A DNA stretch of 64,000 bases from Parvularcula sp. LCG005 (GTDB lineage Bacteria > Pseudomonadota > Alphaproteobacteria > Caulobacterales > Parvularculaceae). The translations under genes were made by a program, and so were the position numbers. Shown piece after piece: positions 1-64,000 of the stretch (the first letter of the stretch is position 1; each line of letters begins with the position of its first letter). The notes under the pieces were generated by a model. That model saw only the letters and a program-made list of their open reading frames with translations. It made no database searches and was not told the DNA's origin. The stretch covers positions 2,433,001-2,497,000 of the forward strand of contig NZ_CP136758.1 of the NCBI RefSeq assembly GCF_032930845.1. Direction: 5' to 3'.

Positions 1-1097
1 AGCCCGACGAGAATTACGCGCGGGAGATCATGCAGCTGTTCACCATCGGGCTTTATGAACTGAACCCCGACGGCACACTGCGCCTTGATGCGAATGGCCA
101 GCCGATCGAGACATACACGCAGGATGACATTGTCAATCTGGCGAGAGTGTTTACCGGCTACGACCACAATTTCGACAATGTGACCAAGCACGATGTGGAC
201 TGGCTGAGCTATCCCGTGCCGAGCACAGAGTTCTGTCGCGACTCGATGAAGGTGACGCGGGCCAACCACTCCTATATGGACGTGACCTTCCTTGGGCTGA
301 CCATTCCGGGCGGAACGGATGCCAAGGTAAAACTGGGCCAGGCCCTCGACCATCTGTTCAACCATCCCAATACCGGACCATTCTTCAGCTATCAGATGAT
401 CCAGCGTCTGGTGACCGGCAGCCCCAGCCCTGCCTATGTCAAACGGGTGGCCGATACCTTTGCTGATAATGGCAAGGGCGTACGCGGCGACCTCAAGGCC
501 GTCTGGCGCGCTGTCCTGATGGATCCCGAGGCGCGGGCCATGCCAGGAACAGACGGCGCGATTCTGGGCAAGGTGCGCGAACCCGTGCTGCGCCTGACCC
601 AATGGGCGCATACGGTGGGTGTGAAATCCGAGAACAACAAATGGGAGATGCACAGCACGGCGCGTGACGACCGGTCACTGGGCCAGAGTCCCCTGCGCGC
701 GCCATCGGTCTTCAACTATTTCCGTCCCGGCTATGTGCCGCCGCAAACGCAGATGGCGAAGGAGGGGATCGAAGCGCCGGAGTTTCAGATCCACAATGAG
801 AGCTCCACCGCTGGCTATATCAATTTCCTCAGTTGGATGATCAATACCGGCTATAACGATGTGAAGCCGACCTATGACCGGGTACCAGACCTGGGCACTG
901 ATGTCTCAGCGGTCATTGACTGGCTCGACCTGCACATGACCGCAGGGCAGCTTTCCGATGAGACCAAGCTGGTGATGACTACCGCGCTGGAAAACGCCGG
1001 ACAGAATCAGGAAGTGACGCCGAAGCTGAAACGGCAGATGTGGGTCGCCGCCCTGATGCTCGTCATGGCGTCACCAGAATACATCATTCAGAAATAG
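1..1097 (+). CDS. DUF1800 family protein, C-terminal part (cut by window edge)
   Basis: The reading frame is open from base 3 at the window edge, so the N-terminus is missing. The first visible residues, PDENYAREIMQLFTIGL, are the hallmark motif of the DUF1800 family, and the rest (about 365 residues) reads like its C-terminal part, with FNYFRPGYVPP and a terminal MASPEYIIQK. DUF1800 proteins are usually exported and sit next to a DUF1501 protein, as here, 14 bases upstream of the next start. The biochemical role of the pair is not established. The internal ATG at 30 should not be taken as the start, because the conserved motif continues upstream of it. Confidence 0.9.
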   Translation, partial: PDENYAREIMQLFTIGLYELNPDGTLRLDANGQPIETYTQDDIVNLARVFTGYDHNFDNVTKHDVDWLSYPVPSTEFCRDSMKVTRANHSYMDVTFLGLTIPGGTDAKVKLGQALDHLFNHPNTGPFFSYQMIQRLVTGSPSPAYVKRVADTFADNGKGVRGDLKAVWRAVLMDPEARAMPGTDGAILGKVREPVLRLTQWAHTVGVKSENNKWEMHSTARDDRSLGQSPLRAPSVFNYFRPGYVPPQTQMAKEGIEAPEFQIHNESSTAGYINFLSWMINTGYNDVKPTYDRVPDLGTDVSAVIDWLDLHMTAGQLSDETKLVMTTALENAGQNQEVTPKLKRQMWVAALMLVMASPEYIIQK

Positions 1098-1111
1098 GCG
1101 GGAGACGGACA

Positions 1112-2536
1112 ATGACATTCATACCCAAAGGCCCGATTTCTCGCCGCGAACTGATCCGCCGCACCGGTCAGCTTGGCATGATGGGCGCAGCTGCGCCCCT
1201 CGCCCTTCAACTCAACGGTCTGGCCAATGCCGCCGCAGCGGGCGCGACCGATTACAAGGCGCTGGTCTGTATCTTCCTCTATGGCGGGAATGACTTCGGC
1301 AACACGGTCATCCCGGTCGATCTGGCCAATTACGATAAATACCACGCCATCCGGGGCGGCAGTGATGGCCGTCAGGCGGGCGGGATCGCCTATGGCCATG
1401 ATGAGATCCTGCCCATGGCTCTCAAGCCGGTAGCGCAACAGACCCTGACCGATGATATTCAGTATGCGCTGAACCCGAACCTGAAGGGCATGAAGTCCCT
1501 GTTCGACCACGGCCATGCGGCCATCCAGCTGAATGTCGGCCCGCTGATCACCCCGCTGACCCTGGCGCAATATAACAACCCGAACAAGACAGCCTATCCC
1601 CTGCCGCCCAAGCTGTTCTCCCACAATGACCAGCAGTCGGTGTGGCAGTCGCTGGGCAGCGAGGGCTCAACCGTCGGCTGGGGCGGACGGCTGGGCGACA
1701 TGGTCCTGGATGGCAATGATGAATCGCTGCTGACCTGCATTTCGGCCAGTGGCAATGCTGTCTTTGTGTCCGGCAATGACGCTCTTCAATATCAGATCAG
1801 CCCGGACGGGGCGATTGCCATCGGCGCCATCAACAATCCGGCCGTGCCGGAATCCATCCGCGATGCGATGAAATATCTGATCACGCGGCCATCGGACCAT
1901 ATGCTGGAGAACGAATTCGCAAAGGTCACCCAGCGGTCCATCCGCATGGAAGGCATCGTCAATGGCGCGTTGAACCGGGTGCAGATGAACACGCCGTTTG
2001 ACACCTCGCCGGGTGACAATGAACTGGCCGACCAGATGAAGATCATTGCGCGGCTGATTGGCGCACGGAAGGCGTTTGGGGCGAAGCGCCAGGTTTTCTT
2101 TGCATCGCTTGGCGGGTTCGATAATCACGATCTTCTGATGGAGAACCACCCCGCCCTCCTCGCCAAGATCGATGAGGCCATGTCCTCCTTCTATGCGGCG
2201 ACGGTTGAGCTTGGCGTTGCCGATCAGGTGACCGCCTTTACAGCGTCCGATTTCGGCCGTGCCTTTGGGCGCAACGCGGACGGATCGGACCATGGCTGGG
2301 GCGGCCACCACTTTGTCGTGGGCGGCGCGGTCAAGGGCGGCCAGTACTACGGCACGGCGCCCCATGTGTCCCTTGAGACAGAAGACCAGGTGGGACAGGG
2401 ACGGCTGCTACCCTCCACGGGCGTGGATCAGTTTGCCGCAACCCTGGCCCGCTGGTTCGGCGCCTCTGCATCGGATCTGCCGGACATCTTCCCGAACATC
2501 GGGAATTTTTCGGACACGGACCTCAAGTTCATCTGA
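1112..2536 (+). CDS. DUF1501 domain protein with Tat signal
   Basis: A 474-residue protein starting at 1112, just after the DUF1800 stop. An ATG at 1040 in the same frame lies inside the upstream gene and gives an implausible N-terminus. The start chosen gives a twin-arginine signal (ISRRELIRRTGQ, then a hydrophobic Ala-rich stretch ending near ANAAAAG). DUF1501 is related to the sulfatase/alkaline phosphatase fold; conserved blocks seen are FLYGGNDFGNT near the N-terminus and DFGRAFGRNADGSDHGWGGHH near the C-terminus. It is probably exported folded to the periplasm and works with the DUF1800 partner, with which it almost certainly forms an operon. Substrate unknown. Confidence 0.9.
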   Translation: MTFIPKGPISRRELIRRTGQLGMMGAAAPLALQLNGLANAAAAGATDYKALVCIFLYGGNDFGNTVIPVDLANYDKYHAIRGGSDGRQAGGIAYGHDEILPMALKPVAQQTLTDDIQYALNPNLKGMKSLFDHGHAAIQLNVGPLITPLTLAQYNNPNKTAYPLPPKLFSHNDQQSVWQSLGSEGSTVGWGGRLGDMVLDGNDESLLTCISASGNAVFVSGNDALQYQISPDGAIAIGAINNPAVPESIRDAMKYLITRPSDHMLENEFAKVTQRSIRMEGIVNGALNRVQMNTPFDTSPGDNELADQMKIIARLIGARKAFGAKRQVFFASLGGFDNHDLLMENHPALLAKIDEAMSSFYAATVELGVADQVTAFTASDFGRAFGRNADGSDHGWGGHHFVVGGAVKGGQYYGTAPHVSLETEDQVGQGRLLPSTGVDQFAATLARWFGASASDLPDIFPNIGNFSDTDLKFI

Positions 2537-2602
2537 TCCCGCTTGCGCAAATCTCGCTGCAGTGCAAACATTCCAGGCGGAATGCACTCAGTGAGGGGCG
2601 CG

Positions 2603-2971
2603 ATGTTTTTTGAGAAAAATATCTTCAAGCGGACGAAACGAAACCCCTATTTCAGGCAGGAGATTTCGACCCACGATTTCTCTCAGCTGGTCCTGATGAG
2701 TGTCGAGCCCGGCGATGAGATTGGTGAGGAAAGCCACGACGTTGATCAGGTCCTGATCTTCACTGAGGGCCGCGCCAAGGCGATTATCGGGGATGAGACC
2801 TTCAAGCTGCAGAAGGGCGCGCTGGTGATCGTGCCGGCCGGGGTCGTCCATAATTTCATCAATATTGGCAGCAAGCCGCTCAAGTTGTTCACGGTATACA
2901 CGCCACCTGAGGAGCCTGTGGGCACGCTGCACCGGACCAAGGCCGAGGCGGACGCCGCGGAACATCACTAG
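2603..2971 (+). CDS. Small cupin domain protein
   Basis: A 122-residue single-domain cupin. The start at 2603 is chosen because GAGGGG precedes it and the protein then opens with MFFEKNIFKRT; upstream in-frame ATGs at 2543 and 2582 add an unlikely tail. Cupin motif 1 is degenerate (GDEIGEESHDVDQVLIFTEG) and motif 2 reads PAGVVHNFINIG, so there is a conserved beta-barrel and at least one metal-ligand-like His (VVHNF) besides the EESHD cluster. Such proteins bind small ligands or act as isomerases or dioxygenases; the substrate cannot be read from the sequence. It follows DUF1501 by 66 bases and may be transcribed with it. Confidence 0.85.
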   Translation: MFFEKNIFKRTKRNPYFRQEISTHDFSQLVLMSVEPGDEIGEESHDVDQVLIFTEGRAKAIIGDETFKLQKGALVIVPAGVVHNFINIGSKPLKLFTVYTPPEEPVGTLHRTKAEADAAEHH

Positions 2972-3010
2972 GGTCTGTCGTCCCTTCTCATTAGGGTTTA
3001 TAGGGCGGGC

Positions 3011-3823
3011 ATGATCCACATTCCCAATACGGACCTGACCCGCGATATCATCAAGATGAGTGGCGAGGACGTCGTCACGTTTCTTCAAGGACTGCTGACC
3101 TGCAATGTTGAGAAACTGTCCGCCGGTGCCATGATGCATGGCGCACTCCTGACGCCGCAGGGCAAGATCCTTGATACGATGTTCCTAACCCGGACGGACG
3201 AGGCGGTTTTTATCGACCTGGTGCCCGGTCGCGGCGACGCGTTTCGCCGCAAGATGATGCTTTACAGGCTGCGCGCCAAGGTCGTGATCGAAGAGGCGAA
3301 TGACATGCACGTTGCCGTCAGCGCTGAACCGATCAGCGGCGACAATGTCCTGACCTCGTCTGCTGACCCGCGTCTGCCAACGCTGGGTTACCGCGCCATT
3401 GTTTCAGGCCCTGCAGAGCCCGCGGATGAGCCCGCCTATCACCGCGCCATGGTGACGGCCGGTATCCCGACCTTCGGGGACGCCTATGACGAGGCGGAGG
3501 TCTTTCCTCTGAATGTCAATCTCGACCTCCTCCACGGCATCGACCACAAGAAGGGATGTTTCGTCGGACAGGAAGTCGCCAGCCGGATGTTCCGTAAAGG
3601 AAGCATTCGCAAACGGACATGGCTGGTCCGCGGTACGGACCTGCAAAAGGGGCAATCCCTCAAGCATGAGGACCGTATTGTCGGCACGGTGACGAGTGTC
3701 GCAGAAGACACAGGAACGGCGATGGTCTCACTTGACCGGTTCGAAACCGAGGACGGCCAGCTTCAGGTCACAACACCCGAAGGCGGCGTCGCGTCGCTCA
3801 TCAGACCGGATTATGTGTCCTGA
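3011..3823 (+). CDS. ygfZ: Folate-binding protein YgfZ (GcvT-like, Fe-S cluster maintenance)
   Basis: A 270-residue protein of the YgfZ/CAF17 family, related to the T protein of glycine cleavage. The diagnostic motif KGCFVGQEVASRM is present near residue 180, with the conserved Cys. The N-terminal part carries the GcvT-like fold (VVTFLQGLLTCNV). Family members use folate to help assemble or repair iron-sulfur clusters in the cytoplasm. Its stop overlaps the start of the next gene by one base (TGATG), so translation of tag is probably coupled to it. Confidence 0.92.
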   Translation: MIHIPNTDLTRDIIKMSGEDVVTFLQGLLTCNVEKLSAGAMMHGALLTPQGKILDTMFLTRTDEAVFIDLVPGRGDAFRRKMMLYRLRAKVVIEEANDMHVAVSAEPISGDNVLTSSADPRLPTLGYRAIVSGPAEPADEPAYHRAMVTAGIPTFGDAYDEAEVFPLNVNLDLLHGIDHKKGCFVGQEVASRMFRKGSIRKRTWLVRGTDLQKGQSLKHEDRIVGTVTSVAEDTGTAMVSLDRFETEDGQLQVTTPEGGVASLIRPDYVS

Positions 3824-4404
3824 TGCTGCGCTGTCCCTGGGCTCCCGATGATGATCCGCTCTATGCGGCCTATCATGATACCGACTGGGGCGTTCCCGAA
3901 CGCGACAGCCGGGCGCTCTATGAAAAGCTGATCCTCGACGGTTTCCAGGCGGGTCTGAGCTGGCGGACGATCCTCTACAAGCGCGAGAATTTCCGCGCGG
4001 CGTTTGAAGGGTTTGATCCCGTGCGCATTGCGCAATGGGGCGAGAAGGATGTCACCCGCCTTCTGGGGGACGCCGGCATCGTTCGCCACCGCGGCAAGAT
4101 CGAAGGCGCCATCACCAACGCCCGCGCATGGTGCGACATGGCCGACGCAGGCCAGGATTTCTCCGCCCATCTGTGGTCGTTCGTCGATGGCTCGCCTTTG
4201 CAGAATAACTGGACAACGACGGCGGAGGTGCCCGCCACCTCCCCTGAAGGCAATGCCCTGTCCAAGGATCTGAAAGCGCGCGGCTTCAAATTCTGCGGGC
4301 CCACGATCGTCTATGCGTTCATGCAGGCCGTCGGCATGGTCAATGATCATCTGACCGCCTGCCCCCGACATGCTGACTGCCGCGCCATGGCGTCGCAGCG
4401 CTGA
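3823..4404 (+). CDS. tag: DNA-3-methyladenine glycosylase I
   Basis: A 193-residue protein with the complete Tag fold. Recognisable are the N-terminal CPWAPDDDPLYAAYHDTDWGVP, with the zinc-ligand Cys and the catalytic-pocket Glu following in VPERD; LILDGFQAGLSWRTIL; GFKFCGPTIVYAFMQAVGMVNDH; and a C-terminal CPRH zinc ligand pair. It removes 3-methyladenine from DNA in base excision repair. It starts inside the stop codon of ygfZ, forming a two-gene unit. Length matches the family. Confidence 0.95.
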   Translation: MLRCPWAPDDDPLYAAYHDTDWGVPERDSRALYEKLILDGFQAGLSWRTILYKRENFRAAFEGFDPVRIAQWGEKDVTRLLGDAGIVRHRGKIEGAITNARAWCDMADAGQDFSAHLWSFVDGSPLQNNWTTTAEVPATSPEGNALSKDLKARGFKFCGPTIVYAFMQAVGMVNDHLTACPRHADCRAMASQR

Positions 4405-4451
4405 ACATCCCCGAAGATGCCACGTTCTTCTTGCATCAAAGGAGAATGATG

Positions 4452-4670
4452 ATGAGCAAGAGCTATAACAAGGGCACCAAGGTCAAATGGAACTGGGGCA
4501 ATGGCACCGGGACCGGCGAGGTACAGGAAAGCTTTACTGAAAAGGTGACCCGCACCATCGACGGCAATGAAGTGACCCGCGACGCCGACAACGACAATCC
4601 TGCGTACATGATCAAGCAGGACGACGGAGACCGGGTCATGAAGAGTCATTCAGAACTCTCAAAGGCCTGA
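4452..4670 (+). CDS. DUF2945 (HVA1-type TUDOR-like) small protein
   Basis: A 72-residue protein. Three ATG codons occur in a row (4446, 4449, 4452); GGAGA at 4441-4445 sits six bases before 4452, which gives the start MSKSYNKGTKVKW. The sequence has the DUF2945 pattern: an N-terminal KGTKVKWNWGNGTGTGEV, a central KVTRTIDG, then PAYMIKQDDGDRVMKSHSEL. Small beta-rich proteins of this family (called hypervirulence-associated TUDOR domain in fungi) are common in bacteria but uncharacterised. It is a stand-alone cytoplasmic gene with its own ribosome site. Confidence 0.85.
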   Translation: MSKSYNKGTKVKWNWGNGTGTGEVQESFTEKVTRTIDGNEVTRDADNDNPAYMIKQDDGDRVMKSHSELSKA

Positions 4671-4748
4671 TGGTGCCTTCCTTGTCATAACGGGGTCAGC
4701 GGCGCATGGTGGGGCATCCGACAAAAAGCCACCAAAGCACCGGACCCC

Positions 4749-5870
4749 ATGACGTCACATCCCCCCATTGCCCGTATCCTGTCCACCGGCCTCTTCACGC
4801 CGCCCAACAGCATTTCCAATGACGAGTTGGTCGAAAGCTATAACGGCTTTGTTGATCAGTGGAACGCCGCGCACCCCGATGACGAGCCGAAGACCCATTC
4901 ATCCGCGGCGTTCATTGAAAAGGCCTCAGGCATCAAGTCGCGCTTCGTCATGGACAAGGCGGGTATTCTGGATACGCAACGCATGCGGCCCAAATTACCC
5001 GTCCGCGGCGATGATGAGATTTCGATCATGGCAGAGATGGCGCTCAACGCCGCCCGTGAGGCCATGACCAATGCCGATCTCGGCCCCGACGACATTGATG
5101 CCGTCATATGTGCCGCCTCCAACATGCAGCGGCAATATCCCGCCATGGCGGTCGAGGTGCAGAGTGCCCTCGGCATTGGTGGTTTTGCCTTTGACATGAA
5201 TGTAGCTTGCGCATCGGCAGCGTTTGGCATTCGCACCGCCATTGGACTTATTCAGACGGGTGCTCGCCGTGTACTGATGGTCAATCCTGAAATCTGCACG
5301 GCTCATCTGAACTTCAAGGACCGGGACGGCCATTTCATTTTTGGTGATGTCGCTACGGCGATGATCATCGGTGGGCCGGATGACGACGGCGCGGGCAGTT
5401 TCGATATTCTCGACGCGCAACTGATCACACAGTTCTCCAACAACATTCGCAACAATATGGGTTTCCTGGATCCGGCGACGGACAGCGTCATCAACCTTGA
5501 TGATGCCGGTACCGACAAGCTGTTCAAACAGCGGGGTCGGTCGGTGTTCAAGGAAGTCGTCCCGATGGTCAGTGAGTTCATCGCCAACCATGTGGATCAG
5601 TTGGGCATCCAATCGGATCAGATCCGGCGTCTGTGGCTGCACCAGGCGAACCTGTCGATGAACCAGCTCATCGCCAAGCGCGTTCTCGGACATGATCCTG
5701 ACACAGATGAAGCTCCTGTGGTCCTCGATGAGTACGCAAACACGTCGTCTGCGGGGTCGATCATCGCCTTCCATAAGCATCGCTCCGACCTCCAGCCGGG
5801 CGATATCGGCGTTATCTCAGGCTTTGGCGCTGGATACTCTGCCGGATCGATTGTGGTCCGGGCCAACTGA
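4749..5870 (+). CDS. 3-oxoacyl-ACP synthase III family protein (KASIII-like)
   Basis: A 373-residue thiolase-fold condensing enzyme. The Cys-His-Asn triad of KASIII enzymes is visible: Cys154 in NVACASAAFG, His298 in LWLHQAN and Asn331 in EYANTSSAGS. It is longer than canonical FabH (about 320 residues) and carries the insert typical of a proteobacterial subgroup (EKASGIKSRFVMDKAGILD). As I recall, that subgroup includes Pseudomonas PA3286, which condenses malonyl-ACP with medium-chain acyl-CoA; the match is by memory, not search. No other fatty-acid gene is adjacent, so it is probably not the housekeeping fabH of the plsX-fabH operon. Confidence 0.88.
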   Translation: MTSHPPIARILSTGLFTPPNSISNDELVESYNGFVDQWNAAHPDDEPKTHSSAAFIEKASGIKSRFVMDKAGILDTQRMRPKLPVRGDDEISIMAEMALNAAREAMTNADLGPDDIDAVICAASNMQRQYPAMAVEVQSALGIGGFAFDMNVACASAAFGIRTAIGLIQTGARRVLMVNPEICTAHLNFKDRDGHFIFGDVATAMIIGGPDDDGAGSFDILDAQLITQFSNNIRNNMGFLDPATDSVINLDDAGTDKLFKQRGRSVFKEVVPMVSEFIANHVDQLGIQSDQIRRLWLHQANLSMNQLIAKRVLGHDPDTDEAPVVLDEYANTSSAGSIIAFHKHRSDLQPGDIGVISGFGAGYSAGSIVVRAN

Positions 5871-5941
5871 CCCCGTCTGGGGAAAGCTGCCGCCCGCCCA
5901 CGGGCTGACGGCAGGCGCGATCCTGTGTAAAGGCGTGCCCC

Positions 5942-6547
5942 ATGAACTCGACCTCTCCCCCGCCCCGCGCCTGGCAGCGCATGTTATCCGGCCGTCGGCT
6001 CGACATTCTCGATCCGTCTCCCTTCGACATTGAGATCGAAGACATTGCCCACGGGCTCGCCCGGGTGGCAAGGTGGAATGGACAGACGACAGGTCCGCTT
6101 CCCTTCAACGTCGCACAGCACTCGGTCATCGTGACGGACATGTGTGTACAGATGAAGCCGGACTGGCCGATCAAATGGCAGCTGGCTGCCCTCCTCCACG
6201 ATGCCCCTGAATATGTGATTGGCGACATGATCTCACCGTTCAAGGCAGCGCTGGGAGACAGCTATCGCAACGTCGAGCACGGGCTGCAGCGTGCCATCCA
6301 CATCCGCTTTGGCCTGCCGCCGGAATTGCCCCAGACAGTCGAGAAGCTGATCAAGAAAGCCGATCGCGCCTGCGCCTTTTTCGAAGCCACGCAAATTGCG
6401 GGCTTCGAGGTTGGCGAAGCGCAGAAGTTCTTTCCGGTCCCAAAAACGATCGAGCCCCTGATTATTCGTGCACTGAGCGCCGAAGATAGTCAGCGTCTGT
6501 ATCTTCAGATGTTTGAAGCGCTGATGCAAAAAGAAACAGCCGCCTGA
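5942..6547 (+). CDS. HD domain phosphohydrolase, YfbR-like
   Basis: A 201-residue protein with an HD domain: FNVAQHSVIVTD supplies the first His, LLHDAPEYVIGDMISPFK the HD pair and following helix, and KKADRACAFFEA the final Asp. This layout resembles YfbR-type 5'-nucleotidases and the phage/plasmid HD hydrolases, which act on nucleotides in the cytoplasm. The N-terminal 25 residues (AWQRMLSGRRLDILDPSP) are typical of the alphaproteobacterial group. It follows the ketosynthase by 71 bases and ends in a hairpin terminator that overlaps its stop codon. Confidence 0.85.
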   Translation: MNSTSPPPRAWQRMLSGRRLDILDPSPFDIEIEDIAHGLARVARWNGQTTGPLPFNVAQHSVIVTDMCVQMKPDWPIKWQLAALLHDAPEYVIGDMISPFKAALGDSYRNVEHGLQRAIHIRFGLPPELPQTVEKLIKKADRACAFFEATQIAGFEVGEAQKFFPVPKTIEPLIIRALSAEDSQRLYLQMFEALMQKETAA

Positions 6548-6562
6548 ACAATCAGGCGGCTG
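6537..6562. terminator. Bidirectional hairpin terminator
   Basis: A perfect inverted repeat, AGCCGCCTGA at 6538-6547 and TCAGGCGGCT at 6552-6561 with loop ACAA, extended by one more C-G pair. The left arm contains the stop codon of the HD gene. It lies between two convergent genes, so it can end transcription from both sides; the following U-tract is weak on both strands. Confidence 0.75.
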
Positions 6563-6589
6563 CTCTTACTTACCAGACGAAGCTGACGA

Positions 6590-7345
6590 TTACCGAGCTG
6601 CCTTTGCCTTGCGGCGGGCGAACCCGACAACCCCGAGCCCCGCGGCCATCAGCGGCAAAGCGGCTGGGAGGGGTACAGGCGGCAGGACTTCCTCAGTGAT
6701 CCCCGCATAGCGGACATCCGGTTGCGAGAAGTTGTAGAAACCAAATGCGCCGTCTGAGAACGACCCGAACAATTCGAATTCAAGATTGCCATCGACAGTG
6801 ACGCGGATCACCGATGCGGTAAATTCGATAGCGAAGTTGTACTCGGTATTGTCCGCCCACCCGGTACTGCCAAGCGTGTTGGCGCGGGCAAGAAATTCAA
6901 CATTGCCGACGTGGTCCCACTGATCAGCATTCGTATCAGTGCCGCTCGACTGGATGCGGCCGGTGACGCGTGAGATGGACATGCCTCTGTCCCAACCGCC
7001 CTGCGTGCCCTGTTTCCAGTCCACGAGGATGTAGTCGGTGTCGGACAATCCATCGATATCGCCCTGGGTGTAGCCCAGCACAAAACCGATGAAATCATCA
7101 TCAGACGAAGTCTCAACCTTGATGGTCCCGGCAAGGGCTTTACCCTGGCTGCTCTGATTGTTGTGATAGACCGTCGGCGCACTGTTCCGTGTCTGCAGGA
7201 CGCTCGCACTGTCTCCAGCCAAGATCCAATTGCCATTGCCATCTTGAACCCAAGTGGACAAATCGACAGCGACAGGTGCCGCGAAGGCTCCACCGATGAG
7301 CGCACATGCACCCACGGTCAAACCGGTAATTGTCTTTAAAAACAC
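6590..7345 (-). CDS. Secreted protein with VPLPA-type C-terminal sorting tag
   Basis: A 251-residue exported protein. The start is a GTG at 7345 placed six bases after a strong GGGGAGAG; it gives a clean signal peptide (VFLKTITGLTVGACALIGGAFAAP). Upstream in-frame ATGs would add a non-signal tail. The C-terminus reads VPLPAALPLMAAGLGVVGFARRKAKAAR: a Pro-containing motif, a hydrophobic span and a basic tail, the layout of PEP-CTERM/VPLPA-CTERM proteins that are processed by an exosortase or archaeosortase-like protease. The middle resembles a concanavalin-like beta-sandwich (WVQDGNGNW, DNTEYNFAIEF). No exosortase gene lies in this window. A dyad element lies 36-56 bases upstream of its start. 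Confidence 0.85.
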   Translation of the reverse strand: MFLKTITGLTVGACALIGGAFAAPVAVDLSTWVQDGNGNWILAGDSASVLQTRNSAPTVYHNNQSSQGKALAGTIKVETSSDDDFIGFVLGYTQGDIDGLSDTDYILVDWKQGTQGGWDRGMSISRVTGRIQSSGTDTNADQWDHVGNVEFLARANTLGSTGWADNTEYNFAIEFTASVIRVTVDGNLEFELFGSFSDGAFGFYNFSQPDVRYAGITEEVLPPVPLPAALPLMAAGLGVVGFARRKAKAAR

Positions 7346-7380
7346 TATTTGCTCTCCCCTAGAATAAAAGCGCCTCAAAC

Positions 7381-7401
7381 CTAACATTAACGTGTTGTTA
7401 G
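7381..7401. promoter_or_regulatory. Dyad element upstream of the VPLPA-tag gene
   Basis: CTAACA-N9-TGTTAG, a 21-base palindrome in the divergent region between the anchored protein (start 7345) and the Nudix-type regulator (start 7468). It also reads TTAA-CGTGTTG-TTAG, one base away from a full CtrA-type TTAA-N7-TTAA site. A related element lies upstream of the other anchored-protein gene at 23787-23809. The binding protein is unknown. Confidence 0.45.
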
Positions 7402-7467
7402 TCAATGGGTTTTCCCAACGGCGGGATTTCGTGTGACAATCGCTGACGGCGATCATAGACGGCAGAC

Positions 7468-8415
7468 ATGGAACAGCGTCTTCTGATCGGATTGAACGCC
7501 GTCCTGGCGGCTATCAGTGCCGACGGGCCCAAGGTTCTGTGTGTGGAGCGCAAGGGCGGCTGGGGTCTTCCCTTTGGCCAGTTCGACCCGTCGCGGCATC
7601 GCACCTTCGAGATCGGCTTGCGGGACTTCGTCAAACGCCAGGCCTCGCTACCGCTTGGTTACGTCGAACAGCTTTACACGTTCGGCGATATGGGAAGGGA
7701 AAGTCCCCGTCCCAGCATGGCCAATAGCGACCCCTCTGACCGCATCGTATCGATCGGCTATCTGGGACTGTCACCTGAAATGGCGGTTTCCACCCGGGAA
7801 AAGACCGCATGGCGTGACTGGTACGACTATTTCCCGTGGGAGGACTGGCGCGCCGGTGCGCCACCGGCCCTGTCGGAAATCATGACGCCACTGCGCCAGT
7901 GGGCCAACACACCGGAACGCTATGGCCGATTGAAGGCCAGTTTCGGCCTTGATGATATTCTTTGGGAAGAAGAACGGGTGCTTGAGCGCTACGAGCTCAT
8001 GTACGAAGCTGGTCTTGTCGAGGAAGCGGTGCGGGACAATAAACTGTCATCGACCGTCACACTGCCGGCCGGTAGCGGTCAGACCATGATTTCAGACCAT
8101 CGCCGCATTCTTGCCACAGCCATTAGCCGGTTGCGTGGAAAACTACGCTATCGTCCAATAATATTTCAGATGATGCCGGAATTGTTTACCCTAACAGCCC
8201 TTCAGGCGTCGGTTGAATCCGTCCTCGGCTTCGAAGTGCACAAGCAGAATTTCCGGCGGAGTCTTGAGACGGCAAAACTGGTGCAAAAGACTGAAAACAT
8301 TGCTGATACGGGCGGCAGACCAGCCGCGCTATATCGCGCTAGTCGTCTGGCCAGCGAGAGATTCGCCCCTGGGCTTACTTTGCCGCGTCTTCGTGAAGAC
8401 AAGCTACCGTACTAG
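7468..8415 (+). CDS. NadQ/NrtR-type regulator with degenerate Nudix domain
   Basis: A 315-residue protein with an N-terminal Nudix-like domain (residues 5-115, including GWGLPFGQFD and GYVEQLYTFGD) and a C-terminal winged-helix domain (from about 225: MPELFTLTALQASVESVLGFEVHKQNFRR, then GGRPAALYRAS). This layout is that of NAD-sensing repressors NrtR and NadQ. The catalytic Nudix box is lost: the REXXEE core reads RDFVKR at residues 52-57, so it should sense a nucleotide rather than hydrolyse one. nadA-nadB-nadC start 2.2 kb downstream on the same strand, which fits a role in NAD regulation. The spacing between the domains suggests the NadQ (COG4111-like) branch, but that is from memory. An inverted repeat ATCGC-N5-GCGAT lies at 7439-7453, 14 bases before the start. 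Confidence 0.75.
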   Translation: MEQRLLIGLNAVLAAISADGPKVLCVERKGGWGLPFGQFDPSRHRTFEIGLRDFVKRQASLPLGYVEQLYTFGDMGRESPRPSMANSDPSDRIVSIGYLGLSPEMAVSTREKTAWRDWYDYFPWEDWRAGAPPALSEIMTPLRQWANTPERYGRLKASFGLDDILWEEERVLERYELMYEAGLVEEAVRDNKLSSTVTLPAGSGQTMISDHRRILATAISRLRGKLRYRPIIFQMMPELFTLTALQASVESVLGFEVHKQNFRRSLETAKLVQKTENIADTGGRPAALYRASRLASERFAPGLTLPRLREDKLPY

Positions 8416-8540
8416 CATCAATTTCGACGAATAGTTTTACGTTAAATTGAAACTGCTCCCGTACATCACTCTTCAGGAGCCATAGTTCGTATGAACGAGG
8501 GCGGAGTGACTGCCATTCCATGTGGCGTATTGGAGTTAGT

Positions 8541-9017
8541 ATGAAAAAGACTTTGGCAATGTCTGCCGTTTTCGTTGGCGGACTCTCGGGCGTCGCATTT
8601 GCGCAGTCCGATGACGTGATCTTCAACGGGACCATCGCAGATTCCTGCACCGTCGTTGCCGGTTCGGCCGGTACGATTGCTGCCAGCACCGACAGCACTG
8701 TGCTGTCGAGTACAGAAGCAGGCGGTAGCGCAGGTGATGCAGCCGTGACGGCAAACAGCGCGGCCTATCAGGTCACCGTTTCCGCACCGACCGCCTTTGA
8801 CTCGGCGCCTGCTGGCTCCGACACCAACACAACCTTTGCCGCGTCCTACGCCGCAAGTGGTGCGACCACGGCCAGCGGCGTCAATGCCGGCGTCCAGACC
8901 GCCATCAACGCCGGTGAGACAACGATCACTGTCGATGCATCTGCCACCAAAAGCGTCGGCACCTACGCCGCCGGTTCTTACCAGCTGACAACGACCGTGA
9001 CATGCTCAACATCGTAA
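8541..9017 (+). CDS. Secreted pilin-like beta-rich protein, unknown
   Basis: A 158-residue protein beginning at the ATG at 8541 after GGAGT. It has a clear signal peptide (MKKTLAMSAVFVGGLSGVAFAQS) and a mature part rich in Ala, Ser and Thr. There are only two cysteines, one near the mature N-terminus (IADSCTVV) and one four residues from the end (TTVTCSTS), and the sequence alternates polar and hydrophobic residues. That resembles Ig-like fimbrial or spore-coat-U type subunits, but I cannot assign a family. It is the first of three overlapping genes encoding exported proteins, so it is probably the structural subunit of that set. Inference only. Confidence 0.8.
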   Translation: MKKTLAMSAVFVGGLSGVAFAQSDDVIFNGTIADSCTVVAGSAGTIAASTDSTVLSSTEAGGSAGDAAVTANSAAYQVTVSAPTAFDSAPAGSDTNTTFAASYAASGATTASGVNAGVQTAINAGETTITVDASATKSVGTYAAGSYQLTTTVTCSTS

Positions 9018-9397
9018 TTTCTGCACTGAGTGTCTTCTTGCTGACAGGGACTGCGTTCGCGCAGTCTCTGTTGCCCATGAAGGCTGACATCGTCACGTTT
9101 GCAGAACGGGGCAATATCAGCATTACGCTGCAGAATCCCTATGAACGGGCCAAGCGATTCACGCTCGAAGCCTATGACATGGACTGGCAGCCCCTGCCAG
9201 ATATCCAGATGGTTCGCCGTCAGGTTTCTATGGCACCGGGCGGGTCGATCGGTCTTTATTTCTTTGTTCCCCAGCGCGAGGCTGAAGAAGCACGCATGCT
9301 GTTTATCTGCGCGACATCCAACCCGACATTCGGGGCGGGAACGGGCATGAGAGGTCGGGTATGCGGAAAATATCGCGTAGTCTATCGCTCGCTCTAA
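9002..9397 (+). CDS. Single-domain PapD-like periplasmic protein
   Basis: A 131-residue exported protein whose start overlaps the end of the upstream gene by 16 bases, implying translational coupling. Signal peptide: MLNIVISALSVFLLTGTAFAQS. The mature part (ADIVTFAERGNISITLQNP, RFTLEAYDMDW, VSMAPGGSIGLYFFVP) has the strand pattern of the N-terminal Ig domain of pilus assembly chaperones (PapD-like), but the protein is half the size of a chaperone and has a Cys pair near the C-terminus (LFICATS and GRVCGKY). No usher gene is present nearby. A role in folding or holding the neighbouring pilin-like protein is inferred from position. Confidence 0.75.
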   Translation: MLNIVISALSVFLLTGTAFAQSLLPMKADIVTFAERGNISITLQNPYERAKRFTLEAYDMDWQPLPDIQMVRRQVSMAPGGSIGLYFFVPQREAEEARMLFICATSNPTFGAGTGMRGRVCGKYRVVYRSL

Positions 9398-10497
9398 CGC
9401 CTCTGGCGTTCAGCTTTTCAGCGAGTTTTGCGCAGCAGGCGATCGATGCCAATACCGGGCAGCAGATCATCGTGCCGTCGCAAAGCTCCGTCTACAATCA
9501 GAATTCGGTTTTCCTCCCCACTGCCCCTACCGTCGGCGGCCAGGATATTATCCGTGGCGCAGGTGGGGTAAGCTGTCAGTCCGCGGTCGCCTCAGGCGGT
9601 CCGTATGTGGACATGGGCGTCATCGGATCAGAAGACGTCTACGAACGGACCTCCACATCTCTTTACGGCCGGGTCGTCGTCCCCCTGGGCGGCGGCAAGC
9701 GTAAGCGCGTCGACTGTACGAAGCTCTATGAGCTGGAAATGACCCGCCTCAAGATGGAGCTTGAGCTCCTCCGTATGGGATCGATGATGCCGCCAGATCA
9801 GAGTTTTGCTGACAGCGGATATGGCGCACCAGCGCAATCGCAGCCGGCGGCGCCCGCAGCGCGCCCCGCCCCGGCAACCATGGCGCCGCTGCCTACCCCT
9901 GAGCCGCTCGCCAGCGCCGACGATTTTCTTGAAGAAGAGGAACTGGCGCAGCCGATGATGCTCGGCATGCCTGCCGAAGATGCGCCATTGCCGACCCCAG
10001 GTGCTGCGGCAGCAAAACCGCGCGCTCAGGCCGTCACCGCTCTTGCCGCCGCGAAACCAGCACCTGAACCGGTCCGTACCGCGCCGCCTCAGATTGTTGT
10101 GGCCGAGGCGGCTACCAACGCGACCCGTGTCGTGACAGATGCTGCGCCGGTACGCGAACCAGAAGCCATCGCTATCGTCGATGCGCGGCAGGATCCGGTC
10201 GTCCGCCAGTCGTCTTTATTAAACACTCAGTCATTAAGGTTAACCGAGGGTAATGGTGTATACGCCCAGCTCGGCGCCTTCTCGACAGAAAGCCGCGCCT
10301 ATCTGCGTCTCGCCGAAGCCCGCATGGCCCTGGGGTCGCAACAGAACACCGCGTTTGGACGCCACGCGACGGAAATTCGCACGGTGGAACAGACCAGCGG
10401 CGTGATTTACCGCCTCCTTGTCGGACCCATGCCGAAGGAAGAAGCCGACGAGATGTGTCGCAATGTCCCAGACGGCTGTTTCGTGACGGGAAGCTAG
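9361..10497 (+). CDS. Secreted SPOR-domain protein of the three-gene module
   Basis: A 378-residue exported protein whose ATG at 9361 follows AGAGGTCGGG inside the end of the upstream gene (37-base overlap). The signal peptide is followed by a 70-residue region with GGVSCQSA and a VDCTKLYELEMTRLKMELELL segment predicted to be helical or coiled coil. A long low-complexity Ala/Pro-rich linker runs from about 145 to 280. The C-terminal 80 residues (GVYAQLGAFSTESRAYLRLAEARMAL to YRLLVGPM) form a SPOR domain, which binds denuded peptidoglycan at division septa. It may tether the module to the cell wall. The second half of the SPOR domain carries two cysteines. Confidence 0.8.
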   Translation: MRKISRSLSLALTPLAFSFSASFAQQAIDANTGQQIIVPSQSSVYNQNSVFLPTAPTVGGQDIIRGAGGVSCQSAVASGGPYVDMGVIGSEDVYERTSTSLYGRVVVPLGGGKRKRVDCTKLYELEMTRLKMELELLRMGSMMPPDQSFADSGYGAPAQSQPAAPAARPAPATMAPLPTPEPLASADDFLEEEELAQPMMLGMPAEDAPLPTPGAAAAKPRAQAVTALAAAKPAPEPVRTAPPQIVVAEAATNATRVVTDAAPVREPEAIAIVDARQDPVVRQSSLLNTQSLRLTEGNGVYAQLGAFSTESRAYLRLAEARMALGSQQNTAFGRHATEIRTVEQTSGVIYRLLVGPMPKEEADEMCRNVPDGCFVTGS

Positions 10498-10571
10498 AAC
10501 CCCTCGTCCCGCCTCAAATTTGCGCCAAATCCTCCCCTGAGAAATCGATTTGCGTTTTGCTCTTGATGGGC

Positions 10572-10590
10572 ATATGGTGAGCACCCATAT
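10572..10590. promoter_or_regulatory. Candidate operator dyad upstream of nadA
   Basis: ATATGG-N7-CCATAT, a perfect 6-base dyad 32-50 bases before the nadA start. It is nested in a wider inverted pair TTTTGCTC (10555-10562) and GAGCAAAA (10600-10607). Position and symmetry fit a repressor site, and the nearby Nudix-type regulator is the obvious candidate. No copy of the same dyad was seen upstream of that regulator, so the link is inferred. Confidence 0.4.
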
Positions 10591-10621
10591 TCTCTTTATG
10601 AGCAAAAGTGAGGAGGGTCAC

Positions 10622-11719
10622 ATGCCTGCCCACGGATTTGAAGCAGAAGTCCCATTGGCGTTAACGGACGAGGTCCGCGCCAAGACCGATCATCTGTACG
10701 ACCGCGTCGCTAACCTTATTCCGCGTCTGGAATGGGATCTGCACGCCCCGACCATCGCCCGCATCAACGACCTGAAGGTCGAGAAGAATGCGGTGATCCT
10801 GGCGCACAATTACATGACGCCGGATATTTTCTACGCCGTCGGCGACTTCCGCGGCGACAGCCTGCAGCTGGCGAAAGAAGCCGCCGCGACCGACGCCCAG
10901 GTCATCGTCCAGGCGGGCGTTCACTTCATGGCCGAGACGTCAAAGATCCTCTCGCCAGAGAAGACCGTCCTGATCCCGTCGATGGAAGCTGGCTGTTCGC
11001 TCGCCTCCTCTATTACGGGTGCTGACGTTCGGCTGTTGAAACAGCGTTATCCCGGCGTGCCTGTCGTCACCTATGTGAACACGACCGCCGATGTGAAGGC
11101 CGAGACCGACATCTGCTGCACGTCGTCAAACGCTGTGCAGGTGGTCGAGCATATCTGCGCCGAGTGGGGCACCGATCAGGTCATTCTGATCCCGGACCAG
11201 TATCTTGCGCGCAATGTGGCGGCGATGACGGACAAGAAAGTCATCACATGGGCTGGCGCATGCGAAGTGCATGAGCGGTTCACCGCAGAGGACATTCGCG
11301 AAATCCGTGCCGGCAACCCCGGTGTCGTGGTGCTAGCGCACCCCGAGTGCCCCCCCGAGGTGCTGGCCGAAGCAGACTTCGCCGGCTCGACCTCCGCCAT
11401 GTCTGGCTACGTGAAGACCGAGCAGCCCAAGAACGTTGTGCTGATCACAGAGTGTTCGATGTCGGATAATGTGGCGCTGGAAAACCCGGGCGTCGAGTTC
11501 GTCCGCCCCTGCAATTTGTGTCCGCACATGAAGCGCATCACGCTGGAGAATATTCTGCACGCGCTGGAGACCATGACTCACGAAGTGCATGTGGACCCTG
11601 TGATTGCGGAGAAAGCGCGGCTCGCGGTTCAGCGCATGGTGGACCTGCCATTGTCAGGACCCGCCACGAATTTCCGGCCTCATGCCGACCGGGACGTGAT
11701 TGCGATCGAGCATCGCTGA
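10622..11719 (+). CDS. nadA: Quinolinate synthase
   Basis: A 365-residue NadA. The start at 10622 is chosen because GAGGAGGG lies six bases before it; in-frame ATGs further upstream fall in the operator-like region. NadA condenses iminoaspartate with dihydroxyacetone phosphate to quinolinate and carries a 4Fe-4S cluster. Conserved blocks are [22 protein letters not shown] (first cluster Cys), [21 protein letters not shown] and [17 protein letters not shown] (remaining cluster Cys among these). It is first in the nadA-nadB-nadC operon, with nadB one base after its stop. Confidence 0.97.
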
Positions 11720-11720
11720 G

Positions 11721-13298
11721 ATGACTGCGCGTCGCGCCGCAGACGGCGGTGTCCTGATCATCGGCGCAGGGGTCGCAGGCCTCTACGCCGCCCTTAAAAT
11801 GGCGCCGCACCCGGTCACGGTCATTTCCGCAAGACCGGTGGGCCAAGGCGGCTCTTCTCCCTGGGCGCAAGGCGGTCTCGCCGCGGCGATGGGGCAGGAG
11901 GACTCCCCGGCCCTGCACATGGCTGACACCATTGCAGCCGGTGCAGGCCTCGTTGATGAAGAGGCGGCGCGTATCCTGTGCGAAGCCGGACCCGCGCGCA
12001 TCCGTGACCTCCTTGCCATGGGCGTGCCGTTTGACCACACCGCAGACGGACAATTAAAACTCGGGCGGGAAGCCGCCCATGGGCTTGATCGCATTGTTCA
12101 CGTCGGTGGCGATGAAGCCGGCGCGACCATCATGCGTGTCCTGTTGGACCGGGCGCGCGAAGCCGAGCATATCGATCTGCACGAACGGATGATCGCGCAT
12201 CAGTTGCTGACCGAAGACGACCGCGTGGTCGGCGCCCGCGTCTGGGACGTAGAAACCCAGTCGCCGCTTCTGATCACAGCCCAGGAAACAGTCATGGCCA
12301 CCGGCGGGATCGGCGGCCTGTATGCGGTCACCACCAACCCCTTGCGGGCGCAAGGGTTGGGTCTCGCCATGGCCTATGATGTCGGCGCCGTGCTGCGCGA
12401 CATGGAGTTCGTCCAGTTTCACCCCACCGGCGTTGATATCGGCAAGGACCCCGCGCCGCTTGCGACCGAAGCGCTTCGCGGCGAAGGCTGCACTCTGCAT
12501 GATGCCCATGGGCGCCGGTTCATGACCGCCATTCATCCGGACGCAGAGCTTGCCCCTCGCGATGTGGTCGCGCGCGGCGTTGCCAAAGCGATTGCCGAGA
12601 CCGGCGAGGCCTTTCTTGACGCACGCCAGGCCATTGGACTGTCCTTCAAGGATCGTTTCCCCACCGTCTATGCGGCGTGCATGGAGGCGGGCATCAACCC
12701 GGCCATTCACCCCATCCCCATCGCCCCGGCGGCGCATTATCATATGGGGGGCATACTGACCGATCTGGACGGGCGCAGTACCAAACGCGGCCTCTGGGCC
12801 GTTGGTGAAGCGTCAAGCACGGGCGTCCATGGCGCCAATCGGCTCGCGTCCAATTCGCTACTTGAAGCGCTTGTCTTCGGTGATCGCGCGGCAAAAGCGC
12901 TGCTTAAGGCCAATCCCGAGTCTGTGGAGATGAGCGTCGAAGACCCCGCGCCGCCGCGACCGATCAAACCAGCCGACAATATCGGCGCAGTGCGGAAGTC
13001 CATGTCGCTGCAATGTGGCCTGTTGCGCAGCGATGACGGTCTTGATGCGGTTCTTTCCTTGATCGGAAAGACGGAGACCGTGACGCAGGGCGATTATCTC
13101 GCCCTCCTCGCCGCTCGTCTCGTGACGCAGGCGGCCAGGCAACGGCTCGAAAGCCGCGGGGCGCACCAGCGCAGTGACTTTCCCGACCTTGCGCCGCCAG
13201 TACACAGCCTGACGGTCAAGGGCGAAGACGGCAATCCCGTCATCCGCTTTGCCGAAGCGCATGCCAAGGCGAGTATTGCCGGGGGAGAGGCCCCATGA
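11721..13298 (+). CDS. nadB: L-aspartate oxidase
   Basis: A 525-residue flavoprotein that oxidises L-aspartate to iminoaspartate, the substrate of NadA. The N-terminal FAD-binding motif VLIIGAGVAGLYAALK is intact, followed by GGSSPWAQGGLAAA, the substrate-site blocks EFVQFHPTG and APAAHYHMGGI, and GEASSTGVHGANRLASNSLLEALVFG near residue 365. The start at 11721 is one base after the nadA stop, and an in-frame codon at 11700 would overlap nadA. It ends with a four-base overlap (ATGA) with nadC. Confidence 0.97.
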   Translation: MTARRAADGGVLIIGAGVAGLYAALKMAPHPVTVISARPVGQGGSSPWAQGGLAAAMGQEDSPALHMADTIAAGAGLVDEEAARILCEAGPARIRDLLAMGVPFDHTADGQLKLGREAAHGLDRIVHVGGDEAGATIMRVLLDRAREAEHIDLHERMIAHQLLTEDDRVVGARVWDVETQSPLLITAQETVMATGGIGGLYAVTTNPLRAQGLGLAMAYDVGAVLRDMEFVQFHPTGVDIGKDPAPLATEALRGEGCTLHDAHGRRFMTAIHPDAELAPRDVVARGVAKAIAETGEAFLDARQAIGLSFKDRFPTVYAACMEAGINPAIHPIPIAPAAHYHMGGILTDLDGRSTKRGLWAVGEASSTGVHGANRLASNSLLEALVFGDRAAKALLKANPESVEMSVEDPAPPRPIKPADNIGAVRKSMSLQCGLLRSDDGLDAVLSLIGKTETVTQGDYLALLAARLVTQAARQRLESRGAHQRSDFPDLAPPVHSLTVKGEDGNPVIRFAEAHAKASIAGGEAP

Positions 13299-14149
13299 CC
13301 CCCTTCCCCCTACCCTATGCATCCATCCGGCCCCTGATCGAAACGGCGCTGGCCGAAGATCTGGGGGACGCTGGGGACATCACGACACTGGCGACGATCG
13401 CGGACGATGTGACGGCGACGGCACACATCAATGCGCGCAAGGCTGGCACCGTTTCAGGTGTCGCTGTGGCCGAGATGGTCTTTCACCATGTCGATGCGTC
13501 GCTCGCCGTCGCCATCACCAAGCGGGATGGCGAGCGCCTTGCACCGGGTGACACCATCATGACTGTGATCGGCAATGCGCGGTCCTTGCTGACGGCAGAA
13601 CGCCCGGCCCTGAACCTCCTTGGCCATATGAGCGGCATCGCGACAGCCACGCGCCATCTGGTCGACCTCGTGGAGGGGACCGAGGCGAAGATCGCCTGCA
13701 CCCGCAAGACACTGCCCGGCCTGCGCGCGCTGCAGAAATTTGCGGTGAAGTGCGGCGGCGGCATGAACCACCGCTTTGGCCTGCATGACGCGGTGATGAT
13801 CAAGGACAATCACATCGTCGCGGCCGGCGGCATTGGTCCGGCCCTGCGCGCCGCCAAGACCTCGGTCGGTCACACGGTGAAGATCGAGATCGAAGTGGAC
13901 ACGATCGCCCAGCTGGAACAGGTCCTCGCCGAAGGGGCAGACATTATCCTCCTGGATAATATGGGCCCTGAAATGCTGCGCACGGCTGTTGCGCTGGCGC
14001 AGGGACAGGCGATTCTTGAAGCGTCGGGCAATGTGCGGGCTGAAACGGTCCGCGCCATCGCCGAGACAGGGGTCGACATCATCTCATCGGGAAGTCTGAC
14101 ACATTCGGCGCCCAATCTCGACATCGGGCTGGATCTGACGCTGGGCTAG
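13295..14149 (+). CDS. nadC: Nicotinate-nucleotide pyrophosphorylase (quinolinate phosphoribosyltransferase)
   Basis: A 284-residue NadC that converts quinolinate and PRPP to nicotinate mononucleotide, completing the de novo branch encoded by nadA and nadB. Recognisable blocks: ALAEDLGDAGDITTLA at the N-terminus, AERPALNLLGHMSGIAT, ACTRKTLPGLRALQKFAVKCGGG with the phosphate-binding Arg/Lys, HNRFGLHDA-type MNHRFGLHDAVMIKDNH, and the C-terminal barrel end DIILLDNMGPE and GVDIISSGSLTHSAP. Its start overlaps nadB by four bases. It ends seven bases before the convergent SleB gene. Confidence 0.97.
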   Translation: MTPFPLPYASIRPLIETALAEDLGDAGDITTLATIADDVTATAHINARKAGTVSGVAVAEMVFHHVDASLAVAITKRDGERLAPGDTIMTVIGNARSLLTAERPALNLLGHMSGIATATRHLVDLVEGTEAKIACTRKTLPGLRALQKFAVKCGGGMNHRFGLHDAVMIKDNHIVAAGGIGPALRAAKTSVGHTVKIEIEVDTIAQLEQVLAEGADIILLDNMGPEMLRTAVALAQGQAILEASGNVRAETVRAIAETGVDIISSGSLTHSAPNLDIGLDLTLG

Positions 14150-14156
14150 GCCCGCC

Positions 14157-14942
14157 TCAGTTCGCCATTGCGACCTGGAAATTGCGTCCACGCTTGTAGA
14201 AAACGTGGTCACCGATCGTCCGGGTCTGATCCAACGTCATCGCCCAATAGGGATCGACATAGGCCGCGTGATAGTTCGTGGCCTCACCCGATAGCGGGAG
14301 GCGGAAGCCGCCCATGATCGCCGTGGCAAGAATTTCATTACGGAACATGACGTCTTCTTCGACGGCCTTGTCCATCGAACCGTCGCAAGTGAACGAGAAC
14401 TGGCAGCCGGTGCGCCGCTCGCTGCCCTGAAACACCACACCGCAGATCGTGTCGGGATACCGGTCGGACGCCACGCGGTTCAGCACCACATCAGCCACGG
14501 CCATCTGCCCTGACGGCTTCTGATTGCGCGCCTCGTAGTAGATCGCCTGGGCCAGACATGTGCGCTCGGCCTTGTCGATGGAGGCAAAATTGATCTGCGA
14601 AAGGTCGAGACCCGCTACAAGGTTGAGATCGACGCCCAGACGCTCAGCCGTCTTCTTCAGGTCGATACCGTCAATGCCCACTTTCGTCAGCTGCATGAAG
14701 GGATCGGCTGCAGGGGCTGCAGGAAGCGGCGGCAGGACCTTGCCAACAGCATTGGCCAGTGAAAGGATGTCCATGCGCACGGTATCGAACCGTCGCACCA
14801 ATTCGGCACTGGATGCAGAGCGCGCCGGCATTTCGCGTGCAGGGACATCTGTGGCCATCACGGCCGACAGAAGGGCCACGATGAAAAACGTCGGTCGCTT
14901 GAGCGCACGCCAAAGCGGCGCCCCGGTGATCGTGTCTGTCAT
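14157..14942 (-). CDS. SleB-type cell wall hydrolase
   Basis: A 261-residue protein with an N-terminal membrane or signal segment (PTFFIVALLSAVMATDVPA) and a C-terminal Hydrolase_2 (SleB) domain: CLAQAIYYEARNQKPSGQMAVADVVLNRVASDRYPDTICGVV, then CQFSFTCDG. The catalytic Glu of this lysozyme-like fold is the E of YYEARN. SleB-family enzymes are lytic transglycosylases acting on peptidoglycan; in non-sporulating Alphaproteobacteria they act in the periplasm in wall remodelling. The gene is convergent with nadC. Confidence 0.9.
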   Translation of the reverse strand: MTDTITGAPLWRALKRPTFFIVALLSAVMATDVPAREMPARSASSAELVRRFDTVRMDILSLANAVGKVLPPLPAAPAADPFMQLTKVGIDGIDLKKTAERLGVDLNLVAGLDLSQINFASIDKAERTCLAQAIYYEARNQKPSGQMAVADVVLNRVASDRYPDTICGVVFQGSERRTGCQFSFTCDGSMDKAVEEDVMFRNEILATAIMGGFRLPLSGEATNYHAAYVDPYWAMTLDQTRTIGDHVFYKRGRNFQVAMAN

Positions 14943-15064
14943 GGTCTTGCTCGTAAGTTTCCGGTGTCAGCGGCTGGGCCGCTGTCTTGTCTTTCGTCAG
15001 CAGCGACGCCTTTAGAGACCCGAAACGAGTTTGGCGACTCTAAAAGCCGTAATCTGCGCGCAAT

Positions 15065-15112
15065 CTTGCGGCAAGCTCCCGGGAAAAGCTTGCGGAAAGC
15101 TCCCGGGAAAAG
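15065..15112. repeat. 24-base tandem duplication
   Basis: Two adjacent 24-base units (15065-15088 and 15089-15112) that differ at one base; each contains AAGCTCCCGGGAAAAG. It lies just past the 3' end of ppdK. With only two units it is a local duplication, not an array. Confidence 0.8.
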
Positions 15113-15131
15113 GGTGTGCGTTTACCCTTTT
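15108..15131 (-). terminator. Terminator-like hairpin at the ppdK 3' end
   Basis: AAAAGGGT at 15108-15115 pairs with ACCCTTTT at 15124-15131 around an eight-base loop; on the minus strand the second arm ends in TTTT. It overlaps the ppdK stop codon. The tandem duplication begins inside its outer arm. Confidence 0.55.
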
Positions 15132-17791
15132 TTGGCCGAAACAGCGGCCTGGGCCGCGGCCAGACGGGCGATAGGCACCCGGTATGGTGAGCAGGAAATA
15201 TAATCGAGACCCACCCTTTCGCAGAAGTCGATCGACAGGGGATCGCCGCCATGTTCGCCGCAAATGCCCAGTTTCAGGTCCGGCTTGACGCGCCGCCCCT
15301 TCTCCACCGCGATTTCCACCAGAGCGCCGACGCCATCGCGGTCGATGCTGACAAAGGGGTCCTGCTCCAGCAGGCCGGCCCGAACGTAGGACGGCAGGAA
15401 TGACCCCGCATCGTCCCGGCTGAGCCCGAAGGTGGTCTGGGTCAGATCATTCGTCCCGAAGGAGAAAAACTCAGCTTCTCCAGCGATCTGGTCCGCCGTC
15501 AGGGCCGCGCGCGGCAGCTCGATCATCGTGCCAATGGTATATTCCAGCGTCTGGCCTTTTTCAGTGAAGACCTCTTTCGCCACCGCCTCGATCCGCGCTT
15601 TCAGGATGCGCAGCTCTGATACCGTCGCAACCAGCGGCACCATGATTTCGGGCACAACCGATTCGCCGGATGCCTTGGCCACGTCGCAGGCCGCCTGCAT
15701 GATCGCCCGCACCTGCATCTCGTAGATTTCAGGGTAGGTGATCCCCAGACGGCACCCCCGATGCCCGAGCATGGGGTTCGCCTCTTCAAGCTCACGCGCC
15801 CGACGCCGGAAGACGTCCGGGTCCACGCCGGTGGCTTCCGCCACCTCAACGATCTCGGCATCGGTGTGAGGCAGGAATTCGTGCAGCGGCGGATCAAGCA
15901 AGCGGATGGTAACTGGCAGGCCCGCCATCACCTCGAACAGTTCGGTAAAATCGCTGCGCTGTACCGGTAGCAGCTTTTCGAGCGCCGACCGGCGACCGCG
16001 CTCGGTTTCGGCCAGAATCATCTGGCGCACGGCGAGAATGCGGCTTGCTTCGAAGAACATGTGTTCAGTGCGGCAAAGGCCGATGCCTTCTGCACCAAAA
16101 TCCCGTGCCGTCTGCGCATCAAGCGGCGTTTCCGCATTGGCCCGCACCTTCATGCGGCGGCATTTATCCGCCCACTCCATCACCTTGGCAAAATCGCCAG
16201 ACAGTTCGGGCTGGACCGTCAGCACTTCGCCAAAGAAAACCTCACCGGTTGAGCCGTCGATGGTCAGCATATCCCCGGCCTTGATGGCACGTCCGCCAAT
16301 GGTTGCGCCCGAACCGTCCCGTTCGATCCGCAACTCCCCCGCACCGCAGACGCAAGGGCGGCCCATGCCGCGTGCGACGACCGCGGCATGAGAGGTCATC
16401 CCCCCGCGGGCGGTAACAATGCCGACGGCCGCATGCATCCCGTGAATGTCTTCAGGGCTTGTTTCTGTACGGACGAGCATGACCTTATGACCATCGGCCG
16501 CGCGCTTCTCCGCTTCGTCAGCAGAAAAAACGATCTCGCCTGACGCGGCCCCTGGGGAGGCGGGCAAGCCCTTGGTCAGAAGATCGCGCGGCGCATGGGG
16601 GTCGAGCGATGGATGCAACAGCTGGTCCAGCGACGCCGGCCCCACGCGCATCACCGCCTGCTCTTCCGTGATCTTGCCTTCCTGGCAAAGATCAACAGCG
16701 ATTTTCAGCGCTGCCTTGGCCGTACGCTTGCCGCTTCGGGTCTGCAGCATCCACAGCTTGCCCTGCTCGATTGTGAATTCGATGTCCTGCATATCGGCAT
16801 AGTGCGCCTCAAGCTTGGCAAAGACGTCCGACAGTTCCTTGAACGTCTCGGGCATGACCTCTTCGAGGGACGGGTCGTTCGAACCCATCTCAGCCCGCGC
16901 CTTCGTGGTCAGGGCCTGGGGGGTGCGGATGCCGGCCACCACGTCCTCGCCTTGGGCATTGACGAGAAATTCACCGTAATAGCTGTTCTCACCGGTCGAG
17001 GGGTCCCGCGTGAAGGCCACGCCGGTCGCCGACGTATCCCCCATATTGCCGAACACCATCGCCTGCACATTGACGGCTGTCCCCCAGCTTTCAGGAATGT
17101 TGTTCAGGCGGCGATAGGTTTTCGACCGATCGTTCATCCATGAGCCGAACACCGCATCAATGGCGCCCCACAGCTGTTCGTTGACATCCGTCGGGAATGG
17201 CCGACCGAGCGCTTCGGCAACAGCGTCCTTGTAAAGATCAACAACCGCGCGCCAGTCGTCCGCGCCCATGTCCGTGTCGAGGAAATAGTCCCGCTCGTCC
17301 TTGTAGGTATCAATAATGTCTTCAAATGTGTGATGATCGACCCCCAGCACCACATCCGAATACATCTGGATGAAACGCCGATAGCTGTCGAATGCGAAGC
17401 GGTCATCGCCTGCCAGCTCTGCCAGCCCTTCAACCGTCTCGTCGTTGAGCCCCAGATTGAGGACCGTATCCATCATGCCCGGCATGGACGCGCGGGCGCC
17501 CGACCGGACGGATACGAGCAGCGGATTCTTGGCGTCACCAAATTTCTTGCCGACAATGTCCTCAACCCGGGCGAGGGCGTCGGCAACGGCAGCGCTCAAG
17601 CCATCTGGATACTGACGACCGTTCTTGTAATATTCGATGCAGACATCGGTTGTGATGGTGAACCCGGGAGGAACGGGCAGGCCCAAAGACGCCATCTCTG
17701 CCAGATTGGCGCCCTTGCCGCCCAGCAGGTTCCGCATGTCCGTGGTGCCGTCAGCCGAACCACCGCCAAAATTATAGATATATTGAGCCAT
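15122..17791 (-). CDS. ppdK: Pyruvate, phosphate dikinase
   Basis: An 889-residue PPDK, full length. It interconverts pyruvate, ATP and phosphate with phosphoenolpyruvate, AMP and pyrophosphate. Blocks seen in order: N-terminal GGKGANLAEMASLGLPVPPGF; the nucleotide-binding region with VNVQAMVFGNMGDTSATGVAFTRDPSTGE; the phospho-His motif TARGGMTSHAAVVARGMG; and the C-terminal barrel with GTNDLTQTTFGLSRDD and LGICGEHGGDP, holding the catalytic Cys. The start at 17791 (MAQYIYNFGGG) is preferred to 17797 because GGGAG then has proper spacing. Together with gap, pgk and tkt in the same window it points to gluconeogenic or triose-level carbon flow. Confidence 0.97.
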   Translation of the reverse strand: MAQYIYNFGGGSADGTTDMRNLLGGKGANLAEMASLGLPVPPGFTITTDVCIEYYKNGRQYPDGLSAAVADALARVEDIVGKKFGDAKNPLLVSVRSGARASMPGMMDTVLNLGLNDETVEGLAELAGDDRFAFDSYRRFIQMYSDVVLGVDHHTFEDIIDTYKDERDYFLDTDMGADDWRAVVDLYKDAVAEALGRPFPTDVNEQLWGAIDAVFGSWMNDRSKTYRRLNNIPESWGTAVNVQAMVFGNMGDTSATGVAFTRDPSTGENSYYGEFLVNAQGEDVVAGIRTPQALTTKARAEMGSNDPSLEEVMPETFKELSDVFAKLEAHYADMQDIEFTIEQGKLWMLQTRSGKRTAKAALKIAVDLCQEGKITEEQAVMRVGPASLDQLLHPSLDPHAPRDLLTKGLPASPGAASGEIVFSADEAEKRAADGHKVMLVRTETSPEDIHGMHAAVGIVTARGGMTSHAAVVARGMGRPCVCGAGELRIERDGSGATIGGRAIKAGDMLTIDGSTGEVFFGEVLTVQPELSGDFAKVMEWADKCRRMKVRANAETPLDAQTARDFGAEGIGLCRTEHMFFEASRILAVRQMILAETERGRRSALEKLLPVQRSDFTELFEVMAGLPVTIRLLDPPLHEFLPHTDAEIVEVAEATGVDPDVFRRRARELEEANPMLGHRGCRLGITYPEIYEMQVRAIMQAACDVAKASGESVVPEIMVPLVATVSELRILKARIEAVAKEVFTEKGQTLEYTIGTMIELPRAALTADQIAGEAEFFSFGTNDLTQTTFGLSRDDAGSFLPSYVRAGLLEQDPFVSIDRDGVGALVEIAVEKGRRVKPDLKLGICGEHGGDPLSIDFCERVGLDYISCSPYRVPIARLAAAQAAVSAKKG

Positions 17792-17849
17792 GACCATCTC
17801 TCCCGTTCAAACTTGGGCCTGTTGAACGCAAAACAACAAGAGTGGCCGA

Positions 17850-19886
17850 CTATCCCTCAAGCTGGGAGAAGTCCGCCACCAAATCACAAAGTGACACGAT
17901 GGACTGTAGAAGCCCCAGGCGGTTTTTCCGCAAGGCCTCATCATCCACGTTAACGGTAACACCTTCAAAAAATCGGTCCAGCGGTGCACGGAGGGTCGAT
18001 AGAGCGGACATCGCGGCTTCGAAATCTTCGTTCTTCAAAGCAGGAAGCGCGGTTTGTTCCGCCTGCGACAGCGCACTGGCGAGATCTTTTTCGCCAGGCT
18101 CGGCCAGTAGGCTGGATTGAACGTCGGCGACTATCGGCGCGCCGTCCTTCTTGCCCTCTGCCTTCAGGATATTACCCGCCCGCTTGTAGGCCGCGATGAG
18201 GTTCGTGCCATCGTCGGTCTTCAACGATGCCTGAAGCGCATTCAGCTTACGGACGACCAGAACGAAATCGGTTTCGCCCGCGGGCAGCACGGCCCGAACG
18301 TGATCATGCCGATATCCCTTGTCGCGCAGATACACCGACAACCGGTCGTGGAAGAAAGAAAGTAGATCGCTTTTTTTGTCCGCAGCAAGATCGTTGAGCA
18401 GATCGGTCACACCGAACCGGACGCCATTTTCTAGCACGATCTGGATGACACCAAGCGCCATCCGGCGCAGGGCGAAGGGATCTTTCGACCCCGTTGGTTT
18501 CTCATCAATCGACCAGAACATGGCGAGGGTCGCGAGCTTCTCCGCCAGTGCCACGGCCACGCTGACCGGCGCGGTCGGCACGTCGTCGCCCTGCCCCGCA
18601 GGCTTGTAGTGATCGCGAATGGCATCGGCGATTGCGGGCTCAATGCCCTCTTCCATGGCGTAATAGCGGCCCATGACACCCTGCAGCTCAGGGAACTCGC
18701 CCACCATTTCGGTCACGAGATCCGCCTTGGCGAGGCGCGCCGCCTTCTCCGCAGCGTTAGGGTCAGCGCTGACAATCGGCGCGATCTCGCGGGCCAGCGC
18801 AGCGACGCGCTCGACCTTGTTTGCTACTGTGCCAAGACCTTCAAAGAAGGTGATCGATTTGAGCTTCTCGGCATGGACGGCCAGCGGCTTTTTCAGGTCC
18901 TGCTGATACAGGAACCACGCATCCGACAGGCGGGCAGACAACACGCGCTCATACCCGACCATCATGGCGGCGCCACCATCAGGGGGCTCAATATTCGCCA
19001 CACAGATGAATTTGGGTGCAAGACGACCCGTAGCGGGGTCACGAACCGAGAAATATTTCTGATGTCCCTTCATCGACGCGATCAGCGCTTCATCAGGAAC
19101 CGTCAGAAACTTAGGATCAAAGGAGCCGATCCGCGGCACCGGCCATTCGGCCAGCCCCGCGACCTCGGCGAGCAACCCTGCATCCTCGACCAGCTCATAG
19201 CCCTGAGCCGCCGCGAGGGCCTGGGATTCGCCCAGAATACGTTCTTCACGATCGTCAGGATCAAGGATGACTTTCTGCCGCTGCAATGCCTCGGCATAGG
19301 GCTCAAAACTGCGGGCTTGAATCTCATCCGGCGCGAGAAAACGATGCCCCTCGGTCACATCACCGCTCTCAATTCCGGCTACCGTGAACGGCACGACTTC
19401 GCCGTTGAATGTGCACAGGATACGGTGCAGCGGGCGAACCCAGCGCAGCGAGCCATCGCCCCAGCGCATGGATTTGGGCCAGGGGAAGGTCTCGATAATC
19501 TCTGGTATGATGCTGGCGAGCACATCGGGGGTTGGACGCCCTTTTTCTTCGATGACAGCCACATAGAACTGGCCTTTCTTGTCATCCTGAATCGTTGCCT
19601 CGTCAATGGACGATAGCCCGGCGCTTTTGAGGAACCCTTCGAGAGCCTTTTCCGGCGCACCGACCCGCGGGCCCTTGCGCTCCTCACGCCGGTCAGCCTG
19701 CGCCGTCGGCAATCCTGTAACAACAAGGGTCAGCCGACGCGGCGTTGAGAAGGCCTTCTGGTCCGTTGGAGCATAGCCGGCCTTGGCAAGGCGGTCGCCA
19801 ACGAGACGGGACAAATCATCAGCGGCACGGCGTTGCATGCGCGCGGGAATTTCTTCGGAGAATATCTCAAGCAGCAGATCTGGCAT
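17850..19886 (-). CDS. glyS: Glycyl-tRNA synthetase beta subunit
   Basis: A 678-residue GlyS, the large subunit of the bacterial alpha2beta2 glycyl-tRNA synthetase. The N-terminus MPDLLLEIFSEEIPARMQ and FSTPRRLTLVVTGLP are diagnostic, as are FPWPKSMRWGDGSLRWVRPLH and KGHQKYFSVRD; the C-terminal DALR-like anticodon domain ends the protein with RLGLLQSIVSLCDLVADFSQLEG. It charges tRNA-Gly together with GlyQ. The alpha subunit gene is not adjacent: it lies at 31261-32199 on the same strand, 11 kb away, so the two subunits are not in one operon. It is followed by ppdK 58 bases downstream. Confidence 0.97.
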   Translation of the reverse strand: MPDLLLEIFSEEIPARMQRRAADDLSRLVGDRLAKAGYAPTDQKAFSTPRRLTLVVTGLPTAQADRREERKGPRVGAPEKALEGFLKSAGLSSIDEATIQDDKKGQFYVAVIEEKGRPTPDVLASIIPEIIETFPWPKSMRWGDGSLRWVRPLHRILCTFNGEVVPFTVAGIESGDVTEGHRFLAPDEIQARSFEPYAEALQRQKVILDPDDREERILGESQALAAAQGYELVEDAGLLAEVAGLAEWPVPRIGSFDPKFLTVPDEALIASMKGHQKYFSVRDPATGRLAPKFICVANIEPPDGGAAMMVGYERVLSARLSDAWFLYQQDLKKPLAVHAEKLKSITFFEGLGTVANKVERVAALAREIAPIVSADPNAAEKAARLAKADLVTEMVGEFPELQGVMGRYYAMEEGIEPAIADAIRDHYKPAGQGDDVPTAPVSVAVALAEKLATLAMFWSIDEKPTGSKDPFALRRMALGVIQIVLENGVRFGVTDLLNDLAADKKSDLLSFFHDRLSVYLRDKGYRHDHVRAVLPAGETDFVLVVRKLNALQASLKTDDGTNLIAAYKRAGNILKAEGKKDGAPIVADVQSSLLAEPGEKDLASALSQAEQTALPALKNEDFEAAMSALSTLRAPLDRFFEGVTVNVDDEALRKNRLGLLQSIVSLCDLVADFSQLEG

Positions 19887-19945
19887 AACGGCCCCGACTA
19901 ATGGTGTATGGGGTCGCCCGGCAAGAGGCCATGCGCAAATTTGAT

Positions 19946-19971
19946 GGGGCGATCAGGGTATTCATCGCCCC
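19946..19971. promoter_or_regulatory. Hairpin in the glyS leader
   Basis: GGGGCGAT (19946-19953) and ATCGCCCC (19964-19971) form a perfect eight-base stem with a ten-base loop, 60-85 bases upstream of the glyS start. It may be part of the glyS 5' untranslated region or a terminator for an upstream transcript; no U-tract follows on either strand. Confidence 0.35.
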
Positions 19972-20026
19972 TTATCTACCGTTTTTGCAGTGCAATGAAA
20001 CGGCAAATTGTCAGATCAGCCTGAAA

Positions 20027-20218
20027 TTAGACGTCCGACGAATGCGCCGTGATCGCGTCAAACCGATCGAGAAGGCAGAAATCCTGACGCTCGGCCTGAT
20101 CCATCGCCTGCTGCTGTTGCTGCGGCTGATATGACCGGCGGACCGATGGTTTCGTTGTCTCCAATGCGGAAAAGGCATTGAGATGATTAAGCTGTACTTG
20201 GTCCTGTTTGTTCAACAT
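20027..20218 (-). CDS. Small hypothetical protein, Gln-rich centre
   Basis: A 63-residue open frame. The ATG at 20218 follows AGGTGA by eight bases, which is better than the GTG at 20228-20230. The product is hydrophilic with a run of five glutamines (PQQQQQAMDQAERQDF) and no signal or membrane span. I recognise no family. It shares the strand of glyS and lies 140 bases upstream of it. An overlapping plus-strand frame (19901-20134) is Arg/Leu-rich and looks like a shadow. Coding status is uncertain. Confidence 0.4.
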   Translation of the reverse strand: MLNKQDQVQLNHLNAFSALETTKPSVRRSYQPQQQQQAMDQAERQDFCLLDRFDAITAHSSDV

Positions 20219-20239
20219 GGTTTCGTTCACCTGCTGGAT

Positions 20240-20733
20240 TTGATCTGTTCGCTATTGTGACCGAACAACGTTAATGAGACGGAAGCAAGACGCTCCGCAG
20301 GCAAAAATATGTGCGACCGCATCACGATTTGTGACGGGCTGCGACGTTCGTTTTCACCGTGCCAAGAGCAACGCGGCGCAACGGCGTTCGTTTCGTAGAA
20401 TCAAACAATTAATTGGGAAATATATTCAGGGAACGCACCCCTGGGGTCTGGGCGACATTCGCTTTGGCTTGCAAAATGCCGCACGATAGTCTGTGCCCGG
20501 AAAGACCTATCGCGGCGAGAATTACGGTTAATCCCGAGGCCCGTCGCAGCACTTTCCCGCTACCTCATTCGCAGCCGCGGAAATCACCGATGGCTGTCGC
20601 ATCACATCATCCCTCTCCGAAAGTTTGCCATCGCGGCGGGTTATTCGATCAGGCAAAGGTGTCGCCCTTCCTCCTGCACCGTGCTAGGCGCGGCGGTTCC
20701 AGTCACGCGTAGGATAAAGGGCTGTCACGGCCG
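20240..20733. other. Intergenic region without a convincing gene
   Basis: About 490 bases between the small minus-strand frame and the glycosyltransferase. Two plus-strand frames here (20274-20489 and 20413-20712) lack ribosome sites and have Arg/Pro-rich products like non-coding translation. A short AT-rich patch (20401-20425) could hold a promoter. I see no RNA gene or repeat. Confidence 0.5.
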
Positions 20734-22278
20734 ATGCCGGTCAATGTCATCTGCATGAAATGGGGGACACGCTATCCGGCGTTCTACGTGAACCGCCTGT
20801 ATGCGGGCGTGTGCCGCCATCTTTCCCGCCCGTTCCGGTTTGTCTGCTTTACCGATGACCGGACTGGCCTCGACCCCAGGATCGAGGCGCTGCCACTTCC
20901 CGACATGACCCTGCCTGATAGCTATCGCTGGACGCCCTGGCGGAAGATCTCCGTGTGGCAGTACCCGTTGGCGGGGCTTGAGGGCGATTGTCTGTTTCTC
21001 GACGTGGATCTGGTGATCACAGGCAGTCTCGACGAAATGTTCGATCACGAGCCGGGCAAGTACTGCGTCATTGAGAACTGGACCCAGCCAGGCGAAGGCA
21101 TCGGAAACACATCGGTCTTCCGGTTTCGTGCCGGCGCCTACCCGCAGGTCTATGACGGCTTTGTCGAAAACCCTGTCCGTATCCTGTCCCAGCACCGCAT
21201 TGAGCAGCAGTACATTTCGACCGTCATCAAGGATCAGACCTTCTGGCCACGCGACTGGTGCCTGTCCTTCAAGCATTCGATCGTTCCAAGCTTCCCCCTG
21301 AACTGGATGAAGTCACCAGAGCCGCCGCCAAGCGCCAAGGTGGTGGTCTTCACCGGGCGACCCGATATTGACGAAGCCCTGCGCGGTGACTGGCCCGCCG
21401 CCTGGCACAAACGGTACTACAAACATGCGCGACCCGCGCGCTGGATTGCCCAGCATTGGACCCACGATGAGGAGGGACAATTGGCCCCCATCCCCGACCC
21501 CACCGACAAGCCGCCTATTTCATGTTTCATTCGAACCAAGAATGAAGAGCGTCTGATCGGCGAGACCGTCCGCGCCGCGCTGCAGGTGGCGCGGGAAGTC
21601 GTCATTGTGGATTCAGGCTCCACCGACTCGACGGTGAAAATCGCGACCAAAGCGGGTGCCCGCGTCCACAATGTTGAATGGCGCGGCACAGGCAAACAGA
21701 AACGCGCCGCGGAGGATCTGTGTAAATATCCGTTTCGGCTCGACCTGGATGGCGACGAGGTCATGACCCCTGCCCTCGCCGAAAGTATTCGCCAGGTTTT
21801 CGCCACTGGCGAGCCGACGGGACAGGTGTTCGCGCTGAAGCTCGTGACGGCACCCCCTATTGGCAAACCGTGGTATGGTCTTGATACGGACTATCGCAAT
21901 AAGCTGTATGATGGCCGCCGCTGGTCCATGCCGGACAGTGAGGCTTGGGACCAGCTTGACCTGCCCAAGGACATCCACCCTAAAAAACTGAAAGGTGAGC
22001 TGATCCACTATTCCTTCACCGATATTGGCTTTCTGCTGCGCAAGCAGGAGCGCAATATGACCCAGCGCGCGAAGTCCGCGCCGCTGAAGCCAAAGTGGTT
22101 GCTTCGTCTGCGGATCGTCTTTGGCCTGCCGCTTTATTTTCTCAAACGATACCTGCTGAAGGGGTTGTTCCTGAAAGGCGCCTATGGCTTCTCTTTCTGT
22201 CTGACCATCGCCATCGGCCGCTGGCTGAAGGACGTCAAAATGTACGAACGCCATTACTTCGGATCGACGGAAGACTAG
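20734..22278 (+). CDS. Two-domain glycosyltransferase (GT-A N-half fused to GT2 WaaE-like C-half)
   Basis: A 514-residue protein made of two glycosyltransferase-like parts. Residues 1-250 form a GT-A domain with the metal-binding DVD at 90-92 (GDCLFLDVDLVITGSLDEMF). Residues 261-505 form a second, GT2-family domain (ISCFIRTKNEERLIGETV, VVIVDSGSTDSTVKIA, LDLDGDE at 336-342) like WaaE/KdtX lipopolysaccharide core glucosyltransferases, with a hydrophobic, basic C-terminal part (LRIVFGLPLYFLKRYLLKG) likely to sit on the inner membrane. Each half keeps its own acidic motif, so it may add two sugars in sequence. It is followed six bases later by a phosphatase-like gene. Confidence 0.85.
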   Translation: MPVNVICMKWGTRYPAFYVNRLYAGVCRHLSRPFRFVCFTDDRTGLDPRIEALPLPDMTLPDSYRWTPWRKISVWQYPLAGLEGDCLFLDVDLVITGSLDEMFDHEPGKYCVIENWTQPGEGIGNTSVFRFRAGAYPQVYDGFVENPVRILSQHRIEQQYISTVIKDQTFWPRDWCLSFKHSIVPSFPLNWMKSPEPPPSAKVVVFTGRPDIDEALRGDWPAAWHKRYYKHARPARWIAQHWTHDEEGQLAPIPDPTDKPPISCFIRTKNEERLIGETVRAALQVAREVVIVDSGSTDSTVKIATKAGARVHNVEWRGTGKQKRAAEDLCKYPFRLDLDGDEVMTPALAESIRQVFATGEPTGQVFALKLVTAPPIGKPWYGLDTDYRNKLYDGRRWSMPDSEAWDQLDLPKDIHPKKLKGELIHYSFTDIGFLLRKQERNMTQRAKSAPLKPKWLLRLRIVFGLPLYFLKRYLLKGLFLKGAYGFSFCLTIAIGRWLKDVKMYERHYFGSTED

Positions 22279-22284
22279 CCCGCC

Positions 22285-22989
22285 ATGCCCACTTTCATGA
22301 CCCGCGAGGAATTCGACACCCCCGAAGGCCACAAGGCCGCGTGGCGGTCGCTGATGCTTGAGGATCACGGCTTTCTGCGGAAGGTCTACGACAATTCCCA
22401 CCGCATTGGTGACGGGATGTGGCGCACCTATCAGCCCTCTCCCAAGGATCTTGAGACCTGGGTGGAGAAGCATGGCGTCAGGACCGTCATCAATCTGCGG
22501 GGATTGCGCAACGCCGTGCCGCAGCCGGGCTTTTACTGGCTGGAAGAAGAGAAATGCCGCGAACTGGGTATTGAGCTGGTCAATTTCCGTGCCTTTTCGC
22601 GGGAGGCCCCGACGGCCGACTTCCTGCTGGACATCGATGCCCTGTTCCGGCGGATCGACTATCCGGCCATCATGCACTGCAAGTCGGGCGCGGACCGTGC
22701 GGGCATCGCCTCGACGCTGTATCTGTTTCTGAAAGAAGAGAAGCCGCTAGCCGAAGCGCTGAAAATGCTCACCTATCGCTACGGACATGTGAAAACCGGC
22801 AAAACCGGTGTGCTGGACCATTTCTTTGACGTTTATCGCCTCGCGGCCGAAAAAGACGGCATTGAGCCGAACCGGACCCATTTTCTGAACTGGGTGCGCG
22901 AAGACTATGTCCGTGACGAGGTCACCCAGTCCTTCCGGGCCGGCATGCTCGGATCTCTTCTGACCGAAAAGATCCTGCGGCGGGAGTAG
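22285..22989 (+). CDS. Tyrosine/dual-specificity phosphatase family protein
   Basis: A 234-residue protein with the CX5R signature of cysteine phosphatases: HCKSGADRAG, catalytic Cys132 and Arg138. Upstream, TVINLRGLR is the usual core strand and ELVNFRAFSREAPT carries a possible general-acid region. It lies six bases after the glycosyltransferase and no other gene is in the unit, so the substrate may be a lipopolysaccharide or glycolipid phosphate rather than a phosphoprotein; this is inference from position. A hairpin terminator follows 41 bases after its stop. Confidence 0.85.
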   Translation: MPTFMTREEFDTPEGHKAAWRSLMLEDHGFLRKVYDNSHRIGDGMWRTYQPSPKDLETWVEKHGVRTVINLRGLRNAVPQPGFYWLEEEKCRELGIELVNFRAFSREAPTADFLLDIDALFRRIDYPAIMHCKSGADRAGIASTLYLFLKEEKPLAEALKMLTYRYGHVKTGKTGVLDHFFDVYRLAAEKDGIEPNRTHFLNWVREDYVRDEVTQSFRAGMLGSLLTEKILRRE

Positions 22990-23023
22990 TCTGACCGTCT
23001 GCAGAAAAATTCCACAAAGGCAT

Positions 23024-23060
23024 AAAAAAAACCGCCAGCACGAGAATTCGTGCCGGCGGT
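23024..23060. terminator. Strong hairpin terminator between convergent genes
   Basis: ACCGCC-A-GCACGA (23031-23043) pairs with TCGTGC-C-GGCGGT (23048-23060) with one mismatch around GAAT. On the minus strand the stem is followed by seven or more U residues (A-run at 23024-23030), so it best serves the choice-of-anchor protein gene and also serves the phosphatase gene from the other side. Confidence 0.85.
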
Positions 23061-23083
23061 CTTATTCAGTCGATCAGTATCGC

Positions 23084-23701
23084 TTAGGCGCGCTTGGCGC
23101 GACGGCGGGCAATGCCGCCGGCGATCAGGCCGGAACCCATCAGCAGGACGGCGCCTGGGACAGGAATGCTGGCGATGCTGACGTTATCCAGAGCTGGACC
23201 GTAGGGATTTGATTCCAGGCTCAGGAAAGAGAGCGTTTCAGTCGCTGCCGTCGCGGTGAAGACCAGAGACATTGTCATCCAGCCCATGTTGATGCGGCTT
23301 TTGCCGGTCGTGTCGAACGAAAAGATCTGGGACACGCCGCCAACCATGGCTTCGAGCTGCTTGACGACATTACCGCCATCAGTGTTGCCCGCCATGTCGA
23401 ACGAAATCACGTAGGTTTGACCCACAACGAGATCAGTGATCATCGTGGAGACCATGCCTGCGCTCAAATAGCTCAGGTCGAGGCTGTAATCGCCTTCTGA
23501 AGCGAACCAGTAGTTGTTCTTCAGATCGACGCCGCCTTCAGAGACGGTCCAGCCAGCGATTGTAGAAGCACCAGCAGGTACGCCTTCATAGCTGAAAGCT
23601 GTGCCAGTGTTGTTCTCGAAGCTGCCATTGGTGATCGTCGCGGCTTGGGCTCCGCCGACGGCCAAGAGACCAGCCACGAGAGCCGAGGTCATTTTTTTCA
23701 T
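23084..23701 (-). CDS. Choice-of-anchor C family secreted protein with sorting tag
   Basis: A 205-residue exported protein. Signal peptide: MKKMTSALVAGLLAVGGAQA. The body follows the choice-of-anchor C pattern (ITNGSFENN, GWTVSEGGVDL, EGDYSLDLSYL, YVISFDMAGN, FSFDTTGKSRINMGWM, GPALDNVSI), a beta-sandwich related to DUF642. The tail, IPVPGAVLLMGSGLIAGGIARRRAKRA, has the Pro-containing box, transmembrane span and basic end of PEP-CTERM-like sorting signals. Together with 6590-7345 it makes two such substrates in one window, both with a palindromic element upstream. Confidence 0.87.
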   Translation of the reverse strand: MKKMTSALVAGLLAVGGAQAATITNGSFENNTGTAFSYEGVPAGASTIAGWTVSEGGVDLKNNYWFASEGDYSLDLSYLSAGMVSTMITDLVVGQTYVISFDMAGNTDGGNVVKQLEAMVGGVSQIFSFDTTGKSRINMGWMTMSLVFTATAATETLSFLSLESNPYGPALDNVSIASIPVPGAVLLMGSGLIAGGIARRRAKRA

Positions 23702-23786
23702 AATCAGTTCCCCTAGGTACTCAGGTGGTTACAGGTGTGTAGTCAGGCTTGGTAGTTGGGCGTTATGTTGCATTGCAAGAAATTAT

Positions 23787-23809
23787 CTAACGACTCATTA
23801 AAGAGTTAG
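23787..23809. promoter_or_regulatory. Dyad element upstream of the choice-of-anchor gene
   Basis: CTAAC-N13-GTTAG with an inner ACTC/GAGT pair, 86-108 bases before the start at 23701. Read in the gene's direction it contains TTAA-TGAGTCG-TTAG. It shares the parts CTAAC, TTAATG and TTAG, in that order, with the element at 7381-7401 but the spacing differs. Confidence 0.4.
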
Positions 23810-23962
23810 CAAGCCATTATTTTTTGCGTCAAATCAAGGCCAATCTGGGCGGGCGCCTGATTTCACGCGGCAGTCTGTAGCATATTCCACCATTTGATGC
23901 GGCGGATACGAAGTCCTACATTATTTACTGATCTAGAATGGAAATCAGACTAGGGTAGGGCC

Positions 23963-25273
23963 ATGACACATTTTATTGATCGCCGGCTGAATCCAAAAGG
24001 TAAGTCCCTTGGCAACCGGCAGCGCTTCCTGCGCCGGGCCAAAGGGCAAATCAAGGAGGCTGTCGCAAAATCTTTGCGCGATCGATCGGTTAAGGAACTG
24101 GACAAGTCCGGTCGCATTTCCATTCCCGCCAAATCAACGGCCGAACCGCGCTTTCGTCACGACCCGACGAGCGGCCGACGCGAGCACGTCCATCCCGGCA
24201 ACAAGGAATTTGCCGAAGGTGATCGCCTGCGCAAACCGCCATCGGGTCAGGGCGGCGGCGGGAAAGATGCCTCTGACTCCGGTGATGGTGAGGACAATTT
24301 CTCGTTCACCCTGACCCAGGAAGAGTTTCTGGACATCTTCTTTGAGGACCTTGAGCTGCCCAATCTGGTCAAGACGTCCCTCAAGCAGATGGAGAACTGG
24401 AAATATCGCCGGGCGGGCATGACCTCGGTCGGCAGTCCGACCAATATGAATCTGCTGCGCACGATGCGGAATGCCCATGGCCGGCGTCTCGCACTTGGGC
24501 GCCCCTCCTCCGCTGCCATCAGCGAACTGAAAGAGCGTCTGTTCGCGCTGGAAATGATCGCCCAGCCCAGTGCCGAGGAAATTCAGGAAACCAAGGACAT
24601 CATCACCAAGCTTGAAGAGCTTGAGGCGCGCCGTCGCTGGGCGCCCTATATCGACCCGCTGGATGTGCGGTTCAATGCGTTTGAACCGACCCCCGTCCCG
24701 ACCACCGCGGCCGTCATGTTCTGCCTGATGGACGTGTCCGGATCGATGGGAGAGCGGGAGAAGGACCTCGCAAAGCGGTTCTACATGCTCCTCTACCTCT
24801 TCCTGAAAAAGCGCTATGAGAAAGTCGAAGTCGTCTTCATTCGGCATACACACCATGCCGAGGAAGTGGACGAGGAGACCTTTTTCTATTCCCGCCAGTC
24901 GGGCGGGACGATTGTGTCCACAGCAATCGAGGTCATGCAGGATATTCAGCGCGACCGTTTCCCCACGGACCAATGGAATATCTATGTCGCCCAGGCCTCG
25001 GACGGGTACACCCAGTCCGGCGATGCCCAGCGCTGCGTTCAGCTTCTGAATGAGGAAGTGCTGCCGATCCTTCAGTACTATGCCTATATCGAAATCCTGG
25101 ATGAGCGGGAGATGGATGTGTTCTCCGACCCCGATGCCGGAGCGGAGCTGTGGCGCGCCTATCGGTCGATTTCCGATGCGCGCTTCGCCCAGACGCGAAT
25201 TGCGTCGCCCAAGGACATCTTCCCGGTGTTCCGCGAACTGTTCGCGAAGGACCGTCAGGGCAAGGCGGCATGA
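23963..25273 (+). CDS. YeaH/YhbH family protein (DUF444, UPF0229)
   Basis: A 436-residue cytoplasmic protein with the UPF0229 layout: N-terminal FIDRRLNPKGKSLGNRQRFLRR, a Gly/Asp-rich middle (PSGQGGGGKDASDSGDGED) and a C-terminal von Willebrand A-like domain with the metal site DVSGSMGE near residue 256, then RHTHHAEEVDEETFF and SGGTIVSTAIEVM. In E. coli and Bacillus this family is genetically linked to the PrkA kinase (YeaG) and SpoVR (YcgB) and acts in stress or stationary-phase responses. Here SpoVR is present downstream but PrkA is not in the window. Its stop overlaps the next start by four bases. Confidence 0.93.
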   Translation: MTHFIDRRLNPKGKSLGNRQRFLRRAKGQIKEAVAKSLRDRSVKELDKSGRISIPAKSTAEPRFRHDPTSGRREHVHPGNKEFAEGDRLRKPPSGQGGGGKDASDSGDGEDNFSFTLTQEEFLDIFFEDLELPNLVKTSLKQMENWKYRRAGMTSVGSPTNMNLLRTMRNAHGRRLALGRPSSAAISELKERLFALEMIAQPSAEEIQETKDIITKLEELEARRRWAPYIDPLDVRFNAFEPTPVPTTAAVMFCLMDVSGSMGEREKDLAKRFYMLLYLFLKKRYEKVEVVFIRHTHHAEEVDEETFFYSRQSGGTIVSTAIEVMQDIQRDRFPTDQWNIYVAQASDGYTQSGDAQRCVQLLNEEVLPILQYYAYIEILDEREMDVFSDPDAGAELWRAYRSISDARFAQTRIASPKDIFPVFRELFAKDRQGKAA

Positions 25274-25686
25274 GAGGCGACAGCGCGCACGTGTCTTGCC
25301 GCCTCGCGGCTGTCATTGTCGCACTTTGTCTTGCGTCTGCCTGCAGTGCGCAGGAGGCGCGCCCTATTCATCTTGATGCCAAGGCTACCGCCGCGCTGAT
25401 CAGTGAGCGTGACGAGATCACCCTTCTTGACGTGCGGACCCCGGAGGAATTTGCAGAAGGCCATATTGAGGGGGCTGTAAACATCGATGTTCTGTCACCA
25501 GATTTCGAAAGCCGCGTGCGTCAGCTCGATCTCTCCAAGCCGCACCTTGTCTATTGTCGAAGTGGCAACCGTTCGGCCCGCGCAACAGATATCCTCGAGA
25601 AACTCGGCGCGCGTGACCTCTATCATCTCGATGGGGGCATCAAGGCCTGGCGGGCGGATGACCTGCCCGTCTCCGGCAAAGAATAA
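25270..25686 (+). CDS. Exported rhodanese-domain protein
   Basis: A 138-residue protein starting at the ATG that overlaps the upstream stop (ATGA); a longer frame from 25150 lies inside the upstream gene and is rejected. The N-terminus is a signal peptide with a possible lipobox (LASAC, Cys25), so it is probably periplasmic or lipid-anchored. The rhodanese domain has LLDVRTPEEFAEGHIEGAVNID and the active-site loop VYCRSGNRSA with Cys96. Single-domain periplasmic rhodaneses move sulfane sulfur or sense redox state. Its place between the DUF444 and SpoVR genes is unusual. Confidence 0.87.
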   Translation: MRGDSAHVSCRLAAVIVALCLASACSAQEARPIHLDAKATAALISERDEITLLDVRTPEEFAEGHIEGAVNIDVLSPDFESRVRQLDLSKPHLVYCRSGNRSARATDILEKLGARDLYHLDGGIKAWRADDLPVSGKE

Positions 25687-25800
25687 TCAGCCACCACCAA
25701 AATGAACGAAAATTAGCCATAGCGCGGCCACAGTCCCGGCTAGGCTAGAACCTGACGGCATCCGGATGGAGATGTCGGGGCAACAATCAAGAGTTATCCG

Positions 25801-26313
25801 ATGAAAATCACTACACTGGCCGCCTTTGGCGCCTTCTCTCTCCTCGCCGCCTGCGCAAGCACAAGCGCCCTGCCCGATGACACGGCCATGGCGCCGCCAA
25901 CGATCAGGGCCGCGGATCCGCAGATTGATACGCGCACCAATGTCGCGGCCGGCGTTTTTGAGGTCTCTCTCTATAATCCGTCCGACGTGCCGGTCTGCAT
26001 CGCGGATGGCGACTGGCCGTCCCCTGATTTTCTGGGCAAGGAAGCCACTCCATCAGGCAGCCTGAACATGGCCAGCCAGTCCGTCTACGCGCTGGTGGCG
26101 GGCCAACGCTATCCGATCGAGGATGAGAATATCGGCTATTGTGACCCGTCTGCGACGGACCTTGTCGATGGTCATGCCTGCAAGATGGTCATTGCTCCCG
26201 GCACGACCCAGCGCGCGGTCATCCCCTTTGCCCGCTTCCCCGGCCTGATGCAGGCAACGTCCATGGGCCTGCCAGAACTTAACTATTCGCCACAGGTCAC
26301 GGCCTGCCAATAA
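25801..26313 (+). CDS. Hypothetical lipoprotein
   Basis: A 170-residue protein with a typical lipoprotein signal (FSLLAACAS; Cys18 would be lipidated). The mature part has four more cysteines (PVCIADG, IGYCDPS, HACKMV, VTACQ) that could make two disulfides, and a beta-rich core beginning GVFEVSLYNPSDVPVC. I recognise no family. It lies 58 bases before the SpoVR gene, so it may belong to the same transcript, but it has its own upstream gap of 114 bases. Confidence 0.75.
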   Translation: MKITTLAAFGAFSLLAACASTSALPDDTAMAPPTIRAADPQIDTRTNVAAGVFEVSLYNPSDVPVCIADGDWPSPDFLGKEATPSGSLNMASQSVYALVAGQRYPIEDENIGYCDPSATDLVDGHACKMVIAPGTTQRAVIPFARFPGLMQATSMGLPELNYSPQVTACQ

Positions 26314-26371
26314 TGTGTTATGAAGAACTGGGCCGTAAGGTCCTGTTCTGACAGACGCGAAAGGGCCGGCC

Positions 26372-27874
26372 ATGAGTGTCACTGCAAAAACGGACAACCT
26401 CCTTTTTAACGAGGCGGCATGGACCTTTCAGGATTTGCAGCGCGCCTATGACGCGATCGAAGATATCGGTCTCAATGATCTCGGGCTCGACACCTACGCC
26501 AACCAGATCGAAGTGATTACTTCCGAGCAGATGCTCGACGCCTATTCTTCCCACGGCATGCCACTGATGTACCGGCACTGGTCCTTCGGGAAGCATTTTG
26601 CCCGCGACCAGCAGTCCTATCAGAAGGGTCATTCGGGCCTTGCCTATGAGATCGTGATCAACTCCGATCCGTGTATCGCCTATCTGATGGAAGAGAATTC
26701 GATGACCATGCAGGCGCTGGTCATCGCCCATGCCTGTATGGGGCACAACCACTTCTTCAAGAACAACTATCTTTTCCGTCAGTGGACGGATGCTTCATCC
26801 ATCCTCACCTATCTTGAATTTGCGAAGAAATATATCGCGAAGTGCGAGGACGAGTACGGATTTGACGAGGTCGAAAGCGTTCTCGACGCCGCCCACGCGC
26901 TCATGGACCAGGGCGTTTACCGATATAACCGGCCACCGAAACTGTCCGACAGTGAGCGGGTCGAGAAGATCCGCGCCCGCGCAGAACACGAACGGGAAAC
27001 GTTCAACGATCTGTGGCGCACCCTGCCAAATTCCGAAGAAAGCGAAGCCGATCAGCAGGAACGCCAGATGGAAGTGGCGAACATCAAGCTGCCCGAGGAA
27101 AACCTCCTCTATTTCGTCGAGAAGGCCTCCCCCTCGCTTCTACCATGGCAGCGCGAGCTGATCCGCATTGTGCGGAACATTTCCCAGTACTTCTACCCGC
27201 AGAAGCAGACCAAAGTGATGAACGAAGGCTGCGCCACCTTTGTGCACCACTACATCATGAATGAGCTGCACGCCCGCGGACAGATCTCCGACGGGTCGGT
27301 GATGGAGTTCCTGCACTCTCATTCCTCGGTCGTTTTTCAGCCGACATTCGATGATCCGCGCTATTCTGGCATCAACCCCTATGCCCTGGGCTTTGCGATG
27401 ATGCAGGACATCGTCCGGATCGTCGAAACGCCGGAAGACGAAGACCGCGAATGGTTCCCGGACCTTGCCGGCCGAGGTGACTGGCGCGGTGCATTAAAAG
27501 ATGCGTGGGCAAACTATCGTGATGAAAGTTTCATCCTGCAATATCTGTCACCGAAGCTGATGCGGGACTTCCGCTTCTTTGCCCTCGGCGACGACGGGAA
27601 GAAGCCATATTATCAGGTCACGGCCATTCACAATGAGCAAGGCTACAGGCAGGCCCGCAACAGCCTGTCCCGGATGTATGATCTGGGGCTGCACGAGCCG
27701 AATCTGCAAGTGGTGGCGGCGGATCTGTCCGGCGACCGGAAACTGGTCGTGCAACACACGATCTATAATGGCCGCAAACTGGACCCCGCCACACGCGGCG
27801 TCGTGCTCGGGCACCTTCAGACCCTGTGGGGCTATGAGGTTGAGCTGACCGAAGCGAAGGCCGAAGACATCTGA
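26372..27874 (+). CDS. SpoVR family protein
   Basis: A 500-residue protein of the SpoVR/YcgB family. Conserved stretches include MPLMYRHWSFGKHFARD, YEIVINSDPCIAYLMEEN, IAHACMGHNHFFKNNYLFRQW and MNEGCATFVHHYIMNELHARG; the His-rich motifs suggest a metal site. The family was named for a Bacillus spore-cortex phenotype but is widespread in non-sporulating bacteria, where it is co-regulated with YeaG/YeaH in stationary-phase stress. Here it is downstream of the DUF444 gene with two exported proteins between. A hairpin lies 27 bases after its stop. Confidence 0.95.
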   Translation: MSVTAKTDNLLFNEAAWTFQDLQRAYDAIEDIGLNDLGLDTYANQIEVITSEQMLDAYSSHGMPLMYRHWSFGKHFARDQQSYQKGHSGLAYEIVINSDPCIAYLMEENSMTMQALVIAHACMGHNHFFKNNYLFRQWTDASSILTYLEFAKKYIAKCEDEYGFDEVESVLDAAHALMDQGVYRYNRPPKLSDSERVEKIRARAEHERETFNDLWRTLPNSEESEADQQERQMEVANIKLPEENLLYFVEKASPSLLPWQRELIRIVRNISQYFYPQKQTKVMNEGCATFVHHYIMNELHARGQISDGSVMEFLHSHSSVVFQPTFDDPRYSGINPYALGFAMMQDIVRIVETPEDEDREWFPDLAGRGDWRGALKDAWANYRDESFILQYLSPKLMRDFRFFALGDDGKKPYYQVTAIHNEQGYRQARNSLSRMYDLGLHEPNLQVVAADLSGDRKLVVQHTIYNGRKLDPATRGVVLGHLQTLWGYEVELTEAKAEDI

Positions 27875-27900
27875 ACCGACCATCTGCCGGACAAAGAAAA

Positions 27901-27924
27901 AGGCGCAGTCCGAAGACTGCGCCT
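27901..27924 (+). terminator. Hairpin after the SpoVR gene
   Basis: AGGCGCAGTC (27901-27910) and GACTGCGCCT (27915-27924) form a perfect ten-base stem with loop CGAA. On the plus strand no U-run follows; on the minus strand a U-rich stretch does (A-rich 27893-27900). Confidence 0.65.
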
Positions 27925-28063
27925 GATCGGTCATGCTAGTTCAAGGGGGGAGAGAGAGACCAGCAACGACCAAACCAAAATAAGTGACCCACAACCGACG
28001 CTGCCCGCGCCCGTCAGGGGAAGCACACTAAAGCAAAACGGTGTAGCGGTGTCAACGAAAAGT

Positions 28064-28092
28064 TTGCCAGTAGCAGCGAAATTGTCTAGCAT
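28064..28092 (+). promoter_or_regulatory. Candidate sigma70-type promoter for the MarR operon
   Basis: TTGCCA at 28064-28069 and TAGCAT at 28087-28092 with 17 bases between, 21 bases before the MarR start. The region 27925-28063 holds no gene. AGGAGAG precedes the start codon. Confidence 0.5.
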
Positions 28093-28112
28093 GGTCTCAG
28101 GGGAAGGAGAGC

Positions 28113-28565
28113 ATGCCAATGGACGCGACAAAACGCATAAAAAAACGTCGGGCTCGTGGTACCGCGCAGCTGTTCGAACAGGTCGCCCGTCGCATTCTGG
28201 AAAAGCGCCACCGCGACGACCTGCATGCGGCCCAATGGTCAGCCCTTCGCTATTTTCAGCGCGCCGGACGCCAGACGGCGAATGTGATCGGCCTGTCCCA
28301 ATATCTGGGGAACACGAGCGGCTCGACCTCACGAACGGCCCGGTCCCTTGTGGACAGGGCGTTGCTGACCGTAAGCCCCGCAGAGCATGATGCCCGCTCC
28401 GTCACGTTCAGGCTGACACCGGAGGGCGAGGCCACACTGGCCGAAGATCCGATGCTCGAGATCGCCGCCATTCTGGACACCCTTCCCCCTCAGGAGTTGG
28501 CGCTTCTCAGCAAGACCCTCGACACAATCCAGACTGAACTGCTCAAGCGCCGGACGCCAGAATGA
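28113..28565 (+). CDS. MarR family transcriptional regulator
   Basis: A 150-residue winged-helix protein. After a very basic N-terminus (ATKRIKKRRARG), the MarR fold is visible: HAAQWSALRYFQRAG (helix), TANVIGLSQYLGNTSGSTSRTARSLVDRALLTV (recognition helix) and VTFRLTPEGEATL (wing). A dimerisation helix ends it. Its stop overlaps the start of a histidine kinase gene by four bases, and a response regulator follows, so all three probably work in one pathway. Whether the MarR protein senses a ligand or is controlled through protein contact is unknown. Confidence 0.9.
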   Translation: MPMDATKRIKKRRARGTAQLFEQVARRILEKRHRDDLHAAQWSALRYFQRAGRQTANVIGLSQYLGNTSGSTSRTARSLVDRALLTVSPAEHDARSVTFRLTPEGEATLAEDPMLEIAAILDTLPPQELALLSKTLDTIQTELLKRRTPE

Positions 28566-30067
28566 CGTCGGATATGCCGGACAATCCACTGGTCATCCTG
28601 AACGCGATCGACCGTGCCGGGGTGGGCTATGCGGTTACAGATCTGGGCGGCGTTATTCGGTCCTGCAGCCCGACCTATCGTCAGCACACCGCGCTATGGG
28701 CTGACCCGAACGATGACCGCCCATGGTTCATGCGGGATCCGGCGCCCGAAGAGACCATTGCGCAGCGCGCGGCGCTTTGGCGGACATTCATTGAGGAGGC
28801 GCAACGCTGGCAGGGCATGGTGCGCTGGCATATGCCCGATGGCTCTATCCGCTATTTCGAAGGCACGGCGGTCCGGGCGGGGGATGACCAGATCGTCCTT
28901 GTCACCAATGACCGGACAGACCGGGTCGAAGCAAGACGATCGATCCTCGAAATCCAGGACCGGCAACGACAGATCGTGACCTCCCTGCCCGTCGGCGTCT
29001 GCCTGCATGCGGACGATGGCAAGATTCTGTACACCAATGACTACCTGCCGCACAGAATCGGCCTGACCGCTGACGACTGCATCGGCAAGTCTTTGCAGGA
29101 GGCCTGCGGTGACCAGGTGTCCAATCTCTTCCAGCAATTGGTCGATGATGTCCGCATCAAGGGCGCCGCCGTCAACGGCCGCATCGCCGAGGTCACCGAG
29201 GGCCCGCTGGCGGGCACCCATTGGCTGCTTTTCGGCAAGGATATTTCCACGCGGGATGGGACGCGTGCCGGCATTCTCACCATCGCCGTTGACCGCACCG
29301 ATAGCGTTCGCCTGCGCGAGGAGCGGTCACAATTTGCCGAAGCGATACACCAGACGCAGAAGATCGCCGCGCTGAATGATTTTGCCGGCAACCTCGCCCA
29401 CGAACTCTCCAATTTGCTGCACCCGATTGGCGCATACGCACGCATGCTGACCAATAATCCCGACCACGAGAACCGGCAGCAGTTTGCGGCGAAAATCAAT
29501 CAGGGGACATTGGCCGCGGGCCGTATTCTCCGCCGCACACTGGCCATGGCGCATACTGACCGGACCGAGCTGCGTCTGACAGACATCAGCGAAACGGTCG
29601 AAGCCACCATTGCGTCTGCCGAAGATCTGGCACCGACGGGTCTGGACTATGCCTATATGGATCAACGGCGCGCCTTCATGGCCTATTGCCAGCCAGGTGA
29701 ATTGCGCCAGGTCCTCCTCAACCTCATCAACAATGCGGCCGAGGCGATGCACTATAGGGGTACGATCACGATCACCATGGCCGATGGTCTGCCGCGACCT
29801 TACGACCTCGATCTGATCCCGACAGGCACGGAACCTTTTGTCCGCCTGAGCGTCAGTGACCAGGGGCCGGGCATTACAGATACGGTCAGATCACGCATAT
29901 TCGAGCCGTTTTTCACCACCAAACCGGTTGGTCGGGGCACCGGCCTTGGGCTTGCGGTGGTTCAGGGCCTCGTCAATGGCTGGGGCGGCGTGGTGTCGGT
30001 CGATACCCGTCCGGGTCTCGGCTCTACATTTCATATTTGGATACCTCAGGGGAATATGGAAGAATAA
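28562..30067 (+). CDS. PAS-domain sensor histidine kinase
   Basis: A 501-residue kinase with no transmembrane segment or signal peptide, so it is probably cytoplasmic. Residues 10-120 and 135-250 look like two PAS domains (AGVGYAVTDLGGVIRSCSP; LPVGVCLHADDGKILYTND). The dimerisation helix carries the phosphoacceptor His280 in FAGNLAHELSNLLHPI, and the ATPase domain has LLNLINNAAEAM (N box), SDQGPGI (G1), FEPFFTTK (F box) and GTGLGLAVVQG (G2). All catalytic motifs are intact. It starts inside the end of the MarR gene, and a receiver-only regulator follows 49 bases after it. Confidence 0.92.
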   Translation: MTSDMPDNPLVILNAIDRAGVGYAVTDLGGVIRSCSPTYRQHTALWADPNDDRPWFMRDPAPEETIAQRAALWRTFIEEAQRWQGMVRWHMPDGSIRYFEGTAVRAGDDQIVLVTNDRTDRVEARRSILEIQDRQRQIVTSLPVGVCLHADDGKILYTNDYLPHRIGLTADDCIGKSLQEACGDQVSNLFQQLVDDVRIKGAAVNGRIAEVTEGPLAGTHWLLFGKDISTRDGTRAGILTIAVDRTDSVRLREERSQFAEAIHQTQKIAALNDFAGNLAHELSNLLHPIGAYARMLTNNPDHENRQQFAAKINQGTLAAGRILRRTLAMAHTDRTELRLTDISETVEATIASAEDLAPTGLDYAYMDQRRAFMAYCQPGELRQVLLNLINNAAEAMHYRGTITITMADGLPRPYDLDLIPTGTEPFVRLSVSDQGPGITDTVRSRIFEPFFTTKPVGRGTGLGLAVVQGLVNGWGGVVSVDTRPGLGSTFHIWIPQGNMEE

Positions 30068-30116
30068 CGTCCCATGGGGAGCCCGCTGCCGTGCAGCGCG
30101 GCAGGAGAGATATGTC

Positions 30117-30503
30117 ATGAGCACTATATTGATCGTCGATGACGACGCCGCCGTCGCAGATGTGGTGAAGCTGGTGCTGAGCGAGGCAGGCCATAAGTGC
30201 CTTGTTGCCCACTCGCCGCGCGATGCCCTCGATGTGGTCGAAAAGCAGTCAGTAGACGGCATTATTCTGGATGTCTGGCTCGGTCGTGATGACGGGCTAG
30301 ACCTGGCCGCGACGTTGATCGAGCGGATGCCAACCCAGCCGTTTATCATCATGTCTGGCGGGGGACCGGGCCGATCCCTTGAAATGGTCACGGCGCGAGC
30401 CGATGCGCTGGGGGCCTGCAGCGTTCTCTACAAGCCATTCGACGATGATGAACTCCTCACCGCCGTCGACGCCATGCTGGGCGGCACGTGCAGCGAGACC
30501 TGA
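30117..30503 (+). CDS. Single-domain response regulator
   Basis: A 128-residue receiver with no output domain. The start at 30117 is chosen because AGGAGA lies just upstream and the product then opens MSTILIVDDDAAVADVV; a longer frame from 29856 is mostly inside the kinase gene. The acidic pair DDD (8-10), phosphoacceptor Asp52 (GIILDVWLG), Ser80 and Lys106 (LYKPFDD) are all present. With no DNA-binding part it must act by protein contact or as a phosphate relay; the operon's own MarR regulator is a candidate partner, as inference. Confidence 0.92.
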   Translation: MSTILIVDDDAAVADVVKLVLSEAGHKCLVAHSPRDALDVVEKQSVDGIILDVWLGRDDGLDLAATLIERMPTQPFIIMSGGGPGRSLEMVTARADALGACSVLYKPFDDDELLTAVDAMLGGTCSET

Positions 30504-30510
30504 CGATCGC

Positions 30511-31233
30511 TCAGCGCAGGACGCAGCGATCAAGGCCATCGCGCTGAACAACAGCCATCCGCGCCTGCAATGTGCGCGTTCTTTTCTGCACATAGGGACC
30601 GGGCGGCGCGACGCGCCAATCGTTCGGATTCGGCAGGACGGCGGCCAGCAGCGCGGCCTCGTATTCTGTCAGGTCCCGGGCGGATTTGCCAAAGCGGGCC
30701 TGCGCGGCCGCTTCTGCGCCGAACAGGCCATCGCCCCATTCAGCCACATTGAGATAAACTTCCATTGTGTGGGTCTTGGACCAGAGCACTTCTGACACCA
30801 AGGTGAACCAAGCTTCCATCCCCTTGCGGATGAAGCCGCGACCAGGCCACAGAAAAGCGTTCTTGGCCGTCTGCTGCGAAATCGTTGAGGCACCGCGCAG
30901 ACGCCCCCCGTCTTCGGCATCGTTGAGAGCTGACTTGATCTGCTCGAGATCGAAGCCGTGATGGGAACAGAACTTGGTGTCTTCCGCCGAGATGACCGCA
31001 CGCACCAGATTGGGTGAAATCTGGCTGATCGGGACATATGTGTACTGAATATCCATCCCGTCATGACGACGGATGCCCATCAACATGGTCTCAGGCGGAT
31101 GCGCGAAGCCATAGAACCAGACCCAGGCAATACTGAGGCCCACAAAGGTCGCAGCGCCGATCAAGCCATATCGCACACACCGCCACAGCCATGGCAGCAG
31201 CGACCCGATGGAAACCTTGAGCGGTAAACTCAT
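30511..31233 (-). CDS. mtgA: Monofunctional biosynthetic peptidoglycan transglycosylase
   Basis: A 240-residue inner-membrane enzyme of family GT51. The N-terminal membrane anchor (YGLIGAATFVGLSIAWVWFYG) is followed by the glycosyltransferase motifs: AVISAEDTKFCSHHGFD with the catalytic Glu, GASTISQQTAKNAFLWPGRGFIRKGMEAWFT, and EVYLNVAEWGDGLFGAEAAA. It polymerises lipid II into glycan strands without a transpeptidase domain. It lies 27 bases after glyQ and is probably the last gene of a leftward operon; it is convergent with the response regulator, eight bases apart. Confidence 0.95.
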   Translation of the reverse strand: MSLPLKVSIGSLLPWLWRCVRYGLIGAATFVGLSIAWVWFYGFAHPPETMLMGIRRHDGMDIQYTYVPISQISPNLVRAVISAEDTKFCSHHGFDLEQIKSALNDAEDGGRLRGASTISQQTAKNAFLWPGRGFIRKGMEAWFTLVSEVLWSKTHTMEVYLNVAEWGDGLFGAEAAAQARFGKSARDLTEYEAALLAAVLPNPNDWRVAPPGPYVQKRTRTLQARMAVVQRDGLDRCVLR

Positions 31234-31260
31234 AAAGCCACCTGTTCCCGGGCCCCTGAC

Positions 31261-32199
31261 CTATTCCTGTGCGACGATACCGGCGCCGGCGGTGCGCCCC
31301 TGAGGGCTCTCCAGCCAAGCTTCACAGCACATCTTCGACAGCCTGCGCACCCGCAGGATATAGGACTGGCGTTCCGTGACGGAAATCACGCCGCGGGCAT
31401 CAAGCAGGTTGAAGAGATGGCTGGCCTTGATGCAGTGATCATAGGCGGGAAGCACGAAACTCCGCCCCTCGGCACGGCCTTTTTCAATCGTCGACTCACA
31501 CGCGGCCTCAGCCTCACGGAACTTGTCGAGCAGCACATCGGTGTCAGCGATTTCGAAATTATAGCCCGAGAATTCCACCTCCTGCTGGTGGAATACATCC
31601 CCATAGGTGAAAGGCGTTCCGTCGGGTTTCTTGCCGCCATAGACGAGGTCATAGCCATTATCGACGCCCTGCACATACATGGCGAGGCGCTCAAGGCCAT
31701 AGGTCAGCTCACCCGTCACCGGTTTGCAATCAAAACCACCGACCTGCTGGAAATAGGTGAATTGCGTGACTTCCATCCCATCGCACCAGACTTCCCAGCC
31801 CAGACCCCAGGCGCCGAGCGTCGGGCTCTCCCAGTCATCCTCGACAAATCGGATATCGTGCTTGGCGCGATCAATGCCGATGGCGTCCAAAGAGCCCAGA
31901 TAGAGCTGCTGGATATTGTCCGGCGATGGCTTCAGAACGACCTGAAACTGATAATAGTGCTGAAACCGGTTGGGGTTCGCACCGTAGCGGCCATCGCCCG
32001 GGCGACGGCAGGGCTGCACATAGGCAGCGTTCCATGGCTTCGGACCCAGTGAGCGCAGCGTGGTGGCGGGGTGAAAGGTCCCAGCCCCCATTTCGAGGTC
32101 ATAGGGCTGGAGGATCACGCAACCGTGATCGGCCCAGTAATTCTGCAGCGTCAGGATGAGGTCCTGAAACGATTTGGTGTCAGTGCTTTTGTCGGTCAT
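31261..32199 (-). CDS. glyQ: Glycyl-tRNA synthetase alpha subunit
   Basis: A 312-residue GlyQ holding the class II catalytic core of the tetrameric glycyl-tRNA synthetase. Typical blocks: [63 protein letters not shown], then [17 protein letters not shown], and [30 protein letters not shown]. It is separated from glyS by about 11 kb and lies in a different operon, between a secreted protein and mtgA. A promoter-like sequence upstream of the whole unit lies at 33406-33434. Confidence 0.97.
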
Positions 32200-32229
32200 A
32201 TCGCCACGACAGCTAGGCGAGAGCGCGCC

Positions 32230-32880
32230 TTAGCGCAACGCGGAATGACGCGCTGAAGGCGATGCCTTCTCCGCCGCGTTGGCAGCGAACGAATCCAGCC
32301 GGATCATCAGACGGGCGCCTTCTTCGGGCTGGCCCTGACGCGCCCGGCAGAGCGCGACCGTGCGATAGGCAAACAAATTCCAGGCATCCTGCGACAGGGC
32401 ACGCTCTGCGGCACGGCAGCCAGTCTCGTTGTCGGCCGCAGCCATCACGGCCTGAGGCGCTGCGGTCGCAAGCCCGGTACGGCTGAGCAATCTGTCGAGG
32501 TCTGCCTCAACAGTATCGACTGTCGCGCGGCGCGGCGATGGAGTCGCCGCCGAAAATTCGTAGTCGAAGCACAAGCGGTTTGGCCCGCACGGCGTCACGC
32601 TGATCGCGCGGGGCAGCGATGCGGCCTCAACGGTCAGGGCCGTCCCTTCGCGACTGGAACTCATGGAAATCCGGCGAATATACTCGCTGCGGCTGCTGAC
32701 GTCGGCTGAGAAATCAGCTCTGGCCGACACGATCAGAAAGCTGCTCTCGCCCATCGGTTCGGCCGAACAGGAGGCTGAACAGACGACCTCCACGCGGGAG
32801 GTATGGCCGTCATCGCCGACGCGTACGTCAGCAATCGGTGCGGCGCTCGAGGCGAGCGCAAAAAGGGCGACGATGGACAT
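32230..32880 (-). CDS. Hypothetical secreted protein
   Basis: A 216-residue protein with a short signal peptide (MSIVALFALASSAAP). The mature N-terminal half is beta-rich (VRVGDDGHTSRVEVVCSASCS, SSFLIVSARADF, RISMSSSREGTALTV) and the C-terminal part is helical, ending in EEGARLMIRLDSFAANAAEKAS, which could be a TPR-like pair of helices (CRAAERALSQDAWNLFAYRTVALCRARQG). Five cysteines are present. I recognise no family by sight. It starts six bases after the upstream membrane-protein stop and is followed by glyQ after 30 bases, so it is in the glyQ-mtgA operon. Confidence 0.72.
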   Translation of the reverse strand: MSIVALFALASSAAPIADVRVGDDGHTSRVEVVCSASCSAEPMGESSFLIVSARADFSADVSSRSEYIRRISMSSSREGTALTVEAASLPRAISVTPCGPNRLCFDYEFSAATPSPRRATVDTVEADLDRLLSRTGLATAAPQAVMAAADNETGCRAAERALSQDAWNLFAYRTVALCRARQGQPEEGARLMIRLDSFAANAAEKASPSARHSALR

Positions 32881-32886
32881 AACGAC

Positions 32887-33381
32887 TCACTGAGAACTGG
32901 AACGTCTGGTGAGAGCGATGTACCGAAATATGATTAAGGAAACCGGAGCGAAAGCTGAATAGACTATTAATACAAACACATAGAGCGGCGCCAGTCGCAT
33001 GACGGAGCTCGGCAAATCGGCCGTCAGCGCCGACCACGGCAACATGCCCGCAAAGCTGAGCGCCACACTTTCGGCGGCTGGCCACCACAGCATGGAGGCA
33101 AAAGTCAGGAGAATGACACTGTGTCCGACGCTGTACAGCATCGCAAAGAGGCTCGACATGGCGGTATCGGCGCGCGGCACCACGGCGAGCGCCAGACCGA
33201 GCACCACCGCCACGAACACTGCCGCCCCGACAAGCGCGTTGGCAGGCGGCACATGCCCCAGATAAAGGACCAGTGAGCCAAGAACGCCGGAAGCCGAAGC
33301 ACCGCCCGCGGCCATACCCGCTGGCACCGTCAGCCAGCCCGGACCGCGCAATTGCAGCAAATGTCCTCTCGCCACGCTCAT
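32887..33381 (-). CDS. Small polytopic membrane protein
   Basis: A 164-residue protein with about four hydrophobic spans (VLGSLVLYLGHV; NALVGAAVFVAVVLGLALAVV; SVILLTFASMLWWP; LYVFVLIVYSAFAPVSLIIFRYI). The start at 33381 (MSVARGHLLQL) is preferred over 33534, because GGGGCGG precedes it and a well-placed promoter lies at 33406-33434, inside the longer frame. No family recognised. First gene of the leftward unit membrane protein - secreted protein - glyQ - mtgA. Confidence 0.7.
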   Translation of the reverse strand: MSVARGHLLQLRGPGWLTVPAGMAAGGASASGVLGSLVLYLGHVPPANALVGAAVFVAVVLGLALAVVPRADTAMSSLFAMLYSVGHSVILLTFASMLWWPAAESVALSFAGMLPWSALTADLPSSVMRLAPLYVFVLIVYSAFAPVSLIIFRYIALTRRSSSQ

Positions 33382-33405
33382 AGCCGCCCCATTACATCCC
33401 AGCAA

Positions 33406-33434
33406 AGCATAGCACGCCGACGCGCCACGTCTAA
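33406..33434 (-). promoter_or_regulatory. Candidate promoter for the glyQ-mtgA unit
   Basis: On the minus strand TTAGAC (33429-33434) and TATGCT (33406-33411) are 17 bases apart, 25 bases before the start at 33381. Spacing and sequence fit a sigma70-type promoter. Confidence 0.55.
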
Positions 33435-33455
33435 CCGAAAAACGATAAAAATATT

Positions 33456-33479
33456 CCCCGTCGCTGCACGCCGACGGGG
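33456..33479 (-). terminator. Perfect hairpin with U-rich tail in the divergent region
   Basis: CCCCGTCG (33456-33463) and CGACGGGG (33472-33479) form an eight-base stem; on the minus strand it is followed by a U-rich stretch. It lies upstream of the candidate promoter, so it may insulate the leftward unit from antisense transcripts arising in the HAD gene. Confidence 0.5.
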
Positions 33480-33577
33480 GGCAAAACGTCGGTAAAATCC
33501 ATCGCCGCTTGACACTGGGGAGGGCCGGCGACACGAGGACCGCACCTCCGCCTCAGACCTGAAAGAGCAGAATTTTC

Positions 33578-34438
33578 ATGACCGAGCCTCGTGCCCTGAC
33601 CGGCCTTTCCCAGATCGCCGACCAGTATGATGCGGTGCTGTGTGATGCATGGGGCGTCGTGCACAACGGCCAGCGGCTCTATGACGGCGTCGGTGAGGCG
33701 CTGACCCAGTTCCAAGCGACCCGTGGGCCCGTCATCATCCTGACGAACGCGCCGCGCCTTTCCGATGTCATCCCTGCCCAGCTCGACAGTCTCGGTCTGT
33801 CCCGCGATGCCTATACGCGCGTCGTGACCTCAGGCGATGCGACGCGGGCAGCCGTGACACAACGGGCCGACAGTGCCTTTTTCAAACTGGGTCCGTCCAA
33901 GGATGAGACCCTGTTTTCAGCCCTGCCCATTTCATTTGTCCCGCTGGACGAGGCAGATGTGATCGTCTGCACCGGCCTGTTCAATGAAATGACCGAGACG
34001 CCTGAAGACTATCGCGACATGCTGAAAGATGCGGCGCGCCGGAACATTCCGATGATCTGCGCGAACCCCGACAAGGTGGTGAAACTCGGTGACCAGTTGA
34101 TCTACTGCGCCGGTGCGATTGCGGATGTGTATGCTGAGCTTGGCGGCAACGTCATCTATGGCGGCAAGCCCCATGCGCCGATCTATGAACTGTCCCGCGA
34201 CGTCCTGCGCGACAAGGGGCTGCCCGCCGATGCGCGCCTCCTGGCCATTGGTGACGGTGTCCAGACCGATATATTGGGAGCCAACGAGCAGAATATTGAT
34301 GTCGTCTTTGTCGCCGAAGGAATCTTCAGCGAAGAAAGCCGAGACGATAGCGGCCATCTCGACACGGGCAAACTGGCGCAGCTGCTCAAGAAACACGGTG
34401 TGCATGCTGAATATGCAATGGATGGACTGGTCTGGTGA
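33578..34438 (+). CDS. TIGR01459 family HAD-type hydrolase
   Basis: A 286-residue HAD IIA (NagD-like) protein. The opening motif reads LCDAWGVVHNGQRLYDG: the nucleophile Asp23 is present, but the usual second Asp of DxD is Trp25, a feature I associate with the TIGR01459 subgroup of Alphaproteobacteria. Later blocks are VIILTNAPR with the Thr, GGKPHAPIYE with the Lys, and LAIGDGVQTDILGAN with the terminal acidic residues. Cytoplasmic phosphatase-like fold, substrate unknown. Its stop overlaps the ribF GTG start by four bases (GTGA), so the two are co-translated. Confidence 0.9.
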   Translation: MTEPRALTGLSQIADQYDAVLCDAWGVVHNGQRLYDGVGEALTQFQATRGPVIILTNAPRLSDVIPAQLDSLGLSRDAYTRVVTSGDATRAAVTQRADSAFFKLGPSKDETLFSALPISFVPLDEADVIVCTGLFNEMTETPEDYRDMLKDAARRNIPMICANPDKVVKLGDQLIYCAGAIADVYAELGGNVIYGGKPHAPIYELSRDVLRDKGLPADARLLAIGDGVQTDILGANEQNIDVVFVAEGIFSEESRDDSGHLDTGKLAQLLKKHGVHAEYAMDGLVW

Positions 34439-35382
34439 GCACGCCGACAGTCATCCGGGCACCGCTGCATTGTGATGTTGCGCCGGCGCTGCGCGATCGG
34501 CTGGCCGTCATTGGCAATATGGATGGTGTTCATCTGGGTCATCAGGTGCTGCTCGACGAAACCGTTCGGCTGGCCGGTGAGCGGCCCACAGCGGCCATCG
34601 TCTTTGAACCCCATCCGCGCCGCGTCTTCGCACCCGAAAGCGCGCCGTTCCTGCTGACCGACCTGACCACCAAGACAGAGATTATTTCGGCACACGGCAT
34701 CGACACAATTTTTGTTCTGCCCTTTATCGACGACCTTTACCGTCAGACGCCGGAGAAATTCGTCCAGCAAACTCTCGGCCAGCGACTGGGCCTTGCCGGC
34801 ATCGTGACCGGCAGCGACTTCCAGTTTGGCAAGGGCCGCGCCGGGGATGTCTATGCCCTGAAAGGGCTGGCCGAACAGATGGGCATGGAAGCGCATGCCA
34901 TTACACCGATCCTCAAGGACGGCGGGGACAAATATTCCTCCTCCGCCATCCGCCAGGCCCTGCGCGAAGGACGACCAGAGGACGCCGCCCAGCAATTGGG
35001 GCGCCCCTTCGGCATTCGCGGCGACGTGATTGAGGGTCGCAAACTGGCGCGTAACCTCGGTGTGCCGACAGCGAATGTGGCGCTTGCCGACTATGTCCGT
35101 CCCCTGTTCGGCGTCTACGCCATCAACGTGGATATTGGCGATCGGCACGTGCCGGGTATTGCCAATGTGGGCATCCGCCCGACAGTGGATGGGACCGCCC
35201 CCCTGCTCGAAGCGCATCTTTTCGACTTTGACGGCGATCTCTACGGTCAGACCATCCGCGTCGACCTGCTCCACTTCATCCGGCCGGAGCAGAAATTTGA
35301 CGGGCTTGACGCGCTCAAAGCGCAGATCAGCAAGGATTCCGGCATCGCCCGCGACTGGCTGTCAGAAAACCTTGGGCTCTGA
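34435..35382 (+). CDS. ribF: Bifunctional riboflavin kinase/FAD synthetase
   Basis: A 315-residue RibF that phosphorylates riboflavin to FMN and adenylates FMN to FAD. The N-terminal FAD synthetase part has VIGNMDGVHLGHQVLL and FEPHPRRVFAP; the kinase part (from about residue 190) has GRPFGIRGDVIEGRKLARNLGVPTANV, GVYAINV, GIANVGIRPTVDG and EAHLFDFDGDLYGQ. The start is GTG, four bases inside the HAD gene. In many bacteria ribF precedes ileS-lspA; here ileS and lspA are 7 kb away on the other strand, so that order is broken. Confidence 0.95.
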   Translation: MSTPTVIRAPLHCDVAPALRDRLAVIGNMDGVHLGHQVLLDETVRLAGERPTAAIVFEPHPRRVFAPESAPFLLTDLTTKTEIISAHGIDTIFVLPFIDDLYRQTPEKFVQQTLGQRLGLAGIVTGSDFQFGKGRAGDVYALKGLAEQMGMEAHAITPILKDGGDKYSSSAIRQALREGRPEDAAQQLGRPFGIRGDVIEGRKLARNLGVPTANVALADYVRPLFGVYAINVDIGDRHVPGIANVGIRPTVDGTAPLLEAHLFDFDGDLYGQTIRVDLLHFIRPEQKFDGLDALKAQISKDSGIARDWLSENLGL

Positions 35383-35420
35383 GGCTGTTCAGCGGCAGCG
35401 AGACTCCGTAGACAGGAACA

Positions 35421-35924
35421 ATGAAGCAACATCACGTGCGAATTCTGGGGCTTGATCCCGGCCTGCGCCACACCGGCTGGGGCCTGATCATCGCTGAGGG
35501 ATCACGCCTCTCCTATGTGGCAAGCGGCCGAATTTCCACGCCTACGGAAGGTTCACTGGCCTTCAGGCTGGCGCAACTGTCACTGGCGCTGGAAGCCGTC
35601 GTTGCGGATATGGGCCCGCACGAGGCCGCCGTTGAAGAAACCTTTGTCAACGCCAATGCCCGATCTGCGCTGAAACTTGGCCATGCCCGAGGCATCTGCT
35701 TGCTCGCCCCGGCACGACTTGGCCTGCCCGTCGCTGAGTATGCCGCCAATCTGGTCAAAAAGGCCGTGGTCGGTGCCGGGCACGCTGAGAAGCATCAGGT
35801 CTCGGCCATGATCAGCAGGCTGATGCCGCAGGCGCGGGACCTGACTGCCGATGCCGCGGACGCCCTCGCCGTTGCCGTCTGTCATGCCAGCCACCGCCAG
35901 CATCTGGCCCGGGTGAGCGCATGA
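35421..35924 (+). CDS. ruvC: Crossover junction endodeoxyribonuclease RuvC
   Basis: A 167-residue Holliday-junction resolvase. The catalytic acidic residues are visible: ILGLDPGLRHTGWGLI (first Asp), AAVEETFVNANARSALKLGHARG (Glu) and the C-terminal LTADAADALAVAVCHA (Asp pair). It cuts the junctions moved by RuvAB in homologous recombination. It starts the ruvC-ruvA-ruvB-ybgC operon and overlaps ruvA by four bases. Confidence 0.96.
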   Translation: MKQHHVRILGLDPGLRHTGWGLIIAEGSRLSYVASGRISTPTEGSLAFRLAQLSLALEAVVADMGPHEAAVEETFVNANARSALKLGHARGICLLAPARLGLPVAEYAANLVKKAVVGAGHAEKHQVSAMISRLMPQARDLTADAADALAVAVCHASHRQHLARVSA

Positions 35925-36535
35925 TCGGTCATTTGAACGGACGTGTGCTGAGCGTATACGCGGATACCGCCATCATTGATGTTGGCGGCGTTGGCTATGA
36001 GGTCAGCGGCACCTCCCGCCTCCTGGGCAACATGGCACCGGGCGACGAGGTTTCCCTGTCGATCGAAACACTTGTGGCTGAGACCTTCATCCGCCTAGTC
36101 GCCTTCCCGACAGAAACAGAGCGTCGCACCTTCCGGCTGCTGCAAAGTGTGCAGGGGGTGGGTGCAAAAGCGGCCCTGTCCATCCTGCACGTCCTGTCGC
36201 CCCATGCGCTGATGGATGCCATCGCCGTTCAGGATAAGACCGCTGTCGCCCGTGCCCAAGGGGTCGGACCAAAGCTGGCGCAACGAATTGTCACCGAACT
36301 GAAAGGCAAGACCGGCGTCCTGCTGCATGCGGATGACTTCCGGCCCGGTACTGCTGAACCGCCTGCGGCCAGCCCACCGGCGCCAACGTCCATGGCCGAA
36401 GATGCCGTCTCCGCGTTGATCAATCTTGGCTATGATGAAACGCTGGCGCGACGAACCGTCAGAACCGTCGCTGCAGAGAATGACAGCGTCGAAGCCATCA
36501 TCACTGCGGCGCTGAAAAGTCTGTCTACATCATGA
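35921..36535 (+). CDS. ruvA: Holliday junction branch migration protein RuvA
   Basis: A 204-residue protein. The N-terminal OB-fold opens [28 protein letters not shown]; the helix-hairpin-helix DNA-binding region includes [17 protein letters not shown] and [20 protein letters not shown]; a Pro/Ala linker (residues 145-160) leads to the C-terminal UBA-like domain [20 protein letters not shown] that contacts RuvB. It overlaps both neighbours by four bases, so RuvC, RuvA and RuvB are translationally coupled. Confidence 0.96.
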
Positions 36536-37539
36536 GCGTCGTCGACCCCCGCCCTCAGGAGCACGACCCTGACGCCGCCTTAAGGCCCAAGCGCCTGTCG
36601 GACTTCACCGGTCAACCGCAGACCAAGGACAATCTGTCCGTCTTCATTCAGGCCGCAAAGCAGCGCCGCGAAGCGATGGATCACGTCCTGCTGCACGGCC
36701 CGCCCGGCCTTGGCAAGACCACCCTTGCCCAGATCATCGCGGCGGAGCTGGGCGTGGGGTACAGATCGACATCCGGCCCGGTCATCAGCAAGGCGGGTGA
36801 CCTGGCGGCGATTCTGACTGGCCTTGAAGCCAATGACGTTCTGTTCATTGACGAAATTCACCGGCTCAGTCCGGCCGTCGAGGAGATTCTCTATCCTGCA
36901 ATGGAGGATTACGCCCTCGACATTCTGATCGGTGAGGGCCCGTCGGCCCGGTCGGTCAGGATTGACCTGCCGCGATTTACGCTGGTCGCCGCCACCACAC
37001 GGTCCGGCCTGCTGACAAAACCGTTGCTTGACCGGTTCGGCATCCCGCTGCGCCTCGACTTCTATTCGGCAGATGAGCTACGCGCAATTATCCGTCGGGG
37101 GGCGGAAAAATTGGGTGTCGCGATGAGTGAAGATGGCGCGCAGGAGATCGCGAGCCGGTCACGCGGAACACCGCGGGTCGCCGGTCGTCTGCTGCGACGC
37201 GTGCGGGACGTTGCGGTTGTGGAGGGGCGCCTGCCCATCACGGCCGAGGTGGCCGACAGCGCACTCAGTCGCCTGAACGTGGATCGCTTGGGCTTGGAAA
37301 TGCTTGACCGGCGTTACCTTTCGATCATTGCCGAGCATTTCGGCGGCGGTCCGGTGGGCGTGGAAACAATTGCCGCAAGCCTGTCCGAGGCGCGCGACGC
37401 CGTCGAAGACGTGATTGAACCGTTCCTGTTACAGCAGGGACTGATCCAGCGAACGCCCCGGGGACGTATGCTGACAGACAAAGCCTATGCGCATCTGGGG
37501 CTACCGCCACCGGGACGGCAGATCGGTGAGCTGATCTGA
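36532..37539 (+). CDS. ruvB: Holliday junction branch migration ATPase RuvB
   Basis: A 335-residue AAA+ motor. Walker A is [18 protein letters not shown], Walker [12 protein letters not shown], sensor 1 [10 protein letters not shown], and sensor 2 [15 protein letters not shown]; the C-terminal winged helix ends in [21 protein letters not shown]. It drives branch migration with RuvA. The N-terminus ([18 protein letters not shown]) is complete. ybgC starts within its stop codon (TGATG). Confidence 0.97.
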
Positions 37540-37952
37540 TGGAATGGCAGCATGAGGTGCGCGTCTATTTCGAGGACACCGATTTTTCGGGTGTCGTCTA
37601 TCACGCCGCCTATCTCAAATTCTTTGAACGGGCACGGACAGAAGCGCTGCGCCAGACGGGGCTTGATCATCGGACACTGATCGAAGCGGAACCGCCCACG
37701 GCGCTCACCGTCCGCCATCTGTCGATCGACTATTTCAAACCCGCCCGGATCGATGATCTTCTGACCATCCGGACACAGACCGCCGAGTTGCGCGGGGCCC
37801 GGCTCGTTTTTCTTCAGACCGCCTTCCTCGACGAGGAGAAGCTGACTGAGGCCCGCGTCACAATCGCCTGTATGGATATGGCGGGACGGCCACGGCGCCT
37901 GCCCCGCCATATCGCAACCCGGCTGGGGGCGGTGTCAGGCGATCAGGCGTGA
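37539..37952 (+). CDS. ybgC: YbgC/Tol-Pal associated acyl-CoA thioesterase
   Basis: A 137-residue hot-dog-fold thioesterase of the YbgC group: [34 protein letters not shown] carries the Asp/His active-site motif ([10 protein letters not shown]). It hydrolyses short-chain acyl-CoA or acyl-ACP and is normally the first gene of the tol-pal cluster. Here no tolQ follows: its 3' end overlaps folE by 18 bases on the other strand, so the tol-pal genes must be elsewhere. Its start overlaps ruvB by one base. Confidence 0.93.
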
Positions 37953-38504
37953 GAGGCGATCGGCCAGACGGGGATCGGTCTTGAACTCGCCCAGGAAACA
38001 ACGCGTAACGCAGGTCACTTCATCCTTATGGATGCCACGTGTCGTGATGCACTGGTGCTCTGCATCGATGATAACGGCCACGCCGCGCGGTTTCAGCACT
38101 TTGTCGATCGTGTTCGCGATCTGATTGGTCAATGTTTCCTGACTTTGCAGCCGCTTGGAAAACGTGTCCACGAGCCGCGCCAGTTTGGACAGGCCGACCA
38201 CCCGATCGCTGGGGAGATAAGCCACATGCGCCGTGCCGAGCAGTGGAGCGACGTGGTGTTCACAATGGCTTTCCACACGAATATTCTTGAGAAGGACGAT
38301 ATCGTCATATCCCTCTACCTCCTCGAACGTCGTCGAGAGTACGGCCTCAGGGTTTTCACGATAGCCCATGAACCAGTCATCATAGGCATTCACAAAACGT
38401 TTCGGCGTATCGATCAACCCTTCCCGCTGGGGGTCCTCACCGATATAAGCGAGAAGCGTACGGACTGCTTCTTCTGCATCGGCCTTCGTCGGCTTTTTCG
38501 CCAT
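37935..38504 (-). CDS. folE: GTP cyclohydrolase I
   Basis: A 189-residue FolE that makes dihydroneopterin triphosphate from GTP for folate or other pterins. Family blocks: [48 protein letters not shown] with the zinc-binding Cys-His motif (CEHH), [20 protein letters not shown], and [17 protein letters not shown]. It is the last gene of the ribD-ribE-ribB-ribH unit, adjacent to ribH with a shared boundary base. The usual riboflavin enzyme GTP cyclohydrolase II is absent from this operon. Confidence 0.96.
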
Positions 38505-38980
38505 TACGATGCTCCCTTGATCGCAGCGACCAGCCCCGCCATTTCAACCGCAACGGCGGCCGCTTCCGCGCCCTTATTGCCCGCTTTCGTCCCTGCCCGT
38601 TCAATCGACTGCTCGATCGTGTCAGTGGTCAGTACACCAAAGGCGACCGGCACGCCGGTTGACTGCATGACGTGGGAAATGCCTTTCGCGGCCTCACCGG
38701 CCACATAGTCAAAATGCGGTGTCGCGCCGCGGATGACACAGCCGAGCGCGACAATGGCGTCGTATCGGCCGGTCTCAGCCGCCGTCTTTGCCGCGAGCGG
38801 TAGCTCGAATGCACCGGGCACGGTAATGTGCGTGATCGCATCGCCCGGCACGCCGTGGCGACGCAGGGTCGCGATGGCGCCACTGGTCAGTTTTTCAACG
38901 ATGAACTCGTTCCATCCCGTGTCAATCACGGCCACTTTTAGGTCTGCGTTCTTTGCGGTGGCTTCAATTTTCACAACCAT
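38504..38980 (-). CDS. ribH: 6,7-dimethyl-8-ribityllumazine synthase
   Basis: A 158-residue lumazine synthase that joins the RibB and RibD products to the riboflavin precursor. Motifs: [44 protein letters not shown], with the conserved active-site His (HFDY), and [32 protein letters not shown]. It overlaps both folE and ribB by one base, so the three are coupled. nusB, the common neighbour of ribH, is not here. Confidence 0.96.
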
Positions 38981-39603
38981 CAGGCTGCCTCTGCTTTCTG
39001 TCTATAGGCCACCAATGCTTCGACGGTGACCACGGGGATGTCATGTTTGCGGGAAAACACCATGAGGTCGTCGCGGCGTGCCATGGTGCCGTCATCATTC
39101 ATGATTTCGCACAGAGCGGCACCTGGCCGGCATCCAGCGAGCTTGGCCAGGTCCACACTTGCCTCGGTCTGCCCCGTGCGGGCCAGAACGCCATCAGCAC
39201 GGGCGCGAAGCGGAAACATATGACCGGGCTTGACGAGATCGTCGGGGCGCGATTCAGGGTCGATCAGCACGGCGATGGTCCGTGCACGGTCGGCGGCGGA
39301 GATTCCCGTGGTCACCCCCTCACGTGCTTCGACCGAGACTGTGAACGGCGTTCCAAAGCCGGAATGGTTATCCTCAGGCGGCACCATTTGCGGCAGGCCC
39401 AGACGGTCGATCCAGTCCGGCGCCAACGCACAACAGATCAGACCGCGGCCGTGGACAGCCATAAAATTGACCGCTGCGGCATCAGCGAATTCAGCCGCGA
39501 TGATCAGATCGCCCTCATTTTCACGCCCCTCATCATCACAGACGATAACGAAACGTCCTGCCCGTATGGCTTCAAGGGCGGTATCAATGCTCGCAAAACT
39601 CAT
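38980..39603 (-). CDS. ribB: 3,4-dihydroxy-2-butanone 4-phosphate synthase
   Basis: A 207-residue stand-alone RibB that converts ribulose 5-phosphate to the four-carbon riboflavin precursor. Conserved sites: [21 protein letters not shown] with the metal-binding Glu residues, [38 protein letters not shown], and the C-terminal GHMFPLRAR and [14 protein letters not shown]. Many bacteria fuse this domain to GTP cyclohydrolase II; here the protein ends without that domain. It overlaps ribE by four bases. Confidence 0.96.
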
Positions 39604-40193
39604 GCGCGGGCCTCCATAATCTTTTCGGCGTATTTCGCCATGATGTCAGTCTCCAGATTGACCGGATCACCGACGGATTTGAGCGCCAGGACAACGAGCG
39701 CCTGGCTATGAGAAATGAGGGTCAGGGTGAAATAATCCGGCCCCGTATCGACGACCGTCAGGCTGGTCCCGTCGACGCAGACATATCCCTTGCGGACGAT
39801 ATATTTCATCAGCTCAGGCGGTGTTTCGATCGTGTAGTTGAGCGCGTCCCCTTCAGGCTCGATCGCACGGATGCTACCGGTGCCGTCGACATGCCCCTGC
39901 ACATAATGTCCGCCCAGCCGTGTTGTGGGCAGAACGGCGCGTTCCAGATTGACGCGATCACCTTCCCGCAACACGCCCAGCGATGTTTTTCTCAAGGTCT
40001 CAGGCGCAAGGCCAACCGTAAACTGACCATCATCAAAGGTAACAACTGACAGGCAGACACCGTTGACATTGATGGAATCGCCAAACCGCACATCGGTCAG
40101 GACTGTGGACGCACCGATTGTCAGCTGGAATCCGTCATCTTTCGGTCCCACCGACAGAACGATTCCCATCTCTTCTACGAGGCCTGTGAACAT
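39600..40193 (-). CDS. ribE: Riboflavin synthase alpha chain
   Basis: A 197-residue enzyme that dismutates two lumazine molecules into riboflavin. It shows the two repeated barrels: MFTGLVEEMGIVLSVG with SINVNGVCLSVV in the first half and GHYVQGHVDGTG with YVCVDGTSLTVVD in the second. It is encoded 11 bases downstream of ribD and overlaps ribB by four bases. Regulated with the operon by the upstream FMN riboswitch. Confidence 0.96.
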   Translation of the reverse strand: MFTGLVEEMGIVLSVGPKDDGFQLTIGASTVLTDVRFGDSINVNGVCLSVVTFDDGQFTVGLAPETLRKTSLGVLREGDRVNLERAVLPTTRLGGHYVQGHVDGTGSIRAIEPEGDALNYTIETPPELMKYIVRKGYVCVDGTSLTVVDTGPDYFTLTLISHSQALVVLALKSVGDPVNLETDIMAKYAEKIMEARA

Positions 40194-40204
40194 AATTCCT
40201 CCGA

Positions 40205-41281
40205 CTAAACCCGGCCCCGGACAAGAATGTCCGGCCCGAGCGTACAGGTTGAAACATCGCGGAGACGCAGCGCATCCGATAATTGATCTGCCCCCACACC
40301 ATTGATGGCCGACCGACCGCCGCCCAGAATGACGGGCGCAATAAAGGCCCAGACCTCATCCACCAGGCCATCATCAAAAGCGCTGCCCAATACCGTGCCA
40401 CCACCCTCGATCATCACGGCGTTCAGGCCGCGCTGACCCAACTGGTCAAGAAGCGGCGCAAGATCAGGGCGACCATTCCGAAGCGACAGTGGGCAGATCT
40501 CAGCCCCCGCCTGCTCGAGCGCGGCGCGGCGGTCGGCATCGGGATGGGGACCGGAAACGATCATGACCGAACCTGGACTGGAAAGGAGCTTTGCCGTCGG
40601 TGGTGTACGCAGATGTGTATCAAGGACAATCTTGACGCTGGGCGCTGGAACCACGCCGTCTGGTCGGGGATCAAGCGATGGGTCATCCGCCAGAACCGTT
40701 CCTATGCCGACGATAATACCATCCGTCTGCTGCCGCAGGTCGTGACCCGCAGCCCTCGCTTCTTTGCCCGTGATCCACTTCGATTGACCCGACGGGGTCG
40801 CCGTCCGACCGTCCAGAGACATGGCGAGCTTGGCGTAGACGTAAGGGCGACCATTCAGCACACGGTTGATCCAGGGACGGACCAGGTCATGCGCCGCTTT
40901 GTCATCGGCATAGTGAACATCAACACCCGCCTCGCGCAGACGATCGGCACCGCCCGCTGCAAGAGGGTTAGTATCTGCGGCACCGTACACGACCCGTCCA
41001 ATCCCGGCGTCAAGGAGAGCACCGGCGCAGGGCGGCGTGTTGCCGTAATGATTGCAGGGCTCAAGGGTCACGTAGGCTGTGGCGCCGCGTGCGGAATCTC
41101 CGGCATCGGCCAGCGCGGCCGCTTCGGCATGCGGTGTACCGGGCCCCCGATGCCAACCGCGCCCTACGACCTGACCATTGGCCACGATCAGGCACCCGAC
41201 CATCGGGTTTGGCGCGGTGCGACCCGCCGCCTGCCTGGCCAGCGCGATGGCCTGTTCAAGATATGCAGTGTCGCCAGTCAA
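40205..41281 (-). CDS. ribD: Bifunctional diaminohydroxyphosphoribosylaminopyrimidine deaminase/reductase
   Basis: RibD performs the deaminase and reductase steps of riboflavin synthesis. The N-terminal deaminase has AGRTAPNPMVGCLIVANGQVVGRGWH, PHAEAAAL with the zinc His-Ala-Glu, and TLEPCNHYGNTPPCAGAL; the reductase half starts YVYAKLAMSLDGRTATPSGQSKWITG. The frame is open up to a GTG at 41398, but that GTG lies against the conserved 3' end of the FMN riboswitch. The family length (about 358 residues) and first helix fit a TTG at 41281, which is adopted here with reservation; the only Shine-Dalgarno-like AAAGGA is 12 bases before it. Operon order is ribD-ribE-ribB-ribH-folE. Confidence 0.9.
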   Translation of the reverse strand: MTGDTAYLEQAIALARQAAGRTAPNPMVGCLIVANGQVVGRGWHRGPGTPHAEAAALADAGDSARGATAYVTLEPCNHYGNTPPCAGALLDAGIGRVVYGAADTNPLAAGGADRLREAGVDVHYADDKAAHDLVRPWINRVLNGRPYVYAKLAMSLDGRTATPSGQSKWITGKEARAAGHDLRQQTDGIIVGIGTVLADDPSLDPRPDGVVPAPSVKIVLDTHLRTPPTAKLLSSPGSVMIVSGPHPDADRRAALEQAGAEICPLSLRNGRPDLAPLLDQLGQRGLNAVMIEGGGTVLGSAFDDGLVDEVWAFIAPVILGGGRSAINGVGADQLSDALRLRDVSTCTLGPDILVRGRV

Positions 41282-41367
41282 TGCCGCCGTCAGTCCTTTC
41301 GCAACCGGACTTTGGGGGCACGCATGATGAGCTTGACCTATTCGACGCGGAATACGGCCAAGAACGC

Positions 41368-41392
41368 CCTGGCGGGAACAATCCTCGCCAGG
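41368..41392 (-). promoter_or_regulatory. Possible expression-platform hairpin of the FMN riboswitch
   Basis: CCTGGCG (41386-41392 read on the minus strand) pairs with CGCCAGG (41368-41374) around an 11-base loop, between the aptamer and ribD. The following minus-strand bases GCGTTCTTGG are only weakly U-rich, so attenuation is possible but not proven. Confidence 0.4.
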
Positions 41393-41406
41393 CGGCACAT
41401 CATGAA

Positions 41407-41539
41407 CCTTCTCACATCCGGACTATGACCGTCGGCTCTGGAATCGCACCAGATCCTGCGTCAGGCGAAAGCCGTCAGCTCGCGGGCTGAGAGGAATACC
41501 TCATCACCGCCGGTGGGGACTTTCACCCCGCCCCGAAAG
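41407..41539 (-). ncRNA. FMN riboswitch (RFN element)
   Basis: On the minus strand the RFN consensus is nearly complete: TTCGGGGCGGGGTGAAAGTC with CCCACCGGCGGTGATG, then TCAGCCCGCGAGC, then GATCTGGTGCGATTCCAGAG followed by CCGACGGTCATAGTCCGGATG and GAGAAGG. These are the conserved P1-P6 junction segments. It lies directly upstream of ribD and should switch off the riboflavin operon when FMN is abundant. Confidence 0.95.
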
Positions 41540-41577
41540 TTCGTTTCAATTGTGAAGACCACATAAGCGTGGAAAAC

Positions 41578-41602
41578 AGCGCGGACAAGCCCTGTCCGCG
41601 CT
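41578..41602 (-). terminator. Intrinsic terminator after the DUF3035 gene
   Basis: AGCGCGGACA (minus strand 41602-41593) pairs with TGTCCGCGCT (41587-41578) around a five-base loop, followed by GTTTTCC. A perfect ten-base stem, 16 bases after the DUF3035 stop; it separates the lipoprotein gene from the riboflavin operon. Confidence 0.85.
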
Positions 41603-41617
41603 CAACCGCCGAACAGC

Positions 41618-42175
41618 TTACTTAACGCCAGGCAGGTTCAGGACCGCACGCTCATCCTTGGAGATGACCACTTGCTGGCCACCGGTCACCGCATCGATCG
41701 ATTCAAGACGGGTCGCTTCCCAGCTCTCACGATCCTCAACGCGCAGAGGCGCTTCCTCGTCGTTGATGTTGCGACCCTCGAATTTCCAGAAGATCAGCTG
41801 GTTGGCGAGGCTGTCATCCTTTTGCGCGCGGCCACCATTTTCAGCGGCCAGGATGGCGCGGATGTTGGGGTCCACTTCGAGCGCCCCAACCTGCTGCAGC
41901 AGCACGAGTTCACCATCGCTTGGTGGATTGGTGGTCTGGTCACCAAGAAGAAGCTGGCGAGTGCGCTCAGATGAGGACAGGCGCTCCGGGCGGGTTTCAC
42001 CCGGTGCAGGCGGCTTCAGCGCATAATCAGGAGGCACGGTCAGGGGTGCCTTGGTCACGATAGCGAATTCATCGGGCGGGTTCTTCCCGCCACCAAGGGC
42101 TTTGCCCATGGACTCGCAGCCGCTCGCAAAAATAGCGAGACCTGCCAACACAACAACGGCGCGAATGGGGGCCAT
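41618..42175 (-). CDS. DUF3035 lipoprotein, BamF-like
   Basis: A 185-residue lipoprotein. The start at 42175 follows AGGAGCG by five bases; a TTG 18 bases upstream is less likely. Signal and lipobox: VVLAGLAIFASGC. The mature part has the DUF3035 pattern (NPPDEFAIVTKAPLTVPPDYALKPPAPGETRP), which as I recall is now linked to BamF, an alphaproteobacterial subunit of the outer-membrane protein assembly complex. It follows lspA, the enzyme that would process its own signal, by 71 bases. It has a strong terminator after it. Confidence 0.87.
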   Translation of the reverse strand: MAPIRAVVVLAGLAIFASGCESMGKALGGGKNPPDEFAIVTKAPLTVPPDYALKPPAPGETRPERLSSSERTRQLLLGDQTTNPPSDGELVLLQQVGALEVDPNIRAILAAENGGRAQKDDSLANQLIFWKFEGRNINDEEAPLRVEDRESWEATRLESIDAVTGGQQVVISKDERAVLNLPGVK

Positions 42176-42246
42176 GTGAACGCTCCTGATCAATTAGGTC
42201 ACAACTTATAACCAGACATTGGCCCGGCGCAAAGACTAACGAGGGG

Positions 42247-42837
42247 TCAAGAATTGGTAAGTTTCGACGGGCGCGGCTCAGCTTCAGCCTCGGAAAAACT
42301 TACCGAATTGTTTTCAGGGGATTTTTCGGCCTGAGCCTGTTTTGGAGCCACGAAAAGCGCGTCATAAATCAGACACGCAACGCCAAGATTAATGGCCGTG
42401 TCCGCCACGTTGAATATCCAGGGGAATTTCAGCGCGGAAACATCGATGAAGTCGACCACGTAGCCGTAGCTGATCCGGTCGATCACATTGCCAAGGGCGC
42501 CCCCGGCAATGAGCCCACCGGCGATCCCGGCGACGCGCCGGTCCAGCGTCCCCGCCCATTTGAAGATATAGGCCGACACACCGATCGCCAGAAGCGATAG
42601 CGCAACGCGCGAAACCATACCGCCCGCGAGCAGTCCGAAACTGACGCCGCGGTTTTCAACATAGCTGAGGTCGAAAATCGGGCTGATGTCGATATGGCCG
42701 AAGGGGCGCTCCGGCAGCTGCAGGCCGTGAAGAATCCACAACTTGGTTGCCTGATCGACAAAGATGCACAGAACGGCAATGGCCACGACCAGCCTGAAGA
42801 CCGGGTTGGATTTTGCCGTCTGCCACCACGCCGTCAT
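42247..42837 (-). CDS. lspA: Lipoprotein signal peptidase (signal peptidase II)
   Basis: A 196-residue inner-membrane aspartyl protease that cleaves lipoprotein signal peptides. Four transmembrane spans are visible, with the catalytic Asp residues in GNVIDRISYGYVVDFID and FNVADTAINLGV. The N-terminal VAIAVLCIFVDQATKLW is typical. The Lys/Glu-rich C-terminal 25 residues (APKQAQAEKSPENNSVSF) extend beyond the usual end. Its start overlaps ileS by four bases (ATGA), the classical ileS-lspA pair. Confidence 0.95.
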   Translation of the reverse strand: MTAWWQTAKSNPVFRLVVAIAVLCIFVDQATKLWILHGLQLPERPFGHIDISPIFDLSYVENRGVSFGLLAGGMVSRVALSLLAIGVSAYIFKWAGTLDRRVAGIAGGLIAGGALGNVIDRISYGYVVDFIDVSALKFPWIFNVADTAINLGVACLIYDALFVAPKQAQAEKSPENNSVSFSEAEAEPRPSKLTNS

Positions 42838-45743
42838 GAATTGACGACCTCGTCACAGCGCTGGCAGAGCGCGGTCGTTTCGGACACCTCTTCCAGCACT
42901 TTCCAGCAGCGGCCGCATTTCTGGCCGGGCGCTTCGAGGACGGCGACCGCAACACCGGGCACCTCATGCAGGTGAAACGCCGTGGGCGGACCTTCACCAG
43001 CCTCAACGCGCGCGCCCGAGGTGATGGCGAGTTCCGCCATGTCGACGCCCTTCACCGCATTGTACAGCATCTGATTGTCGATATGCACCACCGGCGAGGC
43101 TTCAAGACTGGAGCCGATGAGTTTGTCCCGACGAGCCACTTCAAGCGCACCCGTCACGACGCGGCGGACGGACCGAACCTGGTCCCATTTGAAGCCCAGC
43201 TCATCATTGCGCCAGTCGGCTGGCGGCTCGTCAAAGGTCAGGCGGTGGACCGACCCCTTTTCATCGCGTTTGGCCGGATAGCGGGTGATAAAGCTTTCCT
43301 CTGCCGTGAACGGACAGATCGGGGCAAGCCATTTGGCCAGATAGTCAAAGAGGATCGCCATGACCGTGCGTGCCGAACGACGGCGCATCGAGTCCTTGCC
43401 ATCACAGTACAAAGCGTCCTTGCGGATGTCGAAATAGACCGATGACAGATCCACGCTGGCAAATTCGAACAGCGCCCGCCAGGCCGATTTGAAGTCGTAA
43501 GCCTCCAACCCGCGCTGAACCGCACCGTTCACCTGCTGGAGGCGATGCAGGATGTAACGCTCGAGCTCGGGCATATCGTCATAATCGACGGCTTCTTCAT
43601 CCGCGTACCCATCGAGAGCAGACAGGACATAGCGAAGCGTGTTGCGCAGTTTGCGATAGGCATCCACGGCATTGCCGATGATCTCGTCACCAATGCGGAT
43701 GTCATCCACATAATCCGAGCTCGCCACCCAGATCCGGATGATGTCAGCGCCGTACTTCTTGGTCAGTTCCTCGGGCAGGATCGTATTGCCCAGGGACTTG
43801 GACATTTTATAGCCTTTGGCATCAAGAACGAAGCCGTGGGTGATCAGGCTGTCGAACGGCGCGCGACCGCGCGTACCGCAGCCCTCAAGCAGGCTGGCCT
43901 GGAACCAGCCGCGATGCTGGTCGGAGCCTTCAAGATAGACATCGGCTGGCCATTTCAGGTCTTCGCGTTGTTCGAGCACAAAGCTGTGGGTCGACCCTGA
44001 ATCAAACCACACGTCCAGAATATCGGTGACCTTTTCATAGTCCGCCGCATCATACTTGTCGCCAAGGAACTCTTCCGCAGGCGTATCAAACCAGGCATCA
44101 ACCCCGCGCTCGCGGATGGCGGCAACAATCCTGCCGTTCACCTCACTGTCGACCAGGGGCTGGCGATCCTTGTCGATGAAAATGGCGATCGGATTGCCCC
44201 AGGCGCGTTGCCGCGACACCAGCCAGTCCGGACGGCTTTCCACCATGGATTGCAGGCGCTTGCGCCCCTGCGGCGGATAGAACGTGGTGTCGTCAATTGC
44301 CTTGAGCGCCGTGTGCCGCAGCGTACCGTCCTCATCCTTTGCCCCCATCCGGATGAACCATTGCGGTGTATTCCGGAAGATGACCGGCGCCTTGGAGCGC
44401 CAGCTGTGCGGGTAGGAGTGGTTGAGAAGACCGCGCGCGAACAGGTTGTCGTGCGCCACCAGCTGGGCAATCACGACGCGGTTGGCGTTGCCATCCTTAC
44501 CTTTTTTCTTGCCCTCAGTGATGATGACCTTTTCACCGACAAAGCCGGGTGCCTCATCCGTATAGGCGCCATCTGGCCCCACCGTGTGCGGAATGTCTTC
44601 CAGCGGCAGGCCGTGCTCAAGCCAGACGAAATAGTCTTCCTGACCATGGCTGGGCGCCGTATGCACAAAGCCCGTGCCCGCTTCGTCGGTGACGTGATCA
44701 CCAGCCAGAAGCGGCACATCGAACATATAGCCGTTTTCATGCGTGCGCAGAGGATGCTTGAGCTTCTTGCCTTTCAGCATGTCGGTCGGAACATCCGCGA
44801 TGCGCGTCCACTCCGCGACGAGACCCGCTTTTTTAACATCGTCTGCGAGTTCATCGCCAAGGATGAGGATTTCGCCGGGGCGGCTCCATGGCGCGAATTC
44901 CATGTCATCGCGCACCGTGTCGACGCGATAGGCCCCATAGGAGAGCGACGGCCCATAGCAGACCGCGCGGTTGCCCGGGATCGTCCAGGGGGTTGTGGTC
45001 CAGATCACCACGCTGGCGCGTTCCAAGCCTTCTGGCGCGTGACCTTCGATAAACGGGAAGCGCACCCAGATCATGGTTGACTGGTGGTCGTGATATTCGA
45101 TTTCAGCTTCTGCCAGTGCCGTCTGCTCGACAGGCGACCACATGACGGGCTTCGACCCGGAATAGACCAGACCCTTTTCGACAAATTTCAGGAATTCGCC
45201 GACCACTGTCGCCTGGGAATTATAGTCCATGGTGCGATAGGGGTTTTCCCAGTCGCCCTCGATCCCAAGACGTTTGAATTCCTCGCGCTGAACGTCGATC
45301 CATTCTTTCGCATAGGCACGGCAGGCCGTACGGAATTCAGCCGCAGGCACCTGGGCCTTCTTGCGCCCTTTGGCGGCAAAGGCTTCTTCGACTTTCCACT
45401 CGATCGGCAGGCCATGACAGTCCCAGCCGGGCACGTAATTGGCGTCGAAGCCCATCATCTGACGCGAACGGATGATGATATCCTTGAGAATCTTGTTGAA
45501 CGCCGTTCCCATGTGAAGGTGGCCGTTCGCGTAAGGAGGGCCGTCATGCAGGGTGAACGCCGGACGTCCCTTGGACTCCTCACGTAACAGCGAATAGAGC
45601 CCAATATCGTTCCAGTGCTCCAACCATTGCGGCTCCTGCTTGGGCAGACCCGCCCGCATGGGGAAGTCGGTCTTGGGCAAAAAGAGGGTATCGCGATAGT
45701 CGTGACCTTTGGAGGCCTTATTGTCGGGCATGGATGATTTCAT
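42834..45743 (-). CDS. ileS: Isoleucyl-tRNA synthetase
   Basis: A 969-residue class I synthetase. HIGH motif: PPYANGHLHMGTAFN; KMSKS motif: GYKMSKSLGNTI; editing-domain blocks include VVIWTTTPWTIPGNRAV and DEAGTGFVHTAPSHGQEDY. The C-terminus carries a zinc-ribbon (KCGRCWKVLEE and LCQRCDEVV), as in most bacterial IleRS. The start at 45743 has no clear ribosome site; an in-frame ATG at 45731 is an alternative. ribF is not upstream; a Sel1-repeat gene is. Confidence 0.97.
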   Translation of the reverse strand: MKSSMPDNKASKGHDYRDTLFLPKTDFPMRAGLPKQEPQWLEHWNDIGLYSLLREESKGRPAFTLHDGPPYANGHLHMGTAFNKILKDIIIRSRQMMGFDANYVPGWDCHGLPIEWKVEEAFAAKGRKKAQVPAAEFRTACRAYAKEWIDVQREEFKRLGIEGDWENPYRTMDYNSQATVVGEFLKFVEKGLVYSGSKPVMWSPVEQTALAEAEIEYHDHQSTMIWVRFPFIEGHAPEGLERASVVIWTTTPWTIPGNRAVCYGPSLSYGAYRVDTVRDDMEFAPWSRPGEILILGDELADDVKKAGLVAEWTRIADVPTDMLKGKKLKHPLRTHENGYMFDVPLLAGDHVTDEAGTGFVHTAPSHGQEDYFVWLEHGLPLEDIPHTVGPDGAYTDEAPGFVGEKVIITEGKKKGKDGNANRVVIAQLVAHDNLFARGLLNHSYPHSWRSKAPVIFRNTPQWFIRMGAKDEDGTLRHTALKAIDDTTFYPPQGRKRLQSMVESRPDWLVSRQRAWGNPIAIFIDKDRQPLVDSEVNGRIVAAIRERGVDAWFDTPAEEFLGDKYDAADYEKVTDILDVWFDSGSTHSFVLEQREDLKWPADVYLEGSDQHRGWFQASLLEGCGTRGRAPFDSLITHGFVLDAKGYKMSKSLGNTILPEELTKKYGADIIRIWVASSDYVDDIRIGDEIIGNAVDAYRKLRNTLRYVLSALDGYADEEAVDYDDMPELERYILHRLQQVNGAVQRGLEAYDFKSAWRALFEFASVDLSSVYFDIRKDALYCDGKDSMRRRSARTVMAILFDYLAKWLAPICPFTAEESFITRYPAKRDEKGSVHRLTFDEPPADWRNDELGFKWDQVRSVRRVVTGALEVARRDKLIGSSLEASPVVHIDNQMLYNAVKGVDMAELAITSGARVEAGEGPPTAFHLHEVPGVAVAVLEAPGQKCGRCWKVLEEVSETTALCQRCDEVVNS

Positions 45744-45823
45744 TCGAAGGCTGCTTCGTCAGCGCGGCTCTTAGACCTGATGACGCCGCGGTCGCAAGGG
45801 ACGGGGCGGAATTGACCCGGAGT

Positions 45824-46996
45824 TCAGGGCCGCAATCCGCGAGGCGGCTTTTCTTCCGCGGGTGTCGGCACAGGTTTCTTTTTGGAAACGGCGGGCGCGG
45901 GCAACGGGTCGTTGTCGGCGACCTGAACCTTGGGTGGCGGTTCTGGACGATTGGCAGCCGTCAACGCCGCGCGGCGGCGGGCTTCTTCAGCCACGAGGTC
46001 TCGGAGCTGTTGACGCAGGCCGTCGCGCTCAAGAAGGATATCGGGCGGCTCGCCGCTTGAAGCCGAAACGGACCGCTCGGCCCAAGCCAGCGCCGCTTTG
46101 AAATCCGGCGGTGCAATCACCCCCTCTGACAGACTGACGGCATGCAGAAACATGCCCTCGGCGCTGCCGCCTTCTGCTGCCCGTCTGAACCAGGTCGCAG
46201 CCGTTTTCTTTGATACAGGTGCGCCCTGCCCGCTATAATGCATCAGCCCGAGAGAAACCTGTGCCGGAAGGACGCCAGCCTCGGCCGCGCGGGTCATCCA
46301 CGTCAGCGCGCCGTCGATATCCGTGCTGCCCGCCCGTCCCGACTGCAGGATGAGGGCGAGATTATACATGCTGTCGGCATCGCCCTGCTCGGCCGCCTCG
46401 TTGAACCAATACGCCGCATTCGCATAGTCGCGCGCCTTTCCTTCGCCATCGAGGTAAAGCAGACCGAGATGATATTGCGCGGCAGGCACACCGCGACGCG
46501 CCGCATCCTCGAACAGCCGTGCTGCACGCGTCGGGTCCTGCGGGACGAATTGCCCTTCTGCATACATATAGCCCAGACGAACCTTGGCGAGGGCGTGGCC
46601 CTGAGCCGCCGCCAGGTTGAACCACTCATAGGCGCGTTTCCAGTCCTTCACCGCGCCGTCACCCGTATAGGCGAGCTCCCCCAAAGCGAATTGCGCGTTG
46701 GCCTGCCCGGCCGCAGCGGCTTCAGCGAAATGGCCGACGGCTGCCTTTATGTTCTTGGGCCCGCCCAGGCCGTTCTGATCAAGATGGCCCAGCAGATATT
46801 GAGCATCAGCATTCCCGGCGTCGGCAAGAGAGATGGCGAGCGTGCGGGCAGTCTCGAAATTGCCGTTTTGCGCGGCCGCCATGGCATCCTCGACGGAGAT
46901 CTGAGATGCCGGCGGCGCGGAAAAGCCTGCGAGTGTCTGCCCGCCAAGGATCGGCGAAATTGCCGCAACAGCAATGAAGTGGCGCCAATTGCGCAT
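45824..46996 (-). CDS. Secreted Sel1-repeat protein
   Basis: A 390-residue exported protein with a signal peptide (WRHFIAVAAISPILGGQTLAGFSAPP) followed by about seven Sel1-like repeats of roughly 36 residues (for example AQYLLGHLDQNGLGGPKNIKAAVGHFAEAAAAG and AQYHLGLLYLDGEGKARDYANAAYWFNEAAEQG). Sel1 repeats make alpha-solenoid scaffolds for protein contact. The last 80 residues are charged, Pro/Lys-rich and probably disordered. It is the last gene of the tkt-gap-pgk-thiE cluster, 25 bases after thiE, although its role is unrelated by sequence. Confidence 0.87.
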   Translation of the reverse strand: MRNWRHFIAVAAISPILGGQTLAGFSAPPASQISVEDAMAAAQNGNFETARTLAISLADAGNADAQYLLGHLDQNGLGGPKNIKAAVGHFAEAAAAGQANAQFALGELAYTGDGAVKDWKRAYEWFNLAAAQGHALAKVRLGYMYAEGQFVPQDPTRAARLFEDAARRGVPAAQYHLGLLYLDGEGKARDYANAAYWFNEAAEQGDADSMYNLALILQSGRAGSTDIDGALTWMTRAAEAGVLPAQVSLGLMHYSGQGAPVSKKTAATWFRRAAEGGSAEGMFLHAVSLSEGVIAPPDFKAALAWAERSVSASSGEPPDILLERDGLRQQLRDLVAEEARRRAALTAANRPEPPPKVQVADNDPLPAPAVSKKKPVPTPAEEKPPRGLRP

Positions 46997-47021
46997 TCAT
47001 GGTCCTCCCCAGGGCGCCGGA

Positions 47022-47678
47022 TCAGGACGCCGCGTGGGACCTATCCTGCAGCGCGTCGGCAAAAGCCGCAACGCCGGCGCCAGGTCCATCAGGGTGGTCC
47101 CACACAGCCGACGATACGGCGAGATAGTCCGCCCCCGCATCCACCAACGGCGCCGCGTTCTGCGCATTGATGCCGCCAATGGCGACACAGGGAATGACCG
47201 TCGTTTCGGACCAGATGGTCAGAATTTCCGGCTCCGGACGAAATTCAGTTTGCTTGGTACTTGTCGGATAAAACGCGCCGAAGGCCACATAGTCCGCTCC
47301 GGCTTCGGCCGCTTCCATCGCCAGATGACGACTGTCATGGCAGGTCACACCGATTTCGGCACTGGCGCCGAGCAGCGCCCTGGCATCTTCTACCGAGCCG
47401 TCGGACTGTCCCAGATGCAAACCCTGTGCGCCACATTTCCGCGCCAGATCAGCACGATCATTGACGATCAATGCCACGCCCAGGCGCTCCAATACCGGCT
47501 TCAGCACCAGCGCAGCACGGACGATCTCATCATCAGGCACATCTTTCAGGCGCAGTTGCAGACAGGCCACCTCGACCCCAGCGGCTGCGCCGACAGTCAC
47601 TGCTTCTTCCAGTGCTGCCGGAAAGGTCGCCAGATCGATGGTTGGCGGCGTAATCAGATACAATTGGCAATCAAGCAT
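47022..47678 (-). CDS. thiE: Thiamine-phosphate synthase
   Basis: A 218-residue TIM-barrel enzyme joining the pyrimidine and thiazole parts of thiamine. Motifs: ACLQLRLKD (substrate loop; QLRLKD in place of the common QLREK), [35 protein letters not shown] with the metal-binding Asp, [22 protein letters not shown] and [31 protein letters not shown]. Other thi genes are not in this window. It follows pgk by 19 bases. No TPP riboswitch is seen. Confidence 0.93.
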
Positions 47679-47697
47679 TCGTCAGCACCAGTTCGGT

Positions 47698-48894
47698 TCA
47701 GACGGCGAGGACAGAAACGCCCGGCAGATCCTTGCCTTCCATCCACTCAAGGAACGCCCCGCCCGCGGTCGAGACATAGGTGAAGTCGTCGACGACACCA
47801 GCCATGTTCAGGGCAGAAACGGTATCCCCGCCCCCGGCCACGGAGACGAGTGAGCCGTTCTTCGTCAGCTGCGCGGCAAATCGTGCCAGCTCAACTGTTG
47901 CCGTGTGAAATGGGGGGATCTCAAACGCACCAAGCGGCCCATTCCAGATCAACGTTGCGCAGCCTTCCAACGCTTCGGCGTAGCTGTCGACACTGTCTGG
48001 GCCCATATCGAGCACCATTTCATCCGCCTGCACCTGATCGGCCATGCGCACATGGGTCTCCGGATTGGCGGCAAACTCGCGCGATGTCACAACATCCTTG
48101 GGCAGAAGGATTTCGCACCCGGCTTTCGACGCCTTGGCCATGATCTCACGTGCTGTTTCCGCAAGATCCGGCTCAGCCAGGGATTTGCCGACCTCAATGC
48201 CCATGGCCACGAGGAAGGTGTTGGCCATGCCGCCGCCGACGATCAGTTTGTCAGCCGTCGTCACGAGGTTGTGCAGCACGTCAAGCTTGGTGGAGACTTT
48301 CGCCCCGCCCACCACGGCCATGACCGGGCGCTTTGGTGCAGCAAGCGCCTGAGCCAGATAATCAAGCTCGCGCTGCATTGCGCGACCAGCCGCTGCCGGC
48401 AATAGCCGCGCCACGCCTTCGGTCGAAGCATGGGCACGGTGCGCCGCAGAAAACGCATCGTTCACATACACGTCACCATTGGCCGCCAGCCCCTTGGCAT
48501 AGTCGGCATCGTTCTTTTCCTCGCCCGCGTGAAAGCGCGTGTTTTCCAGAAGAAGAATATCGCCAGCCACCATGTTGTCGACGGCCCGCGTTGCAGGCTC
48601 ACCAATACTGTCTTCGGCAAACGCGACCGGCTTCCCGATCAGATGGGAAAAAGCCTCGGCCACAGGTGCCAGTGACATTTCCGGATCCGGCGCGCCCTTC
48701 GGACGGCCAAAATGAGAAAGGAGGATGATCTTCGCGCCCTTGTCCACAAGCTCTTGGATCGTGGGGACGGCCCGCTCCAGCCGCGTCACGTCAGACACCT
48801 GGCCATTCTGAACGGGCACGTTGAAATCAACCCGTACAAGGACGCGCTTGCCGGCGACTTCAATGTCATCGAGCGTTTTGAATTTGACGGTCAT
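47698..48894 (-). CDS. pgk: Phosphoglycerate kinase
   Basis: A 398-residue glycolytic kinase. Motifs: [61 protein letters not shown] (hinge region), [14 protein letters not shown] and [11 protein letters not shown], all of the standard two-domain fold. It makes ATP from 1,3-bisphosphoglycerate produced by Gap. The gene order is tkt-gap-lipoprotein-pgk-thiE on one strand. Confidence 0.97.
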
Positions 48895-48904
48895 GAGCAG
48901 TTCC

Positions 48905-49348
48905 TCAGTTCACGGAAGATGAAGTTGGACACCGGGTCCAGGTGACGGAAGCGGCGTTTTCCCGCTCAAACATCAGTGAAGAGCCGGAAAGGCGCAAATA
49001 GGCGTCCCAGTCAGGTTCACCCTGCTGCCCCACCCCGGTCAAAATCGCCTCGTACCGCCCCTCGCCCTTCAGTTCGATAATACGGGCAATCGGACTTTTC
49101 CCAGCCGCATCGGTGAAATAATCGGGCGTGATCAGGATAGGGGCATTTTCACCGCTGCCCGGCTCCCGGGTACAGTCGGTCTGGCTGTCGGCCCAAAGGC
49201 CAAGAAACGGATAATCGCGCGGATCCGGCGCAAGATTTTCAACCGCTTCAGCGGACAATTCTGGCAGCGGTGCCTTTTCGATCATCAGCGGATCCTCCCC
49301 GCCACATGCCGTCAACAGGAGGAGAGACAGGGCGGGGAGAAAACGCAT
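48905..49348 (-). CDS. Hypothetical lipoprotein within the gap-pgk cluster
   Basis: A 147-residue protein with a lipoprotein signal ([13 protein letters not shown]; Cys15). The mature part has no motif I recognise; a pair of cysteines (QTDCTRE and WTRCPTS) may form a disulfide, and the middle is beta-rich ([26 protein letters not shown]). It sits between gap and pgk with 12- and 10-base gaps, so it is co-transcribed with central carbon enzymes although its location would be the envelope. Confidence 0.78.
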
Positions 49349-49360
49349 GAGATATCGTCC

Positions 49361-50368
49361 TTACAGGAACTTCGCCATGGCGAGTGCTGTGTCGGACATG
49401 CGGGTCGAGAAGCCCCACTCATTGTCATACCAGCTGATCACGCGGACCAGGCCGCCTTCGACGATCTGGGTCTGCGGTGTCGCGAAGGTCGACGAATGGG
49501 CGTCGTGATTGAAGTCAGACGAGACGAGCGGCTCATCGGAATAGTTCAGCACACCTTTCATCGGGCCATTGGCAGCCTCGATGATCGCATTGTTGACTTC
49601 TTCCACCGTCGTGTCGCGCTCGGCCTCAAAGACGAGATCGACCACTGAGACGTTCGGCGTCGGCACGCGGATGGATGACCCATCAAGCTTGCCGGCCAGC
49701 TCAGGCAGCACCAGACCAAGGGCCTTTGCGGCGCCTGTCGAGGTCGGAATCATGGACAGTGCCGCGGCGCGCGCGCGGTACAGATCCTTGTGCATCGTAT
49801 CGAGCGTTGGCTGGTCACCCGTGTAGGAGTGGATGGTTGTCATGTAGCCGCGCTTGATGCCGACGGCGTCATTCAGCACCTTGGCAACCGGCGCCAGACA
49901 GTTCGTCGTGCACGAGCCGTTGGAGACGATCACATCGTCGGCCGTCAGCACGTTGTGGTTGACGCCATAGACGATGGTCTTGTCGGCCCCGGCAGCTGGA
50001 GCCGAAACGAGAACGCGCTTGGCACCCGCTTCGAGATGCCATGCGGCTTTCTCACGGGCTGTGAAGATACCGGTACATTCCATGACCAGATCAACACCGA
50101 GTTCACCCCAGGGCAGGTTCTTCGGATCGCGCTCGGCGAGCACCTTGATCTCCTTGCCGTCGATGGCGAGGAAGCCGTCACCGGTGGTGATTGTGTTGTT
50201 CAGACGACCATGCACCGTATCGTGCTTGAGCAGGTGAGCATTGGTTTCCACCGGACCCAGATCGTTGATCGCGACCACTTCGATGTCTTTGCGGCCATGC
50301 TCAATCATTGAGCGCAATGCGAGACGACCGATCCGACCGAAGCCGTTAATGCCTACGCGAAGTACCAT
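49361..50368 (-). CDS. gap: Glyceraldehyde-3-phosphate dehydrogenase, type I
   Basis: A 335-residue enzyme. The NAD-binding [17 protein letters not shown], the active-site [17 protein letters not shown] with the catalytic Cys, and the C-terminal [16 protein letters not shown] are all present, and the substrate-binding [11 protein letters not shown] precedes them. It oxidises glyceraldehyde 3-phosphate, with Pgk next in the pathway and Tkt supplying triose phosphate. It starts three bases after the tkt stop. Confidence 0.97.
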
Positions 50369-50371
50369 GGA

Positions 50372-52363
50372 TTATTTCCTTCCCATCAGAGCCTTGGCCT
50401 TCGCCACCGCGTTCGCCGGCGTCAGGCCAAAGTGTTCATAAACTTCCTTGTACGGACCGCTGGCGCCGAATGTCTCGACGCCCATGAAGTCACCGCGCCC
50501 GCCAAAAGCAAAGAGCAGCTTGTCCCAGCCCTGGCGAATGCCGGCTTCCAGCGCCAGACGCGGCGCCTTGCCCAGTACACCTTCGATATAGGCAGGGTCC
50601 TGATCTTCGAACAGGTCCATACAGGGCACCGACACAACACGCGCCTTGATGCCCTCCTCGGCCAACAGCGCCATCGCGTCCACTGCAATCTCGACCTCAG
50701 AGCCCGACGCCATCAGCGTGACATCAGCATCCGCTGCCTCACGCAGGACATAGCCGCCCTTGGCCGTCAGGTTGTCCTCGGCGCTTGTCCGCAGGACCGG
50801 CAGGTTCTGGCGGGTCAGCGCCATGGTGCTTGGGCCATCTGTCCGTTGCAGGGCCAGTGACCACGCTTCTGCGGTCTCGACCGTGTCGGCCGGACGGAAC
50901 ACCCACATATCCGGGATCGCGCGCAGGGAAGCCACATGCTCCACCGGTTGGTGGGTCGGGCCGTCTTCGCCAAGACCAATTGAGTCGTGGGTCATGACAT
51001 AGACCACGCGGGTCTTCATCAGCGCAGCGAGACGCATGGCCGGACGCGCATAGTCGGAGAACACGAGGAATGTGCCGCCGTAAGGGATGATCCCGCCGTG
51101 CAGCGCAAGACCGTTCATGGCCGACGCCATGCCGTGCTCACGAATGCCCCAGTGCATGTAGCGGCCGCCATAATTCTCCGGGTTCATCGGCTCAATGCCG
51201 CCCGCCTTGGTATTGTTGGACGGCGTTAGGTCAGCCGAACCGCCAAGGGTGAAGGACACGGCCTCGTTGATGACATCCAGCGCCATTTGCGATGCCTTGC
51301 GGGTCGCAACCGACTTGCCTTCCTTGATGGCGGTACGGGCCAGATCCTTCAGGGCGGTGACCGCGGGGGTCACGTCGGATTTCAGGGCCGTCTCGAACCC
51401 ATCCTTATTGGCGCTTTTGCCGAGGCGCTCGGTCCAGGCCTTGTGCGCATCGACGCCATTGGTGCCCGTCTTGCGCCAGGCGTCGAGGACGTTGTCCGGC
51501 ACTTCGAACGGACCGTACGGCCAGCCAAGAGCTTCCTTGGCCAGGGCGAGCTCATCCTTGCCCAGAGGCGCACCGTGGCAGTCATGGGTGCCGCCTTTGT
51601 TAGGTGCGCCGCGGCCAATGATCGTCTTGCAGGCGATGAGTGTCGGGCGATCGGATTTCTTGGCTTCGATGATGGCGCGGTCGATTGCGTCGTGATCATG
51701 ACCGTCAATGTCGATCGTGTTCCAGCCGGATGCTTCAAAGCGCGCGATCTGCTTGGTCGAATCCGAAAGGCTGACATGCCCGTCGATGGTGATGTCGTTA
51801 TTGTCCCAGAACAGGATCAGTTTGTTGAGCTTGTGGTGACCCGCAATGCCGATCGATTCCTGGCTGATGCCCTCCATGAGGCAGCCGTCACCAGCGATGA
51901 CATAGGTATAGTGATCGACCACATCGCTGCCATAGCGCGCGCGAAGGTGTGCCTCGGCCAGCGCCATACCCACAGCATTCCCAAGCCCCTGGCCCAGCGG
52001 ACCGGTGGTGGTCTCAATGCCGGGGGCGTGGCCGACTTCCGGGTGGCCAGCGGTCTTTGAGCCCATCTGGCGGAAATTCTTGAGGTCCTCGAGCTCCATG
52101 CCCTCAACCCCCAGAAGATACAGGAGGGAGTACAGGAGCATTGAGCCGTGGCCCGCGGACAGCACAAAGCGGTCGCGGTCAGGCCATTGGGGATCGGCAG
52201 CATCATATTTCAGATGGCGTGTGAAGAGAACGGTTGCCGTGTCAGACATGCCCATGGGCATGCCGGGATGGCCGGAATTGGCCTTCTCAACACCATCCAT
52301 CGAAAGGGCAGCGATGGCGGTGGACATCAGGCGGGCGGTGTCGGCGTCTGGTTGGAAGGTCAA
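50372..52363 (-). CDS. tkt: Transketolase
   Basis: A 663-residue thiamine-diphosphate enzyme of the pentose phosphate pathway. Motifs: KANSGHPGMPMGMS near the N-terminus, GDGCLMEGISQESIGIAGHHKLNKLILFWDNNDITIDG (ThDP/Mg site), and TRVVYVMTHDSIGLGEDGPTHQPVEHVASLR. The open frame runs back to 52435, but the extra 24 residues are Arg-rich and do not fit; AAGGA sits eight bases before a TTG at 52363, giving a normal length, so the TTG start is adopted. First gene of the leftward tkt-gap-pgk cluster. Confidence 0.93.
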   Translation of the reverse strand: MTFQPDADTARLMSTAIAALSMDGVEKANSGHPGMPMGMSDTATVLFTRHLKYDAADPQWPDRDRFVLSAGHGSMLLYSLLYLLGVEGMELEDLKNFRQMGSKTAGHPEVGHAPGIETTTGPLGQGLGNAVGMALAEAHLRARYGSDVVDHYTYVIAGDGCLMEGISQESIGIAGHHKLNKLILFWDNNDITIDGHVSLSDSTKQIARFEASGWNTIDIDGHDHDAIDRAIIEAKKSDRPTLIACKTIIGRGAPNKGGTHDCHGAPLGKDELALAKEALGWPYGPFEVPDNVLDAWRKTGTNGVDAHKAWTERLGKSANKDGFETALKSDVTPAVTALKDLARTAIKEGKSVATRKASQMALDVINEAVSFTLGGSADLTPSNNTKAGGIEPMNPENYGGRYMHWGIREHGMASAMNGLALHGGIIPYGGTFLVFSDYARPAMRLAALMKTRVVYVMTHDSIGLGEDGPTHQPVEHVASLRAIPDMWVFRPADTVETAEAWSLALQRTDGPSTMALTRQNLPVLRTSAEDNLTAKGGYVLREAADADVTLMASGSEVEIAVDAMALLAEEGIKARVVSVPCMDLFEDQDPAYIEGVLGKAPRLALEAGIRQGWDKLLFAFGGRGDFMGVETFGASGPYKEVYEHFGLTPANAVAKAKALMGRK

Positions 52364-52579
52364 CGGGCGGATCCTTACGTTTCTTGGTCTGTCTCGAGAC
52401 CGGGGCGTGATGCACCGCCTCCCATAGGCGGTCAAGGCTCATGGTGCGCCCATTTCCGAAAGAAAGGTAGCGCTAACATCCAAGTTTCCGCCGGTGTTAC
52501 GGGATTATCACCCTTCCACCTGCCTGCGCGACTCGACACATCCGGGCTTCAGACCCTACCTTAAGAAAAAAGGGTAGGC

Positions 52580-52789
52580 ATGGCCCAATTCGATCAATCT
52601 CTACGTCGGCTCAACGCCGCGCTCGACCAACTCGACAATGCACTGGGAGCAAAGGGTGCGCCGTCCACGTCGAGCAGTTCTCCCGCGCGCGTCGACGCTC
52701 TTGAACGCCGCCTCGATCGTCTGATTGCGGAGGTCGAAGCGCTGCTCCCCGTCCCGTCCGGCGGCGACATCAAGAAAGGCTGTTCCTGA
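52580..52789 (+). CDS. Small coiled-coil protein (DUF4164-like) upstream of zapA
   Basis: A 69-residue protein dominated by one or two heptad-type helices (FDQSLRRLNAALDQLDNAL, then VDALERRLDRLIAEVEALL). It resembles the DUF4164 family that precedes zapA in Alphaproteobacteria. Its last base is the first base of the zapA start codon, so the two are co-translated, and a role in cell division alongside ZapA is likely but inferred. Its ribosome site GGGTAGG can pair with CCTACC at 52556-52561 just upstream. Confidence 0.78.
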   Translation: MAQFDQSLRRLNAALDQLDNALGAKGAPSTSSSSPARVDALERRLDRLIAEVEALLPVPSGGDIKKGCS

Positions 52790-53106
52790 TGCCCGACGTT
52801 CGCGTGAAGGTGAATGAGCAGATTTATTCCATCAATTGCGATCCGGGCGAGGAGGAACGCGTCAAAGCGCTCGCCGATTATCTCGACGGCCATGTGCAGA
52901 AGCTGACCAAGGATGTCGGCCGGATTGCCGAGAGCCGTCTTCTGATGCTGGCCGCCCTCACCGTCTGCGACGAGCTGTTTGCGGCCCGTGAGCTTTTGGC
53001 CAGTGGCGGTGACGACCGCCCGGCGCTTGCAAAAATGATCGAAGATGCAGCCGATCGGGTCGAACGACTGACCGCGTCGCTACAGTCGCGTGACCCATCG
53101 GACTGA
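52789..53106 (+). CDS. zapA: Cell division protein ZapA
   Basis: A 105-residue protein of the ZapA family, which bundles FtsZ filaments at the division site. The N-terminal part VRVKVNEQIYSINCDPGEEERVKALADYLDGHVQKL is the beta-hairpin/dimer domain and the rest is a long coiled-coil helix (MIEDAADRVERLTASLQ). It is followed by the 6S RNA gene and then by the 5-formyl-THF cyclo-ligase gene, the order seen in many proteobacteria. Confidence 0.92.
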   Translation: MPDVRVKVNEQIYSINCDPGEEERVKALADYLDGHVQKLTKDVGRIAESRLLMLAALTVCDELFAARELLASGGDDRPALAKMIEDAADRVERLTASLQSRDPSD

Positions 53107-53117
53107 TCCCGATGGAA

Positions 53118-53302
53118 GGCGGCTTGATACGGGCCCTGACTGTCCCTACTTTGTGACGGCTGCCCGGTTCGTCAGGATTACAATCCCCGGGGCCTTACAC
53201 TAAAGAATGGGAACTGCCCCTGAACTCGGCCGTGGCCTTGATCACGCGGTGCCCACCTGAACCTTCGGGTCCAGGGCGATCTAAACGTCCAACGGCCGGC
53301 GC
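53118..53302 (+). ncRNA. ssrS: 6S RNA (approximate ends)
   Basis: The segment between zapA and the cyclo-ligase gene has no frame and shows the 6S pattern. GGCCCTG near 53133 pairs with CAGGGC near 53273, and the right part has CACCTGAACC followed by TTCGGGTCCAGGG, matching the conserved CACCTTGAACC/GGGTTC hairpin of E. coli 6S RNA. Position zapA-ssrS-ygfA is the standard one. 6S RNA mimics an open promoter and binds sigma70 RNA polymerase. The exact ends cannot be fixed by eye. Confidence 0.75.
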
Positions 53303-53336
53303 GGCACTTTAATTCTGCGGAGCAAGGAAGAGACCC

Positions 53337-53933
53337 ATGGTCATCGCCCCCATCCCCCTGATGGACTGGAAAGCTGTCTTCCGAACCCGCGCGAAGAAGG
53401 CGCGGGCCGAGGCAGCGTCCACGCAGCCTGATGCTGATCGCTTCGCGGCCATGCACTTCATCAATGAATTTGCGCCGAAGAACGCGTCAAATATCGCCCT
53501 GTACCACCCGACGGGTGATGAGCTCGATACCGCCCCCCTCGCCGCGGCGCTGATGGAGGCCGGCCACGCCGTCCTGCTGCCCGTGGTGGTCAAGAAAAAG
53601 GCGCCGCTGATCTTTCGCCTGTGGGAGCCTGAAGTGCCGCTGGTGAAGGGCAAGTTCGATATTCCGTGCCCGCCGGATACCTCAAAAGAGATCCGCCCTG
53701 ACATTATTGTCGTCCCGCTGCTGGGCATCCGTCATGATGGCGCGCGTCTGGGCATGGGTGGCGGTTTTTACGACCGAACCCTCGCGAGCTTGCGCGATGG
53801 CGGCGCGGTCCTGGCCATCGGCTATGGCTATGGCGCACAGAAGATGGACCGGTTCCCGGTGGACGCGCATGACCAGTTCCTTGATGGCTTTGTCTCGGAA
53901 AAAGGCGCGGAGCGGATCGCCCGCCGGCGGTAG
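53337..53933 (+). CDS. 5-formyltetrahydrofolate cyclo-ligase
   Basis: A 198-residue enzyme converting 5-formyl-THF to 5,10-methenyl-THF with ATP, keeping folates in the active pool. Motifs: LYHPTGDELDT, VLLPVVVKKKAPLIFRLWEP, DIIVVPLLGIRHDGARLGMGGGFYDRTLA (nucleotide-binding, near the C-terminus), and IGYGYGAQK. In E. coli the gene is ygfA, co-transcribed with 6S RNA; the same layout is seen here. The ribosome site AAGGAAGAG precedes the ATG at 53337. Confidence 0.93.
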   Translation: MVIAPIPLMDWKAVFRTRAKKARAEAASTQPDADRFAAMHFINEFAPKNASNIALYHPTGDELDTAPLAAALMEAGHAVLLPVVVKKKAPLIFRLWEPEVPLVKGKFDIPCPPDTSKEIRPDIIVVPLLGIRHDGARLGMGGGFYDRTLASLRDGGAVLAIGYGYGAQKMDRFPVDAHDQFLDGFVSEKGAERIARRR

Positions 53934-54153
53934 GGTCTGCACCCCATTTCTTGGGGTAATACGCCCCGAATCGGTTCTTCGCTCCAGCAAGCCCAAAAAG
54001 CGTGCGGCAGGGACGAAGGTTTGCACACTGACTTAAATGCGCCGTTCGACATCGATAGTAGTGGCGTAATTTATTGAGCAACTGTCGAACAAATTCGCTT
54101 GAAACGTCGTATTGCACTCGTAACTTGCATTGAGATTAGGTCGAAGGCGTCCA
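53934..54153. other. Intergenic region leading into the AT-rich island
   Basis: 220 bases without a gene. The first part holds a short hairpin CCCC-N7-GGGG near 53942-53956 that may end the cyclo-ligase transcript. From about 54040 the sequence becomes AT-rich like the gene that follows. No tRNA or attachment repeat is seen. Confidence 0.5.
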
Positions 54154-55191
54154 ATGCGAAAAAAAGTTATTATCGTGGGTGCAGGAGCAAGCGCGGAGTT
54201 TGGTCTGCCTTTAAGTGAGCAAATTTTCCGTAAGTTGTTGAGCGAGGCGGAAAAATATGAGAGCGCGCGAAGCCTGAGAACGCCGAAGGAAACTCAGGAA
54301 TTTCTCCAGCTAGATCTTGCAGATTTAGTTTATGAAATCGATGGGGTTTTTCATGGCACACATGCAGCCGGCATCAGAAATCTCTACGAGAAGAGCAGAA
54401 ATAGCTTTTCAACGTCGATTGATCTGTTTTCCTACATAAATGACAGTGACGATGTTTCCAAATATGCCAAACTTTTTTCAGCCAGAGAAATTTTAAAAGG
54501 CGCACATACATTTCGAGTTGAAAATACAGAATTCGGATCCGTCGCCAAATATTATCCAACACTACGTTGGCGGCGCCCATTCATCGACTCCAGACAGAAC
54601 TGGTTGGCGACTTTAATGCAAAATTACACCCACGGAAAATCAAATTCTAGTGAACTTCAATCCGACAGCTTGCGGTTCATTACCTTCAATTACGATACGA
54701 TTATCGAGGACGCGCTCCATAATTTTTTTATTCACGCACCTAGGTTTTGCGAAGATATGGACTCTGCTTTACCTGAAGTATTTCACGTACATGGGAGTTT
54801 TCCAAAATTTGAAGGCTTGACTGGCGTTCACAGCTTGAGAAAATTTTCTGAAAGTATTAAATTTATTCACGAAACCGGTCAGCAGAAAGATGATAAAATT
54901 GATGAGTTTTTATCAGAAGCTGATGACATATACTGTGTCGGATTCGAATTCGCCCACGAGAATGTTGAATTGCTCGAGCTTGCGAAGTATGCGGATAAAA
55001 CCCTTGCTTTGAATTACAGTGGCGATCTCGATCTACAGTCACGCATGGAAAAGCTTGGCCTATCAGAAAGGCAAATGATGAAGGGCTCGGCGTCCAGTCC
55101 CTTAGGTGTCAGCAAGGCAGCTAGACAGGGATTTTTCAGTCTTGGAGAAACGGCAATAAAACCCAAGCCGCAGGTGATTAGGGTTAATTAA
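54154..55191 (+). CDS. SIR2-like domain protein, AT-rich single-gene island
   Basis: A 345-residue protein with SIR2-like features: VIIVGAGASAEFGLPL (residues 6-20, NAD-binding loop GAGAS), FITFNYDTIIEDAL (175-188, Asn and Asp), VFHVHGSF with a His at 213 in the catalytic position, and YCVGFEFAHEN (260-270). Such proteins are NAD-consuming enzymes, and several groups are anti-phage effectors, but here the gene stands alone. Base composition and codons are clearly more AT-rich than all neighbours. The ATG at 54154 follows AAGG; a TTG at 54130 is less likely. Its stop overlaps that of mutY by two bases (TTAA). It could instead be a housekeeping sirtuin-like enzyme; no other defence gene adjoins it. 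Confidence 0.75.
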   Translation: MRKKVIIVGAGASAEFGLPLSEQIFRKLLSEAEKYESARSLRTPKETQEFLQLDLADLVYEIDGVFHGTHAAGIRNLYEKSRNSFSTSIDLFSYINDSDDVSKYAKLFSAREILKGAHTFRVENTEFGSVAKYYPTLRWRRPFIDSRQNWLATLMQNYTHGKSNSSELQSDSLRFITFNYDTIIEDALHNFFIHAPRFCEDMDSALPEVFHVHGSFPKFEGLTGVHSLRKFSESIKFIHETGQQKDDKIDEFLSEADDIYCVGFEFAHENVELLELAKYADKTLALNYSGDLDLQSRMEKLGLSERQMMKGSASSPLGVSKAARQGFFSLGETAIKPKPQVIRVN

Positions 55192-56264
55192 GCAGAAATT
55201 TCCACCGCCTTCCGAAACACCGTCGGCAGGGTGCTCATATCCTCTGTCCACTGATAGCCCTTTGGCAGGCGGGACAGCCCCGCGCGCCAGACGGTCAGGA
55301 CAAGATGAAAATGCGTCAGCGTGTGCTCCACCGCGCCTTCTTCAACCCAGTCGGCCGGGAACGGATCGTCCCGATCCGGCAGGCCGTCCTTTGACCAGTC
55401 GGAGGTGGGCAGGCCCGCCATGCCGCCGAACAGACCCTTGTCCGCCCGCTTCTCCGTCACCACCGCGCCCGCCCTGTTCACTGCCGCATAGACATGGCCA
55501 TAACGTGTGGGCCGCGCTTTTTTTGCCGGCTTCATCGGCAGATCCGAAGCGATGCCTTCGGCATGGGCATCACAACTTATCCGCACCGGGCACAACAGGC
55601 ATTGCGGCGATTTCGGCCGACAGACCGTTGCCCCCAGATCCATCATCGCCTGGGCATAGTCCCCGGCGCGCGCGACAGGTGTCAGGTCAGCGGCGTGGGC
55701 ATAGATCTCAGGCTTGATCTCCCGCACCGGGCGGTCGAGCGCGAACTGGCGCACGATGACGCGGTCCACATTGCCGTCGACCACCGTCGCGGGCCGATCA
55801 AAGGCGATGGCCGCCACCGCTGCAGCCGTATACTGACCAATCCCCGGCAGGGTCAGCAATTCCTCTTCCGTGTCAGGAAATTGCCCGCCGAACCGCTCCG
55901 TGACCGCCACCGCGCAGGCGTGCAGGTTTCGGGCGCGGGCGTAATAACCAAGACCGGCCCATTCCCCCAGCACATCATCGATTGGGGCCGCGGCCAGATC
56001 AGCCACTGTGGGCCAGCGGCGCAGAAACGTCTCAAAGCGGGGGCTGACCGTCGCCACCGTTGTCTGCTGCAGCATCACTTCGGACAGCCAGACGCGATAG
56101 GGGTCCGGCATCTGCCCGCCGCGTCGCGCAGCAGGCCCCGTCCGCCACGGCAGGGTCCGGGCATTGTCATCGTACCAGTCGAGAAGCCGGTCGGAAAAGC
56201 CGGTCTTGTCCTTGCCGGTCTGTCCGCGCAGAGTTGCTGTTGAAGCCATATCCCCTGATGCCAT
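55188..56264 (-). CDS. mutY: A/G-specific adenine glycosylase
   Basis: A 358-residue MutY that removes adenine mispaired with 8-oxoguanine. Motifs: LPWRTGPAARRGGQMPDPYRVWLSEVMLQQTTVATV with the catalytic Glu (SEVMLQQT), LPGIGQYTAAAVAAIAFD and VDGNVDRVIVR, the Fe-S Cys set near CRPKSPQCLLCPVRISC, and the C-terminal Nudix-like 8-oxoG domain (GLFGGMAGLP). The open frame extends to 56504, but that part lies opposite DUF721 and is not conserved; starts at 56264 (adopted, GGGCGGG upstream) or 56249 are the alternatives. Divergent from DUF721 with touching starts. Confidence 0.93.
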   Translation of the reverse strand: MASGDMASTATLRGQTGKDKTGFSDRLLDWYDDNARTLPWRTGPAARRGGQMPDPYRVWLSEVMLQQTTVATVSPRFETFLRRWPTVADLAAAPIDDVLGEWAGLGYYARARNLHACAVAVTERFGGQFPDTEEELLTLPGIGQYTAAAVAAIAFDRPATVVDGNVDRVIVRQFALDRPVREIKPEIYAHAADLTPVARAGDYAQAMMDLGATVCRPKSPQCLLCPVRISCDAHAEGIASDLPMKPAKKARPTRYGHVYAAVNRAGAVVTEKRADKGLFGGMAGLPTSDWSKDGLPDRDDPFPADWVEEGAVEHTLTHFHLVLTVWRAGLSRLPKGYQWTEDMSTLPTVFRKAVEISA

Positions 56265-56763
56265 GTCCAACCCGCCCGTCAATACGAAACCCGTCCGCTC
56301 TGCCCCGCCCAAGGTGAGCCGGTCCGTGGCCCAACGCCTGGCGGCCCTGGCCAAGGCATCCGGTGCCCTCGACCCGGAGCTGGTCGCGGGCTGGCAAGAG
56401 ATCGCCGGCGAGGATATGGCCAAGGTCTGTCGGCCAGTACGACTGAAGAAGGCGGGCAAGAGCCACACGCTCGTGGTCTCGGTCCCCAGCGGTGCCGCGG
56501 CCATGAAAGTGCAATATTCGCAGGCCGCGATCCTGGCGCGGGCCAGCGCCTATCTGCGCTTGCCGGGGCTCAAGAAACTGGTGATTGAGCAGTCCGGGAC
56601 GATTGCCAAGCCCGAGGCCAAACGCGCCCGCTGGGCCAGCCGCACTTATACCGCCAGCACCGTCCCGCGAGAGGAGCCCGTGGCACAGCCTCCCGCGCGG
56701 GATCTTGACGAGGCGCTACGTCGCCTGAGGCTGTCGATGCAGGAACGACGCAACGCGCCCTGA
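56263..56763 (+). CDS. DUF721 domain protein
   Basis: A 166-residue protein of the DUF721 family (DciA-like/DUF721). After an N-terminal basic part (PPKVSRSVAQRLAALAKASGALDPEL) comes the core GWQEIAGEDMAKVCRPVRLKKAGKSHTLVVSVPSGAAAMKVQYSQAAILARASAYLR, then a basic C-terminal region. Some DUF721 proteins (DciA) load the replicative helicase. The start at 56263 is chosen because the longer frame overlaps mutY. Divergent from mutY; the downstream order DsbA-smc is the usual alphaproteobacterial one. Confidence 0.88.
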   Translation: MSNPPVNTKPVRSAPPKVSRSVAQRLAALAKASGALDPELVAGWQEIAGEDMAKVCRPVRLKKAGKSHTLVVSVPSGAAAMKVQYSQAAILARASAYLRLPGLKKLVIEQSGTIAKPEAKRARWASRTYTASTVPREEPVAQPPARDLDEALRRLRLSMQERRNAP

Positions 56764-56825
56764 AGGTCGGGTCGCCATGCGGCGCAGTGATTGTTAGGGT
56801 ACGGCACCGATCGGGGGATGTTCAA

Positions 56826-57674
56826 ATGAAAGCACGGCACGTCACGGGGACCATGACCGCCCTGATCCTGATGGTGTTGATGGCGACCACGGCGCAGGCC
56901 CAGACGCCTCAGTCCGAAAGCCATCCGACGTCGGTCTGTTCCAGCCTGCAGGCGCGGGGCGTCGACTGTTATTTCAACGATGCCGACATGGACTATTATT
57001 CGCCGGGCGACCCGGCGGATGAGATGCACGTCTATTTCGCCCCGCCTTTTCCCTATGCTGCGCAGAGCGTCTTCTATCGGGCCGCCGACAAGACATTCTG
57101 GCTCTATTTGGAGGGAGAGGATTATCCGATCCTCCTCGGCCCCCCATTGGGGCCCGAACTGTCCAGTCGCATGGGCAGTGTCACCAAGATGTATTTCGGG
57201 CAGACCCGGGACGGTGAATTGCTGCACGGCGCGTTCATCCCCTATGAGACCGACCTTCGGGCAGAACGCGGCAGCGACGCTGCCGCCATCGGAGCGACCA
57301 TCCTTGGCGGTGTGCTGCTCTGGGCTCTCTTATCGGGCGACGATGATGCTCAGACCACAACGGCAGAGGCCGGCGCGCCGGGCAATGCCTGCCGTCGCCA
57401 GATCGAGGCTGGATATTTCAAATGCGATGCGGCAATCGTGTTCAATTCCTGCAACACGGTGGGCTGCAGCTATGAATGGGACTGCGCGGCCGAACGTCTT
57501 GTGACGAAAGGGTCGGGCCGGAAAAAATCCCAGATGATCGAACGGGGGGGCCGCTATGGAAAATGCCGCGTCTCTCGCTTCGCCCCGTCGAACAATTCGT
57601 CCTATGTCTGCGACCCGACAACCGGCACTGATGCCAATAGTGTTGACCAATTGGTCGCCAAACTTTGCCGATAG
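56826..57674 (+). CDS. Hypothetical secreted Cys-rich protein
   Basis: A 282-residue exported protein. The ATG at 56826 follows GGGGGAT; the signal peptide ends near TTAQAQ. The mature N-terminal part has two Cys (SVCSSLQARGVDCYF), a hydrophobic segment follows at residues 160-175 (AAIGATILGGVLLWALL), and the last 90 residues hold seven cysteines (CRRQIEAGYFKCDA, FNSCNTVGCSYEWDCA, GKCRVS, YVCDP, LCR). I recognise no family. It is inserted between DUF721 and the DsbA-like gene, and its many cysteines make it a plausible substrate of that oxidase, by inference. Confidence 0.75.
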   Translation: MKARHVTGTMTALILMVLMATTAQAQTPQSESHPTSVCSSLQARGVDCYFNDADMDYYSPGDPADEMHVYFAPPFPYAAQSVFYRAADKTFWLYLEGEDYPILLGPPLGPELSSRMGSVTKMYFGQTRDGELLHGAFIPYETDLRAERGSDAAAIGATILGGVLLWALLSGDDDAQTTTAEAGAPGNACRRQIEAGYFKCDAAIVFNSCNTVGCSYEWDCAAERLVTKGSGRKKSQMIERGGRYGKCRVSRFAPSNNSSYVCDPTTGTDANSVDQLVAKLCR

Positions 57675-57812
57675 GCCGCTGCGGTGAGCGCCCGCAGGCC
57701 CGTACATGGCAGGATTGTCACGGCCGGCCGGGTGACGCCTGACTTGCCAAGCGCGCCGGGTTCGGCGAGTGTCCGCCACAATACTGATCGCCGATTAAGG
57801 GATACCCGTTCG

Positions 57813-58553
57813 ATGCGCCGACTGTTTGCTCTACCGCTTCTTGCTTCCATCGCCCTCGTCGCCTGCGGCGGCTCGGACAGCGCCGACAGTGCCGAAGAGA
57901 CAACGACCGCCGCGCCGACTGAAACCGCCGCGCCAAGCGCCAGCGAGCAGGCCGACGCCGCGCCCGCCAGTGAACGCGTTGTCGCGGCGCCGGAAGGCAG
58001 CCAGGCGGGCAACGCCATGGTGCTGGGCAGCCCGGATGCGCCCGTGAAGATCATTGAATATGCGTCGGTCGTCTGCCCCGCCTGTGCCTATTTCCACACC
58101 GAAGTCCTGTCGGGCGTGAGGGCCGATTATATCGACACCGGCAAAGTCTCTATCGAGTTCCGTGAGTTTCCGACGAATCCGCAGAACCTGGCCTATGCCG
58201 GTTTCTATCTGGCGCGCTGTGCCGCCACGCAGAAAGGCTCTCCCGCCTATTTCAAAATGCTTGGCACCCTGTTCGAACGCCAGCGTGAGTGGGCCTATGG
58301 GCCGACCCCCGGTGCCGTGCTCGAAAATATCGCTGCCCAAGCCGGGATCAATCGTGAAGGGCTTGAGGAGTGCTTCTATCGCGAAGACGTCAAGTCGGCC
58401 GTGAAAGCCAACATCGTCTCCGGCCACGAAGAATTCGAAGTCAGCAAGACGCCGACCCTGTTCATTGATGGCGAGGAAATCTCGTGGGGCAAGTCGGCAG
58501 AGGAATTCGCCGAGATCCTCGACGCCGAACTGGCCAAGAAGGCTGAACAGTAA
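57813..58553 (+). CDS. DsbA-family thioredoxin-like lipoprotein
   Basis: A 246-residue protein beginning at the ATG at 57813; the longer frame from 57684 is rejected because a lipoprotein signal starts here (LFALPLLASIALVACGG, Cys18). An Ala/Thr/Glu-rich linker (20-65) leads to the thioredoxin fold with the active site CPAC at 88-91 (EYASVVCPACAYFHTE) and a cis-Pro region TPTLFIDGEEI. It probably makes or shuffles disulfides in the periplasm, anchored to a membrane. It precedes smc, as in many Alphaproteobacteria; a strong terminator separates them. Confidence 0.9.
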   Translation: MRRLFALPLLASIALVACGGSDSADSAEETTTAAPTETAAPSASEQADAAPASERVVAAPEGSQAGNAMVLGSPDAPVKIIEYASVVCPACAYFHTEVLSGVRADYIDTGKVSIEFREFPTNPQNLAYAGFYLARCAATQKGSPAYFKMLGTLFERQREWAYGPTPGAVLENIAAQAGINREGLEECFYREDVKSAVKANIVSGHEEFEVSKTPTLFIDGEEISWGKSAEEFAEILDAELAKKAEQ

Positions 58554-58577
58554 GCTTTTCCTCGAACGATCAATCAG

Positions 58578-58604
58578 AGCGCGTCCCTCGGGGCGCGCTT
58601 TTTC
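58578..58604 (+). terminator. Intrinsic terminator after the DsbA-like gene
   Basis: AGCGCG (58578-58583) pairs with CGCGCT (58594-58599) and the GC-rich stem extends into the loop (TCC and GGG); TTTTT follows at 58599-58603. It ends the DUF721-DsbA unit before smc. Confidence 0.88.
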
Positions 58605-58653
58605 GTTGTCGTTTGTTATTGTTGCTCTTGACCAAAGAATCGCCGCAGCAAGT

Positions 58654-58674
58654 CTGTTAACCTGCCGTTAACAG
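58654..58674. promoter_or_regulatory. CtrA-like site upstream of smc
   Basis: CTGTTAAC-N5-GTTAACAG, a 21-base palindrome containing TTAA-CCTGCCG-TTAA at 58657-58671, which is exactly the TTAA-N7-TTAA consensus of the cell-cycle regulator CtrA. It lies 54-74 bases before the smc start and after the terminator, so it is within the smc promoter region. Confidence 0.6.
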
Positions 58675-58727
58675 GTGTTGCGAAAGCTTTAACGGCATCA
58701 CCACACGCATGATCAAGGCTGACCCGG

Positions 58728-61700
58728 ATGGACTTTCAGAAACTGCGGCTGACAGGATTCAAATCCTTCGTTGAACCGACCGATTTTGAGATCCGTCCCG
58801 GCCTGACCGGCATTGTCGGGCCGAATGGCTGCGGGAAGTCCAACCTTCTTGAAGGCCTGCGCTGGGTGATGGGTGCGACCTCTGCCAAGGCGTTGCGCGC
58901 CGGCGGGATGGAAGACGTCATCTTCTCCGGCACTGGCACACCGGACCGCCCCGGCCGTCCGGGCCGCAGCTGGGCAGAGGTGTCGCTTGAGATCAGCAAT
59001 GAAGACCGTACGGCCCCGGCCGAATATAACGAGCATCCAACGCTCGAGGTCTCCCGCCGGATCACCAAGAAAGCAGATGGCACTTCTTCCACTTACCGGA
59101 TCAACGGCAAGGAAGTGCGCGCCAAGGATGTCCAACTACTTTTCGCCGATGCGGCAACCGGCGCCAACTCCCCGGCCCTCGTCCGCCAGGGGCAGGTCTC
59201 GGACCTGATAAACGCCAAGCCGGAGAACCGGCGGAAATTCCTCGAAGAGGCGGCGGGCGTTACCGGCCTCTATCAGCGTCGGCATGAGGCGGAGCTGCGG
59301 CTTAAGGCGGCGTCCACCAATCTTGAACGGCTTGATGATGTGACGGGCGAGCTTGAATCCCAGCGGCAGGTCCTGTCGCGGCAGGCGCGCCAGGCGACGC
59401 GCTATCGCAATATTGCCGGCCACCTGAAAAAGGCGGAGGCGCTGCTGGCCTATGGTCGCTGGAAGGAAGCCGCCGACGCCGTTACCGCGTCCGAAGAAAA
59501 CCTGAAGACTGTGCTTGCGGATCTGGAGCAGGCGGTGCGCGCCGCGGCCTCCACCAACGCTGAGCGGGAAAAACAGCACGACCTTGTCGAGCCCCTGCGC
59601 CAGAAAGAGGCAGAGGCCGCGGCGGCTCTGCACCGCCTTGAGGTTGAACAACAGAACTATGATCGCGAGGTCGCGCGTGCCAAAGCGGATCTTGAACGGC
59701 TTGTTCAGACCAAGGAGCGCCTTGAGCGCGAGCTGGCCCGCGAAAAGGATCTGGGCAGCGACGCCGCCCAGGCTCTTGAAGCGCTGGCCACGGAAGAAAC
59801 GCAGCTCAACGATCGGGCAGCATCTGAAAAACAACGGCTCGATGATGCCGAGCGTGAGGTCAATGCTGCACAGGAACGGCTGAACGGCGCCGAGGCAGAA
59901 GCCGAGAAGGCCCAGTCTGTGCTGGCGCAGGCCGAGGCTGAGCGTCGGGCACTGACGTCGGCTGCGGAACGTGCCCGTCAGGGTGTGGCGCGGCTGCAGG
60001 GCGATCTTCAGCGGGCGGAGCAGGAAAAAGCGTCTTTTGAGGCGCAAGGCTCCAAGTCCGAAGAGATCGCGCAGAAAGAAGCGCGCCTTGCCGAGGTCAC
60101 GGCTGCGGCAGAAACAGCCGCCGCTGCTCTTGAGCGCGCAACCGCGGACCGTCGCCGTGCCGAAGAGGCTCTTGAGGGCGCCCGCGCGCCGCGCGATGCG
60201 GCCATGGCCGAGGTCAATGGCATTCAGGCCGAAGTTGATACCCTGCGCCGAATTCTTGCCGCCTCAGAACCAAAGGGCCGTGCAATCCTCGAGGATATCT
60301 CCGTGGACGAAGGGTTCGAGGGTGCCCTCGCCGCGGCTCTTGATGACGGGCTTGAGGCCGGTGACGATGCCGAGGCCGATCAGCACTGGTCGCCTCTCGG
60401 TGCCGAAGAAATGATGGCGCAGGCACTGCCTTCCGGCGCGCAATCCCTTGCCGGTCATGTTCGGGCACCCGCCCTCCTGTCGCGCAGACTGAAAATGATC
60501 GGTGTCGTGACGGCTGAAGAAGGCGCAGCGCTGGCCGCCGGATTGGCCCCTGGACAGCGTCTGGTGTCTCGCGAAGGCGACCTGTGGCGCTGGGACGGCT
60601 ACGTCGCCAAGGCGGGCGCCAAGACTGCCGCCGCCCTGCGCCTCGAACAGAAGCGCCAGCTGGCCGCGCGCGAAGCCGATCTGGAAGCAGCGTTTGAACG
60701 CCGCGATGCCGCCGAACAGGCGCTGGGCACGCACAAGGCGGATCTGGTGACCGCGACCGCGCAGGTGGCCGAAGCGCGCAAGATGAATGACGAGGCTCGC
60801 CAGGCCGCCATCACGCTTGAGCGGGATATTAACCGTCTGTCCGCTGAGGAACAGAAGCGTCAGAGCCGCAGCGAAGCGATCAGCGCGCGCGTGGCGGATG
60901 TGCAGGAACGGCTGACCATCGCCGAGGCAGAAGCAAATGAGGCGACAGGCAAACTCGAGGGGCTGCCAGACCTGTCGCGCCTGCAGGACGCTCTGGCTAC
61001 GGCACGCCGCGACCGCGACGACGCCCGCAACCAGAATGGCCGCGCCCGCGGCATTCGCGCTGACCTGCGCCGAGAGGCAGACGCCCGGCTTGCGCGCCTG
61101 CGCCAGATTGCCGAGCAGCGCGATGGATGGATCAAGCGCAAGGAAACGGCTTCTGAGCGCACCCAGATGGTCGTTCAGACCCATGAGGAGACGGTCGCGG
61201 CGCTCGCCAAGGCAGAACGTGTGCCTGCAGAGCTCGAGGAACGTCGCGAGACGCTCGCCGAAACCCTTGCCGCCGCGGAGAGCCGCCGGCGTCATGCGGC
61301 CGATCAGCTGGCCGGGGTACAGTCGAGCCTCGTGGACGCTGAACGCGCCGCGCGGACGGCGAGCGAAGCCGCAAGCCTGGCGCGCGAGACAAAAGCGCGT
61401 GTTGAAGCCCAGGCTGAAGCGGCCCGTGAACGTCTGACCCTTGCCGTTGAGCGAACGCAGGAAGTGCAGGAGGGTGATCCGAAAGACTTGCTGGTTCTTG
61501 CCGAACACGGCGCTGATGACGCCCTGCCCGACCATGACAGCCTTGAGTCCAAGATCAACAAGCTGAAGGCCGAACGCGAAGCGCTGGGCGGCGTTAATCT
61601 GTGCGCGGATCAGGAAATGGAAGAGATTGACGGTCGTCTCTCCGAAATCGCCACCGAGCGGGAAGACTGCGAAGCGGCGATCGCCAAGCTGCGCGGTGCC

Positions 61701-62204
61701 ATTGGCGGGCTGAACCGGGACGGTCGCCAGCGTCTGCTCGATGCCTTTGACACTGTAAACAGCAACTTCCAGCGCCTGTTTGTTGAGCTGTTTGGCGGCG
61801 GTCAGGCCGAGCTGCGCCTGGTCGACAGTGACGACCCGCTTGAGGCCGGTTTGGAGATCTTCGCCTCACCGCCGGGCAAAAAGCTCTCCTCCATGTCGCT
61901 CATGTCAGGGGGTGAGCAGGCACTGACCGCCACCGCGCTGATTTTTGCCGTCTTCAAATCGAACCCGGCGCCTGTCTGTGTCCTCGACGAGATTGATGCG
62001 CCCCTCGATGATGCCAACACGGACCGCTTCTGTGCCATGCTGGCCCGCATGGCGCAGGAGACGAACACGCGCTTCATCGCCATTACCCACCACCCGTTGA
62101 CCATGTCGCGCATGGACCGGCTGTATGGCGTGACAATGATCGAACGCGGCGTCAGCCAGCTGGTCAGTGTCGATCTTGCCGAGGCGGAAAAACTGGCAGC
62201 CTGA
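58728..62204 (+). CDS. smc: Chromosome segregation protein SMC
   Basis: A 1158-residue SMC ATPase. The N-terminal Walker A is GPNGCGKSN at residues 31-39. Two long coiled-coil arms flank a hinge domain around residues 510-640 (GRAILEDISVDEGFEGALAAALDDGLEAGDD). The C-terminal head has the signature LMSGGEQALTATALIFAVFKS and Walker B CVLDEIDAPLDDANTD. It organises and segregates chromosomal DNA with ScpA and ScpB. The coiled coils are rich in Ala, Glu and Arg. The smc stop overlaps the next start by one base (TGATG). A CtrA-like site is upstream. Confidence 0.97.
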   Translation: MDFQKLRLTGFKSFVEPTDFEIRPGLTGIVGPNGCGKSNLLEGLRWVMGATSAKALRAGGMEDVIFSGTGTPDRPGRPGRSWAEVSLEISNEDRTAPAEYNEHPTLEVSRRITKKADGTSSTYRINGKEVRAKDVQLLFADAATGANSPALVRQGQVSDLINAKPENRRKFLEEAAGVTGLYQRRHEAELRLKAASTNLERLDDVTGELESQRQVLSRQARQATRYRNIAGHLKKAEALLAYGRWKEAADAVTASEENLKTVLADLEQAVRAAASTNAEREKQHDLVEPLRQKEAEAAAALHRLEVEQQNYDREVARAKADLERLVQTKERLERELAREKDLGSDAAQALEALATEETQLNDRAASEKQRLDDAEREVNAAQERLNGAEAEAEKAQSVLAQAEAERRALTSAAERARQGVARLQGDLQRAEQEKASFEAQGSKSEEIAQKEARLAEVTAAAETAAAALERATADRRRAEEALEGARAPRDAAMAEVNGIQAEVDTLRRILAASEPKGRAILEDISVDEGFEGALAAALDDGLEAGDDAEADQHWSPLGAEEMMAQALPSGAQSLAGHVRAPALLSRRLKMIGVVTAEEGAALAAGLAPGQRLVSREGDLWRWDGYVAKAGAKTAAALRLEQKRQLAAREADLEAAFERRDAAEQALGTHKADLVTATAQVAEARKMNDEARQAAITLERDINRLSAEEQKRQSRSEAISARVADVQERLTIAEAEANEATGKLEGLPDLSRLQDALATARRDRDDARNQNGRARGIRADLRREADARLARLRQIAEQRDGWIKRKETASERTQMVVQTHEETVAALAKAERVPAELEERRETLAETLAAAESRRRHAADQLAGVQSSLVDAERAARTASEAASLARETKARVEAQAEAARERLTLAVERTQEVQEGDPKDLLVLAEHGADDALPDHDSLESKINKLKAEREALGGVNLCADQEMEEIDGRLSEIATEREDCEAAIAKLRGAIGGLNRDGRQRLLDAFDTVNSNFQRLFVELFGGGQAELRLVDSDDPLEAGLEIFASPPGKKLSSMSLMSGGEQALTATALIFAVFKSNPAPVCVLDEIDAPLDDANTDRFCAMLARMAQETNTRFIAITHHPLTMSRMDRLYGVTMIERGVSQLVSVDLAEAEKLAA

Positions 62205-62563
62205 TGGATCAGAAGGGCTTCAACGCATTCTGCGACGCCCTCCCCACCACGACCTATGTCTGCCAATGGGGCGGTGCCGATGTGTGGAAGGTCGTGGACA
62301 AGGTTTTTGCCATGGGCCGCGACAATGGCGATCTGTTCGCCATCACCTTCAAGGTCACTCCAGAGCAGTTTGCCCTGATGGCCGATGAGCCTGGCCTTCG
62401 CGGTGCGCCCTATCTCGCCTCGCGCGGGATGAGCTGGATCCAGCACTATGCCCGACCCGGCCTCGCAGACGACGAACTAAAGGCCTATATCGCCGCGTCC
62501 CATCGTCTCGTGGCCGCCGGGCTCAGCCAGAAAAAACAACGGGCGATGGGCCTTCTCCCATGA
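62204..62563 (+). CDS. MmcQ/YjbR family protein
   Basis: A 119-residue protein of the MmcQ/YjbR (DUF419) family: FNAFCDALPTTTYVCQWGGADVWKVVDKVFAMG, then ITFKVTPEQFALMADEPGLRGAPYLASRGMSWIQHYA and a C-terminal helix with AASHRLVAAGLSQKKQ. Such CyaY-like-fold proteins are thought to bind DNA or be involved in metabolism; the function is not settled. Coupled to smc by a one-base overlap. Confidence 0.88.
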   Translation: MDQKGFNAFCDALPTTTYVCQWGGADVWKVVDKVFAMGRDNGDLFAITFKVTPEQFALMADEPGLRGAPYLASRGMSWIQHYARPGLADDELKAYIAASHRLVAAGLSQKKQRAMGLLP

Positions 62564-62655
62564 CCGATTGTGTCTTTTGCAGCGCAGCGAGAACCCCATT
62601 GAGGCTCATTTTGAGCATATCGCCCGATCCGAGGCCCCGAACCCGCTCGCAAGAG

Positions 62656-62683
62656 TTGACGGCCCCATCAGGCGTGGTTAGAC
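62656..62683 (+). promoter_or_regulatory. Candidate promoter for the atp genes
   Basis: TTGACG at 62656-62661 and TTAGAC 16 bases later, about 50 bases before the AtpI start. The gap from 62564 to 62732 holds no gene. A short GCTCA-TTT-TGAGC hairpin lies at 62604-62616. Confidence 0.4.
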
Positions 62684-62732
62684 CCCCGCGGAATTTGATC
62701 ACGGATGCGGAGCACTTCCGCGCATTTCCGCC

Positions 62733-63038
62733 ATGACTGACGACGACCCTTCCCGGCATGATGATGCCACCGAAGACTTCGACGAACGTCTGAAACGCGG
62801 CCGTCAGAGAGCGGGTCTTGACCCGAAGGACGAGGTTAGCGCTGGCCAGGGAGCGGGCGAAGGTCTACGCATCGCGATCGAGTTTGTCGTCAGTACCGTC
62901 GTCGGGGCCACTATCGGTTTCTTCATCGGAAAACTGGCTGGCAATCATGCAGTGGGATTGATTATCGGGCTTTTGATCGGCTTTGCCGCAGGGATGCGAG
63001 GCATCTGGCGGGAAGTGAAAAAAAGTTCGGGATCGTAA
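62733..63038 (+). CDS. atpI: AtpI-like ATP synthase assembly protein
   Basis: A 101-residue small membrane protein of the AtpI/AtpZ type. The soluble N-terminal part is acidic (TDDDPSRHDDATEDFDERLKRGRQ), followed by two transmembrane spans (VVSTVVGATIGFFIGKLAG and AVGLIIGLLIGFAAGMRGIW). It helps assemble the F0 c-ring and is encoded first in many atp operons; atpB follows 18 bases later. Its exact molecular role varies among species. Confidence 0.88.
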   Translation: MTDDDPSRHDDATEDFDERLKRGRQRAGLDPKDEVSAGQGAGEGLRIAIEFVVSTVVGATIGFFIGKLAGNHAVGLIIGLLIGFAAGMRGIWREVKKSSGS

Positions 63039-63056
63039 GACAAGGTGAGAACGGCA

Positions 63057-63902
63057 ATGGCCGATTTGGTAACTGAAGCACTGGGCTATGTGATGCGCTC
63101 ACTGCTCAACGATCCTGCCCGTGTGGCCGGACCGCTCGAGCAGTTCGAGATCCGCAAGATCATTCCCCTGCCAACGGATCCGAGCGCCCTTGACCTGTCG
63201 ATCACCAACTCCACCCTGTGGATGGCCATCGGCCTTGGTGTTGCCGTGCTGTTTCTGACCGTGGCGACGCGCAAGCTCTCCCTGATTCCCGGCGGGACCC
63301 AGTCGCTGGCCGAGATGGCCTACGAGTTCATCGCCAAGATGGTCCGTGACGCCATGGGGACCGAAGGGCGGCCGTACTTCCCCTTCGTCTTCACGCTGTT
63401 CCTGTTCATTTTCCTGTCCAACTTCCTCGGACTGCTGCCAACCATTCCAGGCACGCCTGACGGCTTTCACGTTTTCACGCCCACCAGCCACATCATCGTG
63501 ACCTTCATGCTGGCCTGTATCTCGGTCGGGCTTGTAGTGGTCATCGGCTTTATCAAGAATGGCCTTGGCTTCCTGCGCCTTTTCGCCCCTGCCGGTGTGC
63601 CGTGGTGGCTGTTGTTTCTGATCGTGCCGATTGAGGTCGTGTCGTTCATCTCGCGCCCGATCAGCCTTGCTGTCCGACTGTTCGCCAACATGCTGGCCGG
63701 GCACATCGTCCTGAAAGTGTTTGCCGGTTTTGCGGCGAGCATGATCACCGCCGGCGGCGTGATTTCGATCTTCGCCTTCCTGCCCATGATCGGCATTGTC
63801 GGCGTCTTCCTTCTGGAAATTCTCGTGGCATTTCTGCAAGCATTCGTGTTTGCGATGCTGACCTCAATCTATCTTCAGGATGCGCTGCACCCAGCCCACT
63901 AG
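63057..63902 (+). CDS. atpB: F0F1 ATP synthase subunit A
   Basis: A 281-residue polytopic subunit of the proton channel. The start at 63057 follows AAGGTGAG; a GTG at 63045 in the same frame is less likely. Membrane helices are visible, including FVFTLFLFIFLSNFLGLLPTIPGT, the essential Arg region SRPISLAVRLFANMLAGHIVLKVFAGF with the conserved Arg (SLAVRLFAN), and a final AFLQAFVFAMLTSIYLQDALHPAH. It carries protons to the c-ring. Followed by atpE. Confidence 0.96.
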   Translation: MADLVTEALGYVMRSLLNDPARVAGPLEQFEIRKIIPLPTDPSALDLSITNSTLWMAIGLGVAVLFLTVATRKLSLIPGGTQSLAEMAYEFIAKMVRDAMGTEGRPYFPFVFTLFLFIFLSNFLGLLPTIPGTPDGFHVFTPTSHIIVTFMLACISVGLVVVIGFIKNGLGFLRLFAPAGVPWWLLFLIVPIEVVSFISRPISLAVRLFANMLAGHIVLKVFAGFAASMITAGGVISIFAFLPMIGIVGVFLLEILVAFLQAFVFAMLTSIYLQDALHPAH

Positions 63903-63974
63903 AAGACAGACCTAAAGTTCACCGGTGACCGGCGACGTCGGCGCCCAACTAACGTTAGAAAAACGGAGACTACA

Positions 63975-64000
63975 ATGGACGCGGAAGCAGCGAAATATAT
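63975..64000 (+). CDS. atpE: F0F1 ATP synthase subunit c, first codons only
   Basis: Starting at the ATG at 63975 after GGAGAC, the frame reads MDAEAAKY before the window ends. This matches the start of alphaproteobacterial AtpE, and its place 72 bases after atpB is the standard one. Only the first eight full codons are visible. Confidence 0.8.

Follow-up and report, generated by a model that had tools for sequence, protein, structure and literature searches.

The trio and its locus

The window analyzed here is a stretch of 64,000 nucleotides of the genome of Parvularcula sp. LCG005, which is assembled as one contig and is 99.99% complete. Between a regulator of the NrtR type (Pfam NrtR_WHD) and a row of genes that, by sight, are nadA, nadB, and nadC, there are three genes, A, B, and C, that overlap in open frames by 16 nt (A/B) and 37 nt (B/C) and whose products all have, by eye, signal peptide-like starts (Table 1). 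No insertion or prophage scar was found at the trio, given its window-like GC content (0.55 to 0.62 for the three genes versus 0.60 for the window) and flanks without any repeat visible by eye. A consensus scan of positions 8380 to 10660 gave no sigma-70-like promoter and five terminator-like sites, against a mean of 1.9 after shuffling. On the minus strand, the window codes at 6590 to 7456 for an exported-looking protein that ends, by eye, in a sorting tail of the VPLPA type, with a helix and FARRK after it.

Table 1 Features of the trio (positions in the window) and lipoprotein-like gene that follows C in other loci (positions in each locus)
Feature	Position	Strand	Description
nrtR-nadA interval holding the trio	8416-10621	+	nrtR at 7468-8415; ATG of nadA at 10622, named by sight
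Gene A	8541-9017	+	158 aa, exported, probably pilin-like protein; mature Cys C36 and C155
A/B overlap, 16 nt	9002-9017	+	ATG of B overlaps the last Cys codon of A
Gene B	9002-9397	+	131 aa, exported; predicted single PapD-N-type Ig domain; Cys pair C103/C121
B/C overlap, 37 nt	9361-9397	+
Gene C	9361-10497	+	378 aa, exported; conserved core (ca. residues 45-140), Pro/Ala-rich linker, C-terminal SPOR
Core domain of C	9493-9780	+	Also found in other bacteria, in phages, and on plasmids; PHROG 37374
SPOR domain of C	10252-10476	+	Residues 298-372, accessory; Pfam 21.3 bits
Lipoprotein-like gene after C	L007:5290-5433; L008:5230-5406; L012:5290-5448; L016:5242-5427

Predicted structures and sequence relatives of the three proteins

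The AlphaFold2 model of B (28 sequences, eight strands) has a pLDDT of 92.7 and a pTM of 0.80. When this model was compared with the PDB by Foldseek, the top 30 matches were all entries of chaperones of chaperone-usher systems (Caf1M, SfaE, SafB, FaeE, FimC, DraB, and CsuC; best E value 3.7e-6, probability 1.00, TMq 0.60 to 0.72), and such entries made up 47 of the 50 rows among the matches listed; the other three were a ciliary complex, a yeast Epo1-Bem3p entry, and the MSP domain of VAP-A. At the sequence level, B by itself gave nothing useful against Pfam, NCBIfam, or the PDB sequences, Pfam PapD_N did not match it at an E value of 10, and its profile found nothing in the PDB (best E 1.6). 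The hhalign comparison with five E. coli chaperones was not significant either (14.5% with signal peptides and 1.3% without). The B profile does find a two-domain chaperone of P. dongshanensis at an E value of 2.1e-5 (the value of Pfam PapD_N there is 3.4e-10), and hhalign gives 91% for this pair, with the end of the signal peptide lying within the aligned stretch. Mature B scored 25.9 against an alignment of 16 alpha chaperones, one of which (L218) is apparently out of frame, whereas the highest score among 20 column shuffles was 14.4; the probability was 22%, rising to 81% with signal peptides, and it was 48% for mature B against all 22 chaperones. Since homology to PapD by sequence only is remote, the claim about the fold rests on the model and the Foldseek matches, together with which the profile link allows us to consider a PapD N-terminal domain (Ig) fold in B as established by prediction. 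The half-size PapD-like protein of an earlier note on this DNA has, therefore, the Ig fold expected of it. The invariant Cys residues of B, C103 and C121, sit on its two final strands in the model, and we take these strands for the F-G pair. In classical chaperones such as PapD and FimC, it is this pair that donates a strand, and Caf1M reportedly has an F1-G1 disulfide.

The small protein A had also been proposed to be pilin-like, and it probably is, less securely than the fold of B. The model (AlphaFold2, 38 sequences) has a pLDDT of 91.7 and a pTM of 0.76 and is all beta, with ten strands, the first at residues 36 to 40 and the last at 152 to 157, and with residues 22 to 35 unpaired. After the signal peptide there are indeed two Cys residues, not a terminal pair as previously described but one toward either end of mature A, the second (C155) at the very C terminus. 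The first is preceded by the segment VIFNGTI, which resembles the donor strand of pilins. A pattern F-x-G-x-V ahead of the first Cys is found in the A family, at the unpaired stretch of the model, and FimG has VNGKV at the equivalent position (ADVTITVNGKVVAKPC). The sequence link to pilins is weak. Searched against the PDB, the A profile gave weak matches to a subunit-like chain (E 0.022, covering the signal peptide and first strand) and to Caf1 (E about 0.5, over the last strand); hhalign with E. coli pilins gave 54.6% where the signal peptide and first strand were aligned but 3.5% for mature A. Neither a Pfam family nor a PHROG matches the A of the window itself. Incidentally, chain a of PDB entry 10ss, present in 14 copies, is named “Ferrous iron transporter B,” yet its start, with a signal peptide and a pilin-like beginning, looks like that of a fimbrial subunit.

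By a rough rule applied to open reading frames begun at the first start codon, signal peptides were scored in 219 of 249 A hits, 116 of 179 B hits, and 155 of 182 C hits, and two mature Cys residues in 182 of the 249, 152 of the 179, and 168 of the 182, respectively. Under the same rough rule, the first Cys of A lies 12 to 14 residues past the cleavage site in 146 of the 249 hits and 5 residues past it in 45. The second A of Mesorhizobium, the mature form of which starts (by eye) with AIIGTC, fits the latter class and leaves no room for a donor segment. In one plasmid locus (L011:6757-7545), a 262-aa protein with a signal peptide-like start and, by eye, an A-like C-terminal part is encoded between A and B; it has no Pfam match and could be a two-domain subunit of the adhesin type.

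Protein C has a core with an invariant C72, a R..DC119..LY motif, and a helix-like stretch. Residues 52 to 128 match phrog_37374 (E 7.4e-8); no Pfam family matches the core, and the profile search of the PDB was not significant (best E 0.52). The C of the window ends in the domain typical of septal peptidoglycan-binding proteins, SPOR, a match that is real but marginal (the Pfam cut-off is 21 bits). However, SPOR is carried by only three of the 12 C proteins scanned (those of the window, L018, and L025), so that it appears as an add-on outside the core system; the domain had been correctly recognized before, and the wall anchor it was thought to provide is not a general part of the system. The C of Hellea balneolensis (L022:6020-6137) ends in a copy of the F-G Cys hairpin of B (45% identity over 31 aa, E 5e-9, in a single comparison), and the sequence looks as if a donor hairpin had been grafted onto C.

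Distribution and linkage of A, B, and C

The search for relatives took us well beyond the Parvularculales and Caulobacterales, the range within which the earlier note had proposed to look for this gene order and which proved too narrow. Using the C of the window as a tblastn query, 23 of 50,697 phage records matched, from Vibrio phages, while the B of the window found none. With a phage C, 191 of these records matched (180 with Vibrio as the host, six Klebsiella, three Erwinia, one Stenotrophomonas, and one Raoultella), along with four of 72,556 plasmids, and the C of a Klebsiella jumbo phage retrieved 35 phage records, in part the same as the earlier ones. In the phages inspected, two small genes stand before the C-matching gene and can be aligned with B and A. 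When bacterial genomes were scanned with a C alignment, 102 relatives were detected, the best 80 of which were taken, among them those of Parvularcula, Hyphomonadaceae, Hellea, Mesorhizobium, Aminobacter, Nitratireductor, Hyphomicrobiaceae, Sphingomonadales, and Qipengyuania; scans of viral contigs gave 4, 4, 276 (best 80 taken), and 1. Altogether, the carriers of the trio comprise Parvularcula, Hyphomonadaceae, Mesorhizobium, sphingomonads, plasmids, Vibrio siphophages, T5-like and jumbo phages, and marine viral contigs. B was present in 8 of 62 genomes at the family level and in at least 2 of 385 in an even draw at the class level, the window's own genome being included in both counts and the latter being a lower bound because at most 11 candidates were scored per genome. 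Three PHROGs, 25895, 25455, and 37374, match A, B, and C, respectively, of the marine contig L116, and all are labeled as of unknown function; the match of the window's B to phrog_25455 is weak (E 0.061). No description of the trio was found among the titles and abstract openings listed from open-access PMC.

We collected 183 loci (L001 to L183) through B (L001 to L005) or C (the rest), duplicates and near-identical viral contigs included, and ran HMMs of the three proteins, iterated on these loci, against their open reading frames. A, B, and C were all present in 175 of the 183 loci and always on a single strand (175/175), an arrangement that is not due to chance; the three overlapping exported genes of the earlier note are, thus, a conserved unit. 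The eight incomplete loci include five at contig ends (L074, L126, L160, L163, and L166), one with no hit (L017), one in which an A-like frame was recognized by eye only (L010), and one of the jumbo phages among L013 to L015, all three of which were B-C-A in an earlier pass. The most common order is A-B-C (105 loci), followed by A-B-C-A (61), A-B-C-A-A (5), B-C (4), B-C-A (2), and C alone (2), with one case each of B-A-C-A (an artifact of the frame start), C-A, B-C-A-A, and no hit. Two or three A genes in the patterns A-B-C-A or A-B-C-A-A are, therefore, found in 66 of the 183 loci. The three genes thus stay partners even where their order changes, as in the B-C-A of jumbo phages. The 16-nt overlap between A and B was scored in 69 of the 175 three-gene loci, taking plus-strand loci with A upstream of B and the ATG closest to the stop of A.

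Genomic context in phages

In the Vibrio phages vB_VhaS-tm, K251, and pVp-1, the trio is located directly after a large hypothetical gene; in K251 (59 kb), the trio is within the structural region, before the head-tail adaptor and with no annotated lysis genes beside it. In the T5-like Vibrio phage pVp-1, the order is A-B-C, a lipoprotein-like gene, a small gene, holin, and endolysin; the tiny lipoprotein-like gene after C, followed by that of a small cytoplasmic-looking protein, is a feature of the Vibrio phages. The trio comes four genes after one of the tail-spike family in L116 and two genes after rIIA/rIIB in the jumbo phage D479, and the C gene of an Erwinia phage is ca. 1.7 kb past a putative tail fibre gene. 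Annotated structural genes are absent from the 3 to 5 kb shown on either side in the jumbo phages KPN8, D479, and FBKp24; in the last of these, the gene recognized is the one that matches C, and it stands behind an annotated promoter. As the position varies by lineage, the role in phages may not be a single one. The placements next to the large hypothetical gene, the tail-spike-family gene, and rIIA/rIIB fit a change in the envelope such as superinfection exclusion.

Marine viral contigs (L112, L116, L139, L170, L180, and L101) have three further conserved neighbors up- and downstream of the trio. X1 is a protein of about 200 aa (SPPPSA..CTVGVSGAVQTQ..NCERLK; PHROG 20531), X2 has about 300 aa (VLPPEAGLEVQG), and X3 is a coiled-coil, membrane-like protein (MAEVEIAGAKIKGGK; MAEFEFGG in L180). 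Although both have an NC/DC-RL motif, hhalign showed no relationship between C and X1 (1.3% probability).

Chromosomal neighborhood and mobility

Ten loci were compared in the nrtR-nadA region, three of them with nadA outside the flank covered. In all seven relatives with both genes, the gap between the aligned ends is only ca. 90 to 310 nt, versus 2.2 kb in the window, and two of the seven (G008 and G019) carry the trio elsewhere in the genome. The neighbors differ between the other bacteria; in Hellea, for example, the trio is found between trpB-like and trpA-like genes (by eye). The close nrtR and nadA of the relatives and the differing neighbors indicate that the three genes move, or are gained and lost, together as a block. 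The earlier proposal would be refuted if relatives had the genes apart and in different surroundings; they have them together, with only the surroundings differing, and the proposal is not refuted on this point. In an unrooted tree of 39 C proteins, which has long branches and a bootstrap that had not settled, a branch (85/93) sets the chromosomal copies to one side, with copies from phages and plasmids beside them. Genes with EAL domains were seen near plasmid copies; in that of V. nigripulchritudo, one overlaps the end of C (L011:8326-9048), and in a Mesorhizobium plasmid locus (L009), there are EAL, GGDEF, and PilZ genes within 8 kb.

Comparison with chaperone-usher and other envelope systems

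That no usher accompanies the genes had been noticed before, and this was confirmed at the locus and extended to the whole genome of the window (G000), in which neither the usher (PF00577) nor PapD_N (PF00345) was detected, both being positive in the E. coli control. An usher match was found in two of eight trio-bearing genomes searched (G008 and G435) and in none of the other six, some of these genomes being drafts. With no usher in the window's genome and only two of eight carriers having one, the system seems to be independent of the chaperone-usher outlet. In P. dongshanensis (G008:C2:301794-303620), a separate PapD_N chaperone and the usher match are side by side, and the trio is on another contig.

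Some parts of the trio are also those of the chaperone-usher pathway. The fold of B is that of the N-terminal domain in PapD/FimC, in the FGL-type Caf1M, and in the archaic CsuC, but these chaperones have two domains, whereas B consists of a single one (about 110 mature residues) and has no adjacent usher and no Pfam PapD_N match. We do not file the system as a chaperone-usher pilus because B is not a two-domain chaperone and no usher was found in G000. The curli protein CsgC is also a single Ig domain, and no curlin-like repeats were seen by eye. None of 10 A, B, and C proteins matched the PADLOC models of antiphage defense at an E value of 0.1. With FimG, Caf1, and the SCPU/Csu pilins, A shares the signal peptide, the FxGxV followed by an early Cys, a Caf1-like last strand, and the all-beta model; it differs in the location of its second Cys, in the lack of a Pfam match, and in having B and C as partners, with no usher at all in the window's genome. 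The DraD/AfaD invasins are pilin-fold subunits, DraD belonging to the family of chaperone/usher fimbrial subunits, that are reported to reach the surface independently of the usher and to have an unusual B-F disulfide (PMC3112383). Their likeness to A is one of description. Llp of T5 is a superinfection-exclusion lipoprotein, an envelope protein of a T5-type phage (PMC9586334), and the small lipoprotein-like gene after C in the T5-like pVp-1 recalls it in kind. Llp is a single lipoprotein and A-B-C a set of three proteins.

A putative usherless chaperone-subunit cassette

In our reading, A-B-C is a chaperone-subunit cassette for the Gram-negative envelope, reduced to a minimum and lacking an usher, that has in C an envelope partner of its own, and we would give the whole explanation, phage exclusion included, a probability of roughly 45%. 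Judging from the predicted structures, donor-strand chaperoning of A by B is likely; fibre formation, anchoring, and, for phages, the role in superinfection exclusion are what we infer. By donor-strand complementation, the F-G hairpin of B, held by its Cys pair, would make the Ig fold of A complete. The N-terminal donor segment of A, which is short, could then go to the next A, giving rise to a short fibre, or the one-to-one complex might stay as such. C, made with A and B and often before a second A, would receive A or anchor it in the envelope; a periplasmic structure is as possible as one that crosses the outer membrane. SPOR, gained by C in a few bacteria, would hold it on the peptidoglycan. 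With the phage cassette, the envelope of an infected cell would be changed, most likely to block a second phage, and a related chromosomal version would have been retained by Alphaproteobacteria. We are rather doubtful of a fuller scenario, namely, an undescribed usherless fibre or subunit system by which phages remodel the infected envelope for superinfection exclusion and which one lineage of Alphaproteobacteria adopted, in a few cases with a SPOR tie to the wall.

The absence of an usher from the window's genome would also agree with a periplasmic effector that forms no fibre, i.e., a monomeric A guarded by B and delivered by C to a target in the envelope, perhaps for phage protection or surface remodeling in bacteria. 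The shortness of the donor-like segment in both classes of A points the same way, but the several A genes per locus look like multiple subunits of one assembly, and we consider such an effector unlikely. It is less likely still that A, with the help of B, is placed on the phage particle, for instance as a host-surface adhesin or as decoration beside the tail fibres, with the bacterial copies being domesticated. The location after the large hypothetical gene of Vibrio phages (within the structural region in K251) and shortly past tail-spike or tail fibre genes in L116 and the Erwinia phage would be expected of a virion component. However, virions are built in the cytoplasm, whereas A, B, and C have signal peptide-like starts, and the 3 to 5 kb on either side in the three jumbo phages lack annotated structural genes.

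The gene order of pVp-1, leading through the lipoprotein-like gene to holin and endolysin, suggests instead an accessory of lysis, the trio and the product of the small lipoprotein-like gene acting on the outer membrane at the end of infection as spanins do. This seems improbable to us in view of K251, where no annotated lysis genes adjoin the trio, and of chromosomal copies, which are common with no phage genes in the neighborhoods inspected. Finally, the resemblance of B to a chaperone and of A to a pilin could mean that the trio is what is left of a chaperone-usher pilus operon after loss of the usher and half of the chaperone, but the same reduced set with a specific C is kept, with intact frames, across phages and bacteria. 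No usher beside C, as in an intermediate, was noticed in the loci inspected for it, and we give this origin hardly any credit.

To our knowledge, every pathway known to use donor-strand chaperoning has an outer membrane usher and a chaperone of two domains. In the usherless cassette that we propose, the chaperone fold has one domain, and its companions in T5-like, siphophage, jumbo, and marine phages and in bacteria are a subunit that is probably pilin-like and a third protein that is new. Three phage protein families labeled as unknown gain in this way joint roles that can be tested, and the question is raised of whether phages might use pilus-type chaperoning on the envelope of the cell that they infect.
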